Of a DNA stretch of 64,000 nucleotides, positions 1 through 64,000 are shown piece after piece. The DNA comes from Pseudothermotoga thermarum DSM 5069 (lineage in GTDB: Bacteria; Thermotogota; Thermotogae; Thermotogales; DSM-5069), in the NCBI RefSeq assembly GCF_000217815.1, contig NC_015707.1:62001-126000 (forward strand). Direction: 5' to 3'. Position 1 is the first letter of the stretch. Every line of letters starts with the position of its first letter. A program made the position numbers and the translations under genes. The notes beneath the pieces were generated by a model. It had not been told where the DNA came from and made no database searches. It was given only the letters and a program-made list of their open reading frames with translations.

Positions 1-375
1 AACTGATACTTCAAAAACCAACAGATAACGATGCCAAAAATGATCGTAGGAAAACATATGAATGATCATTAAAATCAACAGCGGAAGTGTTAAAATCCAG
101 CTTAAAATCAAATATTTTTTAGCTTGAAGATATCGTTTTTCTTCCTCAGATGAATTATAATCAAGTACCGCTTCATATCCAACGCTTTCAACGGTTGTCC
201 TTATAACATCGAAAGGTATATCTTCTTCCGATACTATGAATGCAGTAGAAGTTGAAAGATTAACGGCGGCAAACTTTACCTTCGGAATTTGCCTTAAAGC
301 TTTTTCGACAATGTTTGCACAATTTACACATGTCATTCCCAGCACTTTGAAGGTTATACTCTTTTTCTCCAACAT
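1..375 (-). CDS. Copper-type P1B ATPase, N-terminal part (partial)
   Basis: The first 125 codons of a heavy-metal pump; the rest lies beyond the left edge. Residues 5-75 form a heavy-metal-associated domain with the metal-binding motif GMTCVNC, followed by the start of a first hydrophobic segment near residue 98 (Leu/Ile-rich, with Met-Ile-Ile-His-Met). In the family this cytosolic domain binds Cu(I) and the membrane part exports it using ATP. The ATG at 375 has GGGGTGG just upstream. The pump assignment is certain as to family; copper rather than another soft metal is inferred from the CxxC domain alone. Confidence 0.85.
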   Translation of the reverse strand, partial: MLEKKSITFKVLGMTCVNCANIVEKALRQIPKVKFAAVNLSTSTAFIVSEEDIPFDVIRTTVESVGYEAVLDYNSSEEEKRYLQAKKYLILSWILTLPLLILMIIHMFSYDHFWHRYLLVFEVSV

Positions 376-507
376 ATCCACCCCAACGGTTATGATAAAA
401 CAACTTGAGAAAATTGGACAACTTTTATCCACATTTATAAAAGCTGTGCAAAAATCTTAACACAAAAAGCTAACTCACATCGTTTTTTTATCGTTGATTG
501 CTGTGTG

Positions 508-581
508 ATGAATTCGTCATGTCTACGTTACTTTTAAGTAACATAAAATAACACCAAGAGTCTGCTTTTTTCTGATAAAAT
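508..581 (+). promoter_or_regulatory. Promoter with palindromic operator candidates before the sugar-acid operon
   Basis: A perfect 16-base palindrome, GTTACTTTTAAGTAAC, lies at 527-542, and a shorter inverted repeat with arms ATGA/TCAT at 508-520. A possible extended -10 (TGATAAAAT, 573-581) follows; no good -35 is visible. A regulator binding at the palindrome could activate or repress the downstream operon. The protein that binds is unknown; the RpiR-type regulator at 6894-7736 is one candidate. Confidence 0.45.
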
Positions 582-652
582 TTTTTCGAAATAGAGAGTT
601 ACATATGGTAATTGAAAAAATATTATTTACTCATTTGAAAGGAGGCTTAAAG

Positions 653-1618
653 TTGTCATCCAAAAGAGTTTTTGTAACTGCGCTTTCTTTCTCAAAATAC
701 AGTAAGGAACCAAAGGAATACCTTGAAAAACATGGTGTAGAGATATTTTGGAATCCACTTGGAAGACCTATGAAAGAGGAAGAGTTGATAATTGAGTTAT
801 TGAAGGTCTCACCGATACACGGAATAATTGTTGGAACTGATCCAATCACAAGGAAAGTGATAGAATCTCTACCAGACCTCAAAGTTATAGCAAAACACGG
901 TGTAGGGGTGGATAACATAGATCTTAAGGCGGCAAAAGAAAGAGGAATAATTGTTACCAATGCACCTGGGTCGAACAATGAAGCTGTAGCCGATTTGACA
1001 TGGGCTTTGATTTTGGCAGCGGCAAGGCAAGTTCCAAAAGCCGACCAAACAACAAGACAAGGGCGCTGGGATAGATTTGTGGGATATGAAATATATGGAA
1101 AAACCATAGGGATAATTGGAACTGGTCAAATTGGATTAGCTGTTGCAAGAAGAGCAAAAGGTTTTGGGATGAGGATACTCGGCTATGACTTAGTTCAAAA
1201 CGAAATAGCCATAAAGGAACTTGGTGTAATTTATGTTTCTTTGGAAGAATTGCTAAAAGAATCTGACGTTGTAACAGTCCATGTTCCTCTTAACGAGAAA
1301 ACTCAGCACATGATTGGCAAAAAGGAGCTTGAACTCATGAAAAAAACCGCTATACTTGTGAATACATCAAGGGGTGAGGTTATCGACGAAGAGGCGCTTT
1401 ACGAGGCTTTAAAGAACAATCGTATTTTTGCCGCAGGACTTGATGTTTTTTCACAAGAACCACCGGTTAACAGCCCTTTGCTGAAACTTGAGAACGTTGT
1501 TCTGACACCTCACATAGGCGCTTACACCGTTGAGGCTAACTACAGAATGGGAATGGCCGCGGCAAAAAGTATAGTTCAAGTTTTCAACGGTGAGGTGCCA
1601 GAAAATATGGTTGTTTGA
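653..1618 (+). CDS. D-isomer-specific 2-hydroxyacid dehydrogenase (phosphoglycerate dehydrogenase-like)
   Basis: A 321-residue NAD-dependent dehydrogenase of the D-2-hydroxyacid family. The Rossmann motif GTGQIG lies near residues 156-161. The family's catalytic triad is present: Arg in NTSRGEV (about 240), Glu in VFSQEPP (about 269) and His in TPHIG (about 287). The frame is open from an ATG at 605, but GGAGG at 641-645 points to the TTG at 653. It heads a plus-strand cluster with a TRAP transporter, an SDR enzyme and an FGGY kinase, so it more likely acts on an imported hydroxy or sugar acid than in serine synthesis. The true substrate cannot be read from sequence. Confidence 0.85.
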   Translation: MSSKRVFVTALSFSKYSKEPKEYLEKHGVEIFWNPLGRPMKEEELIIELLKVSPIHGIIVGTDPITRKVIESLPDLKVIAKHGVGVDNIDLKAAKERGIIVTNAPGSNNEAVADLTWALILAAARQVPKADQTTRQGRWDRFVGYEIYGKTIGIIGTGQIGLAVARRAKGFGMRILGYDLVQNEIAIKELGVIYVSLEELLKESDVVTVHVPLNEKTQHMIGKKELELMKKTAILVNTSRGEVIDEEALYEALKNNRIFAAGLDVFSQEPPVNSPLLKLENVVLTPHIGAYTVEANYRMGMAAAKSIVQVFNGEVPENMVV

Positions 1619-1639
1619 TTATACTAATGGGGAGGTGTT

Positions 1640-2650
1640 ATGATGAGGTCCAAAGGGTTTGTAACCGTTGTGTTGATTCTTTTGATTACCTCTGTTATGC
1701 TAGCTGCGCCTAGATACGTGCTTAAATTCAACCACGTTTTGTCGCCGACATCTCCTTATCACGAAGGATTTTTAAAGTGGGCAAAAGCTGTTGAGGAAAG
1801 AACAAACGGAGATTTGAAGATTGAAGTTTACCACAGTGCTCAGCTCGGTGTAGAAGAGGATATCCTCGAACAAATTCGTGCTGGTGCTAACATTGGTCAG
1901 AACACAGATTCTGCAAGAATGGGGATGTATGTGCGAGAGATTGCCGTTATGAATGCCGCTTACTTTATCGACTTCATGGGTGCAAAGACTCCAGAAGAAG
2001 TCATGGAAGTTTTGCAGAAAATCAAGAATTCTCCAACGATGCAAAAATGGCTCAAAGAACTTGAAGAAAAATACGGTTTCAAAGTCTTATCATTCATGTG
2101 GGTTCAAGGTTACAGGCATTTCTTCACAAACAAACCGATCAGAAAGCCTGAGGACTTGCGTGGTCTGAGGATAAGGACACCTGCAGCACCAATTTGGCAG
2201 GAATCCATAAGGGCTCTTGGGGCACAGCCGGTTGCACTCAACTTTGGAGAAATCTACACTGGAATTCAAACAAAGGCTGTCGATGGAGCGGAACTTGTTT
2301 ACGAAAACATCTACAGTGGAAAATTGTACGAAGTTTTGAAATATGGTTCTGAAACTGGCCATATTTTGTTGATAAACTTTGAGGTTGTAAGCGCAAAATG
2401 GTTCAACAGCTTGCCACCAGAATATCAGAAAATACTCGTTGAAGAATGCGATAAAGCAGGAATCGAAACTTCGTTGAAAATCATGAAGGAGCTTGATGCG
2501 TATTACAAACAGCTTGTTCAAGAAAAAGGTATACAAATAATCACGGACGTCGATAAGAAAGCCTTTATGGAAGCAGCAGAACAATGCTATCGTGTGCTTG
2601 GCCTTCTTGAAGCTAGGAACCAGTTGATAAAAGAAATCAGAGGACAGTAA
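1640..2650 (+). CDS. dctP: TRAP transporter substrate-binding protein, DctP family
   Basis: A 336-residue periplasmic solute receptor. It starts with a signal peptide (basic start, hydrophobic stretch to about residue 22, AAP cleavage region). It contains the family's FNHVLSPTSPYHEG start and the RTPAAPIW segment with the Arg that normally pairs with a substrate carboxylate (about residue 180). RBS GGGGAGGTG precedes the ATG. It should hand an organic or sugar acid to the DctQ/DctM permease encoded next. The intergenic hairpin behind it probably raises its level relative to the permease. Confidence 0.92.
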   Translation: MMRSKGFVTVVLILLITSVMLAAPRYVLKFNHVLSPTSPYHEGFLKWAKAVEERTNGDLKIEVYHSAQLGVEEDILEQIRAGANIGQNTDSARMGMYVREIAVMNAAYFIDFMGAKTPEEVMEVLQKIKNSPTMQKWLKELEEKYGFKVLSFMWVQGYRHFFTNKPIRKPEDLRGLRIRTPAAPIWQESIRALGAQPVALNFGEIYTGIQTKAVDGAELVYENIYSGKLYEVLKYGSETGHILLINFEVVSAKWFNSLPPEYQKILVEECDKAGIETSLKIMKELDAYYKQLVQEKGIQIITDVDKKAFMEAAEQCYRVLGLLEARNQLIKEIRGQ

Positions 2651-2666
2651 CTTGTGATTTTTCGTT

Positions 2667-2694
2667 GGGCCCCGACCTCAAGAGGTCGGGTCCC
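2667..2694 (+). terminator. Intercistronic hairpin between binding protein and permease genes
   Basis: A perfect inverted repeat, CCCGACCTC (2671-2679) and GAGGTCGGG (2682-2690), extended by GGG/CCC at 2667-2669 and 2692-2694 around one mismatch. There is no good U-tract, so it is more likely an attenuating or mRNA-stabilising hairpin than a full terminator. A comparable hairpin follows the binding-protein gene at 62481-63656. Confidence 0.7.
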
Positions 2695-2722
2695 TTTGAA
2701 TTTGAAAAGGGGTGAAAAGCAG

Positions 2723-3208
2723 GTGAATCGCAAAGATTATCTTCTGTTGTTTGAAAAGAACGCCGCAAAGATTTTGATAACTTCAATGATTATCCTAGTC
2801 TTTGTTTCTGGTGTTGCCCGATTTTTAAAAAATCCAATAAACTGGGCAGTCGATATGAGTACATTCATGTTTGCGTGGGCATGCTTTTTTGCTATAGATG
2901 TGGCTTGGAGAGAGAATAAAATGATGGCAGTTGATCTTCTTGTCAGACGCTTGCCAAAGAAGGCTCAAAAAGTGATTAGAATTGTGAACTACTTAATAAT
3001 ATCAGCATTTATGGTTTATCTTGTAATCTGGGGTTCTCAACTTACGTACACGATGCGTTTTCGCAGGTTTCTAGGAATGCCTGCTGTTAGTTATTCCTGG
3101 GTAACTTTGAGCGTACCTGTCGGAGGGTGTTTGATCTTAAGGACCACGATTGAAAAGATAATAAATGAACTCAAAAGTAGAAACAAAGGAGATGAAAGAA
3201 CATGCTGA
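2723..3208 (+). CDS. dctQ: TRAP transporter small permease, DctQ family
   Basis: A 161-residue membrane protein with about four hydrophobic segments, including ILITSMIILVFVSGVARF near the N terminus and a tryptophan-rich stretch (NWAVDMSTFMFAWACFF), as in DctQ proteins. The frame extends upstream into the hairpin, but AAAGGGGTG at 2706-2713 and the GTG at 2723 mark the start. It overlaps dctM by 7 bases, consistent with coupled translation. It links the solute receptor to the large permease. Confidence 0.88.
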   Translation: MNRKDYLLLFEKNAAKILITSMIILVFVSGVARFLKNPINWAVDMSTFMFAWACFFAIDVAWRENKMMAVDLLVRRLPKKAQKVIRIVNYLIISAFMVYLVIWGSQLTYTMRFRRFLGMPAVSYSWVTLSVPVGGCLILRTTIEKIINELKSRNKGDERTC

Positions 3209-4485
3209 TAGTTTTCATAGCCTTTGCCACTTTTTTGTTGATGGGTATGCCTGTTGCTTTTGCAATTGGCATATCTGGTTTTTTGTGGTTCTTTCAACAT
3301 CCAAATCTTCCGATTACTATACCAATTCAAAGAGCACTTTCTCAAACGCAAAATTTTGTCCTTTTGGCTATTCCCATGTTTATCCTTGCTGGAAATGTAA
3401 TGAACTATGCTGGGGTGACAAAGCGCCTTTTGGACTTTGCTTCGGCATTGATTGGGCATAAGCGAGGAGGACTTGGGCAGGTTTCCGCGGTTCTTTCAAC
3501 TTTGATGGGCGGTGTTTCTGGATCAAGTATTGCTGACGCTGCTATGGAAACCAGAATGCTTGGGCCTGAAATGATAAAAAGAGGTTATCCAAAAGGGTTT
3601 GCTGTAGCGGTTAACGTGTGGACATCACTTATTACGCCGATAATTCCGCCTGGGATTGCCTATATACTTTACGGTACGATAGGTGGAGTCTCCATCGGTA
3701 GATTATTTGCTGCAGGTATTCTGCCTGGCTTACTTTTAATGGTTGCTTTCATGATTGCGATATCAATTTCCGCTAAACATTTGGGACTGCAGCCTGAAAG
3801 ACCAAAAAGAGCATCTGCCTTTGAAGTATTCTCTGCTTTTTTGAGAAGTATTTGGGCACTTGTCTTTCCAGTGATGCTCATCTTTGGACTTAGGCTTGGG
3901 GTTTTCACCCCGTCTGAGGTTGGTTCGTTTGCAGTCATATATGGTTTAATAGTTGGATTTTTGATCTACAGAGAATTGGATGTAAAAACGTTTTTCACAA
4001 AAACTCTGAGCGATTCAATAGGTGATATTGGAAGTGTGATGGCAATAATAATGCTGTCGGCTATTTTTGATTACGGAATGATCTGGGAAAGAATACCAGA
4101 GAAACTGGCAAATATGATGCTTGGAATAAGTACAAATCCAACTGTTCTAATGATAATTATTGTTTTGTTCCTGATTTTTGCCGGTTTGTTCATTGATGCG
4201 ACGGCTTTGATTTTGATGACAACATCCGTTTTACTTCCAGTTGCTCGTCGGCTTGGAATTGACCCGGTTCACTTTGGGCTTGTTTTCATCCTTTCGGCGG
4301 CGATGGGTAATCAAACTCCTCCGGTTGGTGCTTCAATGTACGCTGGATGTTCTGTTCTAGGCGCAACCATGGAGGAATACACAAAAGCTTCTTGGCCCTT
4401 CTTTATAGCAGCTGTAGTTGTAATCTCTGCAGTGATATTCTTCCCGCAAATCTCTTTGTTGATTCCAAACTTGCTTTTTAAATAA
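3202..4485 (+). CDS. dctM: TRAP transporter large permease, DctM family
   Basis: A 427-residue polytopic protein, the usual DctM length, with about 11-12 hydrophobic segments. Recognisable pieces are LMGMPVAFAIGISG at the start, GGVSGSSIADAA near residue 98, and TPIIPPGIAYILYG, the conserved proline-rich re-entrant region. It is the ion-driven translocation subunit. The ATG at 3202 lies inside the dctQ stop region and follows AAGGAGATG. Confidence 0.93.
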   Translation: MLIVFIAFATFLLMGMPVAFAIGISGFLWFFQHPNLPITIPIQRALSQTQNFVLLAIPMFILAGNVMNYAGVTKRLLDFASALIGHKRGGLGQVSAVLSTLMGGVSGSSIADAAMETRMLGPEMIKRGYPKGFAVAVNVWTSLITPIIPPGIAYILYGTIGGVSIGRLFAAGILPGLLLMVAFMIAISISAKHLGLQPERPKRASAFEVFSAFLRSIWALVFPVMLIFGLRLGVFTPSEVGSFAVIYGLIVGFLIYRELDVKTFFTKTLSDSIGDIGSVMAIIMLSAIFDYGMIWERIPEKLANMMLGISTNPTVLMIIIVLFLIFAGLFIDATALILMTTSVLLPVARRLGIDPVHFGLVFILSAAMGNQTPPVGASMYAGCSVLGATMEEYTKASWPFFIAAVVVISAVIFFPQISLLIPNLLFK

Positions 4486-4507
4486 AAAAGAAGGAGGAAT
4501 AGGTGTT

Positions 4508-5269
4508 ATGAATTTCACAGGTAAAGTGGTTCTTATAACTGGAGCTGGAAGTGGTATAGGAAGAAAAGCTGCTATCATGTTCGCAGAAAGAGGAGCAAAA
4601 GTTGTAGTCAACGATATCTCGCAAGAAAAAGGAATTGAAACTGTTGAAATGATAAAACAACAAGGTGGAACAGCTGTTTTCATATATGGTGACGTATCCA
4701 ACACTGCAGATGCAAAAAGAATTGTTGAAGAAACGGTCAAAACCTTTGGACGTTTGGATATTCTTGTTAACAACGCCGGAATTGTACCCTCTGGAAAGGT
4801 AGAAGATGCAACGGATGAGGTGTTTGAAAGAACAATGGCTATAAACGTAAAAGGACCAATAATGCTTTCCAAGTACGCAGTTCAGGAGATGAAAAAACAA
4901 GGTGGTGGAGTCATAGTAAACGTGTCCTCTGTTGCAGCTTTAAAAGGAATCGCAGATAGATGTATCTACAGCGTCTCTAAAGCTGCCTTACTTGGTCTTA
5001 CAAAATCCATGGCAATTGATTACGTAAAATACAACATAAGAGTCAACGCTGTTTGCCCTGGTACAACTTATTCTCAAGGACTTGCAGAAAGAGTTAAGGC
5101 TTCCCCAGATCCAGAAGCAACGTTAAGGGAAATGATGGCGCGTCAACCAATTGGAAGGTTGGCAAAGGAAGAGGAAATAGCCTTTGCAATACTCTTTGCT
5201 GCATGCGACGAAGCTGCTTTCATGACGGGTAGTTACATTGTGATCGACGGAGGAGCAACAACCGCTTAG
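4508..5269 (+). CDS. Short-chain dehydrogenase/reductase (SDR), 3-oxoacyl-ACP reductase-like
   Basis: A 253-residue classical SDR enzyme. The cofactor motif TGAGSGIG is at about 12-19, NNAG at about 88-91, the catalytic Ser in VNVSSVAA (about 138), and the catalytic Tyr/Lys in YSVSKAALLG (about 156/160). Its position after the TRAP genes and before a sugar kinase suggests oxidation of a sugar acid or polyol rather than fatty-acid synthesis. RBS AAGGAGGAAT precedes the ATG. The substrate is unknown. Confidence 0.88.
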   Translation: MNFTGKVVLITGAGSGIGRKAAIMFAERGAKVVVNDISQEKGIETVEMIKQQGGTAVFIYGDVSNTADAKRIVEETVKTFGRLDILVNNAGIVPSGKVEDATDEVFERTMAINVKGPIMLSKYAVQEMKKQGGGVIVNVSSVAALKGIADRCIYSVSKAALLGLTKSMAIDYVKYNIRVNAVCPGTTYSQGLAERVKASPDPEATLREMMARQPIGRLAKEEEIAFAILFAACDEAAFMTGSYIVIDGGATTA

Positions 5270-5343
5270 CTTGAAGTATATTTTGAAAAATTATAAAATC
5301 TTGTAGCGATCGTCAAATTTCAGTCATTATAGAGGTGAATGAA

Positions 5344-6870
5344 GTGAATTCTGTTTTTCTTGGACTCGATGTAGGAACCACTGGTGCAAAGTGCTGTGCT
5401 TTTGATAAAGATGGGAATCTGATCTCTATCGGAAGACAAAACTACGGGGTCATTCAACCCAGACCTGGCTGGGTTGAACAAGACCCCGATGAAATAGTGA
5501 AAGCGGCTTTTAACTCCATCAAACAGTGTCTGCATGGTATCGATCAGAGTTACCAAGTTGAAGCCGTCGGTCTAAGCAGCATGTTTCACAGCACACTTTT
5601 GGTTGATGCAAACACGCAAAAACTCACAAATCTTCTAATTTGGGCAGACTCAAGGGCAACTTGTGTTTTGAAGAACTATCAAGAAGTTTTCGAAAATCTT
5701 TATCCTCTCACTGGTTGTGTTTATCATGAGATGTATCCGTTGGCAAAGCTCATCTGGTTAAGGCAAGAAAGGCCAGATCTGCTTGAAAGAGCAGGCAAAA
5801 TAATCAGCATCAAAGAATACGTGCTGTGGCATTTGACCAAGTCCATGGTTGTTGATATCTCAGTTGCCTCGGGGACTGGTTTGTTCAACATTCACACAAA
5901 AAATTGGGAAAAGTCGGTTTTCGACGAATTGAACGTAGATATATCGAAAATGAACCAAACGGTTGTTCCATCAACAGTTGTCGGATACATTACGAAAGAA
6001 TGCAGCGACATAACAGGCTTGAAACAAGGTATTCCTGTTGTCATCGGAGCAGGAGATGGGGCTCTTTCCACTCTTGGTTCAAACTCCATGGATGAGGATA
6101 AACTCACTTTCATGGTTGCCACAAGTGGTGCTGTTAGAAAAATTTCAAAAAGACCAATAATTGATCCTCAAAGAAGAACGTGGTGTTACATCCTCGATGA
6201 AGAAAACTGGTTACCTGGTTCGGCAATTAACAACGCCGGAATAGTGATGAGTTGGTATGTGAAAAATTTCTACGCCGACTTGATAGACGAAAAAACCGAC
6301 CCGTACAAACTCATGGAAAAATGGGCTTCAAAAATTCCAGCAGGTTCTTTAGGGTTGATCTTTCTTCCGTTTTTGACAGGTGAAAGGGGACCTTACTGGA
6401 ATTCAGCTGCAAGAGGAATTGTTTTTGGCTTGGCGTTGCACCATGATAGAGGACATATTGCAAAAGCCATTGTTGAAGGTGTTGCCTTCAGAATGAAGAG
6501 CATATACGAAGCACTTTGCGATGTGGCAGGTGAACCAAAGCAGATCATAGCAACCGGTGGGTTGATGAAGTCAGATCTTTGGACACAAGTTTGTGCCGAT
6601 GTACTTGGAAAAACCATTCATCGTATAAACGTTGAGGAAGCTTCTTCCTTTGGAGCAGCGATAATGGCTATGAAAGGAGTTGGCGCTATAAAGAATTATG
6701 ATGAGATTCTTTCCAAGGCCGTCAAAATAGTCGATAGTTTCGAACCAATTGAGGAAAACAAAAAAATCTATTTGGAGCTTTACGAGATTTATAAGGACTT
6801 ATACTTCAAACTTCAAAACAATTTTAGATTTATCGCCCAATTCCAATACAACAAAGCTCCTTCTGAATGA
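5344..6870 (+). CDS. FGGY-family carbohydrate kinase (gluconokinase/xylulokinase-like)
   Basis: A 508-residue sugar kinase. The phosphate-1 motif is GLDVGTTGAKC at the N terminus. The adenosine-site region reads ATGGLMKSDLWTQVCADVLG, and GERGPYWN is the segment seen in gluconate and xylulose kinases. An in-frame GTG lies at 5335, but AGAGGTG at 5331-5337 is spaced correctly only for the GTG at 5344. It probably phosphorylates the sugar or sugar acid brought in by the TRAP system. Which sugar is not determined. Confidence 0.88.
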   Translation: MNSVFLGLDVGTTGAKCCAFDKDGNLISIGRQNYGVIQPRPGWVEQDPDEIVKAAFNSIKQCLHGIDQSYQVEAVGLSSMFHSTLLVDANTQKLTNLLIWADSRATCVLKNYQEVFENLYPLTGCVYHEMYPLAKLIWLRQERPDLLERAGKIISIKEYVLWHLTKSMVVDISVASGTGLFNIHTKNWEKSVFDELNVDISKMNQTVVPSTVVGYITKECSDITGLKQGIPVVIGAGDGALSTLGSNSMDEDKLTFMVATSGAVRKISKRPIIDPQRRTWCYILDEENWLPGSAINNAGIVMSWYVKNFYADLIDEKTDPYKLMEKWASKIPAGSLGLIFLPFLTGERGPYWNSAARGIVFGLALHHDRGHIAKAIVEGVAFRMKSIYEALCDVAGEPKQIIATGGLMKSDLWTQVCADVLGKTIHRINVEEASSFGAAIMAMKGVGAIKNYDEILSKAVKIVDSFEPIEENKKIYLELYEIYKDLYFKLQNNFRFIAQFQYNKAPSE

Positions 6871-6893
6871 GAAAACAGCGGTGACTTAAAGTA

Positions 6894-7736
6894 TCAATAC
6901 TTCAACTCTGACACCGCAAGCTTTGTCTTTTTGAGGTTCTCGACAAACTGTGGATTTTTTGCAGCAACAGCTGTATAGATCGTATCCAAAATGACAAGTT
7001 GAACAATTCTAGACGTCATTGCATCTGTTCTGATCTTTGTTTCTTTCGCGTTTGTTTTAAGTACTACCGTTGAAAGTTTTGCAAGACTTGATTTATCGTT
7101 TCCAGTTATGGCGATAACTGGTATCTTAAGCTCTTTTGCCTTTCTTGCTACTTCCACTATACCTTTCGATTCGCCTGTATGGGAAATGGCAACAACTAAA
7201 TCATCTGGTTTAGAAACAGCCAGTAAGGTCACCATAATGTGTTCATCTGATGAAAAAATACAATCCTTACCTATCCTTGAAAACTTGTGAAAGGCATCAT
7301 GAGCGACGGCAGCCGATGCTGCAAAACCAAAGAACATTATTCTTGAAGCTCTTTCAACTAACCTCGCTGCTTTTTCTATTTCGGAAAAGTTTATCGTATT
7401 CAAAGTATCAAGTATCGCTCGAACAGTTGCTTTAAAGATTTTCTCGGTGATTGTTTGTATATCGTCCTTTTCGCTTACATCTTCATAGACTATTTCAAGC
7501 GGGGCTCGTGAAAGTTCTTGAGCTAAAAGCACTTTGAACTGCTGAAAACTTTTAAGGTTTATTTTTCTATAGAACTTAACAACCGAAGCTTCACTTTTTG
7601 CTCCTGCCATCTTTGCTAAATCGCTTATAGAAGATTCCAAAATCTTCCTTGGATTTTGAAGGATAATATCCGCTATTTTTTTCTCAGTTTTTGTGAATGT
7701 GTTGTACTTTTCCCTTATTGTTTGTAGAACATCCAA
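6894..7736 (-). CDS. RpiR/MurR-family transcriptional regulator (HTH + SIS domain)
   Basis: A 280-residue regulator. The N-terminal helix-turn-helix covers about 1-75 (SDLAKMAGAKSEASVVKFYRK), and a sugar-phosphate-binding SIS domain covers about 100-250 (FGFAASAAVAHDAFHKF, ISHTGESKGIVEVA). It lies tail-to-tail with the kinase gene at the end of the sugar-acid locus, so it is the likely local regulator responding to a phosphorylated sugar. The frame is open up to 7829, but the TTG at 7736 sits just behind GGAGGTGG and is preferred. Confidence 0.88.
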   Translation of the reverse strand: MDVLQTIREKYNTFTKTEKKIADIILQNPRKILESSISDLAKMAGAKSEASVVKFYRKINLKSFQQFKVLLAQELSRAPLEIVYEDVSEKDDIQTITEKIFKATVRAILDTLNTINFSEIEKAARLVERASRIMFFGFAASAAVAHDAFHKFSRIGKDCIFSSDEHIMVTLLAVSKPDDLVVAISHTGESKGIVEVARKAKELKIPVIAITGNDKSSLAKLSTVVLKTNAKETKIRTDAMTSRIVQLVILDTIYTAVAAKNPQFVENLKKTKLAVSELKY

Positions 7737-7901
7737 AAGTGCCACCTCCATCATATTATTGTAGCAAAATGATTTTGGCATTATGATTTTACCTTGATTT
7801 AATCTTATGTTATAGCTCTGACCTTTCATTTTTGTCCTTTAGAATGTATAATCAAAATGAAAAAACGGAGAAAAATAGTCTAATTTTGGAGGGATAGGAC
7901 T

Positions 7902-8504
7902 ATGAAAAGGTTTTTCTCTTACTTGAAAGAGGAGATAGAAAATATAAAGCAAAAAGATCCGTGTGTGAAGAGTACTTTAGAAGTTTTTTTGTATCCTAGT
8001 TTTCACGCAATCCTTTGGCATAGAGTTGCACACAAACTTTACAACCATAGGTTTTATTTTCTTGCAAGACTTATATCGCAATTGGTTCGCTTTTTCACAG
8101 GAATAGAGATACATCCAGGTGCCAAAATTGGAAGAAGGGTTTTTATAGACCATGGTATGGGTGTTGTTATAGGTGAGACAGCAGAAGTGGGAGATGACGT
8201 CGTTATATACCATGGAGTAACACTTGGTGCTCGTGGTAACGAAAAATGCATAAAAAGACATCCTACCATAGGTAAAGGCGTTGTAATAGGAGCTGGGGCA
8301 AAGATACTTGGACCGATTGTGGTTGGAGATTATGCAAAAATAGGAGCAAACGCCGTTGTATTGCAAGATGTTCCACCATTTGCAACTGCGGTAGGAATAC
8401 CTGCAAAGGTTGTAAAGATTTCAAACGAAAAATTAGTCAAAACAAAAGAGGAGGATGAGGGGTGTAGGATTATAACTTCGTATCCCCCTATCCCCCGTTT
8501 TTGA
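7902..8504 (+). CDS. cysE: Serine O-acetyltransferase
   Basis: A 200-residue enzyme making O-acetylserine from serine and acetyl-CoA, the first step of cysteine synthesis. It has the short helical N-terminal part and the left-handed beta-helix hexapeptide repeats. [33 protein letters not shown] includes the catalytic His of the DHG motif (GMGVVIGET follows). RBS GGAGGGATAGG precedes the ATG. A possible -10 (TATAAT, 7847-7852) lies upstream. It ends one base before the convergent rubredoxin gene. Confidence 0.93.
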
Positions 8505-8505
8505 G

Positions 8506-8670
8506 TTATTCTTCAACTGGTTCAAAGTCTTCTTTCGAAGCGCCGCACACTGGGCAAACCCAATCTTCTGGAAGTTCTTCAAATGGTGTTCCTGGTTCTA
8601 TATCACCGTCTGGATCACCTTGTGCTGGATCGTAAACATACCCGCAGATGATACATCTGTACTTTTGCAT
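8506..8670 (-). CDS. Rubredoxin
   Basis: A 54-residue redox protein with one iron held by four Cys: [14 protein letters not shown] supplies CxxC at 6/9 and WVCPVCGAS supplies CxxC at 39/42. This is the standard rubredoxin size and spacing. It starts at the ATG ending at 8670 behind AGGAGAG. Sitting directly downstream of the rubrerythrin gene on the same strand, it is the likely electron donor for peroxide reduction. An extended -10 (TGGTATAAT; TATAAT at 8717-8712) lies in the gap, so it may also be transcribed on its own. Confidence 0.95.
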
Positions 8671-8711
8671 GCCAATCTCTCCTTCTAGATTTTTTAGTGG
8701 TTTGTAATCAG

Positions 8712-8749
8712 ATTATACCAAAATTTTATGTTTGAATTTCAAAATTCAA
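8712..8749 (-). promoter_or_regulatory. Internal promoter and palindrome between rubrerythrin and rubredoxin
   Basis: On the minus strand, TTGAATTT and AAATTCAA form a perfect 8-base inverted repeat (8749-8742 and 8739-8732, 2-base loop) over the rubrerythrin stop codon. An extended -10, TGG then TATAAT at 8717-8712, follows. The repeat could be a weak terminator or an operator for the rubredoxin promoter; no U-tract follows it. Confidence 0.45.
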
Positions 8750-9242
8750 CGTACTTTTCCCTGGATGAGCCACAAACAGGACATTTTTCAGGCGCAGAAC
8801 CTTCAACTGTATGACCACAAATGCTGCATATGTAAATCTTAACCTCTGGATAATCCTTTCCTTCCTCGACAAGTTGTTTTGCCTTTCTGTACATTACTTC
8901 GTGTATCTTCTCTGCTTCCAAAGCGTAATGAGTGCTTCTAACCGCATCATTTTCATTTTGCATTTTAGCAGTTTCCTTGTAAACTGGGTACATCTCGTTG
9001 ACCTCAAAGTTTTCACCGTTTATACACTGTTGAATGTTATCAGGCATTCCACCGACTTTTCCAAGAACGGTGTAGTGGTTTCTGGCATGCACAAATTCAG
9101 CGTAAGCAATTGCTTTGAAAAGTTTTGCCAAATTGGTTAAACCTTTTTTCTCTGCTTCTTCTGCAAAGATTAAATATTTCATGTGTGCCATGCTTTCACC
9201 AGCAAAGGCATCTTCAAGGAATTTTTTTGTCATTTCTCTCAC
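8739..9242 (-). CDS. Rubrerythrin
   Basis: A 167-residue non-haem diiron peroxidase. The N-terminal four-helix domain has the Glu/His ligands of the family (EDAFAGESMAHMKY, EFVHARNH, TAKMQNENDAVRSTHYALEAEKIHEVMY). A C-terminal rubredoxin-like iron site follows: CSICG and CPVCG. It protects anaerobes by reducing hydrogen peroxide. The frame opens at 9293, but GGGGTGG is placed for the GTG at 9242. It is expressed from the strong minus-strand promoter at 9294-9323 and is followed by rubredoxin. Confidence 0.95.
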   Translation of the reverse strand: MREMTKKFLEDAFAGESMAHMKYLIFAEEAEKKGLTNLAKLFKAIAYAEFVHARNHYTVLGKVGGMPDNIQQCINGENFEVNEMYPVYKETAKMQNENDAVRSTHYALEAEKIHEVMYRKAKQLVEEGKDYPEVKIYICSICGHTVEGSAPEKCPVCGSSREKYVEF

Positions 9243-9293
9243 AAAACCACCCCACAATTTTATAGAGTTTATGAATAAATGCATTTCATTCAA

Positions 9294-9323
9294 ATTATAT
9301 CGCAGACATTAAATATATGTCAA
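9294..9323 (-). promoter_or_regulatory. Promoter of the rubrerythrin-rubredoxin unit
   Basis: On the minus strand, TTGACA (9323-9318) is followed after 18 bases by TATAAT (9299-9294). It overlaps the first codons of the divergent open frame that begins at 9317, which supports the later start (9383) for that gene. A nearly palindromic stretch, with outer arms TGAAT/ATTCA around an AATGCATT core (9272-9292), covers the predicted transcription start and could be an operator. Confidence 0.65.
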
Positions 9324-9382
9324 GAAATCATTTTGAAAGAATTCAAAAGCACTTGTTATACTTTTATCGAAGAGGTGATCGG

Positions 9383-10567
9383 GTGGAACTTGAATTACTC
9401 GATTCTGTGCATTACAAACCGAGTTATCAGCGCTATTCTTTGGTGAACGTTTCAAACGCTATATTGAAGCACTTTGGGTGTGAAACTTTGCATCCAGCGT
9501 ATCCATTTGAGGAGTTTTTGCCCGGTATACTTGATGGTGTGAAAAAAATTTTGATATTTCTCATAGACGCACTTGGTTATCACAGTCTTGAAAAAGTAGC
9601 AAGCAAAGAAATTATCTTGAATAATGTGAATATCTTGAAAGCTACTTCGGTTTTTCCAACAACCACAAGTAGTTCCCTGTCTTCTCTTTTAACCGGTTGT
9701 ACACCCATAGAACACGGTATGCTTGGGTATGTTTTGTACCTCAAAGAAGTCGGCGGTTTGGTTAACATGATAGAACTTTCCTCGCCAACTTTGGGAAAAC
9801 TCCCTTCAAGTGTTCCACCAAAGTCTTTGATGTTCAGTGAGACAATTTTTGAGAAATTGACAAGAGTTGGAACAAGATGCTTTGTTTTGACATCCAAAAC
9901 GATAAGAGGCTCTGGGTTTTCAAACCTTACACACGCCGGCGCCTCTGTTAAAAGCTATCAAAGCTTTGGGGATTTGATTCAAGAGTTGGCGGAAATAATA
10001 GAGATCGACGGAAATGTTTTTGGTTTTGTATATTGGGGTTTGCTCGATTCTATTGGTCACAAAAAAGGAGCTGATTCGAAAGCTTTTGAGACAGAGCTTT
10101 ATTGGCTTTTGAAGATGTGTGATAAAGAGGTTTTTCCTCTTTTAAAAGGTGATACTATGCTTATCATAATGGGGGATCACGGTCAGATAGTGACTCCTTG
10201 GCAAAACGAAATTTGGTGGTCTTGGAAAGATCCCGTGGCAAGACATTTTTGGATGGCACCAGGTGGAGAAATGCGTATGATGCACATATATACAAAACAC
10301 CCAGAAGAGGTGATAGAATATCTTCAAAGCGAATACAACGACAAGGCGAGTTTTTACACCAAACAACAAGCTGTTGAACTTGGACTTTTTGGCTTTGGTG
10401 AAATCAAACAAGAAGCTTTGGATAGAATAGGCGATGTGGTCCTTATAGCAAAGGGAAATTATTCATTTTATTTTAAGTTGACTGGAAGAGAGGAAAGTTT
10501 AAAGTCAAAGCATGGTGCTTTGAGTTTGGAAGAACTTTTGATCCCACTGATAATCTTCAGGAGGTGA
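9383..10567 (+). CDS. Alkaline-phosphatase-superfamily protein (type I phosphodiesterase/nucleotide pyrophosphatase-like)
   Basis: A 394-residue metal-dependent hydrolase of the phosphodiesterase/nucleotide pyrophosphatase family. Metal and nucleophile motifs are visible in order: LIDALGYHSL (Asp), FPTTTSSSLSSLLTGCTPIEHGMLGY (Thr nucleophile region), YWGLLDSIGHKKG (Asp and His) and MGDHGQ (Asp-His). The frame opens at 9317, but AGAGGTG at 9371-9377 points to the GTG at 9383. The substrate cannot be inferred. It is followed closely by the YkuK-like gene. Confidence 0.78.
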   Translation: MELELLDSVHYKPSYQRYSLVNVSNAILKHFGCETLHPAYPFEEFLPGILDGVKKILIFLIDALGYHSLEKVASKEIILNNVNILKATSVFPTTTSSSLSSLLTGCTPIEHGMLGYVLYLKEVGGLVNMIELSSPTLGKLPSSVPPKSLMFSETIFEKLTRVGTRCFVLTSKTIRGSGFSNLTHAGASVKSYQSFGDLIQELAEIIEIDGNVFGFVYWGLLDSIGHKKGADSKAFETELYWLLKMCDKEVFPLLKGDTMLIIMGDHGQIVTPWQNEIWWSWKDPVARHFWMAPGGEMRMMHIYTKHPEEVIEYLQSEYNDKASFYTKQQAVELGLFGFGEIKQEALDRIGDVVLIAKGNYSFYFKLTGREESLKSKHGALSLEELLIPLIIFRR

Positions 10568-10616
10568 TAGGTTCTTATTAAAAAGTCCTACGTACGGCAC
10601 TGTTGATTTAGAACAA

Positions 10617-11021
10617 ATGAAAAAGATCATCGATGGCTTTGTTGGAGGAGAACCATTTAAGATTTTTATTGGAACAGATAGCGATGGAAATCAAGATTTT
10701 GTTGTCTTTGCAACAGCTTTGGTTGTGTACAAGGTTGGAGTTGGGGGTATTTACTTTTACAAACTCAAAAGGGAAAAAAAGTACCACGACATTTATTCAA
10801 GATTGTTTGAAGAAGTTCATTTGAGCATAGAAATGGCTAACTTTGTAAAGCAATCACTAGGGCTCAATCATGCGGAGATACACATAGACGCAGGACAAGA
10901 TGGTGAAAGCAAAGAAATTATTTCCACTTTGGTTGGTTATGTGAAAGGAATGGGATACAATTTCAAATTAAAACCTTGGGCGTTCGCGGCTTCGAAGATA
11001 GCTCACAGACACACCAAATGA
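10617..11021 (+). CDS. YkuK-like (DUF458) RNase H-fold protein, start codon uncertain
   Basis: A protein of the YkuK/DUF458 type, with the RNase H-like core FIGTDSDG near its start and IHIDAGQDGESKEII later. The first in-frame ATG is at 10617, giving 134 residues, but it has no ribosome binding site. A perfect GGAGGTGAT lies at 10560-10568, followed in the same frame by AGG TTC TTA TTA AAA AGT CCT. The protein reads sensibly from there, yet has no start codon; AGG at 10569-10571 sits where an ATG would be expected. The biochemical role of the family is not established. Confidence 0.7.
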   Translation: MKKIIDGFVGGEPFKIFIGTDSDGNQDFVVFATALVVYKVGVGGIYFYKLKREKKYHDIYSRLFEEVHLSIEMANFVKQSLGLNHAEIHIDAGQDGESKEIISTLVGYVKGMGYNFKLKPWAFAASKIAHRHTK

Positions 11022-11714
11022 TCAACCTATTTGTCTTGCTATCTCGAAAAGTATTATTCCTGCGCTTACCGCTACGTTCAAAGAATCTATCGACGATTTC
11101 ATGGGTATCGCGATCAATTGATCGCAACTTTCTTTAACCAATCTGCTGAGCCCTTCCCCTTCGTTACCAAAGACTACGCAAATCGGTGCTGTAAACTTTT
11201 CTTCGTACAGGTTTTTACCACCTACATCGGCACCGTAGATCCAGTAGCCTTTTTTCTTAAGCTTTTCAATTGTTTGAACAAGGTTGGTGACGATGACTAT
11301 CGGCATTCTTAGAACTGTTCCGGCCGAAACCTTCACAACGGCTGGTGTGACTTTAACGGATCTGTCTTTAGGTATAACTATGGCGTTTACACCGGCTCCG
11401 ACGGCTGTTCTTATTATGGCACCAAAATTGTGAGGATCTGTGATATGATCGAGCATAACTATCAAATTTCCGGTCAAAGCTGATTCATCGCTGTATTTGA
11501 AATCTAAATCTATCGCTATTCCTTGGTTCTTTTCCTCTTGACACAATTTTTCAAGATTCTTTTTGGATGTGTACTCGTAAGGATAGCCGAGCTTCTTCAG
11601 CTGTTGTTCAAGCAGAGCAAACTTCTTCGCCTTTTCTTCGGAAAGATATATCTTTCTAACTGGATATCTTGTTCTCAAAACTTCATCCAGCACGCTCTTG
11701 CCGTAGACTATCAT
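11022..11714 (-). CDS. rlmB: 23S rRNA 2'-O-methyltransferase, SpoU/RlmB family
   Basis: A 230-residue SPOUT methyltransferase. The N-terminal substrate-binding part includes GKSVLDEVL and YPYEYTSKKNLEKL. The three SpoU motifs follow: DPHNFGAIIRTAVGAG, VFGNEGEGLSRLV and IPMKSSIDSLNVAVSAGI, which form the trefoil knot and bind SAM. In the family it methylates G2251 of 23S rRNA, or a similar RNA. The ATG at 11714 is preferred over 11729 because of the upstream GGAGAG. It overlaps the mini-RNase III gene by 32 bases. Confidence 0.9.
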   Translation of the reverse strand: MIVYGKSVLDEVLRTRYPVRKIYLSEEKAKKFALLEQQLKKLGYPYEYTSKKNLEKLCQEEKNQGIAIDLDFKYSDESALTGNLIVMLDHITDPHNFGAIIRTAVGAGVNAIVIPKDRSVKVTPAVVKVSAGTVLRMPIVIVTNLVQTIEKLKKKGYWIYGADVGGKNLYEEKFTAPICVVFGNEGEGLSRLVKESCDQLIAIPMKSSIDSLNVAVSAGIILFEIARQIG

Positions 11715-12090
11715 CGTCCATCTCTCCAAAAGCTATTTTCAAAAGATAGTACATTCTCTCCGTTTTTCCTGCCAAGTACAAATAACCTATAACCGCTTCG
11801 AAAGCTGTGCTTTTTCTGTAGAAAAGATCGTTTCCGTGCCTTTTGGCAGCTTTGCTGTTGAAAGCCCTTTTTGCAACGCTTAGTTCATCTTCTGAAAGCA
11901 AGTCCAAAATTCGCTCAAAACCTTTAGCTTGACCATCTCTAGAAACTTGCTGTGTTACTTTTTGATGTATCGTTGATACGTTCACGTACTTTACGTTCTC
12001 GATTCGACAGTACAAAGAGCAAACGGCATCTCCTATGTAAGCCAAAGTTGAAATCGGGTAAAACTTAGGATCCAGTTTTTTCACCTCCAT
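11683..12090 (-). CDS. mrnC: Mini-ribonuclease III
   Basis: A 135-residue stand-alone RNase III catalytic domain without a dsRNA-binding domain. LAYIGDAVCSLYCR holds the signature with the conserved Asp. Later segments (RKSTAFEAVIGYLYL) hold the second set of acidic residues. In Firmicutes this enzyme matures 23S rRNA, and linkage with an rlmB-type methyltransferase is typical. The ATG at 12090 lacks a clear ribosome binding site; GGAGGTG lies inside the frame, so a start at a CTG five codons later is possible. Confidence 0.88.
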   Translation of the reverse strand: MEVKKLDPKFYPISTLAYIGDAVCSLYCRIENVKYVNVSTIHQKVTQQVSRDGQAKGFERILDLLSEDELSVAKRAFNSKAAKRHGNDLFYRKSTAFEAVIGYLYLAGKTERMYYLLKIAFGEMDDDSLRQERAG

Positions 12091-12532
12091 ACAGATATCT
12101 TCTCAAGGCCACTTCGTCGAGGTAAAGTCTGTTGATTCTATCAAGTTTTTGAACAAAAGCTTGGAACCTTCTAAGTTTCAATTTTTCCAAGATTTTCCTT
12201 TCTCTCATGGTATTCAAAAATTCTTCTTTGAGCCTTTCTTCTTCCTCTTTGATTTTCTGAAGTTCTTTCCTTTTTTCTTCCAAAATCAAACTCATTAAAT
12301 CGATCATCAATTTCCATTGTTGAAGTTGGTATCCGGTCATACCTTGCTTGCAATTTTCAACAACATCTTGTTGAATTTTTGAAATTTCTTCTTCCATTGA
12401 GGAAATTTCTTCCTCAACAGCTCGAAGTTTTGCTTTTATACCTGAAAGCAATTGTTTTATTTGATTTTCCTGCAAAAGTTTCAATTGAAGAATCTTTTCA
12501 AGCCTGAATTTGAACACAGTCATCGATTTCAT
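12065..12532 (-). CDS. fliJ: FliJ-like flagellar coiled-coil protein
   Basis: A 155-residue, highly charged, almost wholly helical protein with heptad-like repeats (about residues 15-130). Its start FKFRLEKILQLKLLQENQ resembles FliJ, the small stalk/chaperone of the flagellar export ATPase FliI. The next gene overlaps it by 26 bases. The assignment rests on size, coiled coil and the N-terminal pattern; another coiled-coil protein cannot be excluded, since no other flagellar gene is near. A second in-frame ATG lies at 12523. Confidence 0.62.
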   Translation of the reverse strand: MKSMTVFKFRLEKILQLKLLQENQIKQLLSGIKAKLRAVEEEISSMEEEISKIQQDVVENCKQGMTGYQLQQWKLMIDLMSLILEEKRKELQKIKEEEERLKEEFLNTMRERKILEKLKLRRFQAFVQKLDRINRLYLDEVALRRYLYGGEKTGS

Positions 12533-12617
12533 TCCCAGTTGAAATTATACGATAAATTGTCAAAAAAACTTGCGAGAATGGTAAAATCTTAATGACCCTT
12601 TTTCGGGGGTGAGAGGG

Positions 12618-13259
12618 TTGCGAGATCTGATAGATTTCAAGATGACAAAAGAGGGTTTGATTCTTTTGGTTAGGGATTACGAAAGTTTGGAGGAAGTTTT
12701 AGAGCAACTTGGCGTGAGAATATCACAAATGAGTGGTTTTTTTGCAAAAGGCGATAAGATCATGTTGATGATCGAAAACAGCGAAAAGCATGCGCCGGAT
12801 ATGCCAAAGATCGTAGCTGCGATACGAAACAGCGGTTTGGAAATTTCTCAGATCCTCGTAGGCTCAGCAGTTGGTGAAAATGTCAACGTGAGCGGCAGAA
12901 TGAAAATGGTTGAAGAAGGTGACACAAAATCTGGAACGAAAGTTGTAAAGAAGAATTTAAGAAGTGGACAAGCACTCGTTCATCCTGGTGATGTGATCGT
13001 CGTGGGAAACGTCCACGCTGGTGCCGAAATAATGGCAGGGGGATCAATAGCGGTTTTCGGACATGTGAAAGGAATTCTCAGGGCTGGTTTGAACGAAGGC
13101 GAGCAAGCCATAATAGCTGTTTTGTCGATGCAACCTACGTTGATTCAGATTGCAGGACACATTCTAAGAGAAGTTGGAAGCTATGACGAACCAGTTGTTG
13201 CTTACGTTAAAGACAATCGGGTTGTCATCGATAAAGTTAAAGATGTAAAATTTGGCTAG
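12618..13259 (+). CDS. minC: Septum site-determining protein MinC
   Basis: A 213-residue inhibitor of FtsZ assembly. The N-terminal alpha/beta domain spans about 1-95. The C-terminal beta-helix domain shows HPGDVIVVGNVHAGAEIMAGGSIAVFGHVKGILRAG, the MinC signature that binds MinD. It heads the long plus-strand operon ending with gltX. GGGGGTGAG at 12605-12613 points to the TTG at 12618 rather than the GTG at 12609. No minD or minE is nearby. Confidence 0.92.
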   Translation: MRDLIDFKMTKEGLILLVRDYESLEEVLEQLGVRISQMSGFFAKGDKIMLMIENSEKHAPDMPKIVAAIRNSGLEISQILVGSAVGENVNVSGRMKMVEEGDTKSGTKVVKKNLRSGQALVHPGDVIVVGNVHAGAEIMAGGSIAVFGHVKGILRAGLNEGEQAIIAVLSMQPTLIQIAGHILREVGSYDEPVVAYVKDNRVVIDKVKDVKFG

Positions 13260-13273
13260 GGGAGTGATCGTGT

Positions 13274-14275
13274 TTGGATACAAAGATGTTGTTGATGGAA
13301 CTGACAAAAGTCGATGGACCTTCAGGTTATGAAGATGAAGTGATTTCGCTCATCGAAGAAAAGATAAAACCTTTTGTTGACGAAGTTTGGAGAAACAAAG
13401 TTGGTACATTGGTTGCCTTTAAAAAAGGAGAAGGAAAGGAAAAACTTGGAATATTTGCGCATGTGGATGAAGTGGGTTTTGTGATAACGAAGGTCGAGCC
13501 TGATGGGTTTGCAAGGCTTGAAACGATTGGTGGTGTTGATCCAAAGGTTCTTTTTGCCCAAAGGATAAAGATTTTTACTTCAAAAGGAATAGCAACGGGT
13601 GTTGTGGGCGTTTTGCCTCCACATTTGCAAAAAGAGGAGCACAGAAAATCCGTTCCAAGCTACGACAAAATTTTTGTTGATCTTTCCTGCAGCCCTTTGG
13701 CGACTCATGTAAAAGTAGGGAATGTTTGCGTTGTGGAAAGTGAACCAGTTGAACTAAACGGTAAACTGTCCGCGAAGGCTTTGGACGATCGTGCGGGCTG
13801 CGCCGCCTTGATACTGGCTGCCGAAATGCTTCAAAGGATTAAAAACAAATCGGATGTTTATTTCATATTCTCCAGTCAAGAAGAAGTTGCAGGACCTGGG
13901 GCGGTTTCAATTGCTTACGAGCTAGAACTTCAAAAGGCCATAGTGGTTGACGTCACTCATGCCAACGAAAAGGTACCACAGTTCCCAACTATAAAGCTTT
14001 CAGAAGGACCAGCCCTCTGCGTTGGCCCTACGGTGGATAGAGAATTTTTCAGCGCCATTCGCGAGCTTGCTGAAAAGAACGGTGTGCGAATTCAAATAGA
14101 ACCATCGCCAGGTAGATCCGGAACTGATACAGATGAAATACAGCTGACAAAAACAGGTGTTAAAACCATGCTTGTTTCAATACCGTTGATGTACATGCAC
14201 ACACCAGTGGAAGTTGTTGACCCAAAAGATGTGGAAGAAACAGCGAGACTTTTGGCACTTGCAACGACAATTTAA
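13274..14275 (+). CDS. M42-family metallopeptidase (glutamyl aminopeptidase-like), copy 1
   Basis: A 333-residue cytosolic peptidase, the first of three M42 paralogues in tandem. The dizinc-site residues are visible: His-Val-Asp in IFAHVDEVGF, Asp in KALDDRAGC, Glu-Glu in SSQEEVAGPG, Asp in VVDVTHAN and the late His in MYMHTPVEVV. M42 enzymes form large tetrahedral aminopeptidase complexes that finish peptide breakdown. It starts at a TTG with GGGGAGTGATC upstream, 14 bases after minC. Confidence 0.92.
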   Translation: MDTKMLLMELTKVDGPSGYEDEVISLIEEKIKPFVDEVWRNKVGTLVAFKKGEGKEKLGIFAHVDEVGFVITKVEPDGFARLETIGGVDPKVLFAQRIKIFTSKGIATGVVGVLPPHLQKEEHRKSVPSYDKIFVDLSCSPLATHVKVGNVCVVESEPVELNGKLSAKALDDRAGCAALILAAEMLQRIKNKSDVYFIFSSQEEVAGPGAVSIAYELELQKAIVVDVTHANEKVPQFPTIKLSEGPALCVGPTVDREFFSAIRELAEKNGVRIQIEPSPGRSGTDTDEIQLTKTGVKTMLVSIPLMYMHTPVEVVDPKDVEETARLLALATTI

Positions 14276-14288
14276 AGGGGTGAGGGTT

Positions 14289-15308
14289 TTGTACTTGAAA
14301 GAATTGTCGGAACTCGATGGTGTTTCCGGTAACGAAAAGGCTGTAAGAGATTACATAGCAAGTCAAATCAAAGACAAAGTCGATGAGTTTAAAATCGATG
14401 TTCTTGGAAATTTGATAGCTTTAAAGAAGGGTACGAAATCAAGAAGAAAAATTCTACTTGCGGCGCATATGGATGAAGTTGGATTCATGGTCACAAACAT
14501 TGAAGAAGATGGAACTTTGTCTTTTGCACCCGTTGGAGGAGTTGAACCACAGGTTGTGATAGGCAAAAAGGTTCGAATAGAGGGAAAAATCAATGGGGTG
14601 ATAGGCTACAAAGCGATACATTTACAGAAAAAAGAACAATTGCTCAATCCACCAACTTATGAACAGCTCAGAATTTACATTGGTGCAAAGTCAAAAGATG
14701 AAGCATCCAAACTGGTGAAAATCGGTGATTATGTGGCTTTCGCAACAAAATATCTTCAGGAGAACGACAGAGCCACAGGAAAGGCTTTCGACGACAGGGT
14801 TGGTTGCTCCGTTCTCATGGATATAATCGATAAAAAAGAAAGGTATGAAGACGACGTTTACTTTGCCTTTTTGGTTCAAGAGGAAACTGGGCTTCGTGGT
14901 AGCGCAGTTGTGGTGGAACAGATCTTTCCAGATATCGCAATAGTGATTGAAGGTACAACTGCAGGTGATGATCCAGAACTTCCAAGTTATCAATGGGCAA
15001 CGCACTTGGGAGATGGACCTGCCATAACTTTCATGCACAGAGGTTATGTGGTGAGCAGAAAAATCTACGAAGCCATTCTGTCAGTTGCAAGAAAGTACGG
15101 TATAAAACATCAAGAAAAACGAAGGACTGCTGGTGGAACTGATGCCAGAAGGTTTGCCACAACTGCCTATGGTGTTCCTTCGGGTGTAATTTCAGTACCT
15201 GCCAGATACATTCACAGCCCGATTTGCATGATAGATTTAAAGGATTATGAAAATACAGTTTTATTGGTTCAAAAAATACTTCAGGAAGGGGAGGAATTCG
15301 CAAAATGA
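14289..15308 (+). CDS. M42-family metallopeptidase, copy 2
   Basis: A 339-residue M42 peptidase with AAHMDEVGF, KAFDDRVGCSV, LVQEETGLRG, VIEGTTAGD and the late RYIHSPICM metal His. At the fourth ligand position it has Glu in VIEGT where copies 1 and 3 have Asp in VDVT, a known difference among M42 subfamilies. AAAGGGGTGAGG upstream supports the TTG at 14289, although the frame is open from 14214. It overlaps copy 3 by ATGA. The three copies may form homo- or hetero-complexes of different specificity. Confidence 0.92.
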   Translation: MYLKELSELDGVSGNEKAVRDYIASQIKDKVDEFKIDVLGNLIALKKGTKSRRKILLAAHMDEVGFMVTNIEEDGTLSFAPVGGVEPQVVIGKKVRIEGKINGVIGYKAIHLQKKEQLLNPPTYEQLRIYIGAKSKDEASKLVKIGDYVAFATKYLQENDRATGKAFDDRVGCSVLMDIIDKKERYEDDVYFAFLVQEETGLRGSAVVVEQIFPDIAIVIEGTTAGDDPELPSYQWATHLGDGPAITFMHRGYVVSRKIYEAILSVARKYGIKHQEKRRTAGGTDARRFATTAYGVPSGVISVPARYIHSPICMIDLKDYENTVLLVQKILQEGEEFAK

Positions 15309-16309
15309 TAGATCTTGTGAAAAAACTTACAGAAGCTTATGGGCCAAGTGGAAGGGAAGAAGAAGTTTTAAATCTCATATTGAGTGAACTTGACGGTTAC
15401 ATCGACGGTTACAAGTTCGATAACCTTGGTAACTTGCTTGTCTGGAAAACAGGTTCAAGCGGTAAAAAAGTTTTGTTGGATGCGCATGCCGATGAAATTG
15501 GACTAGTTGTTACAAACATCGACGAAAAAGGTTTTTTACGCGTTGAAACGGTTGGAGGTGTTCCACCACATCCGTATGTTGGACAGAGGATAAGATTTCC
15601 AAACGCAGTTGGAATAGTCTACGTGGAAGGTGAAACTGTAGAGGAACGCAAGAAGAATTTTTCGAATTTAAACTTTGACAATATGTTTGTTGACATCGGT
15701 GCAAAAAGCTATGAGGAAGCGAAGTCAAAAGTACCAATTGGTTCTTTTGGAGTTTACGATTCTTATTTCTTCCAGAATGGAAACCTTCTTGTTTCAAAAG
15801 CCATGGATGATAGAATTGGTTGTGCAGTGATAGTAGAAGTCTTTAGAAGGCTTAAGAAGGTGCAAAACACTGTTATAGGGTCTTTCAGCGTACAAGAAGA
15901 GGTTGGTCTTGTTGGAGCATCTGTAGCGGCTTATTCTCTTAATCCAGATGTCTGTATAGCCGTGGACGTCACAGATTCTGCCGATTATCCGAAAGCAACC
16001 AAGAGACATTCTATGGCTTTGGGCAAGGGGCCAGCGATAAAGATCAAAGATCGTGCTTCCATAAGCAACAGGAAAATAGTCGAAAAATTGATCGAAACCG
16101 CGGAGGCTTCGAAGATACCTTACCAAATGGAAGTGTTAATCTTTGGTGGAACAAATGCAGCAGCTTTGCAGAGAACAAGGGCAGGCATTCCGGCGGCGAC
16201 AGTTTCTATTCCAACAAGGTATGTTCACACCCCAAGTGAAACGGTGTGTTTAGACGATGTGGAACATACCGTTGAACTTTTGATCGAATATTCACAGAAG
16301 GGAGTGTAA
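15305..16309 (+). CDS. M42-family metallopeptidase, copy 3
   Basis: A 334-residue M42 peptidase with LDAHADEIGLVV, KAMDDRIGC, SVQEEVGLVGA, AVDVTDSAD and RYVHTPSETV. All metal positions are present, so it should be active. The ATG at 15305 overlaps the previous stop and follows GGGGAGG. Three adjacent paralogues differing at the ligand and specificity regions suggest tandem duplication followed by specialisation on different N-terminal residues. Confidence 0.92.
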   Translation: MIDLVKKLTEAYGPSGREEEVLNLILSELDGYIDGYKFDNLGNLLVWKTGSSGKKVLLDAHADEIGLVVTNIDEKGFLRVETVGGVPPHPYVGQRIRFPNAVGIVYVEGETVEERKKNFSNLNFDNMFVDIGAKSYEEAKSKVPIGSFGVYDSYFFQNGNLLVSKAMDDRIGCAVIVEVFRRLKKVQNTVIGSFSVQEEVGLVGASVAAYSLNPDVCIAVDVTDSADYPKATKRHSMALGKGPAIKIKDRASISNRKIVEKLIETAEASKIPYQMEVLIFGGTNAAALQRTRAGIPAATVSIPTRYVHTPSETVCLDDVEHTVELLIEYSQKGV

Positions 16310-16311
16310 AG

Positions 16312-17016
16312 GTGGCGAGGAATCAAATTAAATTGACGGATATTCAGGCTCGCATTCTTGCCATACTCATAATCGTTTTAAGCGTAGGCTTTGTAGCTTT
16401 TAGCTTGGCTACTTTCATACTTGTTCAAACGCGTCGAAATGTCAAAGTAGAGGTCATAGAACTTCCCCCGCCGCGTGTAGAAACTCCTTCAGCTGAACTT
16501 AAGACTGCCGAGAAAATCGAGACAGTTCAAGCACCTGTATACAAAGTGGAGGTTTTTGATTACAAAAAATTACTCGTAGAATCTGTTGAAGTAGTCGAGC
16601 GTGGCGCGGTTGTTTCTGTATACGTCGTAGAACCTGAAGATGCCTTAAAGATTATAAGAGGCTCCAACTTACCTTTTTTGATTCATCAATACGATGACAA
16701 AACTTACACTGTATGTGTTCTAGGCGATTACAAATATTCCGACTTGTCTCCATTTAGAACCTTGTACGGTGTGTTGGTCTTTTCAACCACAAATTTCGAA
16801 GCGGCATTGCAAAGAGTTATAGCTTTTAGAAGCGCTGGTTATTCGGCATACTTGATGAAATTTCAAAGGGAAGGAAGAACTTGGTATTCGCTTGTTTTGG
16901 GAGTGTTTGCAGACTTGAGTTCCGCTGAAACTTACAATTCAAAGCTGAATTGGAACGAAGTAATGAAACTTGCCGGTTCAACAAGGCCAGGGTATGTGGG
17001 GCGAATATCGCCGTGA
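16312..17016 (+). CDS. Membrane-anchored SPOR-domain-like protein
   Basis: A 234-residue protein with one N-terminal membrane segment (about 17-40, ILAILIIVLSVGFVAFSLAT). A proline/glutamate-rich linker (about 48-75) follows. The C-terminal part has the SPOR pattern AFRSAGYSAYLMKFQREGR and WYSLVLGVFADLSSAE. SPOR domains bind peptidoglycan stripped of stem peptides at division sites, which fits an operon that starts with minC. The match is by pattern only. It starts at GTG, 2 bases after the previous stop. Confidence 0.65.
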   Translation: MARNQIKLTDIQARILAILIIVLSVGFVAFSLATFILVQTRRNVKVEVIELPPPRVETPSAELKTAEKIETVQAPVYKVEVFDYKKLLVESVEVVERGAVVSVYVVEPEDALKIIRGSNLPFLIHQYDDKTYTVCVLGDYKYSDLSPFRTLYGVLVFSTTNFEAALQRVIAFRSAGYSAYLMKFQREGRTWYSLVLGVFADLSSAETYNSKLNWNEVMKLAGSTRPGYVGRISP

Positions 17017-17564
17017 ACTTTTCTTTGACCGAGAAAAGAATAATTTTCTTGAGCCTTGTTGGATTGTTTATCCTATTAGGTTTAGCGTTTGAAAAGGCGG
17101 AAAGAAAGGCTCAACCAACGCTTGAAACACAGTCGAGATCTTTCGTTGAATTTCCAATTGACATAAACAAGGCTTCCTACGAAGAGCTTTTGGTGTTACC
17201 TGGAATAGGTCCTACCAAAGCCAGGGCGATAGTTGAATACAGACAAAAGTATGGACCGTTTGAAAGTTTACCAGATCTGGCAAAAGTTTCTGGTATAGGG
17301 AAGAAAACTGTGGAAAGATTGGCAAATTTTGTGAAGATTGAAGGAACGGTTTTCGTTAAAATGGAAGAAAAAAGAAGAATAAATGTCAACATTGCTACAC
17401 TTGAACAACTTTGCGAACTTCCAGGCATCGGTGAAGTCAAGGCAAGTCAGATAATCAAGTATAGACAAGAGAACGGTCCTTTCAAAAAACCAGAAGATTT
17501 GTTGAAAGTTCCGGGGATAGGTCCAAAGACGTTGGAAAAAATCAAAGATTTCATAACATTCTAA
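17013..17564 (+). CDS. ComEA-like helix-hairpin-helix protein with two HhH units
   Basis: A 183-residue protein with an N-terminal membrane anchor (about 10-25, IIFLSLVGLFILLGLAF). Two similar helix-hairpin-helix modules follow, INKASYEELLVLPGIGPTKA and VNIATLEQLCELPGIGEVKA, each with a second hairpin (VSGIGKKT, VPGIGPKT). This is the DNA-binding architecture of ComEA, the competence DNA receptor, but doubled. The GTG at 17013 overlaps the previous stop. It probably binds DNA at the outer face of the membrane; no other competence gene lies nearby. Confidence 0.82.
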   Translation: MNFSLTEKRIIFLSLVGLFILLGLAFEKAERKAQPTLETQSRSFVEFPIDINKASYEELLVLPGIGPTKARAIVEYRQKYGPFESLPDLAKVSGIGKKTVERLANFVKIEGTVFVKMEEKRRINVNIATLEQLCELPGIGEVKASQIIKYRQENGPFKKPEDLLKVPGIGPKTLEKIKDFITF

Positions 17565-17576
17565 GGAGGTATGTGC

Positions 17577-18053
17577 GTGAAAAAGTTGAATTTACTTCTC
17601 ACAATCGTTTTGATCGCACTTTTAGTTTTACTCCTTTACGGTGCCACCCAAAGTGGCCCAAGGATAGTCTTTGTCGATGTCAACAGAATAACACAAGAGT
17701 ATACCAAAATGGTGGAACTGAACAGAAGGTATTCGGCAGATGTGAGTTATTATCAGTCAAAGCTGGATGAGATGAGCAAGGAACTTGAAGAAATGAGAAA
17801 CCGCGGGGCATCGCAAGCTGAGCTTGAACGAAAGCAAGCTGAAATTTTAGCCCGAAAGCAACAGTATGAGCAGATTTTACAGTCAGAGTACGAGCCTAAG
17901 ATGAAACAAATACTTGAAGAGATCGCTCAGAAAATAGATAAATACGCGAAAATGATGGGATACGATTACATATTGAACAAAGCCGCTTTGGTTTATGGAG
18001 ACGATGCGTACGACATCACGAATCAGTTGATAGGCTTTTTGAACGCTCAATGA
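17577..18053 (+). CDS. OmpH/Skp-family periplasmic protein
   Basis: A 158-residue protein with a signal peptide (KKLNLLLTIVLIALLVLLLYG). It then has the OmpH start IVFVDVNRITQEY and a long coiled coil (about 45-120), ending in a segment like MGYDYILNKAALVYG, common in Skp/OmpH proteins. Skp chaperones outer-membrane proteins, so it may serve the Thermotogales outer sheath. AAGGAGG at 17563-17569 fits the GTG at 17577, not the ATG at 17571. It overlaps the ABC ATPase gene by ATGA. Confidence 0.82.
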   Translation: MKKLNLLLTIVLIALLVLLLYGATQSGPRIVFVDVNRITQEYTKMVELNRRYSADVSYYQSKLDEMSKELEEMRNRGASQAELERKQAEILARKQQYEQILQSEYEPKMKQILEEIAQKIDKYAKMMGYDYILNKAALVYGDDAYDITNQLIGFLNAQ

Positions 18054-18756
18054 GAGAGATTCGATGTGTTAATTTAATCAAAAAATACGGCAGAAAGATT
18101 GTGGTTAACAACGCATCACTTGTTGTACATCAAGGCGAAGTTGTGGGACTTCTTGGCCCCAACGGTGCCGGTAAAACAACTATTTTCAAGATGATACTGG
18201 GAGAAGTTGTACCAACGAGTGGAAAAATCTTTCTCGATGAAATGGACATAACGCACCTGCCGATTTACAAAAGGGCTAGGTTGGGTATAACTTATTTGCA
18301 GCAAGAAACATCTGTTTTCAACGGTTTAAAAGTTTGGGAAAATGTTGAGCTGGTGTTGAGATTTCAAAATAAAAATCGTTTTGAGATAAACAAGATGGTC
18401 GAAGCTTTACTTAGCGAATTTGGAATAATTGAGTTGAAAGACCAATACGCTATGGATTTATCTGGTGGAGAGAAGAGAAAGTTAGAGCTTGCAAGAATGA
18501 TGGCTCTCAATCCTGTTTTTTTGCTGTTGGATGAGCCTTTTGTTGGAATCGATCCAAAAACCGTTAAAGATATCCAAAGAATGATAAGAAATCTTAAAGA
18601 GAAAAACATAGGTATAATCATCACCGATCACACTGTAGATGCCCTTGCACAAGTTGTTGATCGATTGTACGTTATCCACAAAGGCAAGATAATTGCAGAA
18701 GGTGATCCAGAAAGTACCTTGAGTAGTGACATTGTGAAGGAGGTTTACTTGGGAAC

Positions 18757-18760
<4 letters not shown>
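18050..18760 (+). CDS. lptB: ABC transporter ATPase, LptB-like
   Basis: A 236-residue ATPase. Walker A is GPNGAGKTT (about 36-44), the signature LSGGEKRK (about 138-145) and Walker B LLLDEPFVGIDP (about 161-172), followed by the His switch in ITDHTVDAL. Segments GITYLQQETSVFNGLKVWENV and DQYAMDLSGGE match LptB, the motor of lipopolysaccharide export, more than amino-acid transporters. Thermotogales have no classical LPS, so the exported lipid is open. No LptF/G gene lies in the window. Confidence 0.8.
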
Positions 18761-20698
<1,938 letters not shown>

Positions 20699-20710
20699 TT
20701 TGATTGATTA

Positions 20711-21364
20711 TCATTTGTGAATTTGATCCAGAACCTCTGAGAAGCTGTAGAAACCTCTTGACGCGTTGACTGCGAACTTGGCTGCTTTCAACGCCCCAAG
20801 TGCAAATGTTCTTCGCGAAATTGCCCTGTGGTGGATTTCAACAACTTCCCCAGAGTTTGCAAGTATAACGGTGTGATCTCCCGGTATTCCCCCAGCCCTT
20901 ATTGAAAGCGTTGGAACATCTTTGCCTATAATATTTTTGAGTGCCAATGCAGTTCCAGAAGGAGCATCTTTCTTTTGGTTGTGGTGAGCTTCTAAAATCC
21001 ATATGTCCCAACCTTCAAGTTGATCCTTTATGAAAGCAAGTATCCTTTTGACCAAATCTATCCCAATGGAAAAGTTTGCTGAGTACACAACTGGGACTAT
21101 TTCACCAAGCATTTTCAATTCCTGAAGTTGTTGTTGGCTTAGACCTGTTGTGCCAACAACCACTGCACAGTTGAACTCTTTTGCGAGCGAAATCGTTGTC
21201 TGCAAAGCACTAGGAGAAGAAAAGTCCAAAATGACATCTGGTCTTGCTGTTATTTCCCTTTCGTTTACGTCTACTTTGACCACAAGTTCATGTCCATCTT
21301 CCAAGAAAACTTGTTGCAATTCTTTACCCATTTTACCCTTGTATCCAACTAGACCATACCTCAT
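20711..21364 (-). CDS. dapB: 4-hydroxy-tetrahydrodipicolinate reductase
   Basis: A 217-residue enzyme of the diaminopimelate/lysine pathway. The nucleotide motif GYKGKMGKE is at the N terminus. DFSSPSALQTTISLA and VVGTTGL are typical, and the catalytic segment EAHHNQKKDAPSGTALAL holds the His and Lys residues. It uses NAD(P)H to reduce the product of DapA. It is shorter than the E. coli enzyme (about 270), as in other Thermotogales. Its ATG overlaps the dapA stop, so both form one transcript controlled by the leader at 22318-22546. Confidence 0.93.
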   Translation of the reverse strand: MRYGLVGYKGKMGKELQQVFLEDGHELVVKVDVNEREITARPDVILDFSSPSALQTTISLAKEFNCAVVVGTTGLSQQQLQELKMLGEIVPVVYSANFSIGIDLVKRILAFIKDQLEGWDIWILEAHHNQKKDAPSGTALALKNIIGKDVPTLSIRAGGIPGDHTVILANSGEVVEIHHRAISRRTFALGALKAAKFAVNASRGFYSFSEVLDQIHK

Positions 21365-22254
21365 ACCAATACCTCACTTCTCATTTTTTCGACGCATTTT
21401 CTGATTTTTTCCATGGTTGCTTCACTTGCCGGAACTAATGGCAGGCGAAGCTCGTTTTCAATCTTTCCCATGACATAGAGCATAGCTTTGACAGGTATTG
21501 GATTTGTTTCGATGAACAGCAGTTTTACAACATCCAAAAGTTGATAATGCAACCTTTGAGCTCTTTTGAGATCTCCTTTCAAGGCTGCTTCTACCATTTC
21601 CACTGTTTCTCTGGGTAAAACGTTGGAAACAACTGATATCACACCGTGAGCGCCGGCTGCCATCATGTGCAAAGTTCGATCGTCGTTTCCCGACCAAACC
21701 ATCAGGTTCAGTCCATTTCTTCTTGAAAGCTTGATTATTTCATCCGCTTGGTTTACATCTGGATTAGCTTCTTTAATGCCGACGATGTTGGGAAAATCCC
21801 TGGCAAGTCTTACGACGGTTTCAGGCAAAATGTTAACACCAGTTCGAGTCGGAACGTTGTAAATTATTATTGGGATGGAAAGTCTTTCTGCAAGGAACTT
21901 GTAATGTTGGTAAAGTCCTTCTTGGGTCGGGCGGTTGTAGTATGGAGTTACCACCAAAACGCCGTCCGCCCCATCTTTTTGTGCAAGAAGTGAAAGATGC
22001 AAAGCTTTTCTTGTGTCATTTGAACCTGTTCCAACTATAACTTTTGCTTTACCTTCGCAAAGCTGTTTTGTCAACCTTGTTAGTTGACTTCTTTCTTCTT
22101 CCGTCAAAGTGGAACCTTCACCGGTGGTCCCAGCCACAACTATGGCTTTAACTCCACTTTCAAGCTGCCATTTGACCAAAGCTTCGTACGCTTGATAATC
22201 CACCTCCCCGTTTTTAAATGGCGTCACGATTGCAGTACAGACACCCTCAAACAT
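21361..22254 (-). CDS. dapA: 4-hydroxy-tetrahydrodipicolinate synthase
   Basis: A 297-residue TIM-barrel lyase condensing pyruvate with aspartate semialdehyde, the branch point to lysine and diaminopimelate. GTTGEGSTLTEEE is the substrate-binding segment (about 43-55), YNVPTRTG holds the catalytic Tyr (about 133), and VGIKEANPD holds the Schiff-base Lys (about 161). RBS TAGGAGGTGG precedes the ATG. It is first in the dapA-dapB unit, behind a leader peptide and attenuator. Confidence 0.95.
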   Translation of the reverse strand: MFEGVCTAIVTPFKNGEVDYQAYEALVKWQLESGVKAIVVAGTTGEGSTLTEEERSQLTRLTKQLCEGKAKVIVGTGSNDTRKALHLSLLAQKDGADGVLVVTPYYNRPTQEGLYQHYKFLAERLSIPIIIYNVPTRTGVNILPETVVRLARDFPNIVGIKEANPDVNQADEIIKLSRRNGLNLMVWSGNDDRTLHMMAAGAHGVISVVSNVLPRETVEMVEAALKGDLKRAQRLHYQLLDVVKLLFIETNPIPVKAMLYVMGKIENELRLPLVPASEATMEKIRKCVEKMRSEVLV

Positions 22255-22317
22255 AAATCCACCTCCTAAAAACTTTTTTGTTTTTCTCCTGGTTTCACCA
22301 GGATCAATTGATTTCTT

Positions 22318-22420
22318 AAAAAAAGCGGGCTAGTTTTTTACTAGCCCGCTTCTGTCGAACGTGTGGTTGCGTTTATGCAAAAAAGCGCAACCACCACTCG
22401 ACAGGCGGGCGGTTGCGCTT
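22318..22420 (-). promoter_or_regulatory. Transcription attenuator of the dapAB operon
   Basis: Three competing hairpins are read from the minus strand. Hairpin 1:2: GCGCAACCGCC (22418-22408) with GGTGGTTGCGC (22395-22385), 11 pairs. Antiterminator 2:3: region 22410-22386 with 22371-22344, built of blocks of 9, 7 and 6 perfect pairs (GTGGTTGCG/CGCAACCAC, CTGTCGA/TCGACAG, GCCCGC/GCGGGC). Terminator: AGCGGGCTAGT (22350-22340) with ACTAGCCCGCT (22334-22324), then a T-run to 22318. The last antiterminator block sequesters the 5' arm of the terminator, and hairpin 1:2 blocks the antiterminator, the classical ribosome-attenuation logic. Confidence 0.85.
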
Positions 22421-22486
22421 CTTAATAATTATTATTGTGTTCAATTTGGTTGCAGAAACACCTTTATCAAGGTACTTTTCAAACAT
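22373..22486 (-). CDS. Attenuator leader peptide of dapAB, 37 residues
   Basis: A short frame from the ATG at 22486, behind AGAGGTGGA, to a TAA in the loop between segments 2 and 3. The peptide begins MFEKYLDKGVSATKLNT. It then has four Ile codons, two adjacent Lys codons (AAG AAG, 22423-22418), and ends RNRPPVEWWLRFFA. A ribosome paused at the Lys pair would cover segment 1 and free segment 2 for the antiterminator; one reaching the stop would cover segment 2 and allow termination. Lysine as the sensed amino acid is inferred from this geometry and from the regulated genes. The Trp-Trp and Phe-Phe pairs lie too far downstream to favour readthrough. Confidence 0.75.
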   Translation of the reverse strand: MFEKYLDKGVSATKLNTIIIIKKRNRPPVEWWLRFFA

Positions 22487-22517
22487 AACTCCACCTCTAA
22501 TAGCAACTTTTTACCAT

Positions 22518-22546
22518 ATTTTATACGTGAATATAATCTCTGTCAA
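22518..22546 (-). promoter_or_regulatory. Promoter of the dapAB leader
   Basis: On the minus strand, TTGACA (22546-22541), 17 bases, then TAAAAT (22523-22518). Transcription should start near 22511, about 25 bases before the leader-peptide ATG. Confidence 0.75.
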
Positions 22547-22599
22547 GCAGGACTTTCTGAAGTTTTGCAAGTAGGTCATTACACACTTAAGTGGAGTAT

Positions 22600-22605
22600 T
22601 ATAAT
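22600..22605 (+). promoter_or_regulatory. -10 element before the FAD-dependent dehydrogenase gene
   Basis: TATAAT at 22600-22605, with no clear -35. Transcription from here would begin after 22608, which excludes the first in-frame start at 22608 and supports a start at 22635-22641. Confidence 0.5.
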
Positions 22606-22640
22606 TCTTGATACTTCTAGAAACAAGGAGGTGGATGGTT

Positions 22641-23975
22641 TTGCAAAAACTTGGAATCATCGGATTTGGAGCAAGTGCGATTGGTTTTTTAAAAGGTTTG
22701 GTGGACAGTGGCAAGATGGAAAAATATCAAATAGTGATTTTTGAAAAAGGAAAGGATCAGATGCACAACACAATCTCTGGGGTAAGAATGGATGGTAAGA
22801 TATTCATTTCTCGAAGCATGGGTGGGGAAATCGATGTGCCTTTGGACATTCAAGCCAAGATGGTTGAATTTTACCTTTTGCACTCTGGTTTTAAACCAAC
22901 AATTAAAAACGAGGGAAATTTCATAGAGTACCTGCGATCTTTTGAAAAGGATGGTAAAAAGATTGAATTCGGTGAATCTTTCGCCGACGAAGAAGTTTAT
23001 CGGCGCTTTTACCATCAAGGTTTTGAACCTGTCAAAGCTTACTTCTTTCACCTAGGTACAGATATTCTAAAACAAACCAATCAAAGCATTTACGAGTACT
23101 TTTCATCCTTCAAAAATGTTGAATTCAGATTTTCCTCAAAAGTGATAGACATTGAAATTGGAACACCTTTCAAAGTGGTGACGGAAAAAGGTGAAGAGTT
23201 TTATTTTGACGAGCTTGTCATAGCCGTTGGTAGAAGTGGACACGAGCTTATGGATAGAATCAAAAAGAAATATCCCCACCTTGTCAGCGAGAATTTTTAC
23301 GTCGACATAGGGGTGAGGTACGAACTTCCAAATCACGTTATGGAGAAATATTGGGATATGTACGAGATAAAGGTTAGATACAAAACCAGAACAGGTTATC
23401 TGTGCCGACTTTTCTGCCAAAATCCAGCAGGAAAAGTTACACTTGAGAAGTACGAGGATTTCACAACTGTCAACGGTTTTTCTGATACTTTCGATAAAAC
23501 CGAAAACACCAACTTTGCAGTTCTTGTGACAACAAGGTTCACCGAACCTTTCAAAGATCCCACAGGCTATGGAAAAAACCTGGCAAAATTGGCAAATATT
23601 CTAGCTGGTGACGACAGAAAGGTTCTTCTGCAAACTTATGGAGATTTCAAAGAATACCGAAGGACAAAGCGACTTGGCAGGGTTCGGCCAACTTTGGACG
23701 AGAGAAGTTATATTTTGGGTGATGCAAACTTGGTTTTCCCTGCAAAGATTCGAGAATCGATAATTGATTTCGTCGAGAACTTGGACAAAGTCATACCAGG
23801 TGTTGCTTACTGGGACAACTTGATATATGCCGTTGAGGTTAAGTTTTACTCAAACAAATTCAACAACAACTTGGTAAGCGGTCTTCATGTCGTGGGAGAT
23901 TGCTCTGGTTGGACAAGATCAATTCAATACGCAACCTCGATGGGTTATCTGCATGCGATTTCATCTGGCGGTTGA
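22641..23975 (+). CDS. FAD-dependent dehydrogenase, COG2509-like
   Basis: A 444-residue flavoprotein. The N-terminal dinucleotide motif GIIGFGASAIG is at about 4-14, with a second flavin segment IAVGRSGHELM. A C-terminal FAD-contact motif, GLHVVGDCSGWTRSIQYATSMGYLHA, resembles the GDxxG motif of this oxidoreductase superfamily. Proteins of this kind are annotated as uncharacterised FAD-dependent dehydrogenases. AAGGAGGTG at 22625-22633 is best spaced for the TTG at 22641; the ATG at 22635 is the alternative. It is followed 50 bases later by a hydrogenase gene with its own promoter. Confidence 0.72.
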   Translation: MQKLGIIGFGASAIGFLKGLVDSGKMEKYQIVIFEKGKDQMHNTISGVRMDGKIFISRSMGGEIDVPLDIQAKMVEFYLLHSGFKPTIKNEGNFIEYLRSFEKDGKKIEFGESFADEEVYRRFYHQGFEPVKAYFFHLGTDILKQTNQSIYEYFSSFKNVEFRFSSKVIDIEIGTPFKVVTEKGEEFYFDELVIAVGRSGHELMDRIKKKYPHLVSENFYVDIGVRYELPNHVMEKYWDMYEIKVRYKTRTGYLCRLFCQNPAGKVTLEKYEDFTTVNGFSDTFDKTENTNFAVLVTTRFTEPFKDPTGYGKNLAKLANILAGDDRKVLLQTYGDFKEYRRTKRLGRVRPTLDERSYILGDANLVFPAKIRESIIDFVENLDKVIPGVAYWDNLIYAVEVKFYSNKFNNNLVSGLHVVGDCSGWTRSIQYATSMGYLHAISSGG

Positions 23976-23979
23976 GTTG

Positions 23980-24008
23980 TGGTATAATGTTTGTGAAATC
24001 TTAGACAA
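23980..24008 (+). promoter_or_regulatory. Extended -10 promoter with a Rex-like operator before the stand-alone hydrogenase
   Basis: The extended -10, TG-G-TATAAT, spans 23980-23988. The 18-base TTGTGAAATCTTAGACAA (23991-24008) follows directly and matches the Rex palindrome TTGTGAA-N4-TTCACAA at 12 of 14 defined positions. A repressor there would cover the transcription start. Rex is encoded at 28156-28818. Confidence 0.6.
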
Positions 24009-24026
24009 AGAGGAGGGCTGCTGGTT

Positions 24027-25778
24027 ATGACAGTAAAAGTGTTTATAAACGGAAAGCAGTACGAAGTTCCAGCAAACTCTACGGTATTGGAAGCTTGCAA
24101 TCTTGCAGGCGTTTATGTACCAACGTTGTGCAACCATCCAAGGCTTGAACCAACTGGTGCTTGTCGAGTGTGTGTAGTAGAGGTCGAAGGAAGCAGGAAC
24201 CTTCAGCCAGCTTGTGCAACAAAAGTAGCTGATGGTATGAGGATTATCACAAGAAGCGAAAGAGTTGAAAGAGCTGTTAAATTCAACCTTTCTTTGCTTT
24301 TATCAAGACATCCAAAAGACTGCATGACGTGTGAAGTTAACGGAAGATGCGAATTTCAGGACTTGATTTATCGTTACAACATAAAAGACATCTTTGGTGG
24401 CGAACAACCATTGAGCAAGGTTTACGATGATAGCTCTCCAGCTATTATCAGAGATCTTGAAAAATGCATTGTTTGTGGACGATGCGTCAGAGCATGTTCA
24501 GAGCTTCAAGGTATGGATATTTATTCGATGGTTGACAGAGGTTTTGAAAGTCTGCCGCAAACTGCTTTTGAAATGCCAGTCTATGATACGGACTGTATAG
24601 CCTGCGGCCAATGCTCTGTCTTCTGTCCAGTTGGAGCCATCACGGAAAATAGCCAGGTTAGAAAAGTCTTGGAAGAACTTGAAAAGCATGACAAGGTTCT
24701 TATTGTTCAAACTGCTCCAGCTACAAGGGTTGCACTTGGTGAAGAGTTCGGGCTAGAACCAGGAAGCATTTCAACTGGGAAAATGGTTGCTGCCTTAAGA
24801 AGACTTGGTTTTGACTACGTGTTTGATACAAACTTTGCCGCTGACCTTACCATAATGGAAGAAGGTTCTGAATTTTTGGAAAGACTCAAAAATGGTGGAC
24901 CATTTCCAATGTTTACCTCCTGCTGTCCTGCTTGGATAAACATGATGGAAAAATTGTATCCGCAATTCATACCTAATGTCTCGAGTGCAAAATCACCGCA
25001 TCAAATGCTTGGAGCCGTTGTAAAGACATATTTTGCAAAGAAAATAAACGTTGATCCAAAGAACATCTTTTTGGTTTCAATAATGCCTTGCACGGCAAAG
25101 AAAGACGATATAATCAGACCACAGCACATGATTAACGGTGTACCCGCAGTTGATGTTGTTTTGACGACAAGAGAACTTGCAAAGTTGATTAAAATCAAGA
25201 AGATACCATTTGCAACCTTGCCCGATGAGAATTACGACGATCCACTTGGAGAATCCACCGGTGCTGGTGCTATTTTTGGCGTGACAGGTGGAGTTATGGA
25301 AGCAGCACTAAGAACCGCGTACGAGCTTGGGCTTGGCAAACCTCTTGGAAAAATTGAGTTTGAAAGCGTTCGAGGTCTTGAAGGAATAAAAGAAGCAACC
25401 ATTGACTTCAATGGCAAGAAACTTAAGGTTGCTGTAGCCCACGGTGGTTTGAACGTAAGAAGACTTTTGGACAAAATTGTTGCCGGAGAGGTATATTACG
25501 ACTTTGTTGAAATTATGGCATGTTCAGGTGGATGCATCGGTGGAGGAGGACAACCAAAGAGCTTGGACAAAGATGTGCTGGTCAAAAGGATGAAAGCAAT
25601 ATATACCATCGACGAGCTGAGTGTAATCAGAAAGTCACACGAAAATCCTTCGATAAAGAAACTTTATCAAGAGTTCTTAGAACATCCTTTGAGCCATGTG
25701 GCGCATGAAACGCTCCATACCACTTACATGGATAGATCAAAAAAGAAAGGCAAAGTCGAAGTTTTAGAACACGTTTAA
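24027..25778 (+). CDS. [FeFe] hydrogenase catalytic subunit, stand-alone (CpI-like)
   Basis: A 583-residue hydrogenase. Domains in order: a plant-type [2Fe-2S] domain (Cys at 35, 46, 49, 63), a His-Cys3 [4Fe-4S] site (HPKDCMTCEVNGRC), two [4Fe-4S] clusters (CIVCGRCVRAC, CIACGQCSVFC), then the H-cluster domain. Its motifs are TSCCPAW (297-303), MPCTAKK (353-359) and [14 protein letters not shown] (497-510), so Cys299, 300, 355, 499 and 503 fall at the same numbers as in the well-studied clostridial enzyme CpI. The C-terminal thioredoxin-like domain of HydA is absent. No partner subunit is adjacent, so it may use ferredoxin or partners encoded elsewhere. Confidence 0.93.
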   Translation: MTVKVFINGKQYEVPANSTVLEACNLAGVYVPTLCNHPRLEPTGACRVCVVEVEGSRNLQPACATKVADGMRIITRSERVERAVKFNLSLLLSRHPKDCMTCEVNGRCEFQDLIYRYNIKDIFGGEQPLSKVYDDSSPAIIRDLEKCIVCGRCVRACSELQGMDIYSMVDRGFESLPQTAFEMPVYDTDCIACGQCSVFCPVGAITENSQVRKVLEELEKHDKVLIVQTAPATRVALGEEFGLEPGSISTGKMVAALRRLGFDYVFDTNFAADLTIMEEGSEFLERLKNGGPFPMFTSCCPAWINMMEKLYPQFIPNVSSAKSPHQMLGAVVKTYFAKKINVDPKNIFLVSIMPCTAKKDDIIRPQHMINGVPAVDVVLTTRELAKLIKIKKIPFATLPDENYDDPLGESTGAGAIFGVTGGVMEAALRTAYELGLGKPLGKIEFESVRGLEGIKEATIDFNGKKLKVAVAHGGLNVRRLLDKIVAGEVYYDFVEIMACSGGCIGGGGQPKSLDKDVLVKRMKAIYTIDELSVIRKSHENPSIKKLYQEFLEHPLSHVAHETLHTTYMDRSKKKGKVEVLEHV

Positions 25779-25799
25779 GGCAAAAATATTCGTTCGTTT

Positions 25800-25827
25800 A
25801 GAAGGCGAGACTTATGTCTCGCCTTCT
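25800..25827 (+). terminator. Terminator hairpin after the stand-alone hydrogenase
   Basis: A 12-base stem, AGAAGGCGAGAC (25800-25811) and GTCTCGCCTTCT (25816-25827), with a 4-base loop and a short T-rich tail. It separates the hydrogenase from the ABC transporter genes. Confidence 0.75.
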
Positions 25828-25855
25828 TTAAAGTAAAAATAAGGAGGTGACGTAA

Positions 25856-26761
25856 ATGAAAAAGTTTTTTGTGCTGACTTTGATAGTTATAACTTCAATA
25901 ACTATAATAGCTGCGAATGTTTTGATACCAGTTGGACCTACAGTATTTGCCTTTGTTGGGTTGCTTGAAGGAAAAATTACAAGTGAAATTCCTTTGAAAA
26001 TTGATTTTTGGAGAAGCCTTGATCAAGTGAACGCACAGTTGATTGCCGGAACAGCTGATGTTGTGGTTCTTCCGGTTTCAATAGGAGCTTCTTTGTACTC
26101 AAAAGGTTTAGGCTTAAAACTTGGTGGGGTTTTCCTTTGGGGAGGATTTTACATCGTTAGCAAGGAACCTTTGTCATCTGTAGATCAGCTTTCAAGCAAA
26201 GAAATCTACACACCGCAAGGAAAAGGTCAAACAGGTGATATATTGATTCGCATGCTCATTAGTAAGTATAACTTGCAAAACGTATCGATAAAATACCTTG
26301 CTCAAACGGAAATAGTTCCTTTGATGAGTGCAGGGAAAGCCTCAATAGCAGTGTTACCAGAACCTTTTGTGACAATGGCTTTAAAATCAGCAGGTGCACA
26401 GATAGCTTTTGATTTGCAGAAACTTTGGTTCGAAATGACAGAGCTAAGCGAAGAAGTTCCGATAACTGGAATTTTCATCAGTACAAAAGTTGAGCCTTCG
26501 CAAGCAGTGAAGATTTTGCAAGCTATATCAAGTTCTTTGAAATATGCGCTTGAAAACAAGAATGAAGCTTGTCAACTTTCAGCTAAATACCTTGGTGGTA
26601 TTGGACAAGACGTCCTTTTACAGTCTTTGTCAAGGACAAAATATGAATATCGTTCTGCAAAGGAATCAAAACAAGCTGTTTTGACTTATCTTAAGATAGT
26701 AACAGAGATAGAACCATCTGTTCTTGGTAAACTTCCCGATGACGACTTTTTTGCGTATTAA
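25856..26761 (+). CDS. ABC transporter substrate-binding protein, NitT/TauT (SsuA/ThiY) type
   Basis: A 301-residue extracytoplasmic receptor with a signal peptide (KKFFVLTLIVITSITIIAA). It then has the family pattern with LIAGTADVVVLPVSIGASLY and the later AVLPEPFVTMALKS. The transported compound (for example a thiamine precursor, sulfonate, nitrate or other small anion) cannot be told. RBS AAGGAGGTGACG precedes the ATG. The permease gene overlaps its end by 23 bases and the ATPase gene follows, forming a complete importer. Confidence 0.82.
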   Translation: MKKFFVLTLIVITSITIIAANVLIPVGPTVFAFVGLLEGKITSEIPLKIDFWRSLDQVNAQLIAGTADVVVLPVSIGASLYSKGLGLKLGGVFLWGGFYIVSKEPLSSVDQLSSKEIYTPQGKGQTGDILIRMLISKYNLQNVSIKYLAQTEIVPLMSAGKASIAVLPEPFVTMALKSAGAQIAFDLQKLWFEMTELSEEVPITGIFISTKVEPSQAVKILQAISSSLKYALENKNEACQLSAKYLGGIGQDVLLQSLSRTKYEYRSAKESKQAVLTYLKIVTEIEPSVLGKLPDDDFFAY

Positions 26762-27494
26762 GTGGTTTCTTCTAGGGTTAGCAGTAGTTTTAATTGCTTG
26801 GTTTGCAATTTCAAATTTTTTGATACGCTCCCCGTTTATTTTTCCAGGACCAGATCTTGTTTTTAAAGAAATGTGGGAACTTGCAAAAACCGGGGAGCTT
26901 TTTGTTTTGCTGTTCAATACTTTTGCGAAGGCAATTTTAAGTCTTTCGTTGGCTTTACTGGTTGGCACACTTTTGGGTTTTCTGATGGGAATTTTCAACT
27001 GGTTCAACCTTATGTTCAAACCACTTGCCATGGTTTTAAGGTCAGTTCCAATCGTTTCTTGGCTTTCGACGGTATTGTTTCTATGGGGAATTGGATGGCG
27101 CAGCGTTGTTTTTATCGTTTTCATGACACTGTTGCCGCAGATTATGTTCAACGTTGCTGAAGGAGTAAGAACAATCGATGTAAAGCTGGTGGAAATGGCG
27201 AAAGTTTACAATGTTCCAAAAAGGAAGGTTTTCAAAACGATCTACATGGGCTCGTTAGTGCCTTTCTTGGTATCGGCAATCAACGTCAGCATAGGTACAA
27301 TGTGGAAATCTGCCATTGTTGCAGAGTACTTACTCGGTGGAACTGGACTTGGTGTTCGAATCCAAGAAGCGAAGTTTTTCATCAACACTCCGAGGGTTTT
27401 TGCATTAACTTTGAGCGCAGTTTTTGTGGGACTTGGGTTGGAATTTGTTTTCTCATGGCTTTGGGAGAAAAAGTTGTATGGAAAAAGTGGTTAG
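26739..27494 (+). CDS. ABC transporter permease, NitT/TauT type
   Basis: A 251-residue inner-membrane protein with about six hydrophobic segments. The ATPase-contact loop region is VEMAKVYNVPKRKVFKTIYMGSLVPFLVSAINVSIGTMWKSAIVAE, the EAA-type motif of this subfamily. The ATG at 26739 lies inside the end of the binding-protein gene; a TTG at 26724 is possible but lacks support. It overlaps the ATPase gene by 17 bases. Confidence 0.88.
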   Translation: MTTFLRIKWFLLGLAVVLIAWFAISNFLIRSPFIFPGPDLVFKEMWELAKTGELFVLLFNTFAKAILSLSLALLVGTLLGFLMGIFNWFNLMFKPLAMVLRSVPIVSWLSTVLFLWGIGWRSVVFIVFMTLLPQIMFNVAEGVRTIDVKLVEMAKVYNVPKRKVFKTIYMGSLVPFLVSAINVSIGTMWKSAIVAEYLLGGTGLGVRIQEAKFFINTPRVFALTLSAVFVGLGLEFVFSWLWEKKLYGKSG

Positions 27495-28167
27495 TTTGAT
27501 AAATGTTTCAAAGAGTTTTGGAAAATTAAAGGTACTTGAAAACGTCAATTTGACCATACGCAGTAAAGATGCTATTGCCGTGGTCGGAAAATCCGGTTGC
27601 GGCAAGACTACTCTTTTAAGGTTAATAGCCGGTCTTGAAACTCCGACGACTGGATACATAGAGAGAAACTATTCGAAGCTTGGATACGTTTTTCAAGAAG
27701 ACCGCTTGATAGCCTGGAAAACAGTTTACGAAAACCTGGCTTTTGTCTGCGAAGATGAGGTGAAAATAAGGGAAGTCCTTGATTTAGTCAAGCTAAAGGA
27801 TTTTGCCTTTTATAAGCCACACCAACTCAGCGGGGGAATGAGACAAAGAGTTAATCTTGCCAGGGCTTTGGTTTATCAACCGCAGCTTTTACTGCTGGAC
27901 GAACCATTTCAAAGTTTGGACCTTTTGACAAAGGTGAGTCTTGTTGAAGAACTTTCGGATATTTTCAAAAAACTTGATGTTACCTATATCATCGTTACTC
28001 ATGATGTTAGAGAATCCGTTACCCTTGCAAGGAAGATATACGTTCTTGCCGGATCACCTGCAACGATTGTGGATGAAATAGAGGTAGAAAAAGATACCAA
28101 TTTTCTCGACGTGGAACAACGAATCTGTTCAATCATAGCAAAGTACGAAAATCAATCACTCTTGTGA
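27478..28167 (+). CDS. ABC transporter ATPase, NitT/TauT type
   Basis: A 229-residue ATPase. Walker A is GKSGCGKTT (about 36-44), the signature LSGGMRQR, and Walker B LLLDEPFQSLD, followed by VTHDVRESV with the switch His. It powers the permease encoded just upstream. The frame is open from 27424, but the ATG at 27478 with GGGAGA upstream fits. Its last 12 bases overlap the end of the convergent rex gene. Confidence 0.92.
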   Translation: MEKVVSLINVSKSFGKLKVLENVNLTIRSKDAIAVVGKSGCGKTTLLRLIAGLETPTTGYIERNYSKLGYVFQEDRLIAWKTVYENLAFVCEDEVKIREVLDLVKLKDFAFYKPHQLSGGMRQRVNLARALVYQPQLLLLDEPFQSLDLLTKVSLVEELSDIFKKLDVTYIIVTHDVRESVTLARKIYVLAGSPATIVDEIEVEKDTNFLDVEQRICSIIAKYENQSLL

Positions 28168-28818
28168 AGTATACGCATTCGATGCTTCTGATTTTTGGAA
28201 AACCTTAGTATCAACCAGTCTTTTCAACATCAGCAAAGAACTTGTCAAATCTGCATCGACAACTATTACGTTCTCCGGTACAGCTAGTTTAACGGGCGTA
28301 AAGTTCCATATACCGACTATTCCATTTTCAACGAGTAAATCGACTACTCTTTGGGCATCCTTCGGCAAGACGCACACCGCAGCAATTGAAACGGAAAATC
28401 GTTTAATAACCCTCCTTAGTATATCTGGTTCTAAGCTCAAAATCACTAGATCTTCAACGAATTTTCCAGCATTTTCAGGATTGTTGTCAAATATAGCAAC
28501 CACTCTCACACCACAGGATGAAAAACCATCATAAGTAACAAGAGCTTGACCTAATCTGTTTCCTCCAACGACTATTATGTTCAGGTTTCTTTTCACAGCA
28601 AAAGTTTCGTCCAACTCTGTAAGAAGAGCAATTCTGTTGTATCCTTTTTTCTTTTGCCCATTTATCTTCAAATACATGAAATCGCGTCTTACAAGATCGC
28701 TGCTGACGCCTGCAAGCTTTGCTATCTCTTCTGATGTAACGTATTCACAGTCTAAATTGAGCAATATTTTTCGATATTCTTTAAGTCTTTCCAAAACGAC
28801 GTATGGTATGTAAATCAT
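28156..28818 (-). CDS. rex: Redox-sensing transcriptional repressor Rex
   Basis: A 220-residue NADH/NAD+ sensor. The N-terminal winged helix is VTSEEIAKLAGVSSDLVRRDFMYL (about 26-50), whose VSxxLVRRD recognition helix is typical of Rex. The Rossmann domain starts NIIVVGGNRLGQALVTY. When NADH is low, Rex represses fermentation and hydrogenase genes. The ATG at 28818 follows GAGAGGTG. It lies downstream of hydA, behind a hairpin, so read-through could couple it to the operon it may control. Probable targets lie at 36289-36316 and 23991-24008. Confidence 0.93.
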   Translation of the reverse strand: MIYIPYVVLERLKEYRKILLNLDCEYVTSEEIAKLAGVSSDLVRRDFMYLKINGQKKKGYNRIALLTELDETFAVKRNLNIIVVGGNRLGQALVTYDGFSSCGVRVVAIFDNNPENAGKFVEDLVILSLEPDILRRVIKRFSVSIAAVCVLPKDAQRVVDLLVENGIVGIWNFTPVKLAVPENVIVVDADLTSSLLMLKRLVDTKVFQKSEASNAYTSQE

Positions 28819-28843
28819 AGCAACACCTCTCAGATTTTTCAAC

Positions 28844-28872
28844 AAAGTCACCGGGGAACCCCCGGTGACTTT
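28844..28872 (-). terminator. Hairpin between hydA and rex
   Basis: A 13-base perfect stem, AAAGTCACCGGGG (28844-28856) and CCCCGGTGACTTT (28860-28872), with a 3-base loop. On the minus strand it is followed by TTTGTTG, a weak tail, so termination may be partial and allow some rex expression. Confidence 0.7.
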
Positions 28873-28889
28873 ACAAACCTCATTTTACT

Positions 28890-33260
<4,371 letters not shown>

Positions 33261-34400
33261 TCAGTAGTATTCAATGTTGACGATTTTACCTAGTTCTCTT
33301 AATCTTTGCGCCAGATCGTTTATCAATCTGAATTTCAGCGATATATCGTGCGCAAAAAGAGGATTTTGATGAGCCGGGTTTATAGCACGGCCGACCAAAA
33401 AGTTTATTACATCGGCATTTTCAAGTTCTTGAACAATAAGCCTTGCAGCGTAACCAATGTCTTTTGTTTGATTTTCAAAATATCTGAAAACCTGTGTAAG
33501 AGTTATTATTCCCTCGGTCACAAGATCTATCCCTTCCATTTTTCCAACCGGAGGTGAGTCTTCGTATATTGTTTGGATGTCGATTTCTATCGGCTTTCCC
33601 AAAACCCTTTCAACGATTTTTCCAGTCGTACCACCGCAGACGATCTTTTTTCCGGGAGAGTTGATCAGTTTGTTGACCACTAAAACATCGTTTTCCTTTT
33701 TTTCTGGAGGACCGACCATTATCGTAACTATCCTTTTTTCTCTGATTTTCAAAGCCACAACTGTTGCATCATCTCCTTTGGTTCCTCTATCGAGTTTTTC
33801 GACAAGCTTGACAAAATGCTCTGCTATGCTTTTGTGATCGACTTTGTTCTTCAAAAGATTGTCCAGCTCCTTTTTGACGTTCTCCAATCCAAATCCGAGT
33901 GGGAATCTATCTGTGCCCATTCCAGCTTGAGTGATACCGTCGGTCATCAAAAAGATCGAAAAATCTGTATCCACATCAAATTCACTCGATTGAAGCTTTT
34001 TGCCTTCAATGTAAAAACTCTTTTTCGGAATATCCAAAAGTTCCACGCCTTTGTAAACTAGAACAACCGGAAATTCGTATTCAAAGATGAAACATTTTTT
34101 CTTTGCGTATTCAATCTTGCACGTAGCCAGTGTTGCATAGCTTATACCACGCACTTTACACACAGGTAAGGTTTTGAGAATTGATTTAAAGGCATCTTCT
34201 ATGCCGACGTCGTTGAACACCATTGTGGTGGCAATCGATGCAGTCAAAGTTGCAAGAATGTTTGCCTTCACACCGCTTCCAAGACCATCTGATACGCTGA
34301 CAACCATTTTGTTTTCATCGTGTTTGTAATAAACTGCATCACCGCAGACAAGTTCTCCAGACTTGTTTTTCTGAGCGTAGTGAATCTCACAGGTTATCAT
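33261..34400 (-). CDS. PP2C/SpoIIE-type serine phosphatase of the hydrogenase operon
   Basis: A 379-residue protein. The N-terminal half is a SpoIIE-like PP2C domain with metal-binding Asp residues in VSDGLGSGVKANILATL, MTDGITQAG and KGDDATVVAL. The C-terminal 140 residues have no clear family but include GGTTGKIVERVLG. Such phosphatases usually act on phosphorylated Ser/Thr of a regulator. Its 14-base overlap with hydS suggests the two work together, with the sensory hydrogenase signalling through dephosphorylation. That link is inference from gene order. Confidence 0.82.
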   Translation of the reverse strand: MITCEIHYAQKNKSGELVCGDAVYYKHDENKMVVSVSDGLGSGVKANILATLTASIATTMVFNDVGIEDAFKSILKTLPVCKVRGISYATLATCKIEYAKKKCFIFEYEFPVVLVYKGVELLDIPKKSFYIEGKKLQSSEFDVDTDFSIFLMTDGITQAGMGTDRFPLGFGLENVKKELDNLLKNKVDHKSIAEHFVKLVEKLDRGTKGDDATVVALKIREKRIVTIMVGPPEKKENDVLVVNKLINSPGKKIVCGGTTGKIVERVLGKPIEIDIQTIYEDSPPVGKMEGIDLVTEGIITLTQVFRYFENQTKDIGYAARLIVQELENADVINFLVGRAINPAHQNPLFAHDISLKFRLINDLAQRLRELGKIVNIEYY

Positions 34401-36024
34401 CGGATTCCTCCATGATCTTTTTGAACTGTTCGAATCTACTTTTTGCTTCCGCTATCGATTCACCAAGCAAACTTGCTATTTCCTGCGCAAGCAACATTTG
34501 TTTTTCAAGCACTTCCTCGATTCTTTTGATCGATTCGTTTTTTATCCTCGAGATTTCTTCTTTTTGTTTGTTTTCCCTTGTGACGTCGACCAAAACGATC
34601 ACATTTCCACTTTCTTCAGGAAGTTCGAAGGTTTTGCAATAGAACGTGAAGTGTTTTCCAAAGAGCTCCAAGTTTATTTTGTCCAAACGTTTTCTTTCGA
34701 TTTCGCTTATAAATTCCATGATTTGATTCTCTGAAAAGTTCAGAAAGTATTTCCTTGCCATTTTGTTTTTGTAAAGTATCTTTCCATCTTTGTGAATAAA
34801 TATTATGTTCGGTGATTCTTCGACAAGTTTGTTGCTCGCGCTTGAAACTTTTTCCACAAGGTATGGTAGACACATCTCTTTTTCAGCTTTGCCTTCCAAA
34901 ACCGCTACGGCTTTTTCTCGACAGGTGTTGTACCCACAAGCACTGCAGTTGAGTTCCTTGGATGGATCAGTCTTTCCCATTGAAATTAACACTTCTTTGA
35001 TGGCTTCCTCGCTGTAAGTGGTTTTCTTGGATCGATCCTTAAACTCTCTTGAAAGTTTAAGATTTGAATCTATTTGAATTATTCTTTTTCTCGTACTTTT
35101 CAACTCGTTTCTTATTTTCAATATCCTTGATTTTTTCTGGACAACGCTCAAATCCTTTCTGATGGCAGGACCGTTTATACAACTGTTGTCGCATGCAGAA
35201 AGTTCTACGAAAATCTTTGTGGAAATATCAAGATTCTTCAGAAATTCTGCGACGTTTCGAACTCCTGAAATCGAAATGCTATCCTCAAACTTTCTGTTGG
35301 TGCTGAAGTTTATGCCATCTGTGATAGGATAAAAGGCAGCTTTCTCAGCGTACGGTGGATCAGGTAAAACGTCTTTAAAGCTGGAAAGATTGACCTTTGA
35401 GATTTTTATGTACTCATCAAGTTCCTCGAAAGTGAGAACCACGTCGTATACACCTTCTAACTCTTTCTTTTTCGCTATGCAGGGACCGATGAACACAGAT
35501 GGAAATTTGCCAAAGTAAGATTTCATGAACTCAAGGTGAGCCGCAGCTGGTGATACAACGTTTGCAAGGTATGGGATAATTTCTGGTTGATATCTTTCCA
35601 CATAGTAAACAACGACAGGGCAAGCGGTGGATATGGTTGGTCCAGAGGATTTTTCGAAGATTTCCCCATACTTCATTGAAACAATTTCTGCTCCCACAGC
35701 TGTTTCACCGACGTAAGTTGCTCCTAATGACTTTAAAAAGGATATAACCTTGAAGGGTTGATCGAAATGAGCATAAAAGGATGGTGCTATTGAAACCATA
35801 AAAGGTCGATTGAGAATTGAGGTTAATTTCTCAATATCTTTTCTGTAAGTCTTGGCTTTCTGGGGGCATATTTCTATGCAATCTCCGCAGAGAATGCAAT
35901 CTTCAGCCAACACTTTTGATTTTTCGTTTTCGAACTTTATGGATTTTACAAAACAGTTTCTCAGGCATTTATAGCAATACTGGCAGTTGGCATCAACGGA
36001 AACGATGTATTGACTATCAACCAT
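34387..36024 (-). CDS. hydS: Putative sensory [FeFe] hydrogenase HydS with PAS domain
   Basis: A 545-residue protein. Two N-terminal [4Fe-4S] clusters (CQYCYKCLRNC, CILCGDCIEIC) are followed by an H-cluster-type domain with STACPVV (about 132-138), GPCIAKK (180-186) and ACDNSCINGP (277-286). A further Fe-S domain (CSACGYNTC, about 360-368), a PAS domain (about 400-490) and a short coiled coil complete it. The four H-cluster ligands are kept, but the proton-relay Cys of TSCCP is Ala, as reported for sensory group C enzymes. Slow catalysis and a signalling role are therefore expected. GAGTGAG spacing favours the ATG at 36024. Confidence 0.88.
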   Translation of the reverse strand: MVDSQYIVSVDANCQYCYKCLRNCFVKSIKFENEKSKVLAEDCILCGDCIEICPQKAKTYRKDIEKLTSILNRPFMVSIAPSFYAHFDQPFKVISFLKSLGATYVGETAVGAEIVSMKYGEIFEKSSGPTISTACPVVVYYVERYQPEIIPYLANVVSPAAAHLEFMKSYFGKFPSVFIGPCIAKKKELEGVYDVVLTFEELDEYIKISKVNLSSFKDVLPDPPYAEKAAFYPITDGINFSTNRKFEDSISISGVRNVAEFLKNLDISTKIFVELSACDNSCINGPAIRKDLSVVQKKSRILKIRNELKSTRKRIIQIDSNLKLSREFKDRSKKTTYSEEAIKEVLISMGKTDPSKELNCSACGYNTCREKAVAVLEGKAEKEMCLPYLVEKVSSASNKLVEESPNIIFIHKDGKILYKNKMARKYFLNFSENQIMEFISEIERKRLDKINLELFGKHFTFYCKTFELPEESGNVIVLVDVTRENKQKEEISRIKNESIKRIEEVLEKQMLLAQEIASLLGESIAEAKSRFEQFKKIMEESDDNL

Positions 36025-36253
36025 TGTTCTCACTCTTTTCCGTTTCCATAATCTTCATGATCAATTCTTCAATGTTCTCCTCGGTTATGTTGGAGTAAAG
36101 TTTTCCGTTGATTTCAACGTTGACACCGTTTGAGCAGTTGCCCATGCACAGAGCCCCGTACAGTTTGATATTTGGAAACTTTTTCAGCTTTTCGACAATC
36201 TTATAAGCTCCTTTCATGTGACACGAACTTCCCATGCATACTTTGATTACCAT
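36017..36253 (-). CDS. Thioredoxin-like [2Fe-2S] ferredoxin, first gene of the hyd operon
   Basis: A 78-residue protein with the [2Fe-2S] ligand pattern CMGSSCHMKGAY and CMGNCSNGVNVEI, resembling the C-terminal domain of HydA and HydC. It probably carries electrons to or from HydS. It overlaps hydS by 8 bases. An earlier in-frame GTG (36262) exists, but GGTG spacing favours 36253. The operon promoter and Rex-like sites lie 36-100 bases upstream. Confidence 0.85.
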   Translation of the reverse strand: MVIKVCMGSSCHMKGAYKIVEKLKKFPNIKLYGALCMGNCSNGVNVEINGKLYSNITEENIEELIMKIMETEKSENNG

Positions 36254-36288
36254 TTCCATCACCGACTTTTGAACCGTTGAAAATTATC

Positions 36289-36316
36289 GTGAAGATTTTC
36301 ACGTGATATTTTTCAC
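36289..36316 (-). promoter_or_regulatory. Two adjoining Rex-like operators at the hyd operon start
   Basis: GTGAAGATTTTCAC (36289-36302) and GTGATATTTTTCAC (36303-36316) abut exactly. Each is a GTGA-N6-TCAC inverted repeat; the first reads GTGAA-N4-TTCAC, the core of the Rex consensus. They lie at and just downstream of the predicted transcription start (near 36315), a repression position. Rex is encoded in the same cluster. Confidence 0.72.
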
Positions 36317-36321
36317 AATAT

Positions 36322-36350
36322 ATACTACACCCAAAATGTGCCAATGTCAA
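36322..36350 (-). promoter_or_regulatory. Promoter of the hydrogenase operon
   Basis: On the minus strand, TTGACA (36350-36345), 17 bases, then TAGTAT (36327-36322). The two Rex-like palindromes follow immediately. Confidence 0.7.
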
Positions 36351-36420
36351 TCTCTTAACAATTCATTCACAAAATCGTTTGTTGTGATTATTGAAGTAAT
36401 AAAATCCTTAACTTGCAAAT

Positions 36421-36449
36421 TTGCAAACCTTATCAGTTTGTGATATAAT
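36421..36449 (+). promoter_or_regulatory. Promoter of the hydrogenase maturation operon
   Basis: TTGCAA (36421-36426), 17 bases, then TATAAT (36444-36449) preceded by TGA, an extended -10. Transcription should start near 36456, at the edge of the structured leader. Confidence 0.75.
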
Positions 36450-36455
36450 TAACAA

Positions 36456-36575
36456 GGAGTCTGAGATGGAGGACCGTATGGTCTGACATCGAGGACGGGG
36501 AAAATGTGTGTAATGCCTTTCGTTGTTTATGCCAACTATTCCCCTTCCTCGATGTCGAGGAAGGGGTTTTTATTT
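36456..36575 (+). promoter_or_regulatory. Structured leader RNA (riboswitch-like attenuator) of the maturation operon
   Basis: A hairpin domain at 36459-36496 is built from GTC/GAC, GATG/CATC and GACC/GGTC stems. These are separated by two TGA/GAG internal loops able to form tandem sheared G-A pairs. Its halves are near-direct repeats, GTCTGAGATGGAGGAC and GTCTGACATCGAGGAC (14 of 16 identical). The terminator is CCCCTTCCTCG (36541-36551) with CGAGGAAGGGG (36556-36566) and then TTTTT. The stretch 36485-36502 is complementary to 36539-36556 at 17 of 18 bases. That pairing would break both the hairpin domain and the terminator, so it is an antiterminator. The ligand or signal is unknown. Confidence 0.68.
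36466..36486 (+). CDS. Possible six-residue leader ORF in the maturation-operon leader
   Basis: ATG at 36466 behind AAGGAG (36454-36459) opens a frame of six codons (MEDRMV) ending TGA at 36486. It lies wholly inside the repeat hairpin, so its translation would compete with folding. It may be real, or it may be a by-product of the conserved RNA sequence, which happens to contain a Shine-Dalgarno-like element. Confidence 0.3.
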   Translation: MEDRMV

Positions 36576-36587
36576 GGAGGGATAATT

Positions 36588-36833
36588 GTGGAAAAGCGCT
36601 ATTACATGATCAACATCGTTGTACTGGATCGAGAAAGCGCATACAATCAAGTCAACGAATTGTTGCATCAATATGCAAACTTGATCAAGCTAAGGGTTGG
36701 TTATCCTGTTGAAGAGGAAGGTTTTGCGGTGATTTTCGTCGTGGTAAAAGCAACCAATGACGAGGTTGGAAGTTTTGCGGGAAAACTTGGTAAGATTCCA
36801 AAAGTTAAAGTGAAAAGTACTTTGGTTAAATGA
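36588..36833 (+). CDS. Iron-only hydrogenase system regulator, TM1266 type
   Basis: An 81-residue protein of ACT/NikR-C-like fold, as seen in the small putative regulator found with hydEFG genes (TM1266 in T. maritima). It starts VEKRYYMINIVVLDRESAYNQVNELL. The GTG at 36588 follows TTGGAGGG; the frame is open from 36504, but that part overlaps the terminator stem and is not protein-like. It has no obvious DNA-binding domain. It is the first gene behind the structured leader and overlaps the hydG leader sequence. Confidence 0.82.
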   Translation: MEKRYYMINIVVLDRESAYNQVNELLHQYANLIKLRVGYPVEEEGFAVIFVVVKATNDEVGSFAGKLGKIPKVKVKSTLVK

Positions 36834-36847
36834 GGAGGGATTGTAAA

Positions 36848-38251
36848 ATGTATGTATTTTTAAAAGAAAGGCTAGAAGCCAAAAGTTTTATCGACCCGCA
36901 GAAAATATGTGAAGAACTTGAAAAAGCAGTTCCTGAGAAAGAAAAAGTTCGAGCCATTATCCAGAAGTCTTTGGAAAAAAATAGACTATCACCTTCAGAA
37001 GTTGCTACCCTTCTGAATGTTCAAGATAAAGAACTTTGGGAAGAAATATTCGAAGCAGCTAGGAAGTTGAAAGAGGAAATCTATGGTAAAAGAATCGTTC
37101 TTTTCGCACCGTTGTACATTGGTAACGATTGCATAAATGATTGCGTTTACTGTGGTTTTAGAAACTCCAACAGAGAAGTTCAAAGAAAAACGTTGACTTT
37201 TGACGAACTTAGAAAGGAAGTCGAAGCTCTTGTAAGTAAAGGGCACAAAAGACTCATAGTAGTCTATGGAGAACATCCCAAATACAGCCCTCAATTCATA
37301 GCTGAAACGATTAGGACTGTCTATGAAACAAAGGTTGGTCATGGCGAAATTCGAAGGGTCAACGTCAACGCAGCTCCTCAAACAATAGAAGGTTATAAGA
37401 TAATTCGCTCCGCTGGAATTGGGACTTTTCAGATTTTCCAGGAAACTTACCATCCAGAGGTTTATAGGAAGCTACATCCAAAAGGACCAAAATCGAATTA
37501 TAACTGGCGTTTGTATGCCTTGGACCGCGCAATGCTCGCAGGAATTGATGATGTAGGGATAGGCGCGTTATTTGGACTTTACGACTGGAAGTTCGAAGTA
37601 ATGGGACTTATTTACCACACGATTCATCTTGAGGAAAGATTTGGAGTTGGTCCACACACGATATCGTTTCCAAGGTTAAAACCCGCTATAGGTGTGGATT
37701 TCAAATCAAAGTACGCTGTAAGTGATGAGGATTTTAAAAAGGTAGTTGCTATAATAAGGCTCGCCGTTCCCTACACAGGTATGATACTCACAGCTAGAGA
37801 ACCAGCGCAGCTTAGAAGAGAGGTTTTAAAACTTGGAGTTTCTCAAATTGATGGTGGTTCAAGCATAGGAATAGGTTCCTACTCAAAATCCGATCCAGAA
37901 ACTCTCAAAAAAAGTCAGTTTACCCTTTACGACACCAGAAGTTTGGAGGAAATTATCCAGGAACTTTTGAAAGAAGGTTACATACCATCTTTCTGCACCG
38001 CTTGCTATCGCATGGGAAGAACAGGGCAACACTTTATGGAGTTTGCAGTTCCTGGTTTTGTAAGAAAGTTCTGTACACCAAATGCTTTGTTCACTCTCAA
38101 AGAATATCTGCTCGATTACGCATCGGCTGAAACAAGAGAAATTGGAGAAAAGCTTATTGCAGATGAAATCGAAAAACTTGAAATAAACAAAGAGATTGCT
38201 AAAAAATATCTTAAGAGAATTGAAGCTGGTGAAAGGGATGTTAGATTTTGA
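36848..38251 (+). CDS. hydG: [FeFe] hydrogenase maturase HydG (radical SAM tyrosine lyase)
   Basis: A 467-residue radical SAM enzyme that cleaves tyrosine to make the CO and cyanide ligands of the H-cluster. The SAM-cluster motif is CINDCVYCGF (Cys 95, 99, 102). The C-terminal auxiliary cluster is CTACYRMG (Cys 383, 386) with a third Cys at about 409, specific to HydG. RBS GAGGAGGG and the ATG at 36848 are preferred over the 36830 ATG, which overlaps the previous stop. It is followed by an overlapping small gene and hydE. Confidence 0.96.
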   Translation: MYVFLKERLEAKSFIDPQKICEELEKAVPEKEKVRAIIQKSLEKNRLSPSEVATLLNVQDKELWEEIFEAARKLKEEIYGKRIVLFAPLYIGNDCINDCVYCGFRNSNREVQRKTLTFDELRKEVEALVSKGHKRLIVVYGEHPKYSPQFIAETIRTVYETKVGHGEIRRVNVNAAPQTIEGYKIIRSAGIGTFQIFQETYHPEVYRKLHPKGPKSNYNWRLYALDRAMLAGIDDVGIGALFGLYDWKFEVMGLIYHTIHLEERFGVGPHTISFPRLKPAIGVDFKSKYAVSDEDFKKVVAIIRLAVPYTGMILTAREPAQLRREVLKLGVSQIDGGSSIGIGSYSKSDPETLKKSQFTLYDTRSLEEIIQELLKEGYIPSFCTACYRMGRTGQHFMEFAVPGFVRKFCTPNALFTLKEYLLDYASAETREIGEKLIADEIEKLEINKEIAKKYLKRIEAGERDVRF

Positions 38252-38483
38252 TACACTGAACAAGCTTCTTCCTCGCGTTGTAATCGAAAAGAACTGTAAG
38301 ATATGGATATGTGAAAAAGTTGGCAAAAGGCTTTCTTGTATAGCAAAGTACGGAGAGGAGCATTACTGCGAAACTCGCATAATTTACGAAGATGAAAAAT
38401 ACGTTGTTTTTTCCCAAAACTTAAACGACGAACAAACTCAAAAACAAATAGTTGAGGTGATTAAAAGTGCTCGAAAAGGATAG
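38238..38483 (+). CDS. Small unknown protein between hydG and hydE
   Basis: An 81-residue soluble protein, start MLDFDTLNKLLPRVVIEKNC, with three Cys and alternating charged and hydrophobic strands (KIWICEKVGKRLSCIAKYGEEHYCETRIIY). I do not recognise a family. It overlaps hydG by 14 bases and hydE by 17, so it is translated with them. In T. maritima a small uncharacterised gene (TM1268) occupies the same place between hydG and hydE, which suggests an accessory role in H-cluster assembly; that is inference. Confidence 0.7.
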   Translation: MLDFDTLNKLLPRVVIEKNCKIWICEKVGKRLSCIAKYGEEHYCETRIIYEDEKYVVFSQNLNDEQTQKQIVEVIKSARKG

Positions 38484-39504
38484 GATATTCAACTTTGAAA
38501 AAATAGATGTGGAATATGTTGCACATATTCTTTCGACGGACAAGTATGATCAGGAGCTTTTTGAATTTGCAAATGAAGTCAGGGAAAAGTACGTTGGCAA
38601 ACAGGTTCATATAAGAGGAATAATAGAGTTTTCAAACTATTGTGTTCAAAATTGTCTTTACTGCGGTCTTAGAAGGGACAACAAGAAACTTACAAGATAT
38701 AGAATGAGCCTTCAGGAGATAATCGATAGGGCGAAACTGATAGCAAGTTTTGGAATAAAAACTGTGGTCCTTCAGTCTGGAGAGGATTTTAGCTACACAA
38801 CCGATGATATCTCATATTTGATTAGAGAAATAAAAAAACTGAATGTAGCCATCACTTTAAGTTTGGGAGAGCGTTCCTTTGAAGAGTACAAAGTTTGGAA
38901 AGAACTAGGCGCAGACAGATATTTGATGCGTCATGAAACTGCCAATCCCCAGCTTTATGCAGCTTTGCATCCAAACGACTCTTTTGAGATCAGAAAATCA
39001 CATTTGTTTTATTTGAAAAAACTTGGCTACGAAACTGGTGCGGGTTCGATGGTTGGTCTTCCTGGGCAAACACCGTACGATCTTGCGCTTGATATAGCTT
39101 TTGTGAAGGAATTGGATGCTGATATGATAGGAATTGGGCCTTTTATTCCACATCCAGATACTCCTTTGGCAAACGAAAAAGGCGGCGATCTGAAAACTTG
39201 CTTGAAGATGATCGCGCTTGCAAGAATTGCTGTACCTACTGCTAACATACCAGCGACAACTGCGCTTGGAACGATTAATCCCTTTGGAAGGGAACTTGGT
39301 TTAAAATGGGGTGCCAACGTGATAATGCCAAACATGACCCCAAATCCTTACAGACCAAATTATTCACTTTACCCAGGAAAAATATGTGTGTTTGAAAACG
39401 ACACAGCGTGTGCAAACTGCGTCAAGCAGATCATTAAGCGCGCTGGCTTAATTGTAAGTGACGACTACGGTTATCGCAAAAAAGAAGTAGTGATTGCACT
39501 TTGA
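38467..39504 (+). CDS. hydE: [FeFe] hydrogenase maturase HydE (radical SAM)
   Basis: A 345-residue radical SAM protein of the biotin-synthase type. The cluster motif CVQNCLYCGLRRDN has Cys 59, 63 and 66, and GAGSMVGLPGQTPYDLA is a typical barrel segment. HydE takes part in making the dithiomethylamine bridge of the H-cluster. The GTG at 38467 lies within the end of the small upstream gene, with GAGGTG before it. TM1269 is the structurally known homologue. Confidence 0.96.
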   Translation: MLEKDRIFNFEKIDVEYVAHILSTDKYDQELFEFANEVREKYVGKQVHIRGIIEFSNYCVQNCLYCGLRRDNKKLTRYRMSLQEIIDRAKLIASFGIKTVVLQSGEDFSYTTDDISYLIREIKKLNVAITLSLGERSFEEYKVWKELGADRYLMRHETANPQLYAALHPNDSFEIRKSHLFYLKKLGYETGAGSMVGLPGQTPYDLALDIAFVKELDADMIGIGPFIPHPDTPLANEKGGDLKTCLKMIALARIAVPTANIPATTALGTINPFGRELGLKWGANVIMPNMTPNPYRPNYSLYPGKICVFENDTACANCVKQIIKRAGLIVSDDYGYRKKEVVIAL

Positions 39505-39522
39505 AAAAGGGGTGAAAAAACT

Positions 39523-40773
39523 GTGAGCTTGAACAAAACTCCTCGTTCTGAAAGATTGCACATAGCGATCTTTGGAAGAAGAAACGCAGGAAAATCTAGT
39601 TTGATAAATGCAATCACAGGTCAAAACGTTGCTCTTGTTTCACCTGTTAAGGGTACAACAACTGATCCCGTTTACAAAGCCATGGAATTACTACCGCTTG
39701 GGCCAGTTGTTTTCATAGACACAGCTGGCATTGATGATGAAGGAGAACTTGGAGAACTGCGAAAGAAGAAAACTTGGGAAGTTCTTGGAAAAACTGATGT
39801 TGCTATATTGCTCATCGATAACACAGAAGGTGTTGGAGAGCCTGAAGAAGAAATTTTGAGTGCCATCAAAAAGCAGAAAATTCCAGCGATAGCTGTCTTT
39901 AATAAATGCGATTTAAAGACAATTTCTTCTGATATGCTCTCATTTTACAACGCCAAGTGGGAAATACCTGTTGTTCAAGTTTCTGCTGCCACTGGGGAAG
40001 GTATAGAAAAGCTCAAAGAAATACTCATGCAAACTGCCAAAGCCGATGAAGACCAAGTTTTTATAGTAAAAGATTTGATCTCTCGTGGAGATTTTGTAGT
40101 TTTGGTTGTCCCAATTGATAAATCCGCACCAAAAGGAAGGTTGATATTACCACAGCAACAGACGATAAGAGAGATCATCGACGCGGGTGGGATGGCGGTT
40201 GTCACACAAGAAGATAGACTTAAAGAAACTTTGGATGCGCTCAAAGTCAAACCTCGTCTTGTCATAACCGATTCGCAGGTTTTTCACAAAGTTGCGGCTG
40301 ATACCCCTTTGGATATACCTTTAACTTCCTTTTCCATACTCTTCGCAAGGTATAAAGGAGATCTTGAAGAGCTTGTCAAAGGAACTCAAGCAGTTGAAAA
40401 GTTAAAAGATGGCGATAAAGTTTTGATTGCCGAAGCTTGCACGCATCATCGTTTGGATGATGACATAGCACAGGTGAAAATCCCACGATGGCTAAAACAA
40501 AAGACAGGAAAAAATCTACACATAGACATTGCGAGTGGTGGAGATTTTCCAGAAAATTTAAAAGAATACTCCCTCGTGATTCACTGCGGAGCTTGCATGC
40601 TCAACCGCAGAGAAATGATGCGAAGAATTAGACAAGTTAAGGAAGCCGGTGTACCAATAGTGAATTACGGTGTTTTCATAGCATATGTTCAGGGAATATT
40701 GAACAGAGTTTTACAACCCTTTCGAAAATTGAGAAACGCGTTAAAAGAAGAAGAAGAGACAAAAGTTGTATAA
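39523..40773 (+). CDS. hydF: [FeFe] hydrogenase maturation GTPase HydF
   Basis: A 416-residue GTPase and scaffold for the H-cluster precursor. P-loop GRRNAGKSS (18-26), the DTAGIDDEGELG switch and FNKCDL (NKxD) form the GTPase domain. A dimerisation domain and the C-terminal Fe-S site (ACTHHRLDDD, then IHCGACMLNR, the CxH...CxxC pattern) follow. The GTG at 39523 follows AAAAAGGGGTG. It closes a complete maturation operon beside the structural genes; in T. maritima hydF lies elsewhere. An IS remnant begins 17 bases after its stop. Confidence 0.96.
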   Translation: MSLNKTPRSERLHIAIFGRRNAGKSSLINAITGQNVALVSPVKGTTTDPVYKAMELLPLGPVVFIDTAGIDDEGELGELRKKKTWEVLGKTDVAILLIDNTEGVGEPEEEILSAIKKQKIPAIAVFNKCDLKTISSDMLSFYNAKWEIPVVQVSAATGEGIEKLKEILMQTAKADEDQVFIVKDLISRGDFVVLVVPIDKSAPKGRLILPQQQTIREIIDAGGMAVVTQEDRLKETLDALKVKPRLVITDSQVFHKVAADTPLDIPLTSFSILFARYKGDLEELVKGTQAVEKLKDGDKVLIAEACTHHRLDDDIAQVKIPRWLKQKTGKNLHIDIASGGDFPENLKEYSLVIHCGACMLNRREMMRRIRQVKEAGVPIVNYGVFIAYVQGILNRVLQPFRKLRNALKEEEETKVV

Positions 40774-40790
40774 TTTTTCATAAGAGGACC

Positions 40791-41384
40791 TGTCAACTTA
40801 AGAAGGAAAACTGCACTAATAGAAGAAATGGAAATAGCCACTTCACTATGTCCTCATCCCTCCTTTTGTACCATAACCTGCTTATGTTAAAACGCCTCAG
40901 CCTGTACCTTGTTATCCCTATCACGCTCTCAACAAGACTTCTTTCCCCAAACCTCTCATGCTCGTGTTCCCAATATCCCATATTCTTTTTTCTCGCTTCC
41001 CAGTACCATGGCCCTTGCTTTGCCTTTCTCTCGTGTCTTACTGACCAACGCATAGATCACTTTCTTCCTCTTAACCTCATTTATGTTCACCTTCATCTTG
41101 TCTATAGCTACTACTGCATTGCCTTCTATCTTCTCAGCATTCATCCTTGTCCACCATTTCCTCAAGGCTTCATGACTGACTCCAATTATGGCTGCTGCCT
41201 TCCTTAATGCAAGTTCATACTTTCGCCTCATGTGGAACTCTTTGTCTTTGAAAAAGGTTTGGTATAATTTGGTATAGGTACTCGGTGATATTTGTTGTTG
41301 TAACTTTCATCTTTACGGGAACCTCCTTTCGGTGAGAAGGTTGGTTCCCGTTTATTTTATCTTATTCCCCAGCTTAAGTTGACA
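40791..41384 (-). mobile_element. Defective IS element (IS6-like), copy 1
   Basis: Inverted ends TGTCAACTTAAG (40791-40802) and CTTAAGTTGACA (41373-41384) enclose 594 bases. Inside is a broken minus-strand transposase. A hairpin with arms CGGGAACC/GGTTCCCG sits in the right subterminal region. No target duplication is evident: the left flank is hydF plus 17 bases, and the right flank is the middle of an fdhA gene. This suggests that a deletion next to the element removed the fdhA 5' part. Confidence 0.8.
40793..41310 (-). pseudogene. Transposase pseudogene of IS copy 1
   Basis: The frame starts at the ATG ending at 41310 behind AAAGGAGG. A 10-base insertion (near 41262-41271, absent from copy 2) breaks it after about 15 codons. 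It resumes as MRRKYELALRKAAAIIGVS (helix-turn-helix) and AVVAIDKMKVNINEV (first catalytic Asp region). It is then shifted and internally deleted before HERFGERSLVESV, the last catalytic segment. The pieces resemble IS6/IS240-type enzymes. It cannot encode an active protein. Confidence 0.8.
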
Positions 41385-41390
41385 CCTCCA

Positions 41391-42139
41391 CAAACATGCC
41401 CATGTCATATTCCCTGTTGCATCGTTTTTGGAAAAAGATGGAACTTTCACAAACACAGAAAGAAGAGTACAAAGAGTTAGAAAAGCCTTTGATCCAATAG
41501 GTGAAAGTAAACCAGACTGGCAGGTTATCATGGAACTTTCTAACAGAATGGGATATCCAATGAACTATAAATCTCCAGAGGAAATCATGGAAGAAATCCG
41601 TTCCTTAACGCCGATATATGGAGGTATAACGTATGCAAGAATAAGAGGAAAAAGGTTTGCAATGGCCTTGCAGAACCTTGGAAGACCCTGGTACATCGAT
41701 ACTTCATGTCTCAAGATTCAGCACACCAGATGGACTTGCAAAGTTTTTCGCCGTCGAATACCGAGAATCTCCAGAACTTCCAGACAAAGAATACCCATTC
41801 TTCCTTACAACTGGTAGGTTGCTCTTCCATTTCCATACTGGAACGATGACAAGAAGAAGCACCATTGCCAAGTACATAAATGAACCCTATGTGGAGATAA
41901 ATCCAAAAGACGCACAAGAACTTGGGATAAAGGATGGCGACGAAATCTATGTTGTTTCAAGGCGTGGAAGAGTCAAAAGCAAGGCAAAAGTTACTGAAAA
42001 AGTCCCTGAAAGAACTGTTTTCAGCACATTCCATTTCTTCGAAACACCAATCAACGAACTTACTTTGGCAGATCCACTGGATCCGGTTGCAAAAATTCCA
42101 AACTTTAAAGTGAGTGCCGTGAGGATAGAAAAAGCATGA
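41391..42139 (+). pseudogene. fdhA: Formate dehydrogenase alpha subunit, C-terminal remnant (truncated and frameshifted)
   Basis: Only the last third of a molybdopterin-dependent formate dehydrogenase remains. It begins KHAHVIFPVASFLEKDGTF, then NTERRVQRVRKAFDPIG. After GITYARIRGK the frame shifts by one at a run of five A (41649-41653) to continue GLQWPCRTLEDPGTSILHV, then FLTTGRLLFHFHTGTMTRR and a molybdopterin-binding domain to 42139. The Fe-S domains and the active-site Sec/Cys are missing, so it is not a working enzyme. It abuts the IS on its left and overlaps mobA by ATGA. Confidence 0.88.
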
Positions 42140-42687
42140 TAGCGGTGATTTTGAACGGCGGGAGATCAACTAGATTTGGCGAGGACAAAAGCAACTTTTC
42201 CATAGGCAACTTGACGATGGTTGAAGTTGTCTTTAACAAGCTGTGTGAAGTTTTTGAAAAAGTTATTTTGGTCGGCAAACCCCATCCAAAACTCCCTTAT
42301 GTTGTTGACAAATATTTCAAAGGGCCGGTCGGAGGTCTTCTGACCGCCCTTGAACTTCTCGATGAAGATGTCTTTCTAATCGGTTGTGATATGCCGTGCG
42401 TTATGCCTGAGGTTGTCAAAAGGATGTTGAAGTTCTTCAACAACGATGTTGACGCAGTTGTGCCAATGCTTTCTGATGGGTTTCACCCACTTCATGCGAT
42501 TTATTCAAAAAGGATGGAAAAGCATCTGCGCAAAAGTCTTCTTGAGGACTGTTCTTTCAAAACAGCCTTCAAGTATGCAAGAGTTGTATTTCTCACTGAG
42601 GAAGATTTCAAGGATATAAAAGGGTGGCAGAAAAGTTTTATAAATATCAATACCAAAGCCGATTTGAAATTGCTGGAGGTAATATGA
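42136..42687 (+). CDS. mobA: Molybdenum cofactor guanylyltransferase MobA
   Basis: A 183-residue nucleotidyltransferase that attaches GMP to molybdopterin to form the guanine dinucleotide cofactor of formate dehydrogenases. The glycine-rich LNGGRSTRFGEDK (about 6-18), GPVGGLLTALE and IGCDMPCVMPEVV segments are the family's GTP-binding and metal sites. The frame is intact although its client fdhA is broken. It overlaps fdhA and fdhD by four bases each. Confidence 0.9.
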   Translation: MIAVILNGGRSTRFGEDKSNFSIGNLTMVEVVFNKLCEVFEKVILVGKPHPKLPYVVDKYFKGPVGGLLTALELLDEDVFLIGCDMPCVMPEVVKRMLKFFNNDVDAVVPMLSDGFHPLHAIYSKRMEKHLRKSLLEDCSFKTAFKYARVVFLTEEDFKDIKGWQKSFININTKADLKLLEVI

Positions 42688-43442
42688 AGGTAAAAATTTT
42701 CAAATGCTTTACCGAAGGATTTTGTGAATGCTTTGAAGATTTGGTAATCGACGATTCACTGATAAGAGTTCATTTGAACGGTGAATTTCTTTTTGAAACC
42801 CACTGTTTAGCAGAGGATGTAGAAGAGTTTGTGCTTGGATATATGGTCTTCAAAGGAATAAGGCCTGTGAAGTGGTCCTTTTCCTTCGATGGAGTGAATG
42901 CCAATTTGAACCTTCACGAATTTAAACTTTTCAAAAGTCCGATGCTTGTCAAATTTACCCCTTGTATGAACGCGATAAAAGAACTTCAGGAATTTCAGAA
43001 TTTTTCACTCGAAGAATTACCTTTCAAAACCAAAATTAGAACTTCAGCAGTTTTGAAAGCTATGGATCACCTTTTGAACGATGAGCTTCACAAGAAAACC
43101 GGAGCGGTTCACCTTGCTGGTCTGTACGATAGTGCTGGAGAACCATTGGTGAAATTTCAAGACATAGGAAGGCACAACGCTGTGGATAAAGTCGTGGGAT
43201 GGATGGTTAAAAACAATGTTGATCCAACTGGTAAGATCCTTCTTTCAAGCGGAAGGTTGCCGTACGACATGGTGGTGAAAGCCGTTCACGCTGGCGTAGA
43301 AGTTCTTGCTTCAAAAGCACCTGCTATGGCAAGTGCGATTCAATTGGCTGAAAAACTGAATTTGACTTTAATTGGTTTTGTGAGAGAGGGAAGAATGAAC
43401 GTTTACACACATCCTGAAAGGGTTGAGGAGGTGGAAGGATGA
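42684..43442 (+). CDS. fdhD: Formate dehydrogenase accessory protein FdhD
   Basis: A 252-residue sulfurtransferase-like protein that in E. coli sulfurates the cofactor of formate dehydrogenase. The conserved core is present: GAVHLAGLYDSAGEPLVKFQDIGRHNAVDKVVGW, LLSSGRLPYDMVVKA and ASKAPAMASAIQLAEKLNL. The CxxC pair known in E. coli FdhD is not visible; the equivalent region reads VKFTPCMNAIKEL with one Cys. The ATG at 42684 follows CTGGAGGT. Confidence 0.9.
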   Translation: MKVKIFKCFTEGFCECFEDLVIDDSLIRVHLNGEFLFETHCLAEDVEEFVLGYMVFKGIRPVKWSFSFDGVNANLNLHEFKLFKSPMLVKFTPCMNAIKELQEFQNFSLEELPFKTKIRTSAVLKAMDHLLNDELHKKTGAVHLAGLYDSAGEPLVKFQDIGRHNAVDKVVGWMVKNNVDPTGKILLSSGRLPYDMVVKAVHAGVEVLASKAPAMASAIQLAEKLNLTLIGFVREGRMNVYTHPERVEEVEG

Positions 43443-44227
43443 AAACCCCAGCGGAAGTACAAAAGGTGATTGTAGAGGAAGTGTCGGTCAAGAAGGCTAA
43501 CCTTTCGATCCTACAAATGGTCTTATTGGGAATCCTTGCAGGTATGTACATCGGTTTTGGAGGGATACTCATGCTCACAGTCTCAACACAAGTCGAACCA
43601 TTTGGCTTGAAAAGGTTTTTAGGAGGAGCTGTGTTCAGTCTAGGACTGATGTTAATCGTCATAGCTGGTGCGGAGCTTTTCACCGGCAACGTTCTCATGC
43701 TCACCTCTCTTTATGCCAAAAAGATCACGCTTGGTAAGATGCTGAGGAACTGGGGGGTAGTTTACCTTGCAAACTTGGTTGGTTCTATTCTCATAGCTTG
43801 GATGTACGTTCAAACTCATATTTAGGGAAATGCCAATTTTGTAAACGATCTTGGAAAATTCGCCGTATCAGTTGCAAACACAAAAGTAACTTTGTCTTTT
43901 GGAGAGATTTTCTTCAGGGCTATTTTGTGTAACATTTTGGTTGACCTAGCAGTTATACTTTCCCTCGCAGCAGACAGTGTTGAGGGTAAAATCCTTGGCA
44001 TTTTCTTCCCGATAATGGGATTTGTTACGATGGGATTTGAACATAGTGTTGCGAACATGTCTTTGATTCCAATTGGGTTGTTCATAAAAAGTGTTTCAAA
44101 CTTTGGCCCAGATACCTTAACATGGGCAGGCTTTTGGAAAAACATAGCAGCAGCAACACTTGGCAACATCGTCGGCCCTGGTATCCACTTTATGGTTCCA
44201 AACCTCAAAGTTGAAATACCGTTTTAA
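43439..44227 (+). pseudogene. focA: Formate/nitrite transporter (FocA family) split by an in-frame stop
   Basis: The first 128 codons encode the N-terminal half (GMYIGFGGILMLTVS, GLMLIVIAGAELFTGNVLML, NWGVVYLANLVGS, the FNT signature). The frame then meets TAG at 43823-43825. Without any frame change it continues GNANFVNDLGKFAVSVA, FRAILCNILVDLAV, FFPIMGFVTMGFEHSVANMS and GFWKNIAAATLGNIVGPG to 44227. A single base change explains the break. A channel from 128 residues would lack half its helices. It ends just before a strong terminator. Confidence 0.9.
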
Positions 44228-44258
44228 AAAGCCCCGGTTTTTCCGGGGCTTTATTTTT
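44228..44258 (+). terminator. Terminator after the formate island
   Basis: Stem AAAGCCCCGG (44228-44237) and CCGGGGCTTT (44243-44252) with loop TTTTT, followed by TTATTTTTT. A strong intrinsic terminator. Confidence 0.9.
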
Positions 44259-44377
44259 TGTTGAGACCAAGGGAACAGTTACATTAAACATGTAAACACA
44301 AGATTACTTACAACGTTATGCGCGTTTTTAGACTATTTATACGCTTTTGAAAACTTTTTCTTTCTGGTATTTCTGGT

Positions 44378-44407
44378 TTGGATATTTTTAAACTGATGAA
44401 ATATAAT
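44378..44407 (+). promoter_or_regulatory. Promoter of the rsmH-ftsI unit
   Basis: TTGGAT (44378-44383), 18 bases, then TATAAT (44402-44407). The 12-mer AGCGGAGCGAAT occurs just before rsmH (44423-44434) and again at its end (45303-45314). The rest of the 44259-44377 stretch shows nothing else that I can name. Confidence 0.6.
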
Positions 44408-44439
44408 TTTACCAGAATATTCAGCGGAGCGAATACGTT

Positions 44440-45318
44440 ATGGAAACGATACACGTTCCAGTTATGGTAAACGAAGTTCTCCAGAGCTTTAAAGGCTTAA
44501 ATGGAATTTTTTTAGATTGTACTGTTGGACTAGGTGGTCATGCTGAGGCTTTGTTGAAAAATTTTCAAGAAAGTGTAGTTGTTGGTTTGGACGTTGACGA
44601 AGAAGCTTTAGCAATAGCGAAGCAAAGGTTAGCGGAGTACGAAAAGCAAGGTAGAGTATATCTTTTCAATTGTTCTTACGTTGACGCAGTAGATGTTCTA
44701 AAGACTTTAAAAATAGATAAAGTCGTAGGAATTTTGATGGACCTAGGTGTGTCAACACTACAACTTGTCAAAAGTGAACGTGGTTTTTCTTTCTTGATGG
44801 ATGGACCGTTGGACATGCGAATGAACAAAAACCAATCTTTAACAGCGTACGACGTTGTGAACAAATGGGATGAAGACGAACTTAGAAGAATTATTTTTGA
44901 GTACGGCGAAGAAAAAAGATACGCACGACGTATAGCGAGTTTTATAGTTAAAAACAGACCAATATCTTCAACGAGTGAACTTGTAAAAGTTATAGCGAAA
45001 GCCTTGCCGCCGGAAGCAAAACGCAATAGAAAAAGACATTTTGCCACAAAAGTTTTTCAAGCGATAAGAATAGCAGTGAACAACGAGCTTGAAAATTTAA
45101 AAAGATTTCTTTCATTTGCGCCAGAACTTTTGCAAGTGGGGGGAAGAATAGCGGTAATTTCCTTTCATTCGTTGGAGGATAGGTTGGTTAAACAGGCGTT
45201 TAAGACCGATTCAAGGTTGAGAGTTTTAACTAAAAAACCAATGGTTCCAAGTACTGAAGAAATAAAGAATAATCCAAAGTCGCGTAGTGCAAAGTTAAGG
45301 GTAGCGGAGCGAATTTGA
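44440..45318 (+). CDS. rsmH: 16S rRNA (cytosine-1402-N4)-methyltransferase RsmH
   Basis: A 292-residue SAM-dependent methyltransferase (MraW). It starts HVPVMVNEVLQSF, with the SAM site FLDCTVGLGGHAEALL, the signature MDLGVSTLQL, GFSFLMDGPLDMRMN, and ISFHSLEDRLVKQAF near the end. It is the usual first or second gene of the division and cell-wall cluster, and here heads it without mraZ. Two bacterial division-type genes follow. Confidence 0.95.
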   Translation: METIHVPVMVNEVLQSFKGLNGIFLDCTVGLGGHAEALLKNFQESVVVGLDVDEEALAIAKQRLAEYEKQGRVYLFNCSYVDAVDVLKTLKIDKVVGILMDLGVSTLQLVKSERGFSFLMDGPLDMRMNKNQSLTAYDVVNKWDEDELRRIIFEYGEEKRYARRIASFIVKNRPISSTSELVKVIAKALPPEAKRNRKRHFATKVFQAIRIAVNNELENLKRFLSFAPELLQVGGRIAVISFHSLEDRLVKQAFKTDSRLRVLTKKPMVPSTEEIKNNPKSRSAKLRVAERI

Positions 45319-45332
45319 AAGGAGGTTAAGGA

Positions 45333-45617
45333 TTGGCTTTAGTTAAGTCACAAGTTAAGCGGAGCGTTAAAGCCGGCACGCGTACCCTTGTTTTAAGTCT
45401 TCCAAAGTTTATGCTCCTTCTTCTGTTCGTTACCGTGGTTCTAGCCATGGGAATACCAACTGTCAAACTCGTTATTGAATCTGCAAAGTTAGCCCAAGAA
45501 AACAGGGTACTTGAATCGCGCATCAACGAGATGCAGCTGCAGTTAAAGCAACTTGAAGAACTTCAAGCTCTTTTGCTTTCAAAACATGAAATTGTCAGAG
45601 TGAAAGATGGCGAATAA
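45333..45617 (+). CDS. FtsL-like division protein
   Basis: A 94-residue bitopic protein with a basic cytoplasmic start. A membrane segment lies at about 26-46 (FMLLLLFVTVVLAMGIPTV), and a coiled-coil outer part at about 50-85 (LAQENRVLESRINEMQLQLKQLEEL). Size, topology and position between rsmH and ftsI fit FtsL, whose sequence is poorly conserved. The TTG at 45333 follows AAAGGAGG. It overlaps ftsI by 11 bases. Confidence 0.68.
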   Translation: MALVKSQVKRSVKAGTRTLVLSLPKFMLLLLFVTVVLAMGIPTVKLVIESAKLAQENRVLESRINEMQLQLKQLEELQALLLSKHEIVRVKDGE

Positions 45618-47382
45618 CCCAACAGGTACGCGGGTAAAATTCATATTTTTCCTTTCCTGTGTTTTTGTGGGGGTAGGAATATCAAACCTTATTCTGCAAG
45701 GTTTAGGGTTACCTGCTGTTTATTCGTTGACCTTCAAAGTTCCATCCACCAGAGGTAAGATTTTCGATGTGTATGGAAGACTTTGTGCATACGACGAGAT
45801 TGTTTACAGTGCTTATCTTGATGTCGATTTTCTCAAATCGCGTTTCAAAGAGCGATTGATGCCACATTTAAAACTTTTGATTGCTAATTTTTCTTTACCA
45901 TACTCTCCCGAACAGTTGCTTTCAAATTCTAAGAGGTTTGTAAAACTTGGCCAAGCTAAGGAACGTGATGAATTACTTTCAAAAGTTCCAACGGAGTTGA
46001 TACCTTTCGTTTCAATTGAATATGAAACTGTTAGAAAGCGCTTTGAAGACTATGGGATGGGAAAAATTCTTGGAAAAGTTATTGATGGAAAGGGATTTGG
46101 AGGAGTTGAAGAAGCTTTGAACTCAACTTTGGCAAGGCAAAAAGATGGAAAGATCAGAATCAGGTATAAAGGTTTCTTAACCACAACTTTGGTGATTGAG
46201 ACGATTGCCTCACCGCGAAATGGTAAAGATATCAGCTTAACCATAGATTTGGACCTACAGAAAATAGCTTACGAAGAAATTAAAAATGCTGTTCAAAAAA
46301 ACAGAGCAGTATCTGGTGGAGTAATAATCTTAGAAACAAAAACAGGTAAAATTCGTGCTATGGTTACCACAAGAGAATGGAACGATGCAATCATGGGATA
46401 CTTTGAGCCAGGGTCTGCAATAAAACCAATTGTTTATGCAATAGCTCTTGAAGAAAAAATTGTAGATTTACAAACAATTTTTCAATGTGAAGGAAAGATA
46501 AAGCCCATTGATGATGTGGATATTGTCGTTCGAGATTTGTACGTTCACGGTAAAGTTGATCTGACCGAAGCACTTGTTGAATCCTGTAACAGTGCAACGA
46601 TCCTTTTAGCAAGGCAAATCAAAGAAAAACTAGGAGATTACAACTACTACCAGTGGCTTGAAAAATTTGGTTTTGGAAAACCAACCAAGGTTCAGCTTGC
46701 CGGAGAAATCTCAGGAGTACTGAGAAAGCCAGAGAGTTGGTCAAAAATAGACTTTGCCATGATTTCGATAGGTCAAAGCATTGGAACAACTCCGCTTCAA
46801 TTTGCCGCAGCTTTCAACACGATTGCCAACCGAGGAGTTTACGTTGCTCCAACAATAATTGAGGATTTTGAAACAGAAAAAAGAAAAGTTTTAAGCCCAG
46901 AAGTTTGTGACAAAATCGTTCAGATTCTTCATCAAGTTGTAGAACGTGGTACCGGTGTTAGAGCAAAAGTTCCAAACGTCGGCATAGCTGGAAAGACTGG
47001 CACTGCCCAAAAAGTTGCCGCTGGTGAGGATAAGTATTATTCAATTTTTGCAGGTTTTTTTCCGTATGAAGATCCGCAATATACCATTTTGGTTTGGTTG
47101 GATGAACCTTCGGCAAATGCATATTTAGCTGGTGAAGTGGCGGCGCCAATTTTTGCAAAAATTGTTCAAAGAATAACTAAGCTTTCAAGGGAACAAGTGA
47201 TAAGCTTTCAAGAAGGTTTAATGCCAGATTTAAGAGGTTTAACCGTTAAGGACGCTTTGTTCATCTTAAAGCAGCTGAACGTCGAGGAAATAGAAATAGT
47301 TGGTACAGGCATCGTGAAAAATCAATACCCACCTCCCGGGTCAGTGGAGCTTGAAAAGGTCATACTTTTCCTAGGTTATTGA
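45607..47382 (+). CDS. ftsI: Penicillin-binding protein 2/FtsI-type transpeptidase with PASTA domain
   Basis: A 591-residue class B PBP for septal peptidoglycan. One membrane anchor spans about 10-30. The N-terminal RGKIFDVYGRLCA start follows. The transpeptidase motifs are SAIK (270-273), SCN (326-328) and KTG (463-465). A C-terminal PASTA domain starts at about 535 (LMPDLRGLTVKDALFIL). Its place after the FtsL-like gene supports a role in division. Confidence 0.92.
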   Translation: MANNPTGTRVKFIFFLSCVFVGVGISNLILQGLGLPAVYSLTFKVPSTRGKIFDVYGRLCAYDEIVYSAYLDVDFLKSRFKERLMPHLKLLIANFSLPYSPEQLLSNSKRFVKLGQAKERDELLSKVPTELIPFVSIEYETVRKRFEDYGMGKILGKVIDGKGFGGVEEALNSTLARQKDGKIRIRYKGFLTTTLVIETIASPRNGKDISLTIDLDLQKIAYEEIKNAVQKNRAVSGGVIILETKTGKIRAMVTTREWNDAIMGYFEPGSAIKPIVYAIALEEKIVDLQTIFQCEGKIKPIDDVDIVVRDLYVHGKVDLTEALVESCNSATILLARQIKEKLGDYNYYQWLEKFGFGKPTKVQLAGEISGVLRKPESWSKIDFAMISIGQSIGTTPLQFAAAFNTIANRGVYVAPTIIEDFETEKRKVLSPEVCDKIVQILHQVVERGTGVRAKVPNVGIAGKTGTAQKVAAGEDKYYSIFAGFFPYEDPQYTILVWLDEPSANAYLAGEVAAPIFAKIVQRITKLSREQVISFQEGLMPDLRGLTVKDALFILKQLNVEEIEIVGTGIVKNQYPPPGSVELEKVILFLGY

Positions 47383-47396
47383 TTTTGCTCAGCTTG

Positions 47397-47852
47397 TTAT
47401 TCAGAGCTTTTCAAAAAAGCAAAGATTTCGTCCAAGTTTGGAAGTTCCTTTATTGGATAAACCTTGAAAAAGACAATTTTTCCCTTTTCATCAATCAATA
47501 TGTTCGCTCTTTCCGAAAACCCATCCTTTTCTCTGAAAATTCCAAACAGCTTTGCCACATTTCCGTGTGGCCAAAAATCCGACAAGAGCTTCAGCTTTGA
47601 TATACCAAGATTATCTGCCCAAGCTTTTTTACTTGGTATTGGGTCAACACTTAAGCCAAGTGGAACGACGTTGAATTTTTCAAATTCTTCAAACCATTGT
47701 TCCAAGGAAAGCATTTGTTTTGCGCAAACACTTGTCCAAGCTAGAGGATGAAAAGACAACAAAACTTTTTTACCTCTTAAACTTGCCAATTCGACGACTT
47801 GACCATCTTGATCTTTCAACGAAAAATTTGGAGCAAAGTCGCCCACGTTCAT
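47397..47852 (-). CDS. Peroxiredoxin, AhpC/TSA (Bcp-like) family
   Basis: A 151-residue thiol peroxidase. The active-site segment is FHPLAWTSVCAKQM with the peroxidatic Cys at about 43; Pro and Thr before it and a later Arg fit the family. No second Cys is present anywhere in the chain, so it must be a 1-Cys enzyme reduced by an outside thiol. It lies 5 bases downstream of the oxidoreductase beta-subunit gene on the same strand, suggesting protection of that oxygen-sensitive enzyme. Confidence 0.88.
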   Translation of the reverse strand: MNVGDFAPNFSLKDQDGQVVELASLRGKKVLLSFHPLAWTSVCAKQMLSLEQWFEEFEKFNVVPLGLSVDPIPSKKAWADNLGISKLKLLSDFWPHGNVAKLFGIFREKDGFSERANILIDEKGKIVFFKVYPIKELPNLDEIFAFLKSSE

Positions 47853-47857
47853 AACTC

Positions 47858-48706
47858 TTACCTCCTTTTTCTCTCGATAAAACCAAGTATTTCCTCTTTT
47901 ATATGCTTTCTAAAAACAATTGGTTTGGATGACTTGGTATAAACTGGTTGGAGTTCTTCAAAGGTTGGTTTTTCTTCGATATAGAAAATGCCAAGCGGAT
48001 ATGGTTCTTTTTGCATTGCCTTCTCAAAGGCTTTAACGATATTCTTTGGGTCATGGTCAACCAAATAGTACGTGTTCTTTTTGAACCATTCGTACGTGTT
48101 CAACTTGTTGAACGTGACACATGGTTGAAAAATATCTACCAAAGCGAAACCTTTATGCTTTATAGCAACTTTGATTATTTCCTTTGTTTGCTCAAAGTCT
48201 CCACAAAATGCCCTTGCGACAAAAGATGCTCTTAAAGCTATGGCGACGGCAATTGGATTGAATGGTTCCAACAGTGAACCGAAAGGTTGCACGGGTGTCA
48301 TGAAACCTCTTTGACTTGTTGGAGAAGCTTGCCCTTTTGTCAAACCGTAAACCATGTTGTTGTGTACAAGTACTGTAATATCCGGGTTTCTCCTAATTGC
48401 ATGTATGAAATGATTTCCACCTTCACCGTACATACACCCATCTCCACTTTCAACAATCACTGTGAGCTGGGGGTTACAGACTTTTATGGCGGTCGCAACT
48501 GGAAGGCTTCTTCCATGTAAACCGTTGAAGTAGTTGCACCTTAAATATTGTGGGGCTTTTGCTGCTTGCCCAATTCCCGAAACCAGCACAAGGTTAACTG
48601 GGGCGATATCGAGCTCTTCCAAGGCTTTTTTAAGGATGTTATGTATCGAGTAATTTCCACATCCTGGACACCAAGCGATGTCAACATCTTTAACGTTGTA
48701 TCTCAC
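47858..48706 (-). CDS. 2-oxoacid:ferredoxin oxidoreductase, beta subunit
   Basis: A 282-residue thiamine-diphosphate-binding subunit. [13 protein letters not shown] (cluster and TPP region), [24 protein letters not shown] and [16 protein letters not shown] (TPP-Mg motif GDG...N) are visible. Together with the alpha subunit it oxidatively decarboxylates a 2-oxoacid to acyl-CoA with reduction of ferredoxin, feeding HydABC. The GTG at 48706 follows GGGGGTAG. The exact oxoacid (2-oxoglutarate, 2-oxoisovalerate or pyruvate) is not clear. Confidence 0.9.
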
Positions 48707-48711
48707 AATAT

Positions 48712-50400
48712 CTACCCCCTGAAAGTGTTTTTGAATACGTCCAAAATCTCTTCAACTGAAAACGGTAGACCATTGTACTTGGTGTAAGTTTCAAATCTAT
48801 CAAAACCGGTTTCCTGTTTTATCAACTTGGAGAGTTGTCTTGTGAAATTTCCTTCTACAACTATCATTTTCTCAGCTTTCTTTGCGTATTCAACAAATTC
48901 CTTTGGGAATGGAAAAATTTGGACAAAGTGGAGTACAGCTAAGTTTTCAAACTTTTTAGCAGCTTCAATTGCTGCGTTTTTTGTCGAACCAAAGCAAACG
49001 CACAAATATTTGTAATCTTTTGGACCATAAAGCCTTAAGGGAATTTGATCTGAAAAATTTTCAAGCTTTTTCCATCTTTTTCGAACCATTTTTCTACGCA
49101 TTTCAAAATCTTCCGTTATTCTCCCATATTCATCATGTTCATCGCTGTCAACGCAGACTAACCCATCTCCATACCCAGGTATGCCTCTTAAAGAAATACC
49201 AGAATCAGTTAATTGATACCTCTTATAGTCTTGATCAGTTTTAACAATATGGTTATTAAGCTCGTTAAAGTTTGGCAAATCGGGTACGTCATAGATTGAA
49301 TCGATCAAGTACTGATCTGTAAGTATTAAAACCGGTATTTGATATCTGTCAGCGACGTCAAAAGCTTTGTAAGTCAGTTCAAATGCTTCTTCCGTATCAC
49401 CTGGTGTGTAAATTACCCTTGGAAACTCCCCGTGACCTGCGTAAATTGCAAAAAGAAGATCACCTTGTTCTGTCCTGGTGGGCATGCCAGTCGCAGGTCC
49501 AGGTCTTTGCGCAAGATGAACAACCAAGGGACTTTCTATTGCTCCAGCTAAACTGAGCGCTTCCACCATCAGTGCAAAGCCACCACCTGAAGTTGTAACC
49601 ATGGCTCTAGCGCCGGCATACCATGCACCCAAAGCCATGTTTATCGCAGCAATTTCGTCCTCTGCTTGTTCAACGATGATGTCGAACTTCTTGGAATATT
49701 CTGCCAAAGCAGTCAAAACAGGTGTGGAAGGTGACATAGGATATGATGATATGAAATTACATCCAGCGTACAAAGCTCCAAGTGCTACGCCTTCAAAACC
49801 CGCAAGTAAAAAGCTTGATTTTACAATATCATCTTCTTGGAGTTTTTCTAAGCTAAACTTTGTTTTTAATCCTTTACCCAACTCGTATCCAAGCTGCAAA
49901 GCTTTTAAATTACCACTTAAAACTTCTTCATCTTTTCCAACCAGCCTATCTCGGAGTACCTGTTCTGTAACTTGCTTTGGTATGTCGAGCATTGAGCAAA
50001 TTGTTCCCACGACAACTGTGTTTTGGAAAATTTTATTGCCGGCTTGAGTCGCACAAGCTAAAATTGGTAGTCCAATAACGTTTTTTTCTTCTTTTAACAT
50101 AGAAAGGAAAGTTTCGTCAACAAAGATGGATTTGAAATTCTTGTACAAATCTCTGAGTCTAGAAATATGTTTTTTAGGGTCAGAAAGGATGAAAACAAAA
50201 TCCACGCTTGATTTGAAGGCTTTGACGTTTTCATCCGATATTCTTATGAGAGTGGAATTGCTACCACCCCTGATCCTTGACATATACTCTTTGTAGGAGA
50301 AAACATGGAAACCAGCTTTTTTGGCAATTATCGGTACTAAACTTTCAACGAATTGAATTCCTTGCCCTGCTTCTCCAAAAATCGCAAAAGAATATTCCAT
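48712..50400 (-). CDS. 2-oxoacid:ferredoxin oxidoreductase, fused gamma-alpha subunit
   Basis: A 562-residue subunit. The N-terminal third is the gamma-type domain ([32 protein letters not shown]). The rest is the alpha pyrimidine-binding domain ([49 protein letters not shown]). Such a gamma-alpha fusion with a separate small beta subunit is typical of the KorAB-like group. RBS AGGAGG precedes the ATG. It is followed by the beta subunit and a peroxiredoxin. Confidence 0.92.
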
Positions 50401-50463
50401 AGACTTAACCTCCTTTTTGTAATTATATCATTTTTTCAAAAACTGAAAACATTGAAGAAAACC

Positions 50464-50493
50464 TTGACCTTTCATTTTCTCAAGTGATATAAT
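50464..50493 (+). promoter_or_regulatory. Promoter of tRNA-Gln
   Basis: TTGACC (50464-50469), 18 bases, then TGA-TATAAT (TATAAT 50488-50493). The tRNA begins 13 bases after the -10. Confidence 0.75.
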
Positions 50494-50505
50494 TTTAAAG
50501 GTAAT

Positions 50506-50579
50506 TGGGAGGTCGTCTAACGGTAGGACAGCGGACTCTGGATCCGCCGGTGGAGGTTCGAATCCTCCCCTCCCAGCCA
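50506..50579 (+). tRNA. tRNA-Gln (anticodon CUG)
   Basis: A complete cloverleaf. The acceptor stem is TGGGAGG (50506-50512) with CCTCCCA (50569-50575), the anticodon arm GCGGA-CTCTGGA-TCCGC with anticodon CTG, and the T arm GGAGG-TTCGAAT-CCTCC (50552-50568). The discriminator is G, and CCA is encoded at 50577-50579. It reads the CAG codon. It has its own promoter and terminator. Confidence 0.95.
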
Positions 50580-50589
50580 ATTTAACTCG

Positions 50590-50619
50590 AAAAGCGCCTC
50601 TTTTAAGAGGCGCTTTTTT
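50590..50619 (+). terminator. Terminator of tRNA-Gln
   Basis: Stem AAAAGCGCCTC (50590-50600) and GAGGCGCTTTT (50607-50617) with a 6-base loop, running into a T-tract. A further -10-like TATAAT at 50627-50632 may start the tig transcript. Confidence 0.9.
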
Positions 50620-50666
50620 GATGTAATATAATACTTTATGACAAAAAAACAAGGAGGTTATACAAC

Positions 50667-51956
50667 GTGGAAAAAACAGCAAAACTGCAGGACAAAAACT
50701 TGGTGGTATTCGATTACGTTTTCCAAAAAGACGAGGTTGACAAAATTCGACAGATAGCTATAAAAAATGTCGCAGCGCGCGTAGAAATTCCAGGTTTTAG
50801 AAAGAGTAAAGCCCCACAGAGGTTGATCGAAATTAGATATCCTGAAACGATCAAGGTTGAAATGGTTGAAGCTTTATGGCAGGAGGTTTTAAAAGATCTT
50901 TCAAACGAACGAGTTGTTTTACCACCTATCCTTGCGGATTTTGACTTGTCAAGCGATACGGCAAAATTAAGCGTCGAGGTGCATCGTGTACCAGAAGTCA
51001 TCCTAAAACCCTTTGAAGAAATAGAGCTTAAAAAACCTGAAAAAGATTACATAGTTTCCAGCTACGTTGAGCAAAGGTTGAAAGAGCTTCAACAACTTCA
51101 TGCAATCGTTGAGCCGAAAGAAGGACCAGCTGAATACGACGATTTGGTTAGGGTAAAGTTGACCATCACAAAAGATGGGAAAGTTTTGGTAGATCAGAAG
51201 GAAACCGAGTACATCCTTTATAAAGACGACGATAGACCGATCGTAACTGAAGTTGCTGGTAAAAAAGCCGGCGAAGTTGTCGAATTCGACAAAGATTTTG
51301 GTTCTGGAAACGTTTATCACTACAAAATAGAGATTGTTCAAGTCAACAAAAGAACTTTACCGGAAATCTCCGATGAACTGGCAAAGATGGTCAGCGCAGA
51401 ATATGAAACGCTTGAACAGTTGAAAAAGAGCATAGAAAAAGAGGGAAGCGACCTTTACGAGCGTGATGTAAAAGAATTTTTGATAAACCAAGCCATTGAT
51501 ACTCTTGTTGATACAGCCCAACTTGAAATCTCTGACCGCACCTTAGACGAACTTGTTCAGGCGGCGTATGAAAAAATCAAGAAAGATCGCGCAGAGTACG
51601 AAAGACTTATTAAGGAATATGGGAATGACGAAAAATTGAAAGAAGCTTTGAGAAAGTTCTACATTTCCGATCTAAAACAAACTTACGCAATTGAAAAAGC
51701 AGCCGAGCAAAACAACATCACTGTGAGCGAAGATGAAATACTCACACAGGCTGAAAACCTTGCTTTGAGTTGGGGTATATCGGTTGAGAGGGCTAAATCC
51801 CTTTTGAAAAACCGTGAGGACCTGAAAGAAGATGTTCGCTGGCACATTTTAAGGTCAAAAGTTGGAGAATTGATCTTAAGCAAAGCGAAGATAATGGAGG
51901 TTCATCCACAAGAGGCCGAAAAGGAGGCGAAGGAGGATGAACAGAATAGAGCGTGA
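50667..51956 (+). CDS. tig: Trigger factor
   Basis: A 429-residue ribosome-associated chaperone. The ribosome-binding signature is [11 protein letters not shown] (about 42-52) in the N-terminal domain. A middle domain (about 145-230) corresponds to the FKBP-type region but lacks an obvious active-site pattern and looks abbreviated. The rest is the helical chaperone domain with an acidic end. The GTG at 50667 follows AAGGAGG. It overlaps clpP by 20 bases, a common tig-clpP pairing. Confidence 0.92.
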
Positions 51957-52545
51957 CCAATATGTACCCATCGTCATAGAGACAACTGGACGATACGAAA
52001 GAGCTTACGATATATACTCAAGGCTTCTCAAAGACAGGATAGTGTTTTTAGGATATCCAATCGATGATCACACGGCAAACTTAGTGGTTGCACAACTTCT
52101 TTTCCTTGAAGCAGAAGATCCAGATAAGGATATCCATCTTTACATAAACAGCCCTGGTGGCTCTGTCACGGCAGGGCTGGCAATTTACGATACAATGCAA
52201 TACGTCAAGTGTGATGTTGTGACGATATGCATTGGTCAAGCCGCGTCTATGGCTGCAGTCCTTTTGGCAAGTGGAACCAAAGGCAAGCGTTACGCTTTAC
52301 CAAATGCCAGGATAATGCTTCATCAACCGTTGGGCGGTGCCGAGGGACCTGTCAAGGATGTTGAGATCATAACCAAAGAACTTTTGAGGATAAAGAACCT
52401 TATAAACAAAATACTGAGCGAAAAGACGGGGCAGCCAATTGAACGGATTGAAAAGGACACAGATCGAGACTTTTTCATGGATGCTTACGAAGCTCTTAAC
52501 TACGGTTTGATAGATAAGGTGATTGAACCCAAGAAGGTGATCTGA
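51937..52545 (+). CDS. clpP: ATP-dependent Clp protease proteolytic subunit
   Basis: A 202-residue serine protease. The catalytic Ser is in [14 protein letters not shown] (about 105), His in [11 protein letters not shown] (about 130) and Asp in [15 protein letters not shown] (about 179). [19 protein letters not shown] is the substrate-groove signature. It forms the double-heptamer chamber used with ClpX or another AAA+ unfoldase; no clpX follows here. RBS AAGGAGG precedes the ATG. Confidence 0.96.
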
Positions 52546-52546
52546 T

Positions 52547-54979
52547 TTGAAGCTCACTCCAATGATGCAACAGTATTTGCAGATAAAGTCTCAATACAAA
52601 GACGCAATACTTCTGTTTCGCTTGGGAGATTTTTATGAAGCCTTTTTTGAAGATGCCTACACGGTTTCAAAGGCTTTGGATCTTGTTTTAACCCAACGTC
52701 AAGGAGCACCGATGGCCGGTGTTCCTTATCATGCTTTGAACAGTTATTTGAAAAGACTTGTACAACTTGGGTACAAAGTTGCCATATGTGAACAAATGGA
52801 AGATCCAGCAACTGCAAAAGGTTTGGTCAAACGACAGGTCACAAGAATTGTCACGCCTGGAACGTTGGTTGAAGATGAGCTACTTGAAAGCGATTCAAAC
52901 AACTATTTGGCTGTCGTTTTGAAGGATCAAGAAAAATACCATGTTGCTGCCGTTGATGTTTCAACCGGCGATAGTTTGGTTGCTTGTTTTAACGATCTAG
53001 AATCGGTTTTCGATTTTCTCAATTCTATCAAGGCAACTCAAATACTTTGTGATCCTTCGCTCAAATCGACCTTCCAAAGTGTTTTCAACGTCCTTGTAGA
53101 ACCTCTTCAAGATTGGCATTTGAATCCGCATGGAATGGAACAGGATGTGGCAAAAGTTTTCAACGTAGTGACGATAGATCATTTGGAACTTAAAGAAAAT
53201 TTAAAAGCCTTTGCTGCCCTGGTTAGATATCTTCGCTACACCATGATGGTGGAAAACCTCATGCTCAAGCCCCCAAAGATCATCAGGGATGAAAGGTTCG
53301 TCATTTTGGATTCAACAACCGTTGAACACTTGAACTTGATAGAGCCGAAGGGAAAGAGTCTTTTCGATGTTTTGAATTACACCAAAACCTCTATGGGATC
53401 TAGACTTTTGAAAAGTTGGATTCTTCAACCTTTGAGAGACCAGAAGGAAATAACAAGTCGTTTGGACAAAGTGCAGGCTTTCGTTGAGGATCAAATACTT
53501 TTAAGTGAATTGAGAGAATATCTTCACACTGTCAAAGATCTTCACAGAATTGCCAGCAGATTGCGTTATGGCAAAGCAACCCCAAAAGATTTAGTAGCCC
53601 TTAGAACCACCCTTGAAGTTTGTCCGCAAATACAGCAGCTTCTTTTGACAAACGATGCCTTTCTTGAAGCGGAGAATTTGGACTGCTTGACAGATTTGTG
53701 TGAAGAACTGGCAAAGGCGTTGGAAGATGAGCCGTCGAACGTAATAGGAGAAGGAAAGGTGATTCGTCAAGGTTACGACAAAGAATTCGATGAACTCAAA
53801 GACTTAGTTTACAACTCCGAAAAATTTCTTGCAGAATACGAACAAAGGGAAAGGGTTTTGACGAATATACCGAACTTAAGGGTTGGATACAACAGTGTTT
53901 TTGGTTACTACATAGAAGTTACAAAGTCTCATTTGTCAAAAGTTCCTCCTCATTACATTCGCCGCCAAACTCTTGTGAATGCTGAAAGGTTCGTAACAGA
54001 AGAGCTAAAGCAATTTGAGGAGAAAATGCTTCACGCAAAAGAACTTCTAGAAAAGAAAGAAAAAGAGCTCTTTGATTCTCTTTGTCAAAAAGCCCTTGAA
54101 AAAGTTGATAAAATAATAGCCATCGCCGATTTCATAGCCAACATAGATGCTCTGCAAAGTCTAGCCTATGCTGCAAACCTAAACAAGTACACCAGACCAA
54201 AATTCAGCAACGATGGAAAACTTGTTCTTGTAAAAAGCAGGCATCCAATTGCCGAAAAATTCACCGAAAATTTTGTACCAAACGATCTAACTTTGTCCAA
54301 CCAGGAAAGCTTCGTGATCTTAACAGGTCCGAACATGAGTGGAAAATCCACTTTCGTTAGACAAGTTGGACTGATCGCTTTGATGGCTCAAATTGGCAGT
54401 TTTGTTCCCGCCGAAGAAGCTGTTCTGCCGATCTTTGACAGAATCTTTGTGAAAATGGGTGTTCGCGACGACATAATAGGTGGTAAAAGTACCTTCTTAA
54501 CCGAGATGAACGAAATAGCAAAGATAATTTATCAAGCAACCAAAGACAGCTTAGTTCTTTTAGACGAAGTTGGTCGTGGCACGAGCACTTTCGATGGAAT
54601 AAGCATAGCCTGGGCCATATCGGAATACCTTCACACAAAGATCAAATGCAAATGTATCTTTGCAACTCATTTCACCGAATTGACTGAACTTGCCAACCTT
54701 TACGATGGGATCGTCAACAAAACCATACAAGTTATGGAGCAAGGTTCTCAAGTTATCTTCTTACACAAGGTGGTGGACGGAGTTGCGGATAAAAGTTATG
54801 GGATAGATGTTGCCGCGATAGCTGGAATTCCTGCAGAAATAGTCCAAAGAGCCAGAGAAGTTTTGGACGTGATAGCATCGAAAAGCGAACTGGAAGATCG
54901 TTTAAAGGTTGTTAGTACCGAAAGACTTAGAAAAATTGGTAGAAAGAAGGTGAATCCGAATCAAACAACGCTTTGGTAA
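52547..54979 (+). CDS. mutS: DNA mismatch repair protein MutS
   Basis: An 810-residue mismatch-binding ATPase. The N-terminal mismatch-recognition domain has DFYEAFFEDA (the Phe-x-Glu wedge), LTQRQGAPMAGVPYHA and YKVAICEQMEDP. The ATPase domain has TGPNMSGKSTF (Walker A), LLDEVGRGTSTFDG (Walker B) and ATHFTEL. It starts at TTG, 2 bases after the clpP stop, with AAGAAGGTGATC upstream. mutL is not in the window. Confidence 0.96.
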   Translation: MKLTPMMQQYLQIKSQYKDAILLFRLGDFYEAFFEDAYTVSKALDLVLTQRQGAPMAGVPYHALNSYLKRLVQLGYKVAICEQMEDPATAKGLVKRQVTRIVTPGTLVEDELLESDSNNYLAVVLKDQEKYHVAAVDVSTGDSLVACFNDLESVFDFLNSIKATQILCDPSLKSTFQSVFNVLVEPLQDWHLNPHGMEQDVAKVFNVVTIDHLELKENLKAFAALVRYLRYTMMVENLMLKPPKIIRDERFVILDSTTVEHLNLIEPKGKSLFDVLNYTKTSMGSRLLKSWILQPLRDQKEITSRLDKVQAFVEDQILLSELREYLHTVKDLHRIASRLRYGKATPKDLVALRTTLEVCPQIQQLLLTNDAFLEAENLDCLTDLCEELAKALEDEPSNVIGEGKVIRQGYDKEFDELKDLVYNSEKFLAEYEQRERVLTNIPNLRVGYNSVFGYYIEVTKSHLSKVPPHYIRRQTLVNAERFVTEELKQFEEKMLHAKELLEKKEKELFDSLCQKALEKVDKIIAIADFIANIDALQSLAYAANLNKYTRPKFSNDGKLVLVKSRHPIAEKFTENFVPNDLTLSNQESFVILTGPNMSGKSTFVRQVGLIALMAQIGSFVPAEEAVLPIFDRIFVKMGVRDDIIGGKSTFLTEMNEIAKIIYQATKDSLVLLDEVGRGTSTFDGISIAWAISEYLHTKIKCKCIFATHFTELTELANLYDGIVNKTIQVMEQGSQVIFLHKVVDGVADKSYGIDVAAIAGIPAEIVQRAREVLDVIASKSELEDRLKVVSTERLRKIGRKKVNPNQTTLW

Positions 54980-54980
54980 T

Positions 54981-55796
54981 ATGCCAATTTTGCATGTTAC
55001 TCATCTTAGAGCAGACGCCGATGGGTTTGCTAGTGCTTACTGGGGATATAAAGTCTTCGGTGGAGGGCTTTACATACCAGAACCAGACTCAACAGTTCAA
55101 AATTTGATGAAAAAGCTAAAGGTGAAAAACGTAATTCCTCCTGTGGTGGTTGGTTTTCACGTTTACGACACGTGCGATTCGAAAAAGCTACCGTTTTTTG
55201 TTTTCAACTACAGTGTTTTCGACCATCACAAAGTTGAAGATGAAGACTTCCTGAAAAGCTCAGTCTTTTCATACGTTAAACCTAGAACTGCCAATGTCAT
55301 GAACCTTTACGATTTATCCGAAGGAAAGCTTGAGGATGATGTACTTTTTGTCTTTGCAGTTGCTCTTGTCACTGACACCGGTTTTTTAAAAACAGCAAAA
55401 GAGGAAGAGCTTTTTTATCTTTCAAAGTTTTTGAAAAAAAGACCACTTGAAGAAGTTTTCACCGTTGTATTTTCCGGGAAAATCAAAAATTGGCAAAGTT
55501 TTGTAAGACATTTGAACAACATGAAAATCTTTTCAAAACCAAAAATTGCCTTTGTTGAATGTGACGATGATGATGAATTTTTGATCATCATTGATACGTT
55601 GATGTATCCCTTGGACATAGCCGTTTTCGTTGGCAAACTTCCTTGGGGACTTTGGGTTTACTGTAGAAAAGACATGATGCAGAAAATTTATCAGAAAGTT
55701 TTGAGGGATTTTCCGAATCGTGATGCTGGCAGGCTTTACAACCAACACAACGTGGACGATTTAATTGAAAGAATAGAAAAAGCAATCGAAAGTTGA
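54981..55796 (+). CDS. DHH-family phosphoesterase-like protein
   Basis: A 271-residue protein with HLRADADGFASA (motif DxDG, residues about 8-19) and a later FDHHKVE, the name-giving DHH motif. VTDTGFLKTA supplies a further Asp. This pattern is shared by RecJ, NrnA and related metal-dependent phosphodiesterases. The chain is shorter than NrnA (about 310-330) and the DHHA1-like end is weak. It follows mutS by one base and could act on nucleic-acid ends or small oligonucleotides. Confidence 0.72.
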   Translation: MPILHVTHLRADADGFASAYWGYKVFGGGLYIPEPDSTVQNLMKKLKVKNVIPPVVVGFHVYDTCDSKKLPFFVFNYSVFDHHKVEDEDFLKSSVFSYVKPRTANVMNLYDLSEGKLEDDVLFVFAVALVTDTGFLKTAKEEELFYLSKFLKKRPLEEVFTVVFSGKIKNWQSFVRHLNNMKIFSKPKIAFVECDDDDEFLIIIDTLMYPLDIAVFVGKLPWGLWVYCRKDMMQKIYQKVLRDFPNRDAGRLYNQHNVDDLIERIEKAIES

Positions 55797-55824
55797 CAAA
55801 TCACGACTTGTCAAGGTATTTTTT
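55793..55824 (+). terminator. Terminator after the mutS unit
   Basis: Stem TTGACAA (55793-55799) and TTGTCAA (55808-55814), followed by GGTA and a run of seven T. The stem includes the stop codon of the DHH gene. Confidence 0.7.
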
Positions 55825-55874
55825 TGAACTTCTTCCCCGTTTTTTCTGACTAATTAATGAAGACATTGAAAGCA

Positions 55875-55883
55875 TGGTATAAT
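55875..55883 (+). promoter_or_regulatory. Extended -10 promoter of the udg operon
   Basis: TGG-TATAAT (55875-55883); the -35 region (TAATGA, 55855-55860) is poor. The transcript would start near 55890 and run through five plus-strand genes. Confidence 0.6.
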
Positions 55884-55942
55884 AATTAAGAAGCTTATTG
55901 ATTTAAAACATAGTTTTTTGGACGACTTCAGGGGGATTTTCT

Positions 55943-56530
55943 ATGACCAGAGAAGAACTGATGAAAATAGTCTCTGAGCGTGTTGAAAAATGTACAGCAT
56001 GTCCTTTGTGGGAAAAAAGGACAAACGTTGTCGTTGGAGAAGGCAGTCTTTTTGCGCCGATAATGTTCGTCGGAGAGGGGCCTGGCGAGGAAGAAGACAA
56101 AACTGGGAGACCTTTTGTTGGAAAAGCAGGTCAGCTTCTAACAAAGATATTGGAATCTGTTCAGCTTAGACGTGAAGATGTTTACATATGTAACGTTGTA
56201 AAATGTAGGCCACCTGAGAACAGAGTGCCAACTGCAGAAGAACAAAAGGCGTGTGGACATTTTCTGTACGCCCAAATAATGATAGTCGATCCTGTTTACA
56301 TAGTACCGCTTGGAAGTACCGCGCTTTCTTTTTTTCTTGGTCAAAACGTTTCGATCACAGAATACAGGGGAAAAGAGATCGAATGGAAAGGTGGTAAAAT
56401 TCTCTTTCCGATGTTTCATCCAAGCTATCTTTTGAGAAATCCATCCAAGGAAAAGGGATCTCCAAAAGATTTAACATGGCAGGATATAAAAAAGGTGAGA
56501 ATGTTTTACGATAGTTGCAAAAGGAGGTAA
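55943..56530 (+). CDS. Family 4 uracil-DNA glycosylase (Fe-S type)
   Basis: A 195-residue thermophilic uracil-DNA glycosylase that removes uracil arising from cytosine deamination. [4Fe-4S] ligands are CTACPL (Cys 15 and 18) and the later Cys in NVVKCRPP and KACGHF. The catalytic motif is GEGPGEEEDKTGRPFVGKAG, and motif 2 is FPMFHPSYLLRNP. It overlaps nothing on its left, and its stop is 5 bases before the next ATG. Confidence 0.93.
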   Translation: MTREELMKIVSERVEKCTACPLWEKRTNVVVGEGSLFAPIMFVGEGPGEEEDKTGRPFVGKAGQLLTKILESVQLRREDVYICNVVKCRPPENRVPTAEEQKACGHFLYAQIMIVDPVYIVPLGSTALSFFLGQNVSITEYRGKEIEWKGGKILFPMFHPSYLLRNPSKEKGSPKDLTWQDIKKVRMFYDSCKRR

Positions 56531-56535
56531 TAGGT

Positions 56536-57072
56536 ATGCCAAGGGGTAGGAAAAAAGTTTTAACACCAACTTTGGAAGACTACTTGGTGGTTATTTACGA
56601 AATTCAGCAAAAACAACCTGCGGCACGAATAAGTACGGTGGCAAGAAAAGTAGGGGTAACCTTTCCGAGCGTTACAAACGCGGTTAGAAGATTGGCAGAT
56701 CTCGGATACGTTGATTACGAAAAATATGGGTTAATAACACTCACTCCAAAGGGAAAAAGAAAAGCCCAAACAATGCTTGTTCTTCAAAAAAGGATTAAGA
56801 ACTTCTTCCACTATGTTTTGGGCGTTTCAATGGATGCTGCCGAGAAAATTGCTCGTCACCTTTCACACTATCTGACCGCTAGAACAAGAGAAAGAGTTAA
56901 AGAATTTTACAGAATCATCATAAACTTTGACAAGTCGAAGGCAGAAGAACTTGAGAAATTCATAAAGGAAAGCAGGGAACTTGTCAACGCGCCAGAACTT
57001 CCACAAGAGGTTTTGGATGACTTGGCCGCAATTGAAAGAGGTGAAAAAGAAGAGGAAGAAGAGGGTGAATGA
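56536..57072 (+). CDS. DtxR/MntR-family metal-dependent regulator
   Basis: A 178-residue regulator. A winged helix (TLEDYLVVIYEIQQKQPAARIS, VTFPSVTNAVRRLADLGYVDY, about 10-70) is followed by a helical metal-binding and dimerisation domain. The usual Glu/His metal ligands are partly seen (EKIARHLSHYL). An acidic tail of Glu ends the protein. The basic start PRGRKK is unusual. RBS AAGGAGG precedes the ATG at 56536. It probably controls iron or manganese genes; targets are not evident here. Confidence 0.78.
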   Translation: MPRGRKKVLTPTLEDYLVVIYEIQQKQPAARISTVARKVGVTFPSVTNAVRRLADLGYVDYEKYGLITLTPKGKRKAQTMLVLQKRIKNFFHYVLGVSMDAAEKIARHLSHYLTARTRERVKEFYRIIINFDKSKAEELEKFIKESRELVNAPELPQEVLDDLAAIERGEKEEEEEGE

Positions 57073-57074
57073 AA

Positions 57075-57998
57075 ATGGCAAACGTTTTGGTTACAGGTGG
57101 AGCTGGCTTTATAGGTTCACACCTTGTTGATGTCTTGCTTCAACAAGGTCATAAAGTTGTCGTGGTTGATAACCTATCTGCTGGAAAGATAGATAACCTC
57201 AATAGAGCCGCACTTTTTTATCAACAAAGTATTCAAGACTCTGAGATGATGGAAAGGGTTTTCCAACTTCACAAGTTTGACTATGTTTTCCACCTTGCCG
57301 CACAGGCAAGCGTTAGCGTTTCTGTTAAAGAACCATCCACCGATGCACAGACTAACATTTTGGGAACGATTGTTTTACTTGAAAAATCTGCCAAGTATGG
57401 CGTTAAAAAGTTCATCTTTTCATCAACTGGTGGAGCGATCTACGGTGAAGATGTTCCTATTCCAACCCCAGAAACAGTTGAACCTAGACCGATTTCTCCT
57501 TATGGAATAGCCAAAAGATCTGCCGAAATGTACTTGGAATTTTTCAAACGGGAGTACAACTTGGACTATGTTTCCTTAAGGTACGGTAACGTCTACGGTC
57601 CCAGGCAGGATCCAAACGGTGAAGCCGGTGTGGTGGCGATTTTTACAGCCAGGATGCTGAAGAATGAAGACGTTATCATCTTCGGTGATGGGGAATACGT
57701 TAGAGACTACGTTTACGTCAAGGATGTTGTTCAGGCAAACCTTTTGGCCATGAAGGATGGCGTCAGCGGTGTTTACAACATAGGCACTGGGATTGGTACG
57801 ACCGTCAACCAGTTGTTCAAAATGCTGGCAAGACTTACTGGATATCAAAAACAACCTGTCTATGCTCCTCCGCGCAAAGGTGATTTGAGAAAAAGTATTC
57901 TTGATCCGACGAAGGCAAAAAACGAACTTGGTTGGAGCCCGCAGACAAACTTGGAAGAAGGCTTGGCTTTGACCATTGAATATTTCAAATCTTTATGA
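57075..57998 (+). CDS. galE: NAD-dependent sugar-nucleotide epimerase (UDP-glucose 4-epimerase-like)
   Basis: A 307-residue extended SDR enzyme. The cofactor motif is TGGAGFIGSHLV (about 6-17), catalytic Ser in FSSTGGAIYGE (about 120-124), and Tyr/Lys in SPYGIAKRSAEMYL (Tyr about 145). It interconverts UDP-glucose and UDP-galactose or a related sugar nucleotide; the GalE symbol is probable, not proven. GAGGGTG supports the ATG at 57075 over 57069. Confidence 0.85.
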   Translation: MANVLVTGGAGFIGSHLVDVLLQQGHKVVVVDNLSAGKIDNLNRAALFYQQSIQDSEMMERVFQLHKFDYVFHLAAQASVSVSVKEPSTDAQTNILGTIVLLEKSAKYGVKKFIFSSTGGAIYGEDVPIPTPETVEPRPISPYGIAKRSAEMYLEFFKREYNLDYVSLRYGNVYGPRQDPNGEAGVVAIFTARMLKNEDVIIFGDGEYVRDYVYVKDVVQANLLAMKDGVSGVYNIGTGIGTTVNQLFKMLARLTGYQKQPVYAPPRKGDLRKSILDPTKAKNELGWSPQTNLEEGLALTIEYFKSL

Positions 57999-58016
57999 GC
58001 GAGGGGATAGCTATAG

Positions 58017-59330
58017 GTGGATCAAAGGCCAAGTGATGCTCCCCTTGCAGAGCGCGTTAGGCCAAAGGACCTAGACGATTTGGTGGGACAAAGCCATGTG
58101 ATGGGAAAAGATGGAATACTTCGCAAGGCCCTTGAAAAGGGAACAATATTCTCTTGCATACTTTACGGTCCTCCTGGTTGTGGTAAAAGCTCCATAGGTG
58201 AGTTGATAAGAAAATATGTCAATGCGGAGTTCTACATGCTCAGCGGAGCATTTCATGGTGCGAACGAAATAAAGCAGATTTTGACCAGGGCTCAAGAGAT
58301 GAAAAAATACGGCAAGCAAACAGTACTTTTCATCGACGAAATACACAGACTCAACAAATCCCAACAGGATGTTCTTTTATCCAAAGTTGAAGATGGCACA
58401 ATAATTCTTGTGGGAGCCACCACGGAAAATCCGTCCTTCGAAATAATACCCCCGCTTTTATCAAGATGTAGGGTCATCTTTCTTAAACCACTTTCGAACG
58501 ATGAACTTGTTCAGATAATGAAAAGGGCTTTGCTTGTAGATGAAAAAATTTCAAGCTACAACATAACCGTTATTGACAACGCTTTGAAGGCAATTGCCCA
58601 GATGTCCCAAGGAGATGCACGTTTTGCTTTAAACACCCTTGAGATGGCTGTGGAAAACGCCAGGATTTTCAATTTATCCGTTGTAGATGTTGAAAACCTT
58701 CAAAAATTGATTGGTTCAAAAGCTGCGAGTTATTCAAAGGAAGATCACTACGATTTTGCATCTGCTTTTATAAAAAGCTTGCGCGGCAGCGATCCAGATG
58801 CCGCGCTTTATTACATGATCAGAATGATTGAATCTGGTGAAGATCCGAGGTTCATAGCAAGAAGAATGGTAATCCTTGCAAGTGAGGATATAGGTTTGGC
58901 TGATCCAATGGCACTATTGGTCGCCATAGCTGCCGCACAAGCTGTCGAATACGTGGGGCTTCCAGAATGCGTACTTAACCTTGCGCAAGCTGCAATTTAC
59001 CTTGCCGCCGCTCCAAAGAGTAATTCTGTTTACCTTGCTGTAGAACGTGCAAAAAGGATCGTCAAACAAACAGCAAATGTGCAAGTTCCGCTGTTTTTGA
59101 GAAATCCTGTGACAAAGTTGATGAAAGAAGCTGGTTATGGTGAGGGTTACATTTATCCCCACGAGGCGGGTGGATTCGTAAAAAGAAACTATCTTCCGGA
59201 TGAATTAAAAAAGGTGAAGATATACATTCCTAAGGAAATTGGAAAAGAAGTCAAAATAAAAAAGCGTTTGATGGAACTCTGGGGAGAAGAGAAGTACAAA
59301 GGGGAGGATCAAAGTGAAGATAGTCGATAA
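58017..59330 (+). CDS. rarA: Replication-associated recombination AAA+ ATPase RarA/MgsA
   Basis: A 437-residue clamp-loader-like ATPase. It starts [20 protein letters not shown]. Walker A is GPPGCGKSS (about 52-60), Walker [16 protein letters not shown], sensor [12 protein letters not shown]. The C-terminal MgsA tetramerisation part has [24 protein letters not shown]. It acts at stalled replication forks. The GTG at 58017 follows GAGGGG. It overlaps the amidase gene by 17 bases. Confidence 0.92.
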
Positions 59331-60183
59331 GAAAAATTTGATACACGCTTTTTCACCGAGCATGAAAGCCGTTTTATCTGCGAAACCTCAGGAAGTGGTG
59401 GTTTTTGAAACTTTGGATGCCCTCGGAGGACAGATTCAAAAAGAAAGTGATGTCGTGCAGCTTGATTTTTCAAAGGTCAACCCGGCCACCGGGCCTGTGT
59501 ACGTTGAAGGGGCAAAACCTGGCATGACTTTGGTTGTGAAGATCTTGGACATAGAAATCGACAACCAAGGTGTCATAGTAGCCGAAGAGGGATTCGGAGT
59601 TTTGCAAGATGTCGCAAAAGGCTTTGTCGCAAAGATTTTGAAAATAGAAAATGACTTTGTAGACTTTGCGGGTAAAAAACTTTTGATCAACCCCATGGTT
59701 GGCGTCATTGGTGTTGCACCGGAAAACGAAGAATTTCCAACCGGCACCGCACACAAACATGGTGGAAACATGGATACAAAAGAAATATCAAAAGGAAACA
59801 TTCTTTATCTTCCAATTTTTCAAGAGGGAGCACTCCTTGCGCTTGGAGACGTTCACGCTTTGATGGCAGATGGAGAAGTGTGCGTTTCGGCATGTGAAGT
59901 TAACGCAAAGGTCACGGTGAAAATCGATGTAACCGCTGAAAAGATCGAATGGCCAATCGTTGAAACAAAAGATTCTTTCTGCATCATAGTTTCCCTTCCA
60001 ACGCTGGATGAGGCTGTCAAAGAAGCAACGCACCAGGCTGTAAGATTTCTTAGTCAAAAGCTCAACATGTCCACACTCGAAGCCTATATGCTGGCGAGTT
60101 TGGCTGTGGATATAAGGATAAGTCAACTTGTAGATCCAAACAAAACAGCAAAAGCGGTTATACCAAAAACACTTTTAGCTTAA
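59314..60183 (+). CDS. Acetamidase/formamidase family protein
   Basis: A 289-residue amidase of the acetamidase/formamidase family. [37 protein letters not shown] and [20 protein letters not shown] are the conserved metal- and substrate-binding segments. It hydrolyses short amides to ammonia and a carboxylate; the specific substrate is unknown. The GTG at 59314 follows GGGGAGG. It ends in a 4-base overlap with the convergent dehydrogenase gene. Confidence 0.88.
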
Positions 60184-61403
60184 AAATTCAGCTGTTCTTC
60201 AATAACCCATTCCGCGAAGCTTTCTAGAAGATCCAATTGATCAAGCACATCTAAAATGTTGTATCGATCGCGCGTCATGTTCGTTAGAATAATAACTTGC
60301 TTGAGAAAATCTTTATCATATCTGTTGAAAAACTCGTGTACACTAATCTGTGAAAGTGCTTCGAACGCAGATTTTGAATATTCTTGGTAAACTGGCTTAA
60401 TTGTTTTTACAATTTCTCTTAGATTTATTTTTTCTGCTCTTCTTTTTGTTTCATAAATTTTACAGAATTCATCTGCTATCTCGGTGTTGAAAAGCGTTTT
60501 CAGTTTTTCCTTTTTGTAGTCCAATGGGATTCTTTTTTGTTGAAGCTTTACGTTGTTCATCAAAACTTCGTATGCTTTCAGCGTTATGAAAGTTCCCATT
60601 GCAACCGTGATTCCATGGAATGGTGGATATTCACCGTGAAATTCGTGGTACATCTCTATAAAGTGCGATATCACATGTTCTGCACCGGATGCAGGTCGAG
60701 AATGTCCTACCGTTGCTATGTTCAGTCCAGAAACTAAAAGACCTTCCATAAGACTTTTGATCGAAATTTCATCTCTATCCAATATCCGGTTTGGATTTTT
60801 CAGAACATCCACCAAATAATCCTTGAGATTTTCCCAGGTAAAATCGCAAATGCCTTCATCTAAAAGCTTGTTTGCCACCATCCAATCGAGTCGTGCCGTA
60901 ACTTTTGCCGCGATATCACCTATACCTGCTTTCAAAAGATCGATTGGCGCATTTTTCAAAATTTCTAGGTCAATTAAAATAACCGTTGGTGTTTTGGCAG
61001 GTAAAGTCTTCTTTATGTTGTTAACAAGTAAGGGCGCAACGGAAGATGTGTAACCATCCACCGATGGTGCAGTTGGAAAGGCTGAAAATGGTTTTTTCAA
61101 AAGGTATGCGGCGTATCTAACGACATCGGTGATCGAACCAGAACCGATTGAAACCAACGAAGGATAATCTTTTGCCACTTTTAGAAGTTTCTCCACATTT
61201 TCCATGCTTGCCAAAATTCTGCTTTGTTCGAAAACAAAAAAATCCTCAGACGGTTTTACTAACTTTGCAGTACTTTTGTCTGCAACAAGAAGAGAGTCTT
61301 TGAAAAACTCAACAATATTCTTGGCTGAGTTGACCTTCCAGACAATCTTTACATCAGGCACCTCATGGTCCTTGCCACATCCGCATTTGATTGTTTTTGG
61401 CAT
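60180..61403 (-). CDS. sn-glycerol-1-phosphate dehydrogenase-like protein (AraM/EgsA type)
   Basis: A 407-residue iron-containing-alcohol-dehydrogenase-fold protein. The NAD-binding segment [16 protein letters not shown] and [16 protein letters not shown] match AraM-type glycerol-1-phosphate dehydrogenases. [13 protein letters not shown] and a following His-Gly segment ([11 protein letters not shown]) give the metal-binding His residues. Such enzymes make the archaeal-type glycerophosphate stereoisomer; in Bacillus AraM does so too. The N-terminal CGCGKDH piece is typical. RBS GGGAGTG precedes the ATG at 61403. Substrate identity needs proof. Confidence 0.82.
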
Positions 61404-61469
61404 AATATCACTCCCTTTGTTGTATTTTAAATCAGATAAAAACGCAACGAGTATAATCGCATGTGAGTG

Positions 61470-62055
61470 TGTTCAAAAAAAGGGTCTGATTATTCCGAAG
61501 ATGAGATATAATCCTTAAAAACACTTCACCGAAGGAAGACTCTGTATGACTAAGAAATATTCACTGAAAAGATTATCCGTGAAGATGATTAAGAGTTTAC
61601 TGCAACTTATTGAGGATGAGCTGAAAGAGACTTGTTGTAAGAAGAAACGTGGCAGACCAAGAGAATACTCTGAGAGAAGGTCGTTTAGAGACACGGTTTT
61701 TTATCTTGAAGAGATATTCAAAAATAAGATGCCGGCGATTTCAACGCTTCACTATAGGTTTTCCAGGTTATGAGAAGGTTATTGAGAAGTTATTGGTAGG
61801 CGATAAGCTTGAGCAGATAAGTAGTTGATGGAACAGGATTTGGATAGTACGACAAGCAAAGGCTGAGTTGGATGAGGGGAAGGAAGAAAAAGGGGAAGCG
61901 AAAGTTGTAGGGGTGATGATGGGGTCTGCATACATCGACGAGGAAATAAAGACTCGATGTGTGATAGGGAATGCGCTTTACAGGATGAGTGTGGAGTTAC
62001 TGGAGAAATTACTTGAGAGGGCGGAACTTGTGCTGTTTTTGGTGAGGGATACATT
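61470..62055 (+). mobile_element. Degenerate IS transposase remnant, unidentified family
   Basis: Pieces of a DDE-type transposase lie on the plus strand. MTKKYSLKRLSVKMIKSLLQ, then KKRGRPREYSERRSF and PAISTLHYRFSRL start at 61546. After a stop and frame changes come VDGTGFG (61808-61828), then YDKQRLSWMRGRKKKGKRK, VVGVMMGSAYIDEEIKTR and LVLFLVRDT to about 62053. Several stops and shifts prevent expression. Its 3' end is cut by the second IS copy, so this insertion is the older one. Confidence 0.7.
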
Positions 62056-62388
62056 GCACCAATAAGAGAAATGGAAATAACCACTTCACTATGTCCTCAT
62101 CCTGTATCTTGTTATCCCTATCACGCTCTCAACAAGACTTTTCTTTCCAAACCTCCTTGTCCACCATTTCCTCAAGGCTTCATGACTGACTCCAATTATG
62201 GCTGCTGCCTTCCTTAATGCAAGTTCATACTTTCGCCTCATGTGGAACTTTTTGTCTTTGAAAAAGGTTTGGTATAGGTACTGGGTGATATTAGTTGTTG
62301 TAACTTTCATCTTTACGGGAACCTTCTTTTGGTGAGAAGAGTTGGTTTTTGTTTATTTTATCGTATTTCCCAGCCTAAGTTGACACCT
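62054..62388 (-). mobile_element. Defective IS element (IS6-like), copy 2, with transposase remnant
   Basis: Nearly the same sequence as the element at 40791-41384 but about 240 bases shorter through internal deletions, and with the left terminal repeat missing. The right end, CCTAAGTTGACA (62374-62385), matches with one change. The minus-strand frame from 62310 reads MKVTTTNITQYLYQTFFKDK, then the helix-turn-helix (ALRKAAAIIGVSHEALRKWW), and jumps by deletion to FGKKSLVESVIG. It lacks the 10-base insertion seen in copy 1, so it preserves the original start of the gene. Confidence 0.78.
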
Positions 62389-62409
62389 CTCGAACAGACT
62401 CATCGCATG

Positions 62410-62439
62410 TTGACAATCTGGTAATAAAAAAGCTAAAAT
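62410..62439 (+). promoter_or_regulatory. Promoter of the maltose-type transporter operon
   Basis: TTGACA (62410-62415), 18 bases, then TAAAAT (62434-62439). It lies only 22 bases after the IS remnant. Confidence 0.72.
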
Positions 62440-62480
62440 ATCAGTGGATTTGTTAACACATCTAAAAGGAGGTGGGTTTT

Positions 62481-63656
62481 GTGAGGAAATTTGCGGTAAT
62501 ACTTCTTGTGGCTCTTGTAACCTTGATTTTTGCTCAGCAAAAACTCGTCATATGGTGTTCGGAAAAGCAGGTCGACATCCTACAAGCTCTTGGTCAGGAG
62601 TTCAAAGCAAGGTACGGGGTTGAAGTGGAGGTTCAGTATGTTCCATTTGGAGACATCAAACCTAAATTCTTGACAGCAGCTCCTCAAGGTCAAGGTGCGG
62701 ATATCATCGTCGGTGCACACGACTGGGTAAGTGAACTGGTTGCCAACGGTTTGCTTGAACCAATCTCAAGCTTTGCAGAAATCAACCAATTCTTTGAAAC
62801 GGGTTTGGAAGCGTTCTCCTACGGTGGAAAACTCTATGGTCTTCCGTACGCTCTTGAGGCAATAGCGTTGATCTACAACAAAGACTACGTGCCGCAACCT
62901 CCAAAAACGATAGATGAATTGATCGCGATTGCAAAGCAGATTGACAAAGAATTTGGTGGAGAAGTTAGAGGATTCATTATCCCAGCGACTACTTTCTACT
63001 TCGTAGTTCCATTCATTTTTGGATATGGAGGATACGTCTTCAAGAGCACACCAGCTGGTCTTGATGTAAAAGACATCGGTCTTGCAAACGAAGGAGCAAT
63101 AAAGGGTTTGGAATTGCTCAAAAGGTTCGTCGATGAAGGCATCATCACACCAGGCGATAACTATGAAATAATGGACTCGATGTTCAGAGAAGGCAGAGCC
63201 GCTATGATAATCAACGGCCCGTGGGCGATAAAAGCTTATGCCGATGCAGGTATCGATTACGGTGTCGCACTTATTCCAGATCTTGCACCAGGGCTTGTCG
63301 CCAGACCATTCGTTGGTGTTCAGGGCTTCATGGTCAACACGAAATCTCCAAACTTGGCTCTTGCAAAAGAATTCTTGATAAACTACATTGCCAAAAAGGA
63401 TACCATGTACCGCATTTACCTTGCAGATCCAAGACTTCCAGCAAGGAAAGATGTTCTTGAGCTTGTGAAAGACAATCCAGATGTTGTTGCGTTTACACAC
63501 AGCGCGGCAAATGGTATTCCAATGCCAAATGTTCCACAGATGGGATTTGTCTGGGGAGCTATGGACGACGCTTTGAATTTGGTTGTCAACGGTCGAGCAA
63601 CGCCTGCTGAAGCTGCAAAAACAGCTGTAGAAAGAATCAAAGCTCAAACACAGTGA
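62481..63656 (+). CDS. malE: Maltose/maltodextrin-type ABC transporter substrate-binding protein (MalE-like)
   Basis: A 391-residue sugar receptor with a signal peptide (RKFAVILLVALVTLIFAQ). The MalE pattern follows: LVIWCSEKQVDILQALGQEF, QGQGADIIVGAHDWVSELV, GLPYALEAIALIYNKDYV and AAMIINGPWAIKAY. It binds maltose, trehalose or maltodextrin in the family; the exact sugar is open. AAAGGAGGTG favours the GTG at 62481 over 62472. A hairpin separates it from the permease gene. Confidence 0.92.
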   Translation: MRKFAVILLVALVTLIFAQQKLVIWCSEKQVDILQALGQEFKARYGVEVEVQYVPFGDIKPKFLTAAPQGQGADIIVGAHDWVSELVANGLLEPISSFAEINQFFETGLEAFSYGGKLYGLPYALEAIALIYNKDYVPQPPKTIDELIAIAKQIDKEFGGEVRGFIIPATTFYFVVPFIFGYGGYVFKSTPAGLDVKDIGLANEGAIKGLELLKRFVDEGIITPGDNYEIMDSMFREGRAAMIINGPWAIKAYADAGIDYGVALIPDLAPGLVARPFVGVQGFMVNTKSPNLALAKEFLINYIAKKDTMYRIYLADPRLPARKDVLELVKDNPDVVAFTHSAANGIPMPNVPQMGFVWGAMDDALNLVVNGRATPAEAAKTAVERIKAQTQ

Positions 63657-63662
63657 AAAACC

Positions 63663-63688
63663 AAACCCGGGGGCTTCCCCGGGTTTTG
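63663..63688 (+). terminator. Intercistronic hairpin between malE and the permease gene
   Basis: Stem AAACCCGGGG (63663-63672) and CCCCGGGTTT (63677-63686), 4-base loop, then TG. The U-tail is short, so it probably attenuates permease expression relative to the binding protein. Confidence 0.75.
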
Positions 63689-63713
63689 CCTAATTCAAAA
63701 AGGAGGCAATGGG

Positions 63714-64000
63714 ATGAAAAAGTTTATCAAAGCCTTCCTTTGGTTTTTATTCTTAATACTCAACGTTGCTTTTTTTTGGATGGCAGTTTTTTTGATTCAA
63801 AACAGGTACTATGAGCTCGGAATAACTTTTGCAATTTTGATATTTCTGATAGATTTCTTCATCTTCAATCCGAAAGGTTATCCGTATCGTTACATCATTC
63901 CTGCTTTGATATTGCTCTTCATCCTTGTTTTGTATCCAATTTACTTCACGGTGAAAACAGCCTTTACGAACTATGGAACAGGTCATTTCATGCCAAAAGA
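63714..64000 (+). CDS. malF: Maltose-type ABC transporter permease MalF-like, N-terminal part (partial)
   Basis: The first 95 codons of a membrane protein that continues past the window. At least three hydrophobic segments are seen (AFLWFLFLILNVAFFWMA, then LGITFAILIFLIDFFIF, then YIIPALILLFILVLYPIYFT), followed by VKTAFTNYGTGHF, as in Thermotogales MalF proteins. RBS AAAGGAGG precedes the ATG. It works with the MalE-like receptor encoded just before it. Confidence 0.85.
   Translation, partial: MKKFIKAFLWFLFLILNVAFFWMAVFLIQNRYYELGITFAILIFLIDFFIFNPKGYPYRYIIPALILLFILVLYPIYFTVKTAFTNYGTGHFMPK

Follow-up and report, generated by a model that had tools for sequence, protein, structure and literature searches.

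The dapA-dapB operon of Pseudothermotoga thermarum is very probably controlled by a ribosome-mediated transcription attenuator tuned to lysine. The control region lies on the minus strand of the window (the whole 64,000-nt stretch of DNA that was analysed), is bounded by a divergently oriented gene and by dapA, and contains a structured leader of ~100 nt. The same architecture precedes lysine operons (dapA, asd, dapD) in about 20 related genomes. On balance, we also favour a wider reading in which the element belongs to a modular attenuator family of the Thermotogota, whose sensor codons and stem partners are exchanged together (Lys, Thr and probably His), which moved with the lysine operon between lineages and displaced the L-box, and which would be the first case of leader-peptide control of lysine synthesis.

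Organization of the dapA-dapB leader

The features of the region, in the order of transcription, are the following.

22518-22546, minus strand: promoter, TTGACA (22546-22541), a 17-nt spacer and TAAAAT (22523-22518), near-consensus for sigma-70 with 11 of 12 consensus bases
22491-22497, minus strand: Shine-Dalgarno-like GAGGTGG of the leader ORF, identified by inspection
22373-22486, minus strand: leader ORF of 37 codons starting with ATG, MFEKYLDKGVSATKLNTIIIIKKRNRPPVEWWLRFFA, stop codon TAA at 22375-22373; frame and Lys register kept in relatives
22418-22423, minus strand: sensor codons AAG AAG (Lys-Lys); Lys register kept in relatives, Thr codons in the hom-thr paralogue
22383-22420, minus strand: hairpin 1:2 (22420-22411 with 22392-22383); compensatory changes in 6-7 of 11 pairs
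22384-22379, minus strand: T6 directly after hairpin 1:2
22344-22410, minus strand: antiterminator 2:3 (22410-22386 with 22371-22344), 25 pairs; -41.9 kcal/mol, z = -7.2
22318-22350, minus strand: intrinsic terminator of 11 pairs (22350-22340 with 22334-22324), A5 loop, T7 (22324-22318); supported by pairing and conservation
21361-22254, minus strand: dapA, 4-hydroxy-tetrahydrodipicolinate synthase (TIGR00674, 353 bits, cut-off 206)
20711-21364, minus strand: dapB, 4-hydroxy-tetrahydrodipicolinate reductase, overlapping dapA (TIGR00036, 168 bits, cut-off 122)

The leader combines a short ORF, whose translation is predicted, with a ribosome binding site and clustered codons for the end product, and the hexamer GCGGGC (22349-22344) is common to the antiterminator and the terminator. 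Most of these parts had been recognized in the first-pass annotation of this DNA: the strong promoter, the 37-codon ORF with a good ribosome binding site, the tandem Lys codons, the stop codon and the 11-pair terminator with its T-run were all found as listed above, and the position upstream of dapAB agrees with the scores of both genes, each above the cut-off of its curated model. Segments 2 and 3 do capture GCGGGC of the terminator, in a helix longer than had been described. Segment 1 exists as well, but it spans 22420-22411 instead of the proposed 22418-22408; overall the proposed limits were accurate to two or three bases. The T6 next to hairpin 1:2, which may act as a pause or a weak terminator, had been overlooked.

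We also observed that the start of the leader ORF (GAGGTGGAGTTATGTTTGA, 22497-22479, minus strand) is a near-repeat of the start of dapA (GAGGTGGATTTATGTTTGA, 22265-22247, minus strand).

Conservation of the sensor codons

We built a covariance model (R1) from 11 elements and ran it over the order (45 genomes) and the phylum (103 genomes). In family f1 it missed only the incomplete G001 among the members searched; it also matched nearly all members of genera g6 and g14, the only genera of family f3 in which it did so, and, in family f6, G047, where the element lies before asd. The leaders before asd or dapA read ...KKAKRSCPL, ...KSKAKRSCPL or ...IIKKTKHNCPL, each with the same three hairpins. 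Leaders with Lys-Lys also precede dapD across f1, including cases in which the search gave no close DapA relative. When R1 was run on 80 dapA neighbourhoods, nearly all of them from other phyla, nothing strong appeared except one Thermotogota record. Weak hits in genera g8, g10 and g11 and at G000:1666201 were discarded as ordinary terminators without a leader.

These elements vary in sequence upstream of segment 1, where only the frame and the Lys codons are kept. With the codon register anchored on the RNA alone, the codons not being looked at, the reading frame was identical in 22 of 23 leaders. Codon -3 is Lys in 21-22 of the 22 leaders that precede lysine genes (21 with the RNA-anchored register). 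Among 12 representatives, Lys occupies 29 of the 48 codons at positions -6 to -3 compared with 7 of 120 elsewhere in the leader (Fisher p about 1e-13, to be taken as a guide only, since the 12 leader sequences are related). AAA and AAG interchange at the sensor codons, as would be expected if the amino acid counts and not the base.

The genome of P. thermarum carries three copies of the element, located before dapAB (Lys-Lys), dapD (Lys-Lys) and hom-thrC-thrB (four Thr), the genes of the paralogue operons being identified with curated models. A DNA search of 61 related genomes matched the hom copy to the dapAB copy with 79% identity over 104 nt (E 9e-18) and gave weaker matches before lysine operons elsewhere. 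In the hom-thrC-thrB leader (...NSGTTTTSNCPP...) four Thr codons stand in place of Lys; its last sensor codon lies within stem 1:2, where ACA replaces AAG and the opposite strand is altered to match. The paralogues show a route to a new attenuator specificity, in which codons and paired bases change together. The lysine-tuned attenuator put forward in the first-pass annotation is supported by this copy, in which the identity of the codons tracks the product of the operon.

Examination of asd and lysC in the same genome for another copy revealed no such terminator. Both genes are separated from the dap genes, in an operon that also contains metH- and metF-like genes (L219, G000:C1:524000-538000). 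With asd and lysC elsewhere, the attenuators sit on branch-specific genes: those with Lys on dapAB and dapD, the one with Thr on hom-thrC-thrB.

Two Lys codons are a short run, which speaks against a lysine attenuator, and in the window leader they directly follow four Ile codons (ATA ATA ATT ATT) and are followed by CGC; in the leaders generally, Arg or His often comes directly after the Lys codons. A translated leader that senses the general progress of the ribosome, for example through Ile or Arg codons or slow translation at high temperature, and not lysine, would fit these features, but we consider it improbable: the residue after the last Lys varies (R, C or H), Ile is missing there in the asd and dapD leaders, and Lys is the sole constant residue before lysine genes, with Thr taking its place before threonine genes. 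The likelihood is lower still for a metabolite-binding lysine riboswitch, L-box-like or new, with which the ORF would overlap incidentally. The RNA is indeed strongly structured and the L-box controls the same operon in sister genomes; however, neither the L-box nor any other Rfam family reaches its threshold here, the region upstream of segment 1 is variable in all but its frame and Lys codons, and specificity switches to Thr by a codon change.

Conservation of the alternative stems

The mutually exclusive 1:2, 2:3 and terminator pairings that had been proposed are present, and they are kept in relatives with compensatory changes. Across the stems 95-99% of the cells are paired and 9-12 pairs are changed on both sides, while 0 of 500 shuffles were as good and slid partners paired in 25-44% of cells. 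In the 11-sequence alignment, 99% of cells pair and 9 of 24 pairs are changed on both sides (30-44% of cells pair when slid). The 27-sequence alignment, which leans towards structure because it was fitted to the model and includes one reverse-strand match as a row, has 12 pairs and 67 cells changed on both sides, and one of its pairs is GC in 14 sequences and CG in 13. Furthermore, in one group of elements segment 2 carries GCCCGC, the shared arm GCGGGC and the 3' arm of the terminator GCCCGC, and in a second group the same three sites read GCCCGG, CCGGGC and GCCCGG; since the three sites changed together, both exclusive helices are kept. Two tandem structures of a hairpin and a T-run (22420-22379 and 22350-22318) would also suit a constitutive terminator pair or an insulating, unregulated transcript end, but this is the least probable explanation of all, because plain termination would need neither the long, conserved competing helix nor the fixed Lys register, and the three-way covariation preserves both alternatives.

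The first-pass annotation had suggested looking in relatives for the leader frame, the Lys codons and the alternative stems, and would have abandoned the attenuator had the frame or the pairings lacked conservation; both are conserved. From these sequence comparisons, the parts of the element and their conservation are established, as are the register of the codons and the compensations in the stems.

Folding of the leader and position of the ribosome

In the mechanism that we infer, with its stalled ribosome, its reliance on lysyl-tRNA and its direction of response, RNA polymerase and the ribosome would travel together through the leader. A shortage of charged lysyl-tRNA would stall the ribosome with the Lys codons in the A site, where it would cover segment 1 and leave segment 2 free; segment 2 would pair with the nascent segment 3, GCGGGC would be removed from the terminator, and transcription would proceed into dapA. 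With ample lysine, the ribosome would pass the Lys codons, the antiterminator would be broken or come too late, and the terminator would form and stop transcription before dapA.

The predicted folding energy of the 113-nt region is -52.5 kcal/mol compared with -27.3 in shuffles (z = -8). The z-score listed above for the antiterminator region alone was obtained against dinucleotide shuffles, and this region is more stable than shuffles in 29 of 29 elements, with z from -3.6 to -9.8. A gap of 7 nt separates the last sensor codon from segment 2 in most elements; with this spacing, a ribosome whose A site holds the last or the preceding sensor codon would sit over segment 1, with its edge near the start of segment 2. 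When the RNA ahead of the ribosome was folded alone, in the lysine elements of f1, f3 and f6, the probability of the antiterminator held with the A site at or before the last Lys codon and dropped 1-2 codons past it. This profile along the ribosome positions supports antitermination on lysine limitation and, together with the spacing, places the regulatory codons where a stalled ribosome would cover segment 1 and free segment 2.

The events in lysine plenty are less simple. The first-pass annotation had a ribosome at the stop codon mask segment 2 and so allow termination, a plausible account that is partly supported. Translation would end beyond segment 2, at a stop codon that is 39-54 nt downstream of the last sensor codon in the f1, f3 and f6 elements. 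Masking is effective in the model if the RNA ahead of the ribosome folds alone; if RNA on either side of a ribosome at the stop codon may pair, the beginning of segment 2 stays free and the antiterminator is predicted to re-form. From these folding predictions, lysine-replete termination probably needs hairpin 1:2 or steric exclusion by the ribosome, and not simple masking of segment 2. Moreover, the ribosome-free equilibrium favours the antiterminator (-41.9 vs -28.5 kcal/mol for 1:2), so that termination as the default would need kinetic folding or polymerase pausing. In the equilibrium fold of the full-length leader the terminator coexists with the upper 2:3 stem, hence antitermination would have to win by timing. 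That compensatory changes conserve the 1:2 pairing argues that this hairpin has a role: it may pause the polymerase or keep segment 2 paired once the ribosome leaves.

Relation to known regulators

The amino acid attenuators (trp, his, thr, leu, phe and ilv; Thr_leader, His_leader, Leu_leader and Trp_leader in Rfam) share with the present element a leader peptide with regulatory codons, three segments with exclusive pairings and an intrinsic terminator before the first biosynthetic gene. They differ from it in that this one senses lysine, occurs in the Thermotogota and has its stop codon after segment 2; the Rfam Thr_leader model (RF00506) gave the window element 17.5 bits, below its gathering score of 55. 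The L-box (RF00168) also ends in an intrinsic terminator and serves the same lysine operon in sister genomes, but it senses through an aptamer and the present element through codons. No L-box match above the gathering score was found in the window, in the rest of the genome or in any genome with a lysine attenuator. A T-box riboswitch, recognized by its stem I, T-box sequence and antiterminator bulge, would likewise sense tRNA charging and control amino acid genes, but a conserved leader reading frame sets the present element apart, and Rfam scans of the element gave no T-box match.

A precedent in circumstances is the His leader before hisS/hisZ in Bacilli (PMC2965389), which also appeared in an unexpected phylum and replaces another RNA sensor, though its residue, phylum and target genes are other than those of the lysine element. 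Until that leader was found, leader peptides were thought, as of 2010, to be limited to Proteobacteria and Actinobacteria (PMC2965389). Surveys assign lysine synthesis in the Thermotogota to the L-box, used by all the Thermotogae species covered in one (PMC5584792) and present in most Thermotogales in another (PMC3766115); the latter survey also gives attenuator motifs for His, Leu, Thr and Trp and mentions Ile/Val and Phe. We found the attenuator instead of the L-box in part of the phylum. A study of Actinobacteria reported no attenuator for lysine (PMC1262725). The first-pass annotation had called a leader-peptide attenuator for lysine unusual; Rfam 15 contains none, and no description was found in the open-access literature, which misses most subscription papers. 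The class of mechanism is classical; the lysine member is what appears to be new.

Distribution in the Thermotogota

The L-box and the lysine attenuator occur in 57 and about 20 of the 103 genomes of the phylum, respectively, with an overlap of 0. The L-box genomes belong to family f2 (presumably Thermotogaceae), to genera g8, g10 and g11 of f3, to f9 and f11 and, in one case, to f4; genus g6, on the attenuator side, we take to be Fervidobacterium. Neither sensor was found at the operon head examined in the f8 genomes, so the two are exclusive yet do not cover the whole phylum. Two unrelated RNA sensors thus split one phylum without ever occurring in the same genome, which offers a direct way to ask when and why codon sensing took over from a riboswitch. 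In the part of the phylum that has the attenuator, a sequence family with exchanged sensor codons (Lys before dapA, asd and dapD; Thr before hom-thrC-thrB) would replace the L-box.

In the DapA tree, f1, g6 and g14 form one group (support 100/99), apart from g10 and g11, which belong to the same family as g6 and g14, and G004, a member of f1, is nested in the g6 group. These placements suggest a joint transfer of operon and attenuator between lineages. Our findings further suggest a wide occurrence of leader-peptide attenuation in a deep thermophilic phylum, where we found no earlier report of it.

Other leaders of this general kind were observed. Family f5 (G058, G061, G063; L055, L056, L058) has another Lys leader before dapF, e.g. 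NFCDFLKNKKYVKCPPGGAVL, with the peptide stretches KNKKYVK and ENKKYVK and similar hairpins, including an antiterminator and a terminator. R1 does not detect these leaders, which may be distant relatives or of independent, convergent origin. The same RNA family as the lysine elements lies before a polar amino acid ABC transporter at L117, L119, L120 (1501-1620) and L222 (G003:C7:57269-57388), with leaders that read IKHHAKYSP, IKHHTRYGP and MIKHYNRGSP; the residue sensed there is likely His. Finally, attenuator-like hairpins with aromatic codons in the leader precede related ABC transporter substrate-binding genes at G006:C1:622377-622498 (minus strand; L221, ...FAYAYWWFRG...) and at G099:C5:129309-129418 (minus strand; L122, ...INIFSFFRGG...), and these are possibly attenuators for aromatic amino acids.
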